Source: Nanobdellota archaeon (GTDB taxonomy: Archaea > Nanobdellota > Nanobdellia > Woesearchaeales > GCA-2686295). Taken from it: a DNA stretch of 38,013 bases. Shown here one piece after another: positions 1 through 38,013 of the stretch; position 1 is the stretch's first letter; the number at the start of each line of letters is the position of its first letter. The DNA lies in NCBI GenBank assembly GCA_018817005.1, contig JAHIUF010000010.1, forward strand, positions 1-38,013. Reading direction: 5' to 3'. A program made the position numbers and the translations under genes. The notes under the pieces are model-generated. The model was not told the DNA's origin. It was given only the letters and a program-made list of their open reading frames with translations, and searched no databases.

Positions 1-126
1 GAAGTTTAAGAAGCAAACAAGCACACATGAAAAAACGAGAATTCGCATGGCAAATAATCACTTACAACTTAGAAAAACTTTCACAAAGCATAAAAGCTTT
101 GCTCAAGTTACTCACAAAAGCAACTA

Positions 127-519
127 TTATGAACAACGCCCAATATAATCATCTTCAAATATCTTGTGAGCTTGTTCCAATAATTCTAAATCTTCTTTTT
201 CTATTTCGTCAGGAACTAATAAATGCCCTAATGCTATCTGAGTTGCGTAATGATCATCTGTTTCGTAACCTTTAGTTAGAATGGCTGCTTTAGCGATATA
301 AAGCATAGAATAATAGCAGATAGTTATTGTCCAATAGTCTTTAGCACTCTTATCTGATTTTTTGATAAATTCTGCTAATTCAAGACTATCTGTTCCTTTC
401 TTGACAAATTTATTTATTTTGAATATTGAACTGCTCTTTTTAATGTAGAACTTCTTATCTTCTTTTCTCTTCAATAATTTTTCAAATTCTTCTTTATAAG
501 TTTCTTTATCAAATTCCAT
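127..519 (-). CDS. HEPN-domain protein (partner of the adjacent MNT nucleotidyltransferase)
   Basis: Helical protein with HEPN-like segment 'WTITICYYSMLYIAKAAILTKGYETDDHYATQIALGHLLV'; lies directly downstream of an MNT-type nucleotidyltransferase on the same strand. ORF track starts at 528 (TTG); ATG at 519 preferred. Confidence 0.7.
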   Translation of the reverse strand: MEFDKETYKEEFEKLLKRKEDKKFYIKKSSSIFKINKFVKKGTDSLELAEFIKKSDKSAKDYWTITICYYSMLYIAKAAILTKGYETDDHYATQIALGHLLVPDEIEKEDLELLEQAHKIFEDDYIGRCS

Positions 520-551
520 TTTATTCAATCTCCGATTGAATGCTCAAAAAT

Positions 552-1133
552 CTATTGATTTTTGTTGTTCCAAATTAAATTCCAAAAACACTCTTCTCCA
601 TATAAAATTATGTGTTTCTTAACGATTTCTTTTGCTAGATTCTGCTCTTCTTCTGTTAACATTTGCTTAAATTCCTTATCTTTTAAATATATTGGATTTA
701 TTTCTAATTTGAACAATAATTCAAATTTTGAGAAGCTGATATTTTTCTTTCCATCTTTGTTGATAACGCATAAATCAATGTCACTTTTTTCTCTTTGTTT
801 TCCTTCTGCTCTTGAGCCAAAAAGGATTAAAGAATAATCTCCGGATGGAATTTCTTTTTTTAAAACTTTGAATTTTGGATTTTTATTAAAAAATTGTTCA
901 GCTTCTTTTCTTTCAGATAAAATGAGATAGATTTTTGTTATATTATCTTTCAGATTTAATGAGCATAATTTTATATTGCCTTTTTTATCAATGATAAATA
1001 TGTCTTTATTATTTTTGATTAATCTATATGTTGTGGTGTAAGGTATTTTTGATTCTTTGGAAAGCTGCCTAATTGGAATTTGATTATTAAGATTTTTTCC
1101 TAAAGTTTGAATTAATTTTAGTAAATTATCCAT
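552..1133 (-). CDS. MNT-type nucleotidyltransferase with N-terminal HTH
   Basis: NTase signature 'LILFGSRAEGKQREKSDIDLCVI' (GSxxxGxxxxxSDxDL); N-terminus 'IPIRQLSKESKIPYTTTYRLIKNNKD' looks like a helix-turn-helix. Confidence 0.85.
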   Translation of the reverse strand: MDNLLKLIQTLGKNLNNQIPIRQLSKESKIPYTTTYRLIKNNKDIFIIDKKGNIKLCSLNLKDNITKIYLILSERKEAEQFFNKNPKFKVLKKEIPSGDYSLILFGSRAEGKQREKSDIDLCVINKDGKKNISFSKFELLFKLEINPIYLKDKEFKQMLTEEEQNLAKEIVKKHIILYGEECFWNLIWNNKNQ

Positions 1134-1298
1134 TTTTGGTTAATGTTAACCATATTTGGTATTTAAATCTTTTGATTCTGCACATATAAACTATCATTCT
1201 GCCGAAAAAATTATTTTCTCTTCAATCATTATAAGCATTCAGAGAATCAACCCTTTAAAAAAGTTTCACAGAAAAAAACGAAAAATCTTCGAAAAACT

Positions 1299-3296
1299 TC
1301 AAGGCACGATATAAACCTTTACGTCAAGATATGCAAAGGTGTCTTCAGCATACTGGTGAGTGGGACAGCAAGCCTGGGGAGCATCATCAGATCCAGCCTC
1401 GGGCATGATTAAACAGTTCAGGTCGGTAAAATAATCATTCATGCAATCCCGAAAACGACTCCTTTGGTTTTCATCTTTCAGCTTCTCGCAATCAGAAATA
1501 TCGAATTTACAAGTTTCAGACCTTATTAAATCATAGCAAGGGTTATAATCACGACAAGAACCTTCTCCAGGTGGATAATCAGGATCCCAGTAGTCTCCCA
1601 CCTTGCAGCAGTGCTTGGTATTAATCGGGTCATGCATTGAAGAGACAAAAGCCGGAAGGTCAGAAACACCCTCATCAAAACCTGAACTGCAATAATAAGC
1701 AGGAACAATCCATGTTTCTAAATCATCATCATAAATAGCTCCATCAGTATAATTTCCTTCAACTTTACTTAATCCGCAGGCCTTAGGGCTTTCACCGTGG
1801 CATACAGGGTCAACGCAGTCAGCAAAGTCATCCTCATGAGGGTTGTCGTTTCTGTTGTTCGAACAGTCTTCAGGCATGCCGCAGCACATCTCTGTCGGGT
1901 ACAATCCGCATCTGGCGATGTGCTCGCCGCCGCCCTCTTCCAGACCGAAGTATGAATACATGCAAGTGTATGACTCTGTATTCTTGTAATAATTACTACA
2001 GGCAGAGTATTCACTGTAAGGAACGCTTAACTGCCTTGTATAAACCAAGGTACCAATAGCATCAACATCCTTGCATTTAAAATCGTAAAAATCATTGTCA
2101 GCAACGAATTCTTTACTATCAGAAAATCCACAACCATCAGCGTCACAAGGACAAAGAGGAATGTTAGAAGTATCATAATCATCATTAACATAACAATCAT
2201 CTCTCTTACAAGAATAATTTTCAAGCCTGTAAGTGGTCAAGACCTTACAAATAGTTCCTGCGCGATCACCTGTGAATTTCAAGTATAAACTTAAAGGCAG
2301 ATAAGTAATACTAGGATTAGTAATGTGTCCGCCTGAAAAATCAGAATAAAGACGCATAGACGCGTAGTGTTCATTTATAACGCCTGAACTTTCAACATAA
2401 ATATCACCCACACAACAAACAGGAGTGTAATTTTCACCAGCAGAAGAAATGCTTAAAGGCGGAGCGATATGCGCATTTGCATAAGGAAGAGATGTGTTTA
2501 TCAAAATACCAGTATCAGAGTCAATATAAGAAATGTTTGAAGTCACGTTTGAAATCCTTAAAACCTCAACCTCGCCCTCAGGACATGAAATACCCGAAGC
2601 AAGAGTGCATAAAAGATTTAAGTTCAATTCCTCTTCAATATTAACAGTGACTTTTTTAACAATGCTCATTCGCGGATCGCCTTTATCAGTAACAGTTACA
2701 TTTGCGTAATACGTTCCAGGAACAGAATAATTAATTTCATTCGCAAACCTATTGTCTCTTTCTAAGTCAAAGATTAAATTAACAGTATCATTTCCAAAGT
2801 CCCAATAATACTCCATCCCATCGCCGTCAGGGTCAACAGCTACAACCTCAAAGCCAATTTTTGCATCAACACCGTAACCAGCATCATCAAGAGGGCTTAT
2901 AATGTTAGCTTCTGGCGGGTGATTACTTAAAACACTTATCATCCTTGTTGCAGTGGCTATTGCGCCCTTGCTGTCAGTAACCGTGAATTTAACCTCATAA
3001 TTTCCTGCTTTGTTAAAAATAACCTCTCCTGGATTTTGAATCATAGCAGTTTGAGGAACACAATCAGCACAAAACTCCCAATCATAAAATTTGTATAGAT
3101 TAGATCCACCACTAGCACCACCTTTAAAAGTCAGACTGTCACCAAAGTATATTTCTTGATTAGTCATTGGTTCGGAAATTATTGCTTTTAATTCAGTAGG
3201 GTCAACACCAATATCAATAACAACTCCGCCTCCAATTGCAGCATAAGCCATTGACGAGAGTAGAACAAATATTAATAGCAACAAAGTTTTTTTCAT
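1299..3296 (-). CDS. Secreted Cys-rich protein with PKD-like domains
   Basis: Signal peptide 'MKKTLLLLIFVLLSSMAYA'; PKD-like motifs 'AGNYEVKFTVTDSKG' and 'PGTYYANVTVTDKG', 'YYWDFGN'; about 33 Cys residues. Confidence 0.8.
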   Translation of the reverse strand: MKKTLLLLIFVLLSSMAYAAIGGGVVIDIGVDPTELKAIISEPMTNQEIYFGDSLTFKGGASGGSNLYKFYDWEFCADCVPQTAMIQNPGEVIFNKAGNYEVKFTVTDSKGAIATATRMISVLSNHPPEANIISPLDDAGYGVDAKIGFEVVAVDPDGDGMEYYWDFGNDTVNLIFDLERDNRFANEINYSVPGTYYANVTVTDKGDPRMSIVKKVTVNIEEELNLNLLCTLASGISCPEGEVEVLRISNVTSNISYIDSDTGILINTSLPYANAHIAPPLSISSAGENYTPVCCVGDIYVESSGVINEHYASMRLYSDFSGGHITNPSITYLPLSLYLKFTGDRAGTICKVLTTYRLENYSCKRDDCYVNDDYDTSNIPLCPCDADGCGFSDSKEFVADNDFYDFKCKDVDAIGTLVYTRQLSVPYSEYSACSNYYKNTESYTCMYSYFGLEEGGGEHIARCGLYPTEMCCGMPEDCSNNRNDNPHEDDFADCVDPVCHGESPKACGLSKVEGNYTDGAIYDDDLETWIVPAYYCSSGFDEGVSDLPAFVSSMHDPINTKHCCKVGDYWDPDYPPGEGSCRDYNPCYDLIRSETCKFDISDCEKLKDENQRSRFRDCMNDYFTDLNCLIMPEAGSDDAPQACCPTHQYAEDTFAYLDVKVYIVP

Positions 3297-3389
3297 GTAA
3301 AAGCCTCTTTTCCTTTCTAAAACTATTAACTCACTTGTATTTAAAGTTTACGGCTTTTATAAAGTACTTGTTAGCTTTATTGAAAACAA

Positions 3390-3584
3390 TTAAGTTATTT
3401 TTTCAATATCTTTTTTTAATGCATTGAAACGCAGTTCAAAATTCAAACTTAATTGTTTCCAAATATTATATTGTAATTGGTGATTATCTGCAATCATCCC
3501 ATCAAATAATAGGTATGCTTCAATCATCATTCTTAATGATTCATAATTCGAAAGCATTAAAAAGAGCAACCCCTTTCTTACCAC
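3390..3584 (-). pseudogene. Possible truncated HEPN-like fragment
   Basis: 'NYESLRMMIEAYLLFDGMIADNHQ' resembles the central HEPN helices; only 64 codons, no obvious full-length frame upstream. Confidence 0.35.
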
Positions 3585-3598
3585 TCACAGGTGAATAA

Positions 3599-4774
3599 AT
3601 GAACGAAATTCCAATAAACAACGATTATAAGATACAAATAGACGCGATTGTGGATGATTCACTAAAAATACTAAAAAAAAGATTTCCAAAAAACCAAACA
3701 ACCGAGGATTACACAGTCATACTCAGACCATTCTCACCAGTAATTGATATACAACTTAGAAAAAAAGAATTAGACATAATCGTCGATAAAGCAATCGATG
3801 CAGTGGTTGTTGAAGAATTCGGATATGAATCACCACAAGAAACCGCTTCAGACATAAAATTGAATGGTAAAGAAGTAGATTACTCCAAAGAAATGGATTT
3901 TCTAAAAGACCTAAAAGATATTGGATTTTCAAGATTTGTCAAAGAAGAACTCAACACCGAAAAAATTACTCGATTAGTAAACCCGATCTTTGAAAAAAAG
4001 AAGCAACAAAACAAGGATTTCAAACTAAACTACATTGACTGCGCATTTCTTCATTGGATAAATAATGATTGTATGGTGAATGAATTTGTTGAGAGAATGA
4101 AAATTGAACAACCAAAAATATTCTCATATTTCAATCAAGAACAAACAGTCGAACAATTAACAAGCATTCTAAATCACACCTTTGAAAGAAGAATACGTGC
4201 TGGAGAGATAAAAAAATTCATACATGAAAATCATTCAAAATATTCTCCTTTTTTTGATAGCGCCATAAAAACAAAAATATACGCTATAACAGAGTGGTTT
4301 GACAACAAAAGTAAAGATTGGCATGAAAAAGACTTTTGCAAAAACTATCTAACACCAATGAGTTGTCCAATTTTTGCAAAACCCAGAGGCATACAAAACA
4401 TCATAGTTGCAGAAATCGTTCCAAAAGGATTGGATCATTATTACGGAGAAATAGGAGGGAAAACAGTAAAAGTTGGATCATTTGAGGATTTAGAGGTTGA
4501 ATTTAAAAGAACACAAGGTTTTGAAAAATTATACCTGCACCCAGAGCTCTTACAGAAAGTCAGAGACTCATTTTTAAAAATGTGTGTTGCAAGAAGATAC
4601 GTTACAAGAGAAATAATTAATGAATTAATAGATTATGAACAAGCACACACAGGCGTACCTCTGGAAAAATACTCTGAAGATTCTAACTTCAGGGAATTCA
4701 TATATCGATCGTTCTTTCAAAAATCTGAAGAGATGCTTCAAAAAATGTATCGAACACATAATTTAAAACAATAA
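3599..4774 (+). CDS. Hypothetical protein, 391 aa
   Basis: Long ORF without competing frames, preceded by GGTGA ribosome-binding-like motif (caggtgaataaATG); no family recognised. Confidence 0.75.
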   Translation: MNEIPINNDYKIQIDAIVDDSLKILKKRFPKNQTTEDYTVILRPFSPVIDIQLRKKELDIIVDKAIDAVVVEEFGYESPQETASDIKLNGKEVDYSKEMDFLKDLKDIGFSRFVKEELNTEKITRLVNPIFEKKKQQNKDFKLNYIDCAFLHWINNDCMVNEFVERMKIEQPKIFSYFNQEQTVEQLTSILNHTFERRIRAGEIKKFIHENHSKYSPFFDSAIKTKIYAITEWFDNKSKDWHEKDFCKNYLTPMSCPIFAKPRGIQNIIVAEIVPKGLDHYYGEIGGKTVKVGSFEDLEVEFKRTQGFEKLYLHPELLQKVRDSFLKMCVARRYVTREIINELIDYEQAHTGVPLEKYSEDSNFREFIYRSFFQKSEEMLQKMYRTHNLKQ

Positions 4775-4807
4775 TGTTTATAAAAACTTCTCCAACAACA
4801 AATAAAC

Positions 4808-5089
4808 ATGAGTTATGAATCGCTGATAAAACCACCAATAAGCAAAGCTCTAAAAAGCGGCAGAGTAATCCTCAAACCAGGAGAAGAGATTGGTTGGCAC
4901 AAAACAGATAAAAGAGAAGAAATAATAATTGTTCTAAAAGGTTGCGCAACCCTTCAAAAAAAAGACTTAAAAGACATAATTCTTTGCGCAGAACAAACAC
5001 ATTATATACCATCAGAAGTAGAACATAATGTGAAAAACAACACAGAAAAAGAACTGGAATATATTTATGTAGTAAGCTTGTTTTCTTAA
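4808..5089 (+). CDS. Cupin-domain protein
   Basis: Small beta-rich protein: 'LKPGEEIGWHKTDKREEIIIVLKGCATLQ...ILCAEQTHYIPSEVEHNVKNNTEKELEYIYVV'. Confidence 0.75.
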   Translation: MSYESLIKPPISKALKSGRVILKPGEEIGWHKTDKREEIIIVLKGCATLQKKDLKDIILCAEQTHYIPSEVEHNVKNNTEKELEYIYVVSLFS

Positions 5090-5496
5090 CAAGAATTCTT
5101 TAATTTACTCGACTTATAAACATCAGGCTTGAAAGGATTCAATCGAACAACATCAACATTCAAACCCAACGCATAAAGCTCTTTTTTCAAGACATTTTCA
5201 GACACATCCTGATCGTAACCAAGAGCAATAATTGCCGGCGACTCATCAAGAATTACTTTGTAAGAACCAATATCTGAACTACCCAAAACCACTTTATCCA
5301 CAAAAGAAACACTCTTAACCGCCAAAAGCCTTTGTTTCTCGGAAGAATCAGCGACCTTACCTTTCAAACGCAAAACATTAGAGTCTCTTGCAACAACAAC
5401 AACCAAATAGTCGCCAAGAGATTTAGCCTGCTTAAAAAAATCAACATGACCCTTGTGCAGTAAATCAAAAGTTCCAAAAACCATGACTTTCTTCAT
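5086..5496 (-). CDS. ribL: Cytidylyltransferase-family FAD synthase, archaeal RibL-like
   Basis: 'MVFGTFDLLHKGHVDFFKQAKSLGDYLVVVVARD' HxGH nucleotidyltransferase motif; size and 'ALGYDQ' match archaeal RibL. Confidence 0.8.
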   Translation of the reverse strand: MKKVMVFGTFDLLHKGHVDFFKQAKSLGDYLVVVVARDSNVLRLKGKVADSSEKQRLLAVKSVSFVDKVVLGSSDIGSYKVILDESPAIIALGYDQDVSENVLKKELYALGLNVDVVRLNPFKPDVYKSSKLKNSC

Positions 5497-5602
5497 AAAA
5501 ATAGACTAACACTCAAAGTTTTATAAAAGTATCTGTCAAAAAACTAATCGAAAATTTTAAATAAACAATAAATCAATAATAAACTAAATTGAGGTGATGC
5601 TT

Positions 5603-5944
5603 ATGGTCAAGAAGAAAACTTGTAAAAAATGTTCTGGAAAATGGGCTTTTGTTACGGGGTTCATCCTTGCACTTGTTTTTGGTTTATTCGGAATACAAAA
5701 CAGTGTTGCATGGTTGCTCGTAATATTAGGTCTAATAGTTGGATTTTTAAATATTACAGAGAAAGAAACACACGCATTTCTTATTGAAAGCGCAATACTA
5801 GTCGTTGTTAGTGCACTTGGAAGTGATGTTATGAACGTAATTCCAATCATTGGAAACATACTAGATGCAATTCTGATGTTATTTGTTCCAGCAACAATAA
5901 TGGCTGCGCTAAAATCAGTTTTTGATTTCGCCAAAGATAAATAA
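5603..5944 (+). CDS. Small multi-pass membrane protein
   Basis: Several hydrophobic helices; GGTGA motif upstream of ATG at 5603; N-terminal CKKCSGK. Confidence 0.65.
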   Translation: MVKKKTCKKCSGKWAFVTGFILALVFGLFGIQNSVAWLLVILGLIVGFLNITEKETHAFLIESAILVVVSALGSDVMNVIPIIGNILDAILMLFVPATIMAALKSVFDFAKDK

Positions 5945-5948
5945 GAAA

Positions 5949-6539
5949 CTAATTTATTTTTTTCTTTAATTCTTTAAATTTTTCATCAGAATAACCGTTT
6001 TTATAATCTTTTACAAGAGCCAATAATTCTTCTTTATCCCAATCAATACTTTTTTCTTTTAAAATTCTTTTAACCCTTCCAGAAGTCAAGAACTGCACAA
6101 TCTGAGTCACGTTTTTCGGTTTGGTTGTCCTCTTACACCTTTCAAAATCAATCATTACAGGCTTTTTGTCCTGCACAATGATGTGTTTATAAGGATTTGT
6201 GAGTTCAAGCTTGTTTATACCAATATCATCAAGTGTGTGTGCTTGTTCAAGAACATTTTTTACAACCTTAACAATTCCAGTTTTGTTTTCCCGTTCGAAA
6301 AAATCCAAGATTCGCTCACCTTGAACAAACTCCATGAAAACCTTATCTTTATCAGCACCAAGAAGTCTTGGACCAATCCCATATTCATTCACAATCTTCA
6401 AAAAAGTAGCTTCATTTGCTAAAACATTGGTGGCTTTTGACTCAGGGTTCAATTCTTTTACACAAACCTCTTTACCATCAACACTTGACTTGTAAACATA
6501 GACCTGACCCCTTTTGCCTTTAGCTAAAATTTTATTCAT
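5949..6539 (-). CDS. Predicted RIO/Bud32-like serine/threonine protein kinase
   Basis: 'LAKGKRGQVYVYKSSVDGKEVCVKELNPES...FMEFVQGERI...KPVMIDFERCKRTTKPKNVTQ' kinase-like signatures. Confidence 0.75.
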   Translation of the reverse strand: MNKILAKGKRGQVYVYKSSVDGKEVCVKELNPESKATNVLANEATFLKIVNEYGIGPRLLGADKDKVFMEFVQGERILDFFERENKTGIVKVVKNVLEQAHTLDDIGINKLELTNPYKHIIVQDKKPVMIDFERCKRTTKPKNVTQIVQFLTSGRVKRILKEKSIDWDKEELLALVKDYKNGYSDEKFKELKKKIN

Positions 6540-6556
6540 AATAATACTAATAAGAA

Positions 6557-7162
6557 CTAAGGCTTTAAATCTTTTTTGATATTATAAACATTCATATCAA
6601 GTGAAATATCGCTATGTAAAACTGGAAACCTTGAAATTACATATACATAGAGTTCTTCAAAAGCAAGCTTTTCAGTCGCTATTAGTTTATAGCGAAAACC
6701 TTTTTTCTTTAACACTTTGTGAATCATGGCAGGTCTCGAATGAGAACTGAAAAGAAGAAGAATCTTGCCATCAGGCTCTAAATAATCAGAAACACCCTGC
6801 AAAAAGCATTCGATAAGTTCAAAACCTAAAGGGCCGCCATCAAGAGCGATATCTGGAGCTAAGGGCTCATCAGGAAGATAAGGCGGGTTAAAAATTATCA
6901 AGTCAAATTTTTTATCAGCAGAAATATTTGAGAACAAATCACTCTCACGAAATTCAATAGCAGGATAAAGTTTTTTGCAATGCGAAATAACCTTGGGGTT
7001 AATATCAACAGCAACCACTCTATCAGCATATTTCAAAGCCTCTGCTGCTAAAATCCCAGAGCCAGTGCCCATATCAAGAACATCGCCTTTTGCATAATCC
7101 TTAATCTGTTTTTGTAAAAGAAAAGAATCCTCTCTTGGCTCGTAAATTTCAAAATCACTCAT
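6557..7162 (-). CDS. HemK/Mtq2-like class I methyltransferase
   Basis: 'VLDMGTGSGILAAEAL' SAM motif and 'FNPPYLPDEP' (NPPY) motif; likely start MSDFEIYEPREDS at 7162. Confidence 0.85.
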   Translation of the reverse strand: MSDFEIYEPREDSFLLQKQIKDYAKGDVLDMGTGSGILAAEALKYADRVVAVDINPKVISHCKKLYPAIEFRESDLFSNISADKKFDLIIFNPPYLPDEPLAPDIALDGGPLGFELIECFLQGVSDYLEPDGKILLLFSSHSRPAMIHKVLKKKGFRYKLIATEKLAFEELYVYVISRFPVLHSDISLDMNVYNIKKDLKP

Positions 7163-7253
7163 AAAAAAACAAAAATGAGAAACCATATTTAAACATTTCC
7201 AACAAGAAAAATATTTAAACAGAATAAACTTCATACAATTTACAGGTGATTTT

Positions 7254-8291
7254 ATGTCAGAAGAAAAAGAAGAAAGTATTTTTCCAAAAGATTTTTATCA
7301 GTACGACACGGATGATATGAAGGGTGCGATAAAAGATTTTCCAAAACAAATCAAAGAAGCTTATAGCTTAGGTAAAGACGTTGATTTTCAAGGTGAAATC
7401 AATCGAATTGTTGTTGCGGGAATGGGTGGAAGCGCAATTGCTGGTGACATATTAAAATCATATCTTTCTTTTGAAAAAATAAATGTGGATGTTAGTAGAA
7501 GCTATGACTTACCAATACATGTTGATGAAAAAACCCTTGTGTTTATAAGCAGTTACTCTGGAAATACAGAAGAAACAATATCTGCATATAGGGCGGCTCT
7601 TAGAAATGACTGCAAAATCGTAGCCATAACTTCGGGTGGAAAAGTTAAAGAATTCGCTGAAAAAAATAGGCATAAACTAATACTTATTCCTTCAGGAATA
7701 CAGCCCAGAGCAGCACTTGCATATTCATTCTTTCCAATAGTGAAAGTTCTTGAAAATTTACGCATTGTAAGCAATAAACAAGCTGATGTTGAAAGATTGA
7801 TAAAAGCAGTTTCAAAAGATATTTATGAAGAAACAGGAATAAAACTATCTGAAAAACTTGTTGATAAAACACCTATAATTTATTCCAGTGAATTATTTGC
7901 GCCAGTGGCTTATCGTTGGAAAACACAGTTGAATGAGAATGCTAAAACAATGGCTTTTTACCACTTATTTTCGGAACTCAACCATAACGAGCTAGAGGGT
8001 TATAAGAATCGCAAAGGTGATTTCCATGTCATAAACTTAAAAGTTGATGTTGATAATAGAAGAATCTTAAAGCGTATGGATGTAACAAAGGAAATTCTTA
8101 GAAGAGAGGGTGTTGACGTTACTGACATTGCTGTAAAAGGAGATACTTTTCTTACAAAGCTTTTCTCAGCAATTTACATGGGTGATTGGACTAGTTATTA
8201 CTTGGCGTTGAGATATAAGACTAATCCATCTAGTGTTAGTGTAATTGAGGATTTTAAGAAAAAACTTGGACAAAGCGGTTCTTTTCTTTAA
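7254..8291 (+). CDS. Bifunctional phosphoglucose/phosphomannose isomerase
   Basis: SIS domain 'VVAGMGGSAIAGDIL', 'SSYSGNTEETISAY', and 'SELNHNELEGY' typical of archaeal PGI/PMI; GGTGA motif upstream. Confidence 0.9.
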   Translation: MSEEKEESIFPKDFYQYDTDDMKGAIKDFPKQIKEAYSLGKDVDFQGEINRIVVAGMGGSAIAGDILKSYLSFEKINVDVSRSYDLPIHVDEKTLVFISSYSGNTEETISAYRAALRNDCKIVAITSGGKVKEFAEKNRHKLILIPSGIQPRAALAYSFFPIVKVLENLRIVSNKQADVERLIKAVSKDIYEETGIKLSEKLVDKTPIIYSSELFAPVAYRWKTQLNENAKTMAFYHLFSELNHNELEGYKNRKGDFHVINLKVDVDNRRILKRMDVTKEILRREGVDVTDIAVKGDTFLTKLFSAIYMGDWTSYYLALRYKTNPSSVSVIEDFKKKLGQSGSFL

Positions 8292-8311
8292 ATAGAAAAC
8301 ACTTTTTCAGA

Positions 8312-8938
8312 TTATCTTGTTTTAGTTGTATCGCATACTGTTTTTGTACTATCTGTTTTTGCTTGTTCTACTTTTAATTGTTCTGCCTCAACCTGTTCTT
8401 CTGCAATCCTTATGTTGTAATCAACAGTTTTTTCTGCAACACGCCCAGCATATTTATCTCTGAGTTTTGCGAGTTTTTTATCTGCTTTGAAAAACATTTT
8501 TTGTTCTTTTATCATGCTTGAATCTGCAAAAACATCTGTTCTGTATAGATAAACATTTTTTCCAAAATCTTTTTGATTAGCAATAAAATCTACAAGACTA
8601 TCTCTTGGTACTGAATTGTGTCCATCATAAATTCCTGTTTTACGAAACAATCCAACAGTTAAATAGTCTTCTACAGAAGTAGAATCAGTTGTTGCTATAG
8701 AGTATTTTCCAACTCGTAGTCCACCTGGAGCTCGGTAGAAGTGATAATTTTCTGGGTCTTGAAAGCCATTGGCTAAAGAGGCTATACTTGAAATAATTGT
8801 TAAAAGACCATAGACTGTTCCTGCAAATACTCCCAATGATAATATACCTTTTGGCATATCCCCTAGTTTGAAACTGTTTTGTTCCCACTCTTTTTTAACA
8901 TATCCAGAATATGGATTTGTCATTTTTTTAATACTCAT
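8312..8938 (-). CDS. Hypothetical single-TM protein with charged coiled C-terminus
   Basis: TM segment 'GILSLGVFAGTVYGLLTIISSIASL'; C-terminal KAD/EQ-rich helix. Confidence 0.6.
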   Translation of the reverse strand: MSIKKMTNPYSGYVKKEWEQNSFKLGDMPKGILSLGVFAGTVYGLLTIISSIASLANGFQDPENYHFYRAPGGLRVGKYSIATTDSTSVEDYLTVGLFRKTGIYDGHNSVPRDSLVDFIANQKDFGKNVYLYRTDVFADSSMIKEQKMFFKADKKLAKLRDKYAGRVAEKTVDYNIRIAEEQVEAEQLKVEQAKTDSTKTVCDTTKTR

Positions 8939-9065
8939 TTAATTATAGAAATACATAAGTATTTATAAATATTTCTTTTTTAATCACTCATTAGTAGAAA
9001 AAATATTTATTTTCGGAGAAATATAAAGAAATATTTAAATAGAGAAGTAAAGTATGATAAATAAC

Positions 9066-10040
9066 ATGCCTGAAGGACAAATATCAGAAGAAGAATTAAA
9101 AAACATGAGTCCTGAAGAAATAGCAGAACTTCAAAAAAAAAACTGCGTTTTCTGTAAAATAATAAAAGGTGAAGTTCCATCACATAAAGTCTATGAAGAC
9201 GACCAAATGATTGCAATCCTAGACATCTATCCATCAATAAAAGGACACACATTAGTTCTGCCAAAACAACACATACAAATAATGCCACTAATGCCAAAAG
9301 ATGTTTTTGATCACATCTTCAAAAATCTAAAATTTCTAGCCAAAGGTGTGAAAGAGGGGGCAGTAACAAATAATGCAACTATATTCATCGCAAATGGAGG
9401 GATTGCAGGACAACAAAGCCCGCACTTTTTATTTCACATAATACCAAGAGAACCAGGAGATAACCTAGACAACTTTCAAATACCAAAAAAAGATGTAAAC
9501 CAAGACGAGTTATTAGGACCTCTTAAAGCAAAACTCAGTGCAACTTCGAAAGCTAGAACAACACAAAAAGGTTCAGAAACACGACCGCAACAACAATTCA
9601 CTCAACCCTCTGGAGAACAACTCGCACAAATTCTAGAACAAAATCCTCAACTAAAAGAAATAATCATAAACAACCCTGAACAGCTCAAACAAGCAATGAA
9701 TACTAATCCCCAATTAAAAGCAATATTTCAGAACATAAACATTGAGGAATTATCTAAACAATTAAGGGCAACAGGACAAAAAAATGAACCGGGAGTTGTC
9801 GAGGCTGAAATCATAAAAGAAGAAGAGACGCGAAGTAGCGAAGCTGCTAGTGTGCCAAAAGACAAACTTTTGAGCAAACCAAAAGACGAACAAAAAGAAC
9901 CCGAAAAGGAAAAAGAAGAGACCAAAACAGAATTGAAAAAAGAAGAGGGAAAAAAAGAGTCTGAAGAAACACAGGGAAAAAAACCCGCTGAAAAGAAAAA
10001 AGACGATTTACTTGATAAAATAACAGATATGTTTACGTGA
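9066..10040 (+). CDS. HIT-like protein with long C-terminal extension (STI1-like motif plus charged tail)
   Basis: 'CVFCKIIKGEVPSHKVYEDDQMIAILDIYPSIKGHTLVLPKQH' and 'SPHFLFHIIPRE' HIT fold; 'EQNPQLKEIIINNPEQLKQAMNTNPQLKAIFQ' helical NP-repeat. Confidence 0.85.
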   Translation: MPEGQISEEELKNMSPEEIAELQKKNCVFCKIIKGEVPSHKVYEDDQMIAILDIYPSIKGHTLVLPKQHIQIMPLMPKDVFDHIFKNLKFLAKGVKEGAVTNNATIFIANGGIAGQQSPHFLFHIIPREPGDNLDNFQIPKKDVNQDELLGPLKAKLSATSKARTTQKGSETRPQQQFTQPSGEQLAQILEQNPQLKEIIINNPEQLKQAMNTNPQLKAIFQNINIEELSKQLRATGQKNEPGVVEAEIIKEEETRSSEAASVPKDKLLSKPKDEQKEPEKEKEETKTELKKEEGKKESEETQGKKPAEKKKDDLLDKITDMFT

Positions 10041-10042
10041 AA

Positions 10043-10546
10043 ATGGCCTGCGAAATATGTGAATTATTAAAGGACAAAGAACGAATAATCTATGAGGATG
10101 AAATAGTAGTAGCAATACTCGTGAAAAAACCCGCAGCAAAAGGACATGTAAGAATAATACCGAAAAAACACCTTGCTAAAATAGAGGATTTAGAATCAGA
10201 AGAAGTCTTGCAATTATTCACAATTGCAAATCATACAGCCGCAGCATTATTTGAAACAATCGGTGCACACGGAACTAACATAATCAGTACTGAAGATGAA
10301 CATTTCACACTCGATGTCATTGCAAGAAAACCAGACGACGGACTAAATTTTTTATGGCAACCAAAACAAATTCCGCAAAACGAATTAGAATCAGTACATG
10401 ACGCTATAAAAAACAAAATAATAATAACAAAAGAAGGGAAAAAATCAGAGCCCATAATAGAAAAAAAAAAAGAGCCTTCAGAAAAAATTGAAGATAAAGA
10501 AGGTGAAAAAAACTACTTAATGGACTGCTTTGAAAGAGTGCCTTAA
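10043..10546 (+). CDS. HIT-like protein lacking the histidine triad
   Basis: 'CEICELLKDKERIIYEDEIVVAILVKKPAAKGHVRIIPKKHLAKIEDL' matches the HIT N-half; HxHxH region reads 'HFTLDVIAR'. Abuts the preceding HIT gene. Confidence 0.75.
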   Translation: MACEICELLKDKERIIYEDEIVVAILVKKPAAKGHVRIIPKKHLAKIEDLESEEVLQLFTIANHTAAALFETIGAHGTNIISTEDEHFTLDVIARKPDDGLNFLWQPKQIPQNELESVHDAIKNKIIITKEGKKSEPIIEKKKEPSEKIEDKEGEKNYLMDCFERVP

Positions 10547-10550
10547 ACAA

Positions 10551-11606
10551 TTATTCCTTAATCTTTTTTACCAATCTCTTCAGGGAATTATATGAAAACA
10601 AAAGATATGTGAAAAACGCAGGCAACAAATATCTATTGAACTGACCTTTATCATAGTTCGCAAGCATATCATCTCTTGCATTAGTGCTTGCTTTCCATTC
10701 CTGATATAATGTTACTGGGAGTAATGCTCTTGCCATACTATACCACGCATCTGTTTTGAATCTATGAAAGTCCTGATGATGACCTAATTCATGAGCAGCA
10801 ATTGATTCAACATTACTATAAACCACTGCCGTCTGCGTCCAAGGATTATAATAGTCACCTCTACCAAGTTCAGCCCAAATTTCTTTTCCGAATGTTGAAC
10901 AAAATCCAAATGTTGCTCTAAAAAACCAGTTATTTCTTTTTTTAACCTGCGGATCGTGAAACAACCTGTGAAAATCGTATAATGCTTCATTATAACCAAG
11001 TCTTACTGTAAGACCATCAAGAGATTTATTTTTTTCAAGCATTGCCAATGTTGATCTTGAAATATTATAATCAGGACCTTTGCTTATATCCCAATCCCAA
11101 AAAAATAGTTTTCTTGACAATGAAGCCACATGCCCAATAGCTCTTGTAACCAACCAATCTTCGCCTTTAGTTAATGTATATCTATCGGTTATTATATGAA
11201 AATCCTTTGAAAAATTAATTTCATCTGTTAAAAGATATTTTTGTGCTTTAAAGTCTTCATTTTTTAAAATTTTACTATCGCGATTATTTCCTGCTTGAAT
11301 TATTAATGTTTTTCTGTTATCTTTAAAATCAGAATGAGTTGATTTGGATTGAAGAGTTTGTGATCTTTGAACAAAAATCGGTTTATCGACAGAGGTTTCA
11401 ACTTTTTTATCAATAGAAGTCGCATCTGCTGATGAAGCGTTATTTGGAATTATTTTTTCGTGATATGGAAGATTTGTATTGACAATATTAATTGTGTCGG
11501 GCAAAAAATATTTTTCACTGCTTGAAGTGAATTTAGGATTTGGATGTATAAGATACCACAAAGCTAAACCGGCAGTAATACACATCAGTTTGGAACTTTT
11601 GTTCAT
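10551..11606 (-). CDS. Predicted membrane-anchored zinc metalloprotease-like protein
   Basis: N-terminal hydrophobic anchor; 'ESIAAHELGHHQDFHRF' HExxH motif. Confidence 0.6.
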   Translation of the reverse strand: MNKSSKLMCITAGLALWYLIHPNPKFTSSSEKYFLPDTINIVNTNLPYHEKIIPNNASSADATSIDKKVETSVDKPIFVQRSQTLQSKSTHSDFKDNRKTLIIQAGNNRDSKILKNEDFKAQKYLLTDEINFSKDFHIITDRYTLTKGEDWLVTRAIGHVASLSRKLFFWDWDISKGPDYNISRSTLAMLEKNKSLDGLTVRLGYNEALYDFHRLFHDPQVKKRNNWFFRATFGFCSTFGKEIWAELGRGDYYNPWTQTAVVYSNVESIAAHELGHHQDFHRFKTDAWYSMARALLPVTLYQEWKASTNARDDMLANYDKGQFNRYLLPAFFTYLLFSYNSLKRLVKKIKE

Positions 11607-11696
11607 ACAAGAAAAGAAATATAGTTCAACATATAAATATTTCGTTTTTTATCACTCAACAATGATTATTTATCGGGTTTAGCATTATTGATGAAT

Positions 11697-12887
11697 TCAC
11701 TTCTTATTCCTATTCAAATAAATTCTTTCAATCTTTTCCCTTTTTGCAAATTTTTCAAGAACAGATTTGATCTCAGGAAACAATTCTCTTCCCTCAAATG
11801 CTTTCTCTAATTTAAAAGCGTCAAGTCTGGAAAAATCACTCCATAACCCTAGTTTTTTCACCATGTCAACAAATTCTTCATAATCAGGATCTGTTGACTT
11901 AGGGAATTTGTCACACATCTTGTTCCAAATATTTACTTTAGAATTGCTGCCAAAAATTGCAGAAACACCTTTTTGTTCGGCAAACCTTGCAAGGCTGTCT
12001 TTTAGGGCTTCAAGTTTTATTGCAATCTTCTTTTCCTCATCCCTAAGTTTTGCATATTCATCAACAAGCTTAACCCCATCATCTGCTTTGAATGCTTCAG
12101 GCGTTTTATTTTCAATTTCTACAGCGTGTTTCCACTTGGGACAAATAATTTTAAATTCACACCAGCTACATAAAGGAGTGACATTTGGCGGGAACTCTTT
12201 TGTTGACTCAATCTCCTTTATTTTGCCAATAGTTGTTTCTTTTAAAGATACTAACTCTTCATCGGTTCGTTTGCTTTGCATCTCTTTGTCAAATGCCAAA
12301 AAGTGCCATATTAGTTTTATTTCTTTTGCATCAGGATACATCTCTTGTACAGCAATAGCGTATAATGCCAGTTGTCTGTCGGAATCAAGGTATTCCTGCG
12401 TCGGAAGACTTGAGTTTGTCTTGTAATCATGAACCTCATACACACCATCTTTTACAAGCACTAATCGGTCAATATAGCCTTGCAATTGATATTTTCCCTC
12501 CGAGTCTAGCGATAGAAGTATTCGTTTTTCTGTATCAATTGTTCTTCCTTGATTAAATGGTTTGTAGTGGTTATAATAATCGGATAGAAATGTTTCAGCC
12601 ATGGAGAAATAGTTTTCTTTTGTATAATCTTTCCTAACGATAAGTATTTCTTCAGACCAGTTTTTTTCCCAGATTTCTTTTAAATGGTCCAGAAGTTCTT
12701 GTAAATTATTTGTTTTTTGAAATTTTAAATCTTTGTAGAGTTTTTCAAGCACATCATGCACCATGCTTCCCATAAATGCTTCAATTGATTGTTCGATAAG
12801 AACTTCTACTTTGTCGATATAATTATATTTGAATTTTAATGGACAGTTTTCAAAAGTGCTTATTCTTGAATGAGAATATGTTGTCAT
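11697..12887 (-). CDS. PD-(D/E)XK (RecB/Cas4-like) nuclease
   Basis: 'SRISTFENCPLKFKYNYIDKV', 'GSMVHDVLEKLY', 'YEVHDYKTNSSLP', 'QLALYAIAVQ', 'CSWCEFKIICPKW' are RecB-family motifs with Cys cluster. Confidence 0.85.
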   Translation of the reverse strand: MTTYSHSRISTFENCPLKFKYNYIDKVEVLIEQSIEAFMGSMVHDVLEKLYKDLKFQKTNNLQELLDHLKEIWEKNWSEEILIVRKDYTKENYFSMAETFLSDYYNHYKPFNQGRTIDTEKRILLSLDSEGKYQLQGYIDRLVLVKDGVYEVHDYKTNSSLPTQEYLDSDRQLALYAIAVQEMYPDAKEIKLIWHFLAFDKEMQSKRTDEELVSLKETTIGKIKEIESTKEFPPNVTPLCSWCEFKIICPKWKHAVEIENKTPEAFKADDGVKLVDEYAKLRDEEKKIAIKLEALKDSLARFAEQKGVSAIFGSNSKVNIWNKMCDKFPKSTDPDYEEFVDMVKKLGLWSDFSRLDAFKLEKAFEGRELFPEIKSVLEKFAKREKIERIYLNRNKK

Positions 12888-12965
12888 CTTAAAAAAATCA
12901 TTCTTATTGGTTATTTAAATATTTTGGAAGTTGATTAGCACTAAATAGTAGTGAATTTACTAAAG

Positions 12966-12980
12966 GTTTTTAAATAAAAC
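12966..12980 (+). promoter_or_regulatory. Candidate TATA element for the five-gene paralog array
   Basis: 'ttttaaataaaac' about 25-30 nt upstream of ATG at 13001, in the divergent intergenic region with the RecB-like gene. Confidence 0.35.
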
Positions 12981-13000
12981 CTCATTTCTATGAACGAAAA

Positions 13001-13825
13001 ATGGGACTTGAAATAAAAATAGGCGAATTCATCCTAAATAAATACCTTGATTTTGGAGAATATCTGGACAGAAATAAACTGGAAGAAATAACATCCCTAT
13101 ACAGCAAAGCAAATGCATCAACAGAACCATTAAACATTGAAACAGAAACAAACAAAGAACTAACAAAACAACAATTACATGGAAAATATCCTCTGATAAA
13201 TCTTGAATTCTTACAAGAACACACAACTATTGCCCATAGAAACAAAAAAAATAAACTAGATGTAATTCAACTGCCAAGATTTGCAGTGCAAGAAATATTA
13301 AAAAAAGTAAATTCTAAATTTAGTATTTTAATGAGAGCAAAACATAAAGAAATAGGTGTAAAACTAGAATCAATCGATAAACTGCCAATCGTACTCGAAG
13401 AACAACTATCAAAAACATTTGAATTCAGCACTGCACCAAATGAAATGGGATGCATAGAACCCTCAGCACTTAGTGCGTATGATCCTAACTATTTTTCTGG
13501 GAGAATATTTAATATGCCTAACAGAAAAATAGGAAAACAAATCTGCAGAAATTACCACTTAAAACCCACAAACCAATTCACATATCAAAACGATGTTTTA
13601 TTGCCACCAAAAACTAAAAACAAGTTAATGCAAGGTATAGAATACTTCAAAACAAAAGTATATCTGGTTTCTGAAATCGAAAGAGAATGTTGGAATCAAA
13701 CAGTAAAAGGAAAAAAACCAGCAATAATCATAGGTATTTTTGAAGATAAATGTTACCTAATAGACCATTTTCTGCCAGTAGAAATTAACGCTTACAAAAA
13801 AAAACCAGACAGTAAAAACCAATAA
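13001..13825 (+). CDS. Array paralog A, hypothetical
   Basis: Shares 'KYPLINLEFL...LPRFAVQEI' and C-terminal 'LLPPKTKNKL...VYLVSEIERECW...KPAIIIGIFEDKCYLIDHFLPVEI' with genes B-E. Confidence 0.75.
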   Translation: MGLEIKIGEFILNKYLDFGEYLDRNKLEEITSLYSKANASTEPLNIETETNKELTKQQLHGKYPLINLEFLQEHTTIAHRNKKNKLDVIQLPRFAVQEILKKVNSKFSILMRAKHKEIGVKLESIDKLPIVLEEQLSKTFEFSTAPNEMGCIEPSALSAYDPNYFSGRIFNMPNRKIGKQICRNYHLKPTNQFTYQNDVLLPPKTKNKLMQGIEYFKTKVYLVSEIERECWNQTVKGKKPAIIIGIFEDKCYLIDHFLPVEINAYKKKPDSKNQ

Positions 13826-13826
13826 A

Positions 13827-15116
13827 ATGACAACAACAAACCAAAACTGCTTAGGAGTCATAATTGCACTTGAAGAAATTGCAAGTAAAGAAACAACAAC
13901 TCTCAAAACGGCGGAGTTGAAATTCTTGGAAGAACAACAACTAATAAAACTTATGATTAACAATACACATTCTGCAATGGAAAAAAAGTTAGAAGAACTG
14001 CCAGTTCTAACATCAAAATTGGATGATATACAAGTAATAACAGAAAGTTTAAGAAAAGAAAAAAAAGGAGAAGAAAACAAAATAATCGTGTATTTGTTCA
14101 ATAAAGAAAAACAAAAAAAAGAAGAACTGGAAAATGAAAGAAAAATACGATACTTCCAAAATGAAATAGACAAAACAGAAGAACAAAAAGCACGAATAAA
14201 TGAAAAAATACAAGAAATAAGTACAATCAAAAAAGAACTAAACCAGTATAAATCAGTTGGAAAACACTATATTTTAATAAACAATAAAGGCATAAAAACA
14301 TTAAGAGAAGGTCAAAGAAGAATTAAAATCACTGAGAATAAAAAAACAATCATAAGAAAAATCGACATAAGTAAATACGTGTCAAAAAAAACAAATATTT
14401 CAAAAGAAGAACAAGAAAACCTAATACAAAAAATACGAGAAATAGAAGAAGAAAACACGACACAATTTGAAAAAAATTTAATACCAATTCTGAAACAAAA
14501 AATATTATCAACAAAATACAACCCAATAAACATAGATTTCTTGGAGGAAATAAAACTGGACGAACTAAACACAAGATTTCTAATGACTTGGGATAACAAA
14601 AAAATCCCATATCCAAAATACGGTGTATTCAAAGTTACAAATAGAAAAGAAGATTCAACATTTGACATGAAACTGAAATTGTTTAGCTCAGAATACAGTC
14701 GTTTAGTCGAATTAGGGGTTGGATTTTCAGAATGCATCTCAAACACCATAAAAAACAAGTTGATAACAAACATACAAGAATATTTCAGAACAAGACAAAC
14801 TAAACCTAAAACATCTGAAAAAAAAATAGACTTCAAATTGATAAGTAAAGGAGATTCAGATTTTTTCTTTAAAGAATTCTTTTGTACAACTTATGGCGAA
14901 GCAATATTTGAAGTCCAAAATGTATGCATTCTGCCAAAGACAACAAAGGAAAAAATAGAGACTGCAAGAAATGATTTCGGTGAAGAAATCTACATGATAA
15001 ACGAAATCAAAAGCTGGACAGAAAAGAACATCATAACAGAACCCTCAATAATAATAGGACTATACGAAGAAAAAACATATCTGATAAACAATTTCATACC
15101 AGAAAAAATACTATAA
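13827..15116 (+). CDS. Array paralog B, hypothetical, with N-terminal coiled-coil module
   Basis: 'KYNPINIDFL...YPKYGVFKV' and 'CILPKTTKEKIETARNDFGEEIYMINEIKSWTEKNIITEPSIIIGLYEEKTYLINNFIPEKIL'; long charged coiled coil. Confidence 0.75.
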   Translation: MTTTNQNCLGVIIALEEIASKETTTLKTAELKFLEEQQLIKLMINNTHSAMEKKLEELPVLTSKLDDIQVITESLRKEKKGEENKIIVYLFNKEKQKKEELENERKIRYFQNEIDKTEEQKARINEKIQEISTIKKELNQYKSVGKHYILINNKGIKTLREGQRRIKITENKKTIIRKIDISKYVSKKTNISKEEQENLIQKIREIEEENTTQFEKNLIPILKQKILSTKYNPINIDFLEEIKLDELNTRFLMTWDNKKIPYPKYGVFKVTNRKEDSTFDMKLKLFSSEYSRLVELGVGFSECISNTIKNKLITNIQEYFRTRQTKPKTSEKKIDFKLISKGDSDFFFKEFFCTTYGEAIFEVQNVCILPKTTKEKIETARNDFGEEIYMINEIKSWTEKNIITEPSIIIGLYEEKTYLINNFIPEKIL

Positions 15117-15131
15117 AAAACAACAAGAAAA

Positions 15132-16397
15132 ATGAACCCAACAAACATACAAGCATGCCCTGGAGTAATAACCGCACTAGAAGATATAACAAACCAAAAA
15201 AACACAACAATAACAACAAAAGAGATAGAATACCTAGAAAAACAATGGCTGATAGAAACAATGAATGCCCTAGAATACAATCATATAAAACAAGAAACAG
15301 AAAAAATACCAGGAATACAAACCAACATAAATACTATCTCTGAAACAATTGGAGAATTATCAAGAGAGAAAGAAAAAGAAGAAACCAAAGGCACATACCG
15401 CCTGTTCAACAAAACAAAACAAGTAAGAGAAGAAGTACAAAGAGAAAGAAAAATAGAATACTACAACAAAGAAATAGAACAGCTAGAAACAAAAAGAGAA
15501 GACGGAGAAAAACAAATAGGAACACTTCTCGAAAAAGAAAAAATTATAAAACAATTCGTGAAAGCAGGAAAACAATATATACAAATAAGCGAAGAAGGAA
15601 AAAGAAAACTAAAAGATCTCAAACAAAGAGTACAACTGATAAACAAAGAAATAATAATCATAGGAGAACAAGACATAAGCCAATACTTAAAAGAAAAAAC
15701 AACAAAGACAAAAGAAAAAGAAGACCTTTTAACACAAAAAATAAGAGAAATAGAATCAAAGAACACAACACAAATGGAAGAAAACATGATCATGATAATA
15801 AAAAACAAAATAATTTCATCAAAATATAAAGAATTAGACACAAACCTATTACAAACCACAAACCTTGACATATTAAACAAAGGCAATCTCTACACACTCA
15901 AAGATAAGAAATTTCCATACCCAAAATATGGTATATTTAAAATCACCAATGAAAAGGAAGAATCAACATTCAAAGTAAAAATTCTCAAACAAGGCAGGAA
16001 TGGTTCATACAATAAATTAGCATTCACTTTATCAAACACCCCAAGCATATTAAAAGAAAAACTTTTTGAAAAAATAAAAAATTATTTTGAAGCAAATCCA
16101 TGCACAGACAATGACTGGGATTTTTCATTAATAGAAAAAACATATCTAATTGAAACAAACTTTAATCAAGGAGAGCACATAGTTAATTTTGAAATAGAAA
16201 ATGCTTGCATTCTGCCAAAGACAACAAAGGAAAAAATAGAGACTGCAAGAAATGATTTTGGAGAAGAAATTTACATGATAAACGAAATCAAAAGCTGGAC
16301 AGAAACAAACATCATAACAGAACCCTCAATAATAATAGGACTATACATAAAACAAGCATACCTAATAGACAATTTCATACCAGAAAAAATACTATAA
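15132..16397 (+). CDS. Array paralog C, hypothetical, with N-terminal coiled-coil module
   Basis: Near-identical C-terminus to B; same architecture. Confidence 0.75.
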   Translation: MNPTNIQACPGVITALEDITNQKNTTITTKEIEYLEKQWLIETMNALEYNHIKQETEKIPGIQTNINTISETIGELSREKEKEETKGTYRLFNKTKQVREEVQRERKIEYYNKEIEQLETKREDGEKQIGTLLEKEKIIKQFVKAGKQYIQISEEGKRKLKDLKQRVQLINKEIIIIGEQDISQYLKEKTTKTKEKEDLLTQKIREIESKNTTQMEENMIMIIKNKIISSKYKELDTNLLQTTNLDILNKGNLYTLKDKKFPYPKYGIFKITNEKEESTFKVKILKQGRNGSYNKLAFTLSNTPSILKEKLFEKIKNYFEANPCTDNDWDFSLIEKTYLIETNFNQGEHIVNFEIENACILPKTTKEKIETARNDFGEEIYMINEIKSWTETNIITEPSIIIGLYIKQAYLIDNFIPEKIL

Positions 16398-16407
16398 AAC
16401 CAATAAA

Positions 16408-17280
16408 ATGACACAAGAAAATCAAACATTCATCGGAAGCTTTCCAATAAACGAGTTTATATCACCTGCAAAAGGAACAAATAAAGAAATAGAAACAATA
16501 GAAAAATTAATCCAAGAAAACGAAGAAATGGAAACAAACCTAACAAGAAAAGTACGTGTTGGAGACAATCAATTCTCAGAAGAAAAAATCTCACCAATAC
16601 TGACATTTGAAGGAAAAACATTTTGTAAATTAAAACAAGAAATTTATAATTTAAAATTTGGAGAAATTGACTTATCATTCCTAACAGAATCAAGATATCT
16701 TGATAAGAAAAAAGATGGTGAAATAAAATCATATAAACTACCAATATTTGCAGTTCGAAATTTATTTTGTGAAAAAATAGATCCCATTCATTTCAAATAC
16801 GAAGAGTTCATCATTAAGTATAAAAAACAAAATACATACAACCACTTTTTAATCAACAATTATTTATCCAAAACCATCCATAACTTCATAAATCAAGCAA
16901 ACGAATTATTTGCAATAATAAAAGAACATGAATATGGATTTCAATCAACTAATGGCGTTTACGCAGATTGTTATAGCTATAGGATAAAACCGCAACCAAA
17001 AGCTATACAAAAAGAATTAAGTAAATATGACGATGAAGTATTTTTTGTCGACCATCAAGTAATCGTTCCGATAAAAACAAAACAAAAAATCTTTTCTGCA
17101 GCGCAAAAAGATTTTAAGAAAGAAGACTTATACTTAATAACAGAAATAGAAAAAGACGACTGGAACGAAGAACAAGTCATATACGAAAAACCTGCAATAA
17201 TCGTAGGCGAGTATCATGATAAATTCTTCCTAATAGACGCATTTCAACCAGAAAAAGTAAAACAATTCTTAAAAAGATGA
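16408..17280 (+). CDS. Array paralog D, hypothetical
   Basis: 'KFGEIDLSFL...YKLPIFAVRNLF' and 'VIVPIKTKQKI...LYLITEIEKDDW...KPAIIVGEYHDKFFLIDAFQPEKV'. Confidence 0.75.
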   Translation: MTQENQTFIGSFPINEFISPAKGTNKEIETIEKLIQENEEMETNLTRKVRVGDNQFSEEKISPILTFEGKTFCKLKQEIYNLKFGEIDLSFLTESRYLDKKKDGEIKSYKLPIFAVRNLFCEKIDPIHFKYEEFIIKYKKQNTYNHFLINNYLSKTIHNFINQANELFAIIKEHEYGFQSTNGVYADCYSYRIKPQPKAIQKELSKYDDEVFFVDHQVIVPIKTKQKIFSAAQKDFKKEDLYLITEIEKDDWNEEQVIYEKPAIIVGEYHDKFFLIDAFQPEKVKQFLKR

Positions 17281-18134
17281 CTGTGCAAAACAAAGTGCAA
17301 ATAGGCGAAACAATACTCGAAAATATTTTAACAACCACGTATGAAAAAGACCCGGAATTATTGGAAGAAACAGAGCGGTTGAAAAAGGATTGCGGATACG
17401 AAGCAGTCAATAGAAGCCTAAATTTTGAAGATGAATTCATAGAACTCGCCAGAGAAATAAAAATTAATATGAACTACCCACAAATAGATATTTCTTTTCT
17501 GGCAAGATCAAGAGTTATAGATTATAAATATACTCAAATACAAGTACCAAGATTCACAGTACATAAATTATTCGAAAAAGAAAGAGAAAAAATAGTATCT
17601 ACAAATGGGACTATAGAACAATCAGTTTACGAAAAAGCATCAAACATATTCATGATTGAGTTTAAGAATGCACTATACTTACAAACCCCTTCGCCTCGAA
17701 AATTTGAGGAACAACTACAAAAAAGTACAGAACCATATTATTACAAAGAAAATGATTTAAAAGGGAAGTTGAAAAAAGAGTTTAAAAAAAATAAAAAAAA
17801 ACTCATAACTAAATACAAAAAAATAAGTGATCGCCATGATGGCAGATATGATGAATATTACTCACTTGAATTTAAACTTGAATTTAAAGGAATAATGGAT
17901 TTTAAAGCAAGAAAAAAATTAGAACAAAGCTTAGAATACTTCAATAAAGACAAGCTGTATATCATAACAGAACCAAAAGAAGAAGATTGGAAAACAGGAG
18001 AGATAAAAACAAGTCCATCTATTCTAGTTGCAGAGTTCAAGAATAATATTTATTTCATAACACAATTCGAGACAAAACAAATAGACAATTACAAAAAAAT
18101 AACTAATTATTTAGAAAAACAAAAAAAATTCTAA
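17277..18134 (+). CDS. Array paralog E, hypothetical
   Basis: ATGA overlap with D; 'NYPQIDISFL...IQVPRFTVHKLF' and 'LYIITEPKEEDW...SPSILVAEFKNNIYFITQFETKQI'. Confidence 0.75.
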   Translation: MTVQNKVQIGETILENILTTTYEKDPELLEETERLKKDCGYEAVNRSLNFEDEFIELAREIKINMNYPQIDISFLARSRVIDYKYTQIQVPRFTVHKLFEKEREKIVSTNGTIEQSVYEKASNIFMIEFKNALYLQTPSPRKFEEQLQKSTEPYYYKENDLKGKLKKEFKKNKKKLITKYKKISDRHDGRYDEYYSLEFKLEFKGIMDFKARKKLEQSLEYFNKDKLYIITEPKEEDWKTGEIKTSPSILVAEFKNNIYFITQFETKQIDNYKKITNYLEKQKKF

Positions 18135-19033
18135 AAGAAAAAAAATAACCAGTTTCCAAAAATAACAAGCAACAAAAAAGCAATGAAAAAACTGGGAATA
18201 AAAGGAATGCCAAACTTAATCTTAATATGCTTTAGTTTATGAGCTTTCTTAAGCCTTAAAAGTTTTTGAATCTGACCTTTAGAGATTCCTAAATCAGCAG
18301 GACCACAAATCTTCTTATTATTAATAAACACATCCTCCAAAACCCAATCACCCTCAGTCAAATCCTCAAGTAAAACATCCTTGACCATCGCAATATCTTC
18401 AACAACTTTGACAAAAATCCACAAATAAAAAGATAAAAAAACTAACGCAACAACCACTAAAACAGGCAGTTTCAAAAAATTAGGAACAAAAAAGAAGAGG
18501 ACAACACCTAAAAAACAAAGCAACAAAACAATTCTTCTAACAAAAATCAATTTACCAGAAACACGTTCCCGAAAAGCGAGTTTTACCTTTGAAAAATTTT
18601 TCAAAGCTAAAAAGAAAGTCCAAAACAAGCCATAAACAGCACCGACAAAAATAATATTTATGATGAAAATCAATAACAAAGGAATACCATCTGAAATATT
18701 TAAACCAATAAGAGCACCAAGACCCATAATCATCTTACTATCACCACCACCCCACTGACCAGAGTAATACATCAACATTGCAAGAAGAAAACAAGCTCCA
18801 AACCCCAAAACAGACCATAAAAAAGGGTGAATATCATGAGACACAATAGAAAAAATGAGTGAAGAACCAAGACCAACGCCAACAAGAGAAAAATTTAACC
18901 AATCAGGAACTTCCCTTGTTTTCAAATCTGAAATAGAACCAATGAGTAAGCCCAAGAAAGCAAAAACATGATTTAGTAATATCATTAAAACACTTGCAAA
19001 CTGAAAAAATATATAAATGTTATTCTTTTTCAA
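18131..19033 (-). CDS. Archaeal type IV prepilin peptidase (A24 family)
   Basis: 'GSISDLKTREVPDWLN' and 'GQWGGGDSKMIMGLGALIG' (GxGD-type) plus multiple TM helices. Confidence 0.9.
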   Translation of the reverse strand: MKKNNIYIFFQFASVLMILLNHVFAFLGLLIGSISDLKTREVPDWLNFSLVGVGLGSSLIFSIVSHDIHPFLWSVLGFGACFLLAMLMYYSGQWGGGDSKMIMGLGALIGLNISDGIPLLLIFIINIIFVGAVYGLFWTFFLALKNFSKVKLAFRERVSGKLIFVRRIVLLLCFLGVVLFFFVPNFLKLPVLVVVALVFLSFYLWIFVKVVEDIAMVKDVLLEDLTEGDWVLEDVFINNKKICGPADLGISKGQIQKLLRLKKAHKLKHIKIKFGIPFIPSFFIAFLLLVIFGNWLFFFF

Positions 19034-19039
19034 AAGAAC

Positions 19040-19732
19040 ATGGCACTACCAAACATTTCTGATTTAAACCCGTTAAAACCAAAGAAAACACTACAACACA
19101 TCGCAATAAATGGAAAAGAAGTGAACAACTGGAGTGAAGATGAAAACGCAACAGAAAAAACAACAGAGAAAAATATTGAGCAAATAGACAGATTCATTGA
19201 TTATCAAATAAAAACAAACCTGAAAGTTTTGACACTAAACATTTCTACAGAAACTGTTGAACAAATAAAAAGCCTTACAACATTCTTTGAAAAGCTAATA
19301 ACTGATGAAAGAATCAAAAAAAATAATATTAGAGTATTTATAATAGGACGCTGGTTTGATTTAGAAACCGACTTAATAGAAAATTTCAAAAGAATAATGG
19401 ATGACACAAAAGAGAATGAAAAACAATATTTGAACTTCTGCGTAAAATACGACGGACAAGAAGAAGTGCTAGGTGTGATAAAACTACTAACGAGAAAAGC
19501 AATGGCTGGAAAGATAGACCTTGATAAACTAGAAAAAAATAATGTAAAAGAAAACCTTTACACATCATATTTTCCACCACCAAACCTGATAATTGAAAAC
19601 ACAAAAAAATATTCAGGACTACTTCTTTGGGACTCAAAAGAAGCTGTAATATACTACACTCACAAGCACTGGTTGGAACTGAAAACAGAAGACATAACAA
19701 AAGCAATCGAATTCTACAATAAAGAAAATTAA
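19040..19732 (+). CDS. Degenerate cis-prenyltransferase (UppS)-like protein
   Basis: 'LQHIAINGKEVNNWSE', 'YLNFCVKYDGQEEVLGVIKLLTRKAMAGKI', 'ENLYTSYFPPPNLIIENTKKYSGLLLWDSKEAVIYYTHKHWLEL' follow the UppS pattern, but catalytic residues are missing. Confidence 0.65.
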   Translation: MALPNISDLNPLKPKKTLQHIAINGKEVNNWSEDENATEKTTEKNIEQIDRFIDYQIKTNLKVLTLNISTETVEQIKSLTTFFEKLITDERIKKNNIRVFIIGRWFDLETDLIENFKRIMDDTKENEKQYLNFCVKYDGQEEVLGVIKLLTRKAMAGKIDLDKLEKNNVKENLYTSYFPPPNLIIENTKKYSGLLLWDSKEAVIYYTHKHWLELKTEDITKAIEFYNKEN

Positions 19733-20775
19733 GAAAGAAGAGTCTTTAATAATTCTCCCAACTTATCCTCAAGAATAGAGGGAATAGCATCTACAATAAG
19801 CAAAGAATCGTAACCAGTATCCTTCGAGCCATAAGTGTGAACCAAAAAAATGTTTTTATCAGGAGAAATAGCTGCGATCGAATTTTTTATTTTAGAAGGA
19901 TGAGTAATTTTATAACCTAAAATACCTGTCATCTTCGTTTCGAACTCATCATGAGGAATAAAGAGATTTGGTATTTGAACATAAGAACTCATATGATTAG
20001 CAATACCTTCACGCTTAATTCGTGCAAAAGCAGATTTTTCTTCATCATTAATATTTAAACGAAAACCAGCAGTGGCATGAACAGTTTCATCAGAATAAAC
20101 TACATTAGCAGAATCAGAATAATACTTATTTGGCGAAAGCCCTTCAATTAACATATAAACATTTTTAAAATCAAAAAAGAATTTTGTCGGTTTGAAAGGC
20201 TTAAGAGACTTAAAATAATCTTCGTAATTAACAGAGTATTCAATTTTGAAATCTGCAATTGTAATCTCATCAAATACATCTTTTGCCGCCAATTCATTAA
20301 ATAATGCATCTAAACGATCGCCTGATTCATCGTATGAATAAGCCATTCCTGCCTTGATAAAACTTTTAGAAGAAATGTTCTCTAAAAAATCACTGAGTCT
20401 TTTTAATTCTCTGTTAAAATATCTTAAATCATCACCAGTTTGTATAGAACCAACATCTGAATTTAAATGATCTACTTTCCAAAAATCATAATAACCAGTT
20501 GTTTTAGCCCACTCTTCAATAACTTCGTGGATTTTCTCAGGTTTTTTACCCTTTTCAACCATTTTTAAAATATTTGAAATATCCTCGCTTTTCAAAGACA
20601 AAACTTCATCATCGCTCAAAATAACTTTATATGTGCCTTCATCTTCATCAGGAATTACAACCGGTGGTTTTCTCAAACTAAAACTATTCAATCTCAAAAA
20701 ATTCTCTGTTTCCAATTCCATATCATACTTGATTAGTTCAACTACAGATTCCTCAAGATCTTTCCTAAAAAGCAT
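19729..20775 (-). CDS. Hypothetical protein, 348 aa
   Basis: Long clean ORF; no recognised family. Confidence 0.7.
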   Translation of the reverse strand: MLFRKDLEESVVELIKYDMELETENFLRLNSFSLRKPPVVIPDEDEGTYKVILSDDEVLSLKSEDISNILKMVEKGKKPEKIHEVIEEWAKTTGYYDFWKVDHLNSDVGSIQTGDDLRYFNRELKRLSDFLENISSKSFIKAGMAYSYDESGDRLDALFNELAAKDVFDEITIADFKIEYSVNYEDYFKSLKPFKPTKFFFDFKNVYMLIEGLSPNKYYSDSANVVYSDETVHATAGFRLNINDEEKSAFARIKREGIANHMSSYVQIPNLFIPHDEFETKMTGILGYKITHPSKIKNSIAAISPDKNIFLVHTYGSKDTGYDSLLIVDAIPSILEDKLGELLKTLLS

Positions 20776-20837
20776 TAGATGAGAGAGAAATAAATTAAAG
20801 AATAAAAATGTTTGGTTTTAACAAAATTTACTTATAA

Positions 20838-21332
20838 TCACTTATAAAGATGAAGTGTCTTTAAGAATCCTTGAAGCTTAGTATCAGTTTTCAAATCTTC
20901 CCTTAAACCCTTGTAGGCCGCAAATCCTCTATCAACAAGGTTGGTTGTAAGAGCAAACTTTAAACATTCAGCTCCTTCGCCAAAAAATTGTTTTACAATA
21001 ACATAAGTAAATGAATGAATCGCAGAAACCCCGAAACCAATAGCTTGACCTGCAACCTCCGATGCTGTTTCAACCCTATTCATTAAAGGTGTGTAATCTG
21101 TCTTTTTCATGATTTTCTTTGTAAAAGATTTATCCTCGGAAAGACCATTAGTTATATTATCATGACAATGCTTTATCTGTGAATATATGCAAAAAGGCGT
21201 AATAAGTCCACGTCCAAAACCAACTGCAAAACCAATCCCTGCAGAAGCAGAAACATGGCCTGCAGTATTCAAGCCAGCTCTAATTTTATCAGACAGGCCC
21301 TTTGAAATCTCTGCATTGTTTAAATCTAACAT
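20838..21332 (-). CDS. Gly/Ala-rich hydrophobic protein, paralog family member 1
   Basis: 'GFGRGLITPFCIYSQIKHCHDNI', 'FALTTNLVDRGFAAYK' shared with 22242..22931. Confidence 0.7.
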   Translation of the reverse strand: MLDLNNAEISKGLSDKIRAGLNTAGHVSASAGIGFAVGFGRGLITPFCIYSQIKHCHDNITNGLSEDKSFTKKIMKKTDYTPLMNRVETASEVAGQAIGFGVSAIHSFTYVIVKQFFGEGAECLKFALTTNLVDRGFAAYKGLREDLKTDTKLQGFLKTLHLYK

Positions 21333-21338
21333 TTTAAC

Positions 21339-21842
21339 CTATCTGTACCTATTATTTTTTGCTTCTTCCAGCTGCATCTTTTTGTAAGCTCTGGCTCCCT
21401 GGATGCCCATATCAAGAAAATTGGTGGCAGTGAATAAAGCCAATAACGCAAGAATTGCAGGTATAGCAGCCATACCAGCAGCAATTGTTACTCCAGTATA
21501 AGCAACCATTGCACCTGCATAACTAAGATCTCTAACTGTACTGACTTCTCCCGGTTTATGTCTTGAACCATTCACAAACCTGTTAGTCAGGAAGTGCATA
21601 TCTATCAATGCTTCTGTTGTACCTTTTATGGTGTCTGTGATACCATTATAAACTGCCTTGCCTGTTCCTTTAGCTACAACTCCAAGAACTTCTCCAAGAG
21701 AACTCATATCCTCATAGACATTACTTCTTTTTTCTTCCAACATCAATTTATTGCCGGTCACATCAATCCCTGAATATACTTTGTCAGCGATTATATCAAT
21801 AGTTGTTCCAATTTTTGATAACATTTTTTTCATTTTTTTCAC
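21339..21842 (-). CDS. Gly/Ala-rich hydrophobic protein, paralog family member 2
   Basis: 'GMAAIPAILALLALFTATNFLDMGIQGARAYKK' parallels 'ATNIADVGIQYCKK'. Confidence 0.7.
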   Translation of the reverse strand: MKKMKKMLSKIGTTIDIIADKVYSGIDVTGNKLMLEEKRSNVYEDMSSLGEVLGVVAKGTGKAVYNGITDTIKGTTEALIDMHFLTNRFVNGSRHKPGEVSTVRDLSYAGAMVAYTGVTIAAGMAAIPAILALLALFTATNFLDMGIQGARAYKKMQLEEAKNNRYR

Positions 21843-21844
21843 CT

Positions 21845-22231
21845 TTATTTATTTTCTTGAATTCGTTTAACAGGAATCAATACCCTTGAACTATAAACGA
21901 AGCCTATAATTTTTTCATCAAATAACTTTTCAGATACAACTTGCTCTGGCAATCTTGAATCATAACAGTGAAAACAATTTTGAGGATTTGATTTAGACAA
22001 ATCCCTAAAACCAATTCGAGTTAAACCATCAAACAATTTTATATAATCAAGCTTGTAGCCAAGATAAACCTCAAAAGACGTCTTACCACCAGGCCAAAAC
22101 ATCAAATTAGAAAAGCAATCATACATATCTTTTTTCAATTGCTTATTTGACTTTTGTTCTTCATTTTTCTTTTTCTTCTCTTCTTTTTTAATAACATCCA
22201 TGATTGTTGATTTATTTCCAAAAAAACTCAT
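21845..22231 (-). CDS. Hypothetical protein, 128 aa
   Basis: ORF tightly packed within the same-strand operon; Lys-rich N-terminus. Confidence 0.65.
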   Translation of the reverse strand: MSFFGNKSTIMDVIKKEEKKKKNEEQKSNKQLKKDMYDCFSNLMFWPGGKTSFEVYLGYKLDYIKLFDGLTRIGFRDLSKSNPQNCFHCYDSRLPEQVVSEKLFDEKIIGFVYSSRVLIPVKRIQENK

Positions 22232-22241
22232 TTTTTTACCT

Positions 22242-22931
22242 TTAGTTCTTGTTTTTATTTTTCTTAATATGATTTTTTACTGCCCATAAACCATGTGTCA
22301 AGCCTCTTGAAAAATTAACAGATTTTTGCAACCCGGAGTTTTTGTATGCTTTAGAAATCTTGTCAGTTATGTCATGCACTTTTTCAGCAGTTTTAAAATA
22401 TAACCCTTTGGCTTTTCCTAAGACATCATTCTTTTTGCAGTATTGTATTCCAACATCAGCGATGTTTGTTGCAACTGCAACTTTTGCAAATGTGCCAAGT
22501 CCTCCTGTCATTGCTGTTTCTGTCAATGCAAGACTGTATCCTAAAATAACAGTTAGAGTTTGTGCTCCGCATTCTAATAGTCTTTGGTTTTTTTCTTCAC
22601 GACTCATGGCTTTTTGCGAGTCCCATTTGTTATTAGAATTTTCTTCGAGTGCAATAAGATTGTCACCTAATTTTTTTCCTTGTGAATATATTGCGAATGG
22701 CGTTAGTATTCCTTGCACTGTGCCTTTTGTTAAGGCATAACCTGTTTTTACTAGATTACCTAATGTTTTTGTTGTTGTTTCAACTGTTTTTTCAGTTGCT
22801 TTGTTCAGATAATCACAAGCGTCATTGTAGATTGTTGCAAGGCTTTGAACTCCTTCGTTTAGTCCTCTGACAAGATTATCAGATATTGTGTTTTTTTGCT
22901 TTAGATAGTTTGGATTTAACATATTATTCAC
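22242..22931 (-). CDS. Gly/Ala-rich hydrophobic protein, paralog family member 3
   Basis: 'TVQGILTPFAIYSQGKKLGDNL', 'VAVATNIADVGIQYCKK'; first gene of operon. Confidence 0.7.
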   Translation of the reverse strand: MNNMLNPNYLKQKNTISDNLVRGLNEGVQSLATIYNDACDYLNKATEKTVETTTKTLGNLVKTGYALTKGTVQGILTPFAIYSQGKKLGDNLIALEENSNNKWDSQKAMSREEKNQRLLECGAQTLTVILGYSLALTETAMTGGLGTFAKVAVATNIADVGIQYCKKNDVLGKAKGLYFKTAEKVHDITDKISKAYKNSGLQKSVNFSRGLTHGLWAVKNHIKKNKNKN

Positions 22932-23044
22932 CTTTTTTTATTTAAAAGTTATTAGTAGTATTTAAATATTTCGGTTTTTAATCACTTATAAGTAATAACG
23001 TGCTAAGAAAACATTTATAAACACAATATTTTTCCAAAACAATA

Positions 23045-23082
23045 CCAGTGAATGATGAAGCCCATAAAAAGGCTGAGTGAGG
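23045..23082 (+). promoter_or_regulatory. Candidate kink-turn in the rpl7ae mRNA leader
   Basis: ATGATGA-AGCC-cataaaaa-GGCT-GA: GA dinucleotides flank a 4-bp stem, C-box-like ATGATGA on the bulged strand; TATA-like TTTATAAA near 23011 gives a TSS near 23040. Confidence 0.4.
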
Positions 23083-23127
23083 TGCTTAATTCTAGTATCT
23101 CAGAACAAACCACGGAGGTTTAAAAAA

Positions 23128-23442
23128 ATGAGCGAAAAAATATATGAAGCAATAGAACTTGCAAGAAAAACAGGCAAAATAAAAAAAGGAACAAACGAAG
23201 TAACAAAAGCAATAGAAAAAGGAACACCAAAAATAGTAGTATACGCAAAGGACATAAATCCACCTGAAATCACAATGCACTTACCACTTCTCTGCAAAGA
23301 AAAAGGAATCAAATGTGTAGAAGTAGATAGCAAAGAACAATTAGGAGCCGCAGCAGGACTACCAGTAGGCACAGCAGCAGTTGCAATAACTCAAGAAGGA
23401 GAAGCCAAAGAAACACTAAAACAACTTGAAAAAGGCGAATAA
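23128..23442 (+). CDS. rpl7ae: Ribosomal protein L7Ae
   Basis: 'GTNEVTKAIEKGTPKIVVYAKDINPPEITMHLPLLCKEKGIKCVEVDSKEQLGAAAGLPVGTAAVAI'; ATG at 23128 preferred over GTG at 23077. Confidence 0.97.
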   Translation: MSEKIYEAIELARKTGKIKKGTNEVTKAIEKGTPKIVVYAKDINPPEITMHLPLLCKEKGIKCVEVDSKEQLGAAAGLPVGTAAVAITQEGEAKETLKQLEKGE

Positions 23443-23444
23443 AA

Positions 23445-23696
23445 ATGGCAGACGAAGTCAAAGGAAAAGTTGAATTCACCAACGCAGTACCTGCAAGTGT
23501 AGAAGAAATAATCGGCAGAACAGGAACTAGAGGAGAAGCAACACAAATCAGATGCAAAATCTTAGATGGACGAGATAAAAATAAAAGTGTAAGACGAAAC
23601 GTTAGAGGACCAGTCCAAATAGGAGACACACTAATGCTCAGAGAAACAGAAATAGAAGCAAGACCTCTTAACAAATCAGGAAGAGGAAATTCTTAG
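23445..23696 (+). CDS. rps28e: Ribosomal protein S28e
   Basis: '[54 protein letters not shown]'. Confidence 0.95.
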
Positions 23697-23707
23697 GTGA
23701 ACTAAAA

Positions 23708-23899
23708 ATGGCAAAATGTGATTTTTGTAAAAAACCAATACCTGCAGGAACAGGAAAAAAATACATTAAAAAAGATGGAAAAATACTTGATTTCTGCTCA
23801 AGCAAATGCGAAAAAAACCTTCTAAAACTTGGAAGAAAATCAAGAACCACTAAGTGGACAAATGAATACCATCAATTAAAAGAAGGTAAAAAATCATAA
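23708..23899 (+). CDS. rpl24e: Ribosomal protein L24e
   Basis: '[48 protein letters not shown]' zinc-ribbon L24e. Confidence 0.95.
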
Positions 23900-23910
23900 G
23901 GTGAGTACAA

Positions 23911-24402
23911 ATGATGCAAAGAACATTAGTGCTTATCAAACCAGACGGTGTACAAAGAGGACTGGTTGGAAAAATCATAACAAGATTTGAAAATACTGGA
24001 CTAAAAATCATCGGAATGAAAATGGTTTGGGAAGACGAAGAATTTGTAAAAAAACATTATACAGAAGATATCAGTAAAAGACGAGGAGAACACGTCAGAA
24101 GATATCTTGTTGAGTTCCTAAAAGAAGGACCAGTGGTTGCAATAGCTCTAGAAGGAATAAATGCTATTGAAAATGTCAGAAAAATAGTTGGTGCAACAGA
24201 ACCAAAAGCGGCATTACCAGGAACGATAAGAGGAGACTTTGCACATACAAGCTACAGCTATTGTGATGCAAAAGAACAAGTTGTAAAAAATCTGATTCAT
24301 GCATCATCAGATGAAAATGATGCAAAAAATGAAATGGACTTGTGGTTTAAAAAAGCAGAACTACACACATACAAAACAGTTCATGACACACACATATTAT
24401 AA
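23911..24402 (+). CDS. ndk: Nucleoside diphosphate kinase
   Basis: 'RTLVLIKPDGVQRGLVGKII', 'GATEPKAALPGTIRGDFA'. Confidence 0.95.
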   Translation: MMQRTLVLIKPDGVQRGLVGKIITRFENTGLKIIGMKMVWEDEEFVKKHYTEDISKRRGEHVRRYLVEFLKEGPVVAIALEGINAIENVRKIVGATEPKAALPGTIRGDFAHTSYSYCDAKEQVVKNLIHASSDENDAKNEMDLWFKKAELHTYKTVHDTHIL

Positions 24403-24475
24403 AATATAACAAACAACAACAAAAAACAATAAAATTCAATTAAACAAAAATATAACAAGAACATAGGTGATAATC

Positions 24476-26644
24476 ATGGGAGAAAAAATGGTAGATAAGG
24501 TAACGAGGATTATGAAATGTCCCGAACAGATTAGAAATATTGCAATCTGCGCACACATCGATCACGGAAAAACAACATTCTCAGACAATCTACTTGCAGG
24601 AGCAGGCATGATGTCAGAAGAACTGGCAGGAAAAGCATTACAATTAGACTTTAATGAAGACGAACAAGCAAGAGGAATAACCATTGATACAGCAGCCGTA
24701 AGCATGGTACATATGGTTGAAAATAAAGAATTCCTAATAAACCTTCTTGACACTCCTGGACACGTTGATTTTGGAGGGGACGTAACAAGAGCTATGAGGG
24801 CAGCAGACGGCGCAGTCGTACTTTCATGTGCAGTAGAAGGAGTTATGCCACAAACAGAAACAGTTCTAAGACAAGCACTAAAAGAAAGAGTCAAACCAAT
24901 ACTGTTCATTAACAAAGTTGACAGGCTCATAAAAGAACTAAAACTCACGCCAGAAGCCATGCAAGAACGATTCATAAAAATCATAACATTTGTCAACAAA
25001 CTAATAAAACAAATCGCAGAAAAAGAATATGGAGACAAATGGCAAGTAAATGTACAAGATGGAAGTGTATGCTTCGGTTCAGCATTCCATAACTGGGCAT
25101 TATCAATAAATTATATGAAGAAGAAAAACATAACTTTCAAAGAGATAATTGATGCATATGAAAATGACACTTGGAAAGAACTTGCAAAAAAAGCACCGCT
25201 TCACGAAGTTGTGCTTGACGCAGTAATAACCCATCTTCCAAACCCAACAAAAGCTCAAGCATACAGAATTCCAAAATTATGGCATGGAGACATAGACTCT
25301 CCAATGGGAAAAAGCCTAATTTCTTGTGATTCAACCGGACCTTTATCATTCGTGATAACAAAAGTAGTTGTTGATCCACAAGCAGGGGAGATATCAACCG
25401 GAAGACTGTTCTCAGGAACAATGAAAAAAGGGACACCAATATACTTGAACAAAGCAAAAATAGCTATGAGAACGCAACAAATCTATGTATACAACGGAGC
25501 AAAAAAAGAAGTTGTTGATAATGTTCCTGCAGGAAACATAATTGGTCTTGGAGGATTGAAAAATGCTTATCCTGGAGAAACAATTACAGAAACAGAAGCA
25601 GAACCTTTTGAAAAAATCAGCCACTTATTTGACCCTGTAATAACAAAATCAATTGAAGCAAAAAAACCTTCAGACTTACCAAAATTAATAGAAGTGTTAA
25701 TTCAAGTTTCAAAAGAAGACCCATCAATTCAAATTGAGATTAATAAAGAAACAGGTGAACACTTAATGAGCGGAATGGGCGAACTACATCTTGAAGTCAT
25801 AGAAAACAGAATAAAAAATAAAAAAGGTGTTGATATACAGATGGGTCCACCAATTGTTGTATATAGAGAAACAGTAACTAGAAAAAGTGAAACAGCTGAA
25901 GGAAAATCTCCAAACAAACACAACAAACTCTATTTTACAGTTGAACCTTTAACACCTGAACTTCAAAATGCAATAAAAGAAAAAAAGCTATCTGAAGGAA
26001 GAGTTAAGAAAAAAGATCCAGTGTTTTGGTCAGCACTAGAAGAAGCAGGAATGGATTCAAAAGAATCAAGAAAAGTAAGAGAAATTTACAACGGAAACCT
26101 CCTTGTGGACGCAACAAGAGGAATCGTACATATTGGAGAAGTCATAGAAATGATTATGGATATGTTTGAAAGTGTTATGCACACAGGATCAATAGCGAAC
26201 GAACCATGTATTAATGTAAAAGTAAACATTATTGATATGAAACTTCACGAGGACGCAATTCACAGAGGACCTGCACAGTTTTATCCGGCAGTAAGAGAAG
26301 GTATACGAACAGCAATGTCCATGGCAAAGCCACTAATATATGAACCAATACAAACACTGAGATTTGAAGCGCCATCAACATTCATGGGTGAAATAAGTAA
26401 ACTAATATCCAACAAGAGAGGACAACTTCTTGATATGCAACAAGAAGGTGAATCAGTCACAGTTATTGGAAAGCTCCCTGTCGCTGAAATGTTTGGTATA
26501 AGTTCAGATTTAAGAAGTGCAACAGAAGGTCGCGGAGGATTCTTTCTGGTAGATCAAGCTTTTGAAAGATTACCTGATGAATTACAACAAAAAATTTCTA
26601 GACAAATTAGGGAGAGAAAAGGCCTTAAAAAAGAGGAGGAATAA
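24476..26644 (+). CDS. fusA: Translation elongation factor EF-2
   Basis: 'NIAICAHIDHGKTTFSDNLLAGAGMMSEELAGKALQLDFNEDEQARGITID'; diphthamide-region 'LHEDAIHRGPAQFYPAVREG'; GGTGAT upstream of ATG 24476. Confidence 0.97.
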   Translation: MGEKMVDKVTRIMKCPEQIRNIAICAHIDHGKTTFSDNLLAGAGMMSEELAGKALQLDFNEDEQARGITIDTAAVSMVHMVENKEFLINLLDTPGHVDFGGDVTRAMRAADGAVVLSCAVEGVMPQTETVLRQALKERVKPILFINKVDRLIKELKLTPEAMQERFIKIITFVNKLIKQIAEKEYGDKWQVNVQDGSVCFGSAFHNWALSINYMKKKNITFKEIIDAYENDTWKELAKKAPLHEVVLDAVITHLPNPTKAQAYRIPKLWHGDIDSPMGKSLISCDSTGPLSFVITKVVVDPQAGEISTGRLFSGTMKKGTPIYLNKAKIAMRTQQIYVYNGAKKEVVDNVPAGNIIGLGGLKNAYPGETITETEAEPFEKISHLFDPVITKSIEAKKPSDLPKLIEVLIQVSKEDPSIQIEINKETGEHLMSGMGELHLEVIENRIKNKKGVDIQMGPPIVVYRETVTRKSETAEGKSPNKHNKLYFTVEPLTPELQNAIKEKKLSEGRVKKKDPVFWSALEEAGMDSKESRKVREIYNGNLLVDATRGIVHIGEVIEMIMDMFESVMHTGSIANEPCINVKVNIIDMKLHEDAIHRGPAQFYPAVREGIRTAMSMAKPLIYEPIQTLRFEAPSTFMGEISKLISNKRGQLLDMQQEGESVTVIGKLPVAEMFGISSDLRSATEGRGGFFLVDQAFERLPDELQQKISRQIRERKGLKKEEE

Positions 26645-26719
26645 AAACCATAAACTATATAAAGACTTTATTATTTCGAAGACCAGAATCATTTTAAAAA
26701 TTAATAGAGGAGGAATAAA

Positions 26720-28003
26720 ATGGCTAAAAACAAACCACACATTAACCTTGTGTTCATAGGACACGTTGATCACGGAAAGTCAACAACCATAGGTAGATTG
26801 CTTTTCGACTCAGGAAATATAGATGAACAAGCTCTAAGAAAACTTAAAGAAAAAGCAGAGGAGCTTGGAAAAGGCGGATTTGAATTCGCATTCGTCATGG
26901 ATAACCTGAAAGAAGAAAGAGAAAGAGGAGTTACAATTGACCTTGCTCATAAAAAGTTCGAAACTGACAAGTATTATTTCACAATAATAGATGCTCCAGG
27001 ACACAAAGATTTCATCAAAAACATGATTACAGGAACAAGCCAAGCTGATGCAGCTGTCCTTGTTGTTGCAGCAAATGACGGAATCATGGCTCAAACAAAA
27101 GAGCACTTGTTCTTATCAAGAACTCTCGGTGTTCAGCAACTAATAATTGCAGTAAACAAAATGGATATGAAGAACTATGATCAAGCAGTCTTTAACAAAA
27201 TTAAAGATGATATGAGCACATTAATGAAAACTGTAGGTTACGACCCTGCAAAAATGCAATTTCTACCACTTGCATCTCTACCAGGAGATAATGTTTTCAA
27301 AAAAACAGAAAAAATGTCTTGGTGGACCGGCAGTTCACTTGTTGAAGCAATAAATAATCTAACTGAACCTGAAAAACCAACAACTCTACCATTAAGAATG
27401 CCAATTCAAGATGTTTATAACATCACAGGAATAGGTGTTGTACCTGTTGGTAGAATTGAAACAGGAATCATGAAAGTTGGTCAAAAAGTCATTGCTACAC
27501 CTGGAAGAGAAGGAAAAGGTGTTCCTGGTGAAGTAAAAAGTATAGAAATGCATCACGAACAAATGCAAGAAGCTCAACCAGGTGACAACGTTGGAATCAG
27601 CGTTCGAGGTTTTGGTAAGAAAGACATTGCACGTGGTGATGTTATTGGACCAGCAGAAAATCCTCCTACAGTTGCAAGTGAATTTACAGCTCAGATTGTT
27701 GTTTTAAACCATCCTAGCGTTATAACTGTTGGATACACACCTGTATTTCACATACATACAGCACAAATTGCTTGTCAAATAATTGCAATTGAGAAAAAAC
27801 TACATCCTGCAACAGGAGAAGTTTTACAGGAAAATCCTGATTTTATAAAGAACGGAGATGCTGCAATCGTAAAGATTAAGCCAGTTCAACCATTAGTGAT
27901 TGAAAAACAAAAAGACATACCTCACATGTCAAGATTTGCTGTCAGAGATTCTGGAGCAACTGTTGCAGCAGGTATGTGTATTGACTTAGTCAAGAAAAAA
28001 TAA
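26720..28003 (+). CDS. tuf: Translation elongation factor EF-1 alpha
   Basis: '[26 protein letters not shown]', '[26 protein letters not shown]', 'NKMD'. Confidence 0.97.
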
Positions 28004-28089
28004 GTTAATTTTTTGTTTTTTTTTAATTCATGGTGAACGCGAGCTTTATCATGGTGTAAGCCGCAGCGAAGAAGAAAGGTTTAAGGAAA

Positions 28090-28401
28090 ATGCAGAAAGC
28101 AAGAATCAAACTAGCAAGTACAGATATAGAAAAAGTTAACGCTACTTGCAATTATATCAAGAGCGTAGCAGAGAAAACTGGTGTTATGATTAGAGGACCT
28201 ATACCATTACCTACGAAGAAACTTAAGATTACGACAAGAAAAAGTCCTTGTGGAGATGGTAAAGCAACTTGGGATCGATATGAAATGCGTGTACATAAGA
28301 GACTGATTGACCTTGGACTTGATGAACGTGCGCTAAGGCTTGTCATGAGAGTTCCGATACCAGAAGGATTAAACATTGAAATTGAAATGATTGACGTTTG
28401 A
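28090..28401 (+). CDS. rps10: Ribosomal protein S10
   Basis: '[54 protein letters not shown]'. Confidence 0.97.
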
Positions 28402-28455
28402 TTCTGTGAATTAAGCTCAAAAATTTTTCTTTTTTTATAACATTTTTTCTTATTT

Positions 28456-29910
28456 TTAGTCAATAAGAGAATAATACATTTGATGGCTAAAGCCAAAAAA
28501 GTCTTTTTTCGGCTCATCAGAATAAATAGTTTTTACAGTTTTGTTAATGTAATTCATAGCACTATCTAGAAGCATTACAATGTGCATGTTTAATTTATCT
28601 TTTAGAACGTCATGAAGTTTTTCTTTGACAAACTTATCATGAATATAATCCACAAGAATTCTTTTTTCCGGAATAGTGAGTTTTATTCTTGTGAGACCTG
28701 CTAATGGAACAGAGTCAGATTCTTTTGTCCAGTGAATATCAGAAAATTCAAAAAAATGTTGTTTATAATCAGACAATGAATGTCCTTTGGATTCATTTAT
28801 ATCCATAAGAAGAAATGCAGATATAAGATTTGAAGAACTGTTATTCAAATCAGCAACCAAAATCTGATTATCATAATAAGCTTTTAATTTCTCTGCTGTA
28901 TTCACATAATCATTATTCATTCGAGTTAAATATGCAGCAACACAACAATCAGTGTGTTTTGACCTGGACCAACCATGATACTGCATAGCATGAGTCATTA
29001 AATCTAATTTTAAAAATCGGTTATTTGGAGTATCATTAATTCTCATTGCATGCGCCAGTTCAATTAGTGTGTCGTAGTTATTATTCCAACCTTGATTCAT
29101 TCCAAAACCATATGTCTCGTTAAGTTCTTGTTCAAGCAAATATATGCCTTTATTTATAGGAACTATTGCCGAAACAATTTTTAAGTTTTGATTGTTAAAG
29201 CCTTTTTCCTTTAGAAACCAGTCTATGTGTTGTGCTCGTTCGATTATTAATTCTAATGCACCTTTGCAACTACTTAAAGACATAGCAAAACTTACAACTT
29301 CATCTTTACTTGTATCATATTCTTGTTCTGATAATAATTTGAGTGTGTCTATGAAACGAGTATATCTTTTTTCAACAACTTCAAAAATATTTACGAAGTA
29401 GTCATCTACAAAGTTAAAGTCGGCTGATTTATCAGAGAATTTTTCTAGAAACGGCAAAAATTTTACAGCTTTTTCTGTTAGACCCACATAGCAATCTTTT
29501 GCTCTGCAGAACTTTGATAAAACACCTTGTTCTTTTTCAAACGTGCTTATTATAGAATCTAGTCGTTCAGCTTCAGATTCTAACAGATTTATACTATCCT
29601 GTGTGCTTAAAGCAATTTTTTGATCTTCTGATGCAATCATTTTCTGATTTCTGGTTGAAAATATTTTTTTAGGTTTGGAGACTGTTTTTAATAATAATCT
29701 TTTTCGTTCAAGGTCATTACTTATCTCAGCAAGATTTTGTTTTTTAATTCTTAAGAGCTCTGTTTTTTTGTATAGATTATCATGTTCTTGTTTTGATATT
29801 ATGTTGATAAATTCTTTTTCTTTCAAGAATTTTAAATCATCGTTAGGAATATTAAATAGTGCTTTTGTTTCTATACCTGTTAGATATTCATATAATTTAT
29901 AAGATATCAT
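28456..29910 (-). CDS. Hypothetical 484-aa protein, paralog of 30045..31502
   Basis: 'WNNNYDTLIELAHAMRINDTPNNRFLKLDLMTHAMQYHGWSRSKHTDCCVAAYL' matches the neighbouring paralog; coiled-coil N-terminal module. Confidence 0.75.
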   Translation of the reverse strand: MISYKLYEYLTGIETKALFNIPNDDLKFLKEKEFINIISKQEHDNLYKKTELLRIKKQNLAEISNDLERKRLLLKTVSKPKKIFSTRNQKMIASEDQKIALSTQDSINLLESEAERLDSIISTFEKEQGVLSKFCRAKDCYVGLTEKAVKFLPFLEKFSDKSADFNFVDDYFVNIFEVVEKRYTRFIDTLKLLSEQEYDTSKDEVVSFAMSLSSCKGALELIIERAQHIDWFLKEKGFNNQNLKIVSAIVPINKGIYLLEQELNETYGFGMNQGWNNNYDTLIELAHAMRINDTPNNRFLKLDLMTHAMQYHGWSRSKHTDCCVAAYLTRMNNDYVNTAEKLKAYYDNQILVADLNNSSSNLISAFLLMDINESKGHSLSDYKQHFFEFSDIHWTKESDSVPLAGLTRIKLTIPEKRILVDYIHDKFVKEKLHDVLKDKLNMHIVMLLDSAMNYINKTVKTIYSDEPKKDFFGFSHQMYYSLID

Positions 29911-30044
29911 ATTTAAGAAAGAAATGACTCTTTATTTATAAAAGTTAGTTAGATTACTACTATATAATAGTGTTTAGCGTTTTTGTTGTTTTTAAAATCA
30001 TCTATTAATAATTATTTTGTTGTAATAAAACGCGAGTGAAAAGT

Positions 30045-31502
30045 TCACATGTTAGGCATAGAATGATAAATACCATGACTAAAACCAAAAGCCAACTCAT
30101 CATCATTTATGTCAGAAAAAAAGCTCTTATGAGTTTTATTAAGTGAGTGCATAACACTATCTAACAACATAACTGCCGCAGTAAAATATTGATCTTTTAA
30201 AACATCTTGAAAATTATCTTTCGAAAATAAGTTAGCAGTAAAATCAAAGTAAGAGCGCTTTTTATCGTTTGAAACATTTATACGCATTAGTCCAGCACAA
30301 GGAATATATTGCTTAGGAGATGATAAACCGAAATCTGTTTGTGTCAGTAAAAAATTCTGAACTGTTAATTCTGGTTTCCAGACATCAAACAACAATGTTG
30401 TAGCAAGCGTTCGTTCATCACATGATTTAAGACAGTTTGCATCAAAAGAATTATTTAATTCTTTGAATGAATCTGTCGTTTTTATGAAGTCAACTCCATT
30501 TTGCACCAAATACGCTGAAACACAACAATCTATATGATTTCCAACATTCCAGCCTCTTTTTTTTATACTGTGAGTCATCAGCTCAGTTTGATAGAATCTT
30601 TTTGTAGGTGTTGAATCCTTAATCTTAATTGCATGAGCCATTTCAATATAAGTATTATAACAATTTGACCAACCAGTAATTGCAATCTCCACACTCTTGT
30701 GCCAATCATCAAGCATGACATGTAAGTCAGCATAGTTGATGGGTATTAATGCAGATATTAATTTAATATTGTTCTTTTTTTCTTTAAAATCTTTTGATTC
30801 AAGAAAATAAGAAATTTTTGTTATGCGCTCAAGTGCAGCTTTCGGTTCGTCTTTTAAAGCACTTGCAGACAATGCGAGGTTTACAACCGCAGGAGTTGCT
30901 TCAAAACCTTTTTGTTGTAATAAATCGTAAGTTTCTTTAAACCGAGTATATCTGACCTCAATAAAGTTATAAATAGCCAAGGTCTCATTCATTTCTTGAA
31001 TGTTTAAAGAATTGTCAAGAGTGTTTCGTTCTAGAAAGAATAAGCATTTTTTTCCTTTATCTGAAATCATTGTAAACCCATAATTAGTCTTAGTGCATAG
31101 TTTGAGTTTAGATTGTTTATCCAATAATGCTTCTAGAGATTTTTTTGTTTGTTGCAGTGTCGCTTCAAGTTCTGGTTGTTTCTCTTTCCAATATAATATT
31201 ATTCTCTCATTGTTTTGTTCTTTAGCCTTTCGTTTTTCTGTTATCAACAATCGTTTTTTATTTTGAGGCCAATTTTGAATAGTTGATTTACAATCTTCAA
31301 GTTCATGAGATATCTTTTTATACTCAGCATCAGTCTTGTTTAAAGCTTCATCATTTGAATTAAGACGAGCCACATATTCTTGTTTTGGAATAATCTCTAT
31401 CAAATCTTCTTTTTTCAAAAAATCATATGTTTTTTCTGTTAAATTCAGTGGTTCAGTTGAATTAAGTTTGCACAATTGCTCAAGCAACTCTTTTTTGTTC
31501 AT
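30045..31502 (-). CDS. Hypothetical 485-aa protein, paralog of 28456..29910
   Basis: 'WSNCYNTYIEMAHAIKIKDSTPTKRFYQTELMTHSIKKRGWNVGNHIDCCVSAYL'; coiled-coil N-terminal module. Confidence 0.75.
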   Translation of the reverse strand: MNKKELLEQLCKLNSTEPLNLTEKTYDFLKKEDLIEIIPKQEYVARLNSNDEALNKTDAEYKKISHELEDCKSTIQNWPQNKKRLLITEKRKAKEQNNERIILYWKEKQPELEATLQQTKKSLEALLDKQSKLKLCTKTNYGFTMISDKGKKCLFFLERNTLDNSLNIQEMNETLAIYNFIEVRYTRFKETYDLLQQKGFEATPAVVNLALSASALKDEPKAALERITKISYFLESKDFKEKKNNIKLISALIPINYADLHVMLDDWHKSVEIAITGWSNCYNTYIEMAHAIKIKDSTPTKRFYQTELMTHSIKKRGWNVGNHIDCCVSAYLVQNGVDFIKTTDSFKELNNSFDANCLKSCDERTLATTLLFDVWKPELTVQNFLLTQTDFGLSSPKQYIPCAGLMRINVSNDKKRSYFDFTANLFSKDNFQDVLKDQYFTAAVMLLDSVMHSLNKTHKSFFSDINDDELAFGFSHGIYHSMPNM

Positions 31503-31637
31503 TTCTATAGAGAAAGATAGCTTAATTTATAAACATTTTCTTTTTCACCACTATTTAATAATTACAACATATTTATAACCTATATTCATATCTGCAAAAA
31601 ACTTTTTAAACCACCACCTGCTTCTAAAAAAAGAGAT

Positions 31638-31734
31638 GCTGGGATCGCATAATTCGGTATTGCGCAAGCCTGGAAAAAAAATCCTTGAAAGCTTGTCCCA
31701 TTAGGGATTCTGGGTTCAAATCCCAGTCCCAGCG
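31638..31734 (+). tRNA. tRNA-Ser(GGA) with ~14-nt anticodon-loop intron
   Basis: Acceptor GCTGGGA/TCCCAGC, anticodon stem CAAGC/GCTTG with 21-nt loop 'CTGGAAAAAAAATCCTTGAAA', long variable arm TCCC-ATTA-GGGA, T-arm CTGGG-TTCAAAT-CCCAG, discriminator G. Confidence 0.88.
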
Positions 31735-31934
31735 TATTTCTTATAATTTAGACAGGGATTTTTCAAACGCTCAAAAATATTCTATTTTTGGCGTGCCAAA
31801 AAAACACTTTTTTTGAGCATCCCAGTCCCAGCGTATTTCTTATAATTTAGACAGGGATTTTTCAAACGCTCAAAAATATTCTATTTTTGGCGTGCCAAAA
31901 AAACACTTTTTTTGAGCATCCCAGTCCCAGCGTA
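31722..31934 (+). repeat. 99-bp perfect tandem duplication carrying the tRNA-Ser 3' end and a double-hairpin element, plus third tRNA-end core
   Basis: CCCAGTCCCAGCGTA occurs at 31722, 31821 and 31920; units 31722-31820 and 31821-31919 read identical by eye. Confidence 0.93.
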
Positions 31935-31974
31935 CTTTAAAAACATTTAAATAAGAACATCACAATATAAGAGT

Positions 31975-32271
31975 GTGAAAGCAGTAAATATTCTTATTGG
32001 GCTACTAGTAGGATATGTTTTTACAATGATTCTGGAATTAAACTATAATCTCATATTAAAAAGAACAAAAAAACATCCTGTAATAGTACTAAAAGGATAC
32101 CATATACACCACAGTATATATGGTGCAATCATGTTACCACTAGCACTCATACTCAGTGCACCAATATTACTGGGTGCTGGAGCTGGAATAATAACCAGAC
32201 ACACGCAAGCAGAAAAAAAATTCAAATTTATAGAAAAAGAAGAAAAAGTTGTTTACAAAGAAATTTGCTGA
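31975..32271 (+). CDS. Small membrane protein, 98 aa
   Basis: GTG start; two hydrophobic segments and 'LKGYHIHHSIYGAIMLPLALIL'; TATA-like TTTAAATA upstream. Confidence 0.6.
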   Translation: MKAVNILIGLLVGYVFTMILELNYNLILKRTKKHPVIVLKGYHIHHSIYGAIMLPLALILSAPILLGAGAGIITRHTQAEKKFKFIEKEEKVVYKEIC

Positions 32272-32358
32272 AATTACTTATTCTCAACTTAGATATTCCC
32301 GCATCATAACAATTTAATAACTCATTCTAAGAATTGAACATGAATATTTTTAGTTTAT

Positions 32359-32384
32359 AAAAGATATAATGCCGAGGGGGGGAC
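32359..32384 (-). repeat. Partial duplicate of the tRNA-Met 3' end and its downstream flank
   Basis: 'aaaagatataatgccgagggggga' matches 32920-32945 with one mismatch over 26 nt. Confidence 0.85.
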
Positions 32385-32451
32385 ACTCAAAAATATTTAA
32401 TTTTTGGCGCACCAAAAGACTTTGTCTTTTGAGTATTTGAAAAATTCCCTC
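32381..32451 (-). mobile_element. Double-hairpin element, divergent homolog of the copies at 31754-31820 and 31853-31919
   Basis: Minus strand AGGGAATTTTTCAAATACTCAAAAGACAAAGTCTTTTGGTGCGCCAAAAATTAAATATTTTTGAGTGTCCC aligns with AGGGATTTTTCAAACGCTCAAAAATATTCTATTTTTGGCGTGCCAAAAAAACACTTTTTTTGAGCATCCC. Confidence 0.6.
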
Positions 32452-32553
32452 AAAAATTGCAAAAGGTAAAATTGAATGAAAGTTTATAAATGAACTGAAC
32501 AAAAATCGACTATCTCATCTCGAGGTGTACTTAGGTATGGTTTGGATAATTAT

Positions 32554-32805
32554 TTATTTAAATTTTTTTTGATTCATATCTATTATTAGAAAAGCAAGTA
32601 TTATTATTAGTAAAATAATTATTGGCCACACACTCATATTTGATTTATGTGTCGTCATATATTCAAGCGTTTTATTAGCATAATCTATTTGTTTATCAAG
32701 ACCTTGTTTGTCTGAATAATAAGACAGAATTGTAAAAATTAAAGTGATAAAAACCATTATGAATGTTAATATTTTTATCCAGTCTTTTTTACTTTTTTTA
32801 ACCAT
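32554..32805 (-). CDS. Small two-TM protein, 83 aa
   Basis: 'ILTFIMVFITLIFTILSYYS' and 'IIILLIIILAFLIIDM'; lies between the two copies of the tRNA-Met 3' end. Confidence 0.55.
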   Translation of the reverse strand: MVKKSKKDWIKILTFIMVFITLIFTILSYYSDKQGLDKQIDYANKTLEYMTTHKSNMSVWPIIILLIIILAFLIIDMNQKKFK

Positions 32806-32930
32806 TCTTAAAAAATTGTTATTTTTAATATTTATAAGTTTTTCTTACATTCAATATTAAAAAACACTCTTTCTCACTCGATAAATTTAAATAAAGCCAA
32901 AATCCCCAAATAAATCACAAAAAGATATAA

Positions 32931-33053
32931 TGCCGAGGAGGGGATTTGAACCCCTGACATCCACGGTGCACCAACTTGATAATCATAGGCTTAATGCCTC
33001 ATCGCTCAAGTGTTTATGAGCGTGGCGCTCTAACCAGTCTAAACTACCTCGGC
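32931..33053 (-). tRNA. tRNA-Met(CAT), elongator-like, with ~48-nt anticodon-loop intron
   Basis: Acceptor GCCGAGG/CCTCGGC, discriminator A, anticodon stem CCACG/CGTGG, loop CTCATAA interrupted; T-arm AGGGG-TTCAAAT-CCCCT. Confidence 0.85.
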
Positions 33054-33082
33054 AAAGAGTGTTCTTAAAGAGAATGAAAGCA

Positions 33083-33493
33083 TTATAAAAATTTAACTAT
33101 TTTCCCCTTTACTTTCTGCATTTCACCAAGACCATATTCCTTATTTGGCCAAGATGAAAGTCCATCTTTATTAAAGCGAGGAATTATATGAAAATGAGCA
33201 TGATGAATAACTTGACCTGCCGCAACCCCATTATTAAGACCTAAATTAAAACCATCGGCATCAACAGCTTTTACAACTGCTCCAGCAATTTTTTTTATAA
33301 ATTCCAGTAAATCAGTTTCTTCAGTTTTTGGAAAATCCATGAAATTCTCACAATGCTTCTTAGGAATAACCAGAGTATGACCTCTATTTATGGGATAAAG
33401 ATCTAAAAAAGCCAAAAATTCATCGTCTTCATAAATTTTTTCACAAGGAACTTCACCTTTAATAATTTTACAAAACAAACAATTAGCCATCAC
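33083..33493 (-). CDS. Canonical HIT family protein
   Basis: 'CLFCKIIKGEVPCEKIYEDDEFLAFLDLYPINRGHTLVIPKKH' and intact triad 'HAHFHIIPRF'. Confidence 0.93.
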   Translation of the reverse strand: MMANCLFCKIIKGEVPCEKIYEDDEFLAFLDLYPINRGHTLVIPKKHCENFMDFPKTEETDLLEFIKKIAGAVVKAVDADGFNLGLNNGVAAGQVIHHAHFHIIPRFNKDGLSSWPNKEYGLGEMQKVKGKIVKFL

Positions 33494-33502
33494 ACATTCC
33501 TC

Positions 33503-34330
33503 TCATAAGAATTTTTTTAGACCGGTCAAATCTATTATTTTGTTTTTATACTCTCGTCTATCGCGTCTATCGACAAGAACAGCTTTAATGCCTGCTTTTT
33601 CAGCACCTAATACATCAGTTTCAAGAGAATCACCAACCATTAAGACCTCTTCAGGCTTAAGTTTAACTATATCTAAGGCTTTTTTAAACATTTCAGGATT
33701 AGTCTTTAAAAGGCCTGTTTCAAAAGAGTAGATAAAACCATCAAAATACTCTGAAAGTTTAAATTTTTCTATAAGCTGAGGCACTGACAAAGAATCAGTA
33801 TTAGAAATTAACACTAGCTTATAATTCTTTTTGAGCTCTTTTAAAACTTCTTCTGTTTCTGGATAAGGATGACAAAGAATTGTGTTTTTATTCCACATGC
33901 CAACGAGCTTATCATAAACAAAAGATGGTGGTTTGATGCTAAACTCTTTTGTAACATTTTCAAAAGCTTCATAAAGCGTATTAAACGTTCTGGTCATGAA
34001 AACACTTTCAAACTTAACGATGTAGTCAGAGAAAGGCATGTTGAGTCTTAAAATCATCTTCACTTGTCTAACAGGAGAAGGAAAAACCCCATTTTCAACT
34101 ACTGTACCCCAGAAATCAAAAAAAATAGCCTTTATTTTTGGAGAACTACTTGATTTTTTTATAGATTCTTTCTCGATTTCTTTCTTTACAGTAGCCTTTA
34201 CAACTTTCTTTACAGCAGTCTTTACAACTTTCTTTACAGCAGTCTTTGCAACTTTCTTTACAGCAGTCTTTGCAACTTTTTCAGAACCCTTTTTATCTTT
34301 TTTAGAAGCTTTTTCAGTAATGATAACCAC
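33503..34330 (-). CDS. HAD-superfamily hydrolase with N-terminal Lys-rich octapeptide repeat tail
   Basis: 'IKAIFFDFWGTVVENG', 'LVLISNTD', 'VLMVGDSLETDVLGAEKAGIKAVLVDR'; N-terminal KKVAKTAV repeats. Confidence 0.85.
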   Translation of the reverse strand: MVIITEKASKKDKKGSEKVAKTAVKKVAKTAVKKVVKTAVKKVVKATVKKEIEKESIKKSSSSPKIKAIFFDFWGTVVENGVFPSPVRQVKMILRLNMPFSDYIVKFESVFMTRTFNTLYEAFENVTKEFSIKPPSFVYDKLVGMWNKNTILCHPYPETEEVLKELKKNYKLVLISNTDSLSVPQLIEKFKLSEYFDGFIYSFETGLLKTNPEMFKKALDIVKLKPEEVLMVGDSLETDVLGAEKAGIKAVLVDRRDRREYKNKIIDLTGLKKFL

Positions 34331-34372
34331 CCCGTTTAATTAATAGAAATGAAAATGCCTTTTTAAATATTA

Positions 34373-35350
34373 TCATAATTTATACTCCTCTTTAAAAGCA
34401 GAAAAAATCTTATTTTTGAGTGCAACAACATCTGTTTCTGCCAAATTTTCCTTAAGAAAAACACTGATAACATCTTTTTTTAAAATATCTGTCTTGCTTA
34501 AAAAAGCAATTATTGGTTTTTCAAAATTCATCATTCTATTCAACAACTTTTTCTGATCAATAAGAGGGAATGGTTCTGTTAAGTCATAAACATAAACTAT
34601 CATGTTTGCCAAGTATTTAGCTGCAAGATAAGCAATTTTTTCAATATCATTCATCTTATCAAAGCGATTTAGTGTTCCGGGGCAGTCAATGAACTGTATT
34701 TTATGATGTCTGTGCTCTACAAAACCCATGTTCAAACTCTTCGTGGTGAAAGCGTATGGTTGAATATCAGCAGTTGACCCTGTTAATTTTGAAAGAAGAG
34801 TTGTTTTTCCAACGTTTGGAAAACCCATAATAACAACTGTGAATAATTGTTCGTCAACATTCGGAAAATTCTTTAACTTATTTCGAACGCTAGCCAATAA
34901 CTCGAGCGAAGAATTAATTTGTTTTAGAATGGATGAAAATCGCCCATAATATTCTCGCCGATAATTATTTATCTGATCTAAATCTTTACAGCGAATAATT
35001 TTATCACGATAACTCTTTGTAAACGCTATGACTTGTTTTAAAGCCCAATTAACTGCTCCAAGAGCTTTTTTTGCAGCTGATAAGTCAAATGATGCTTTTG
35101 AAAGTTCCACATAAAACTCATCTAAATCTTCAAGACTTGGAAAAGATGAAATTATATTTTTTAAATGAGGAACAACTGCATCTTTAATTGTGTTGATTTT
35201 TTCCGATTCGATATCTCTAGATTTCTTTAAGCGTTCTCCTTTAAGACCACTACGAACAACATTTGCTTTGACTTTTGCTTTTCGAAAAGCCAAATCTATG
35301 TAAAAATCTGCAGATTCAACAGGAGGTATTTTTTGAAAATCCATAATCAA
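34373..35350 (-). CDS. Archaeal Nog1-like GTPase
   Basis: 'VVIMGFPNVGKTTLLSKLTGSTADIQPYAFTTKSLNMGFVEHRHHKIQFIDCPGTLNR' with Nog1-type N-terminal helical domain. Confidence 0.9.
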   Translation of the reverse strand: MIMDFQKIPPVESADFYIDLAFRKAKVKANVVRSGLKGERLKKSRDIESEKINTIKDAVVPHLKNIISSFPSLEDLDEFYVELSKASFDLSAAKKALGAVNWALKQVIAFTKSYRDKIIRCKDLDQINNYRREYYGRFSSILKQINSSLELLASVRNKLKNFPNVDEQLFTVVIMGFPNVGKTTLLSKLTGSTADIQPYAFTTKSLNMGFVEHRHHKIQFIDCPGTLNRFDKMNDIEKIAYLAAKYLANMIVYVYDLTEPFPLIDQKKLLNRMMNFEKPIIAFLSKTDILKKDVISVFLKENLAETDVVALKNKIFSAFKEEYKL

Positions 35351-35379
35351 ATAAAAAACAAGTGTTTATTTAAATGTTC

Positions 35380-38013
35380 TTACGTTCTAGCGGTTGAATC
35401 TTTTAATCCTATACGCCCAATCTCATCAATCAAAGCTAAATCTTGTTGTTCTAAAAAGTTGTCAATTTCAGGATTTTTTATTGTATTCAAATCATACATT
35501 ATTGTTTTTAAAACAGAAGACTTCTCATTCGTATCCAAAGTTTTGTATAATTCTTTGAATGTATCGTGATCATTTTTTGAGGGCTGATCTGTTGTGTATA
35601 GGGTAAACAATTTTTGAACATACTGCTCCCTCAAAGATTTAAGAAGCGAAACTTGTTTATTTTCCACATACTCGCTTACAGAAGTTTTATTTGCAAAAGG
35701 TAAATTTTTCTTCATTCTTGAAATACTTGCCTCTGAAAGATAATTAAAACCGAAAGTTCCTCTGCTTGGTTTGTCTCCTGAAGAAACAGAATAATTATTT
35801 CCATCATTTAATGCCTTGTCTAACTCTTCTTTTGTGTGAATTTCAATAAATTCTGAGTACGCGGGTTGATAATTACCCCACCTGATAAGATTGTTGTTAG
35901 TTGCATCTAAAAGGCTTACAAGCAAGGAATCTTTTAGAAAATCCATTTTTATATCATCTTTTTTCTTTAAAATATCAACCCATTTTTCAACAAGAGGATT
36001 ATATTCGTTAATCCCAAAACGAACGCCATCAGAGTATGTTTGAGAATCATCAAATGATAATACATCATAAACAGTATTATTTGTTCCTTGCAGCAGTAAT
36101 AATGTCTTGTTTCTAAAAAGTTTTTTGGCATTCTTTGACAAAGGTATATAATTGAAATAAACTTTCTCAATTTTTGAAGTTATTCCTAACTCTGAAAATA
36201 ACTCTTTATTTTCATCAAAAACAGTTGTTATTAGTTTGTCCAACCCAAGATGCGCATCAATTAATGCTTGTTCTTTATTTTTTTTTCTATCTTGGCGCTT
36301 AAGAAATAATTTTGCCACAGGCATTGCTATTTTTTGCGTCACATCACCTATTTTTGTTACAAGCTTTGTGTTTCCAAGAGCTGAAAAACCAGCTACTGCC
36401 GGTAAAAATGGGATGATTGCAAGTCCTATTACACCCATCAAAGTATATTTACATGAATTAACGGTAATTAACCATCCATTCAGAAGAAGATCTCCATAAT
36501 TTCTAACTGACCAGTTCAAGCTTTTTTTTGTTTGTTCTGCAGTAAAAGAAGCAGCATCATAACCTTTTTTCAAACTCCAAAAAGCTGGTTTCTTTACGCC
36601 GTATTCAAAGGACAACTTTGATAATAAGAGGGCTCCCAGTGATAATGTCTTAAATCCTTTGAGAATATAATCACTGAGAGTTCTCGAATTATTGGTGGTG
36701 AGTAGGTTGTTTTTTTGTTTTTTGAAATCCTCAGATAAGTTTTTTATGTGTGTTTGAGAATCAGTTCCTCTTATTTTAAAAAAGAAATTGTTAAGAGATG
36801 TTATTCCAAAACCCATCGTAAAATGAGGTGCCAGTTCTTTAATATTAAAATCATTACATGAAGATGATGCTCCGGGACGCTTATTTTCATCAATCATAAT
36901 ACGATCAATATTTATTCCTTTGGCCAGTTTTGTCAAGATTTTTTTATCATATTTTTTATAATAAGTATTTATAACCATGTTTGAATCATTATTTGATCTG
37001 AACAGATCCGAAAAATAGACTACACCCTTTGTTTTAAAAGCATCCATTATGTCTTTTATGCTTACTAATTCATTTTTACAAGTTTCAAATAATGGCTTAT
37101 CATAAAAAACCCTGATTATGTTGTAATCTTCAAGTTTATTTTTATCATAACAAGTACTGTTTGAAAGATGGTCTAATTCAATAAGAACATTTCTTTTTAT
37201 CAAATCCAAACCTGTTTGAGCGCCATACTTTCTTAAATCCTTTTTTGCCAGAATATTATAATAATCCAATAAAAGATTTGTTTTGGTTTCATCCATCTTA
37301 TTCCTTAAAAGAATATATTCACCAGTCGATATGTTCAAATTGTTCCTTGATAAAGTCAGTTCAAAGTCAGAGTTATTAATTATAAATTTAAACATAGAAT
37401 GATTTAAAAAGAATTCTACTGGTTCTCCATAAAAAACACCATTTTTATAGAAACACAATTTATTGGAATCAGTAGTGTTAAGACCTGCAATTATTTTGCC
37501 GTTCTTGTAAGGGATTGTTGTTTTTGTTAAACATTTTCCTAAGTCAAAATCAGCATTTATCTTGACACCATTCACCTTTAAAGGTGTGGAGATATGACTG
37601 CAAGTATCATGAAGTTTTTTTGCTTCAGGACTCAATGACATATTTTTTAAAGATTTAAGGGTTTGTTTGATGAATTTAAAGTTTTTTTTGACTGTTATTT
37701 TTGTTCCTTTGTTTATCGTTACTTTTCCAGTATCGTTAATTGTGTAATCAGGTAGAAGCTCAAAAAAAGTTTTTTCACCATTCTTAACACTCTCAACAAC
37801 AACACTAGAAGCGCCAGTTTCCAAAGCAGAAACAACACCAACAGTAAAACCCATATAATCCTTAAGAGCATTATCAGACATGAACAACTGAGACATAAGA
37901 GTGCTAATCTCGCTAGTAGAATAACCATCACCATCATCAGAAATTTCAAACTTCCAAGGAAAAGCCTTAACATCAATACGAGAAGGATTCTTCAAAAGAC
38001 CAACAGAAACAAA
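35380..38013 (-). CDS. GHKL-ATPase-like protein with central hydrophobic segment, N-terminus beyond window edge
   Basis: 'FEISDDGDGYSTSEISTLM' (DxGxG) and 'MGFTVGVVSALETGASSVVVES' G2-like box; hydrophobic 'TLMGVIGLAIIPFLPAVAGFSALG'; frame stays open to 38013 (FVSVGLLKNPSR...). Confidence 0.65.
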   Translation of the reverse strand, partial: FVSVGLLKNPSRIDVKAFPWKFEISDDGDGYSTSEISTLMSQLFMSDNALKDYMGFTVGVVSALETGASSVVVESVKNGEKTFFELLPDYTINDTGKVTINKGTKITVKKNFKFIKQTLKSLKNMSLSPEAKKLHDTCSHISTPLKVNGVKINADFDLGKCLTKTTIPYKNGKIIAGLNTTDSNKLCFYKNGVFYGEPVEFFLNHSMFKFIINNSDFELTLSRNNLNISTGEYILLRNKMDETKTNLLLDYYNILAKKDLRKYGAQTGLDLIKRNVLIELDHLSNSTCYDKNKLEDYNIIRVFYDKPLFETCKNELVSIKDIMDAFKTKGVVYFSDLFRSNNDSNMVINTYYKKYDKKILTKLAKGINIDRIMIDENKRPGASSSCNDFNIKELAPHFTMGFGITSLNNFFFKIRGTDSQTHIKNLSEDFKKQKNNLLTTNNSRTLSDYILKGFKTLSLGALLLSKLSFEYGVKKPAFWSLKKGYDAASFTAEQTKKSLNWSVRNYGDLLLNGWLITVNSCKYTLMGVIGLAIIPFLPAVAGFSALGNTKLVTKIGDVTQKIAMPVAKLFLKRQDRKKNKEQALIDAHLGLDKLITTVFDENKELFSELGITSKIEKVYFNYIPLSKNAKKLFRNKTLLLLQGTNNTVYDVLSFDDSQTYSDGVRFGINEYNPLVEKWVDILKKKDDIKMDFLKDSLLVSLLDATNNNLIRWGNYQPAYSEFIEIHTKEELDKALNDGNNYSVSSGDKPSRGTFGFNYLSEASISRMKKNLPFANKTSVSEYVENKQVSLLKSLREQYVQKLFTLYTTDQPSKNDHDTFKELYKTLDTNEKSSVLKTIMYDLNTIKNPEIDNFLEQQDLALIDEIGRIGLKDSTART

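Follow-up and report, generated by a model that had tools for sequence, protein, structure and literature searches.

Double-hairpin repeats beside duplicated 3' ends of tRNA and 16S rRNA genes in an archaeal lineage, members of a dispersed and probably mobile family

REP sequences carry a tetranucleotide tag. REPINs are inverted doublets of REP sequences, whose mirrored hairpins fold either as one long hairpin or as two, the "clover" form (PMC3116915). Rickettsia palindromic elements (RPEs) are palindromic selfish DNA inserted in protein genes without destroying the protein (PMC6649704), and the double-hairpin elements (DHE) and repetitive hairpin-forming elements (RHE) of fungal and sponge mitochondrial DNA are small double hairpins lying between genes and within rRNA genes (PMC2800124). 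In Caldiarchaeum, a 5' tRNA fragment is found 1.8 kb away from tRNA-Thr together with a recombinase gene, and the gain of introns was tied to mobile DNA; this model is the closest prior idea to the arrangement described here (PMC3293823).

We analyzed a stretch of 38,013 nucleotides (the window), which is contig C2 of a 1.66-Mb archaeal MAG (genome label G000; other genomes are labeled likewise). A first-pass annotation of the window had described tandem double hairpins at tRNA-Ser and a divergent copy at tRNA-Met, each adjoining a duplicate of the tRNA 3' end. When the repeats were recomputed, this description and its coordinates held. The features at tRNA-Ser are as follows.

31638..31734, plus strand: intact tRNA-Ser(GGA) gene with an anticodon-loop intron, including its own 3' end (Rfam RF00005, 45.7 bits)
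31720..31739, plus strand: tRNA-Ser 3' end copy 1, T-loop to trailer, within the functional tRNA (repeat family D3)
31755..31769, plus strand: left arm GGGATTTTTCAAACG of unit 1, pairing with ATCCC of copy 2 as a closing stem and including a T-loop-like TTCAAA
31770..31817, plus strand: double hairpin of unit 1, a palindrome built from a mirrored pair of bulged hairpins
31819..31838, plus strand: tRNA-Ser 3' end copy 2 (repeat comparison)
31869..31916, plus strand: double hairpin of unit 2, the same as in unit 1 (99-bp tandem duplication)
31918..31937, plus strand: tRNA-Ser 3' end copy 3, followed by a differing flank (repeat comparison)

Just as had been claimed, positions 31720-31818 and 31819-31917 are two identical 99-bp units, and the tandem is closed by a third 3'-end core, at 31918-31937; this core shows 95% identity over 20 nt. 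The left arm of unit 1 recurs at tRNA-Ser of genome G002. At tRNA-Met the following features were found.

32931..33053, minus strand: intact tRNA-Met gene with an intron (Rfam RF00005, 51.8 bits)
32920..32944, minus strand: tRNA-Met 3' end plus trailer, copy 1 (repeat comparison)
32554..32805, minus strand: ORF of 83 aa, membrane-type, between the two Met 3'-end copies
32434..32451, minus strand: left arm GAGGGAATTTTTCAAATA of the Met element (sequence and fold)
32386..32433, minus strand: Met double hairpin, divergent relative to the Ser copies, the stem changes being compensated
32359..32383, minus strand: second copy of the tRNA-Met 3' end and trailer, with a single mismatch

The Met hairpin (32383-32436, minus strand) is 76% identical to the Ser copies and adjoins a duplicate, TCCCC(T/C)CCTCGGCATTATATCTTTT, in which 32920-32944 and 32359-32383 differ by one mismatch; the reported duplication of the tRNA-Met 3' end and flank is thereby confirmed as 25 nt. 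The interval at this locus is 555 nt, a spacer about 5 times longer than at the other loci, and holds the 83-aa ORF. The ORF belongs to no convincing family (weak DUF3290 match), has no integrase match and has no relatives that we could find in viral contigs; it may or may not be part of the Met insertion. Both window tRNAs bear introns and were detected by Rfam but missed by ARAGORN. Sub-threshold Rfam matches over the hairpins, to plant microRNA families, were rejected as low-complexity noise.

The element is ~48-54 bp long and consists of a mirrored pair of hairpins. A single base is bulged in each, T in the first hairpin and A in the second, and the mirror-image halves make the whole one long palindrome. 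Oriented with the RNA gene, it runs YRCTCAAAA..TTTTGGYRYGCCAAAAA..TTTTTGAGYRY and then enters the RNA-gene 3' end. As with REPINs, the element is a palindromic, dispersed, apparently non-autonomous pair of mirrored hairpins with many copies and the same two alternative folds, one long hairpin or two (PMC3116915). It is also a small scattered double hairpin like the DHE/RHE, but these are organellar and the accessible text on them reports no duplicated RNA-gene ends (PMC2800124). As single-stranded DNA, the Ser and Met loci fold better than 200 of 200 dinucleotide shuffles (z -5.0 and -3.5, respectively). In the predicted fold of the tRNA-Ser locus, the left arm (GGGAT..) and ATCCC of the following tRNA copy close a three-way junction, and the prediction for tRNA-Met is similar. 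The compensated stem change seen at first pass is real and holds generally: in 82 further distinct sites, which were gathered with a structure model and make the test lean towards structure, 95.4% of pairs were kept, as against at most 78.2% in column shuffles, and 293 cells were double-changed as against at most 92. In DeMMO3_27 (L065, L067, L069, L071, L073), the double hairpin is the tip of a larger foldback repeat present in several copies, GACAGGGGG..CCCC..GGGGACG-hairpins-CATGTC.

The hairpin is far from restricted to the window. In most genomes of the archaeal family, a covariance model (R1), trained on three RNA-gene copies, detected copies by the tens; across the order, which includes Woesearchaeota, 74 of 241 genomes gave strong matches (E<=1e-5, the E-values being rough given the short calibration and AT-rich palindromes). 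The strict hairpin pattern matched in 3/145 genomes and in none of the controls; one sequence-only match, C1:17526 (L006), fits by one stem alone and was judged a chance hit. Among the copies inspected, most are intergenic, whereas others lie within tRNA introns and some lie in frame in ORFs. This scatter contradicts the earlier view of the element as one of tRNA ends. What stands of the proposed non-autonomous element or scar at tRNA ends is a structured, apparently non-autonomous unit with duplicated ends in several tRNAs and genomes; its specificity for tRNA ends does not stand. In AspRS, an in-frame copy encodes a 16-residue extra segment within TLNSKAVGAPKNKFLSE that is absent from solved AspRS, and the peptide pattern of this insert recurs in a VWA protein and others. 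At L063:1501-1554 (contig C84 of G003), a double hairpin with an in-frame stop appears to interrupt an ORF that looks DinD-like by eye.

RPEs are larger than ~48-54 bp. Like them, the element inserts in frame while the protein stays coding (AspRS, the VWA protein and others), and to our knowledge no archaeal counterpart of such protein-borne RPEs has been described before, so that this would be the first. Compared by description, the element differs from RPEs in its size of ~48-54 bp, its archaeal host, its double hairpin and its sites at the tRNA T-loop and the 16S 3' end with duplication. It differs from REPINs in that it is not confined to extragenic space, being found also inside tRNA genes and ORFs, and in the RNA-gene 3'-end duplication at its sites. 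In the distant genomes G038, G104, G184 and G186, near-identical repeats of ~80-220 bp that hold the hairpins occur at unrelated places, which indicates recent mobility. The element is probably one copy-type of a dispersed, probably mobile repeat family that is apparently non-autonomous. We found no report of this hairpin family or of the duplicated 3' ends in open-licence papers.

Copies are enriched at stable RNA genes: by our count, ~20 of ~90 inspected sites are in or beside tRNA/rRNA genes, stretches that we estimate at perhaps 1-2% of these genomes, but the training of R1 on RNA-gene copies biases such counts upward. Because of this bias, we surveyed the tRNA genes directly, which is a fairer test. 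In G000, G001, G002 and G004, 11 of ~105 tRNA genes are followed by another copy of their own 3' end no more than 360 nt away (last 15 nt, 0-3 mismatches, one neighboring-tRNA match removed), whereas on the upstream side there was none except neighboring tRNAs. The loci of tRNA-Met (555 nt), tRNA-Leu (contig end), G002 tRNA-Ser, a degenerate tRNA-Tyr and 16S fall outside this test. Exact TTCRAA-hairpin junctions, searched in 353 genomes of the order, are all in tRNA T-arms of G000 and G002 (controls 0). The link to tRNA is therefore real, whether it reflects a preferred site or a survivor bias. The outcome that the first-pass annotation had named as refuting its view, covariance-model matches scattered with no link to tRNA, was half observed.

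In tRNA genes the insertion point is the T-loop, at 59^60; either the gene is interrupted there or the RNA gene is intact and the hairpin separates it from a further copy of its 3' end. In 16S rRNA it is the last bases of the gene (GGAT^CACC). A fourth copy in this genome lies at the 16S rRNA 3' end on contig C90, between two copies of the gene 3' end (CACCTCCTTTTATTTTTTT), an arrangement absent from the first-pass annotation, so the duplication, contrary to what had been supposed, is not limited to tRNA. The hairpin was found together with 3'-end duplication at tRNA-Ser, Met, Leu, Ile, Gly, a degenerate Tyr and 16S, and as T-loop insertions in tRNA-Gly, Leu, Arg, Phe and Val. G002 has it behind tRNA-Ser and also inside the T-loop of tRNA-Gly(CCC), G001 (same genus as G000) has it behind a tRNA-Ile with duplicated 3' end, and in UBA10192 (Ca. 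Woesearchaeota) it lies within the T-loop of a tRNA-Leu whose remainder is intact. The interrupted tRNA-Gly(CCC) at G002 C33:83433 (L053) has two acceptor-stem mismatches and is perhaps decaying.

A hairpin element lies between the copies at every duplicated locus, but in G004 and at G002-Lys it is of another sequence class; contrary to what the first description implied, the duplication is thus not tied to this one hairpin. The second class, seen behind tRNA genes, reads ACGGTATCGTCCGT..ACCTAGTGTGGCATAAAGCCACAC..GATGCG.AGCATCGCGAC.. and is mostly followed by a duplicated 3' end (G004 C13:49007, C12:52944, C4:187351 and C11:22590; G002 C19:395). Related sequence seems present in T-loop insertions. 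Copy 1 is always fused to the complete RNA gene and copy 2 is the drifting one, and the duplicated lengths are variable, ~15-30 nt. The loci show an intact tRNA first and a fragment second, with direct repeats 15-25 nt long, as would be expected if an integrase had recombined at the T-arm, bringing the tRNA 3' end with the element, which then shrank to a hairpin and an attR; flanking direct repeats of the tRNA 3' end are a feature that they share with tRNA-targeted integrative elements. The 555-nt interval with an ORF at tRNA-Met fits such attL/attR scars, and the published model for tRNA disruption in Caldiarchaeum invokes integration of this kind (PMC3293823), with a tRNA gene, a duplicated fragment and inserted DNA likewise close together. 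Here, however, the fragments are 3' ones, ~100 nt off, with hairpins alone, at many tRNAs and 16S. Intervals are ~57-118 nt nearly everywhere, in three or more genomes, and none contains an integrase, in agreement with the first-pass annotation; unlike in tRNA-targeted integrative elements, neither integrase nor cargo lies between the repeats, the spacers are ~100 nt and the Met ORF has no integrase match. The 3' end found in each unit is that of the RNA gene at which the unit sits, 16S rRNA included, the hairpin occurs away from tRNAs too, and the strict pattern had zero matches in 2.9 million viral contigs. The att-site logic of the first-pass annotation is thus neither needed nor seen, and we consider integration scars improbable. 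Casposon/Cas1-type insertion differs as well, in that, judged by eye, our sites have no fixed-length target-site duplication and the left ends share no terminal repeat across loci.

Empty sites were found in relatives. The tRNA-Met of G001 has neither duplication nor hairpin, which is the comparison of orthologous loci that had been called for, and the 16S spacer of G006 also lacks both while its 16S 3' stretch is 94% identical, indicating that these arrangements in our genome are lineage-specific. Such presence/absence differences between close relatives, together with its absence from the majority of tRNAs and the occurrence of these hairpins in coding and intergenic sequence, weigh against a functional RNA structure 3' of RNA genes, acting in 3' processing, termination or attenuation, with the second 3' end competing with the first. 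We give this idea little chance, even though the stems covary, a tRNA-Thr hairpin with 3'-end copy looks related in G001 and G002, and a tRNA-Ser(TGA) duplication is retained in two species. This last duplication is common to G000 and G001, each copy still matching its acceptor, and could reflect function instead of a scar. The tRNA-Thr loci of the two genera (G001 C33:53925, G002 C3:5516; L155, L190) have a similar single hairpin and a tRNA-Thr 3'-end copy; the copy in G001 fits a neighboring tRNA-Thr better.

These are MAG assemblies, and short tandem repeats might produce such arrangements as artefacts. A 116-bp tandem of double hairpin and 3' end at tRNA-Leu, resembling the one at tRNA-Ser, indeed lies at two contig ends of G000 (C25:4042-4215 and C60:5-62; L081, L082), where it probably interrupted the assembly. 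However, G000, G001, G002, G004 and UBA10192 are independent assemblies with diverged sequences at mid-contig positions, and an artefact is extremely unlikely.

Several tRNAs of the lineage carry T-loop insertions of ~30-190 nt at 59/60 with intact exons. In tRNA-Phe of G003, the double hairpin lies inside a T-loop insertion of ~170 nt. The tRNA for phenylalanine is essential, so this insertion must be spliced if, as usual, the gene is the sole tRNA-Phe. Many tRNAs of the order show the same kind of 59/60 insertion with TTCA/TGAA pairing and intact exons, and standard finders miss or truncate them (G003 L048, ~1350-1760, minus strand, L123 and L124; G113 L037:1306-1410; G002 C18:145569, C34:7845 and C1:24472; G001 C44:24131); one tRNA-Arg(CCU) carries a D-loop insertion too. 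Similar hairpin sequences are common to T-loop insertions and to the spacers at loci with a duplicated end, which makes interrupted and duplicated genes look like alternative states of a single process.

This resemblance keeps alive the explanation that the loci are remnants of T-loop introns, in which the lineage introns at 59/60 hold the hairpins and a duplicated 3' exon restores an uninterrupted tRNA; gain or loss via recombination or cDNA would leave the order exon-exon-trailer-intron remnant-exon. Like hairpin classes are indeed found both in the spacers and in insertions of intact tRNAs (G003 Phe, Arg and Val; G002 Gly, Ala and Lys; G001 Ala), the insertions often end in TGAA, which pairs with TTCA of the T-loop, and copies 1 and 2 both reach the T-rich trailer. 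The pairing was seen by eye at the Phe, Ala, Gly(TCC) and Leu loci but was absent at the double-hairpin loci of the window and at tRNA-Gly(CCC); plain double-hairpin loci without it include tRNA-Gly(CCC), Ser, Met and Ile. Moreover, 16S has an equal arrangement with no evidence of an intron, and no reverse transcriptase is consistently present. We regard intron remnants as an unlikely alternative.

The spacers gave a hint of the mechanism. An inverted copy of the locus's own RNA-gene end was found in the spacer at 7 of 15 duplicated loci (p<=0.01) and at 2 of 89 controls. At 16S a forward copy is followed by an inverted one of 28 nt and then by a forward copy with the hairpin, and at tRNA-Gly(TCC) of G001 the inverted piece retains that gene's own TTCGAA variant; at the G004 and G002-Lys loci, which have other hairpin elements, the inverted copy is missing. 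Read from sequence, these inverted copies suggest duplication by foldback or template switching. Transposition of the HUH type was rejected because the Y1 transposase domain (Y1_Tnp, PF01797) is missing in most carriers: 9 of 14 genomes lack it, and the sole copy in G000 has two stop codons (2 TAG). In this the element is unlike the REPIN/RAYT system. Reverse transcription as a general route was rejected as well, since RVT_1 is missing in G000 and G002. Given no consistent Y1 transposase or reverse transcriptase, no integrase in the spacers and no viral match, we describe the element as REPIN/RPE-like, with membership in neither group.

The best explanation, to which we assign a probability of roughly 0.55, is a dispersed non-autonomous palindromic repeat of REPIN/RPE-like type that lands with a re-copied RNA-gene 3' end. 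The family membership, structure, position, duplication and empty sites are observed; from these patterns we infer transposition and a duplicating step as follows. A hairpin-forming unit would insert and persist where an extra hairpin is tolerated, that is, in intergenic DNA, protein loops, introns and RNA-gene ends, and the survivors in RNA genes are those at the tRNA T-loop 59^60 or within the last 16S bases. Most RNA-gene loci read as an intact gene, the unit, and a second copy of the gene 3' part plus trailer, as if the T-loop-to-trailer stretch had been copied anew during insertion, presumably because the hairpins caused foldback or a template switch. Because the 3' stretch is re-copied, the RNA gene would never be lost. 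The 99-bp tandem at tRNA-Ser would be later slippage or recombination of the repeat.

A bolder and more tentative proposal, which we hold to be possible but doubtful, is that a hairpin-only mobile family lands by preference in T-arms of tRNA genes and at the end of 16S, that it inserts duplicatively and spares its target by re-copying the 3' end, and that the same events give birth to T-loop introns. The origin of tRNA introns at odd positions and of tRNA fragments in Archaea is an old open question, and mobile DNA has been invoked in one published model, for a single locus. In the related genomes studied here, one tRNA position is seen at many loci in intact, interrupted and duplicated states with the same kinds of hairpin, which makes the origin of these introns and fragments testable by strain comparison and RNA sequencing. 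If 3'-end re-copying does generate T-loop introns, these genomes would show tRNA introns and 3' fragments being born.
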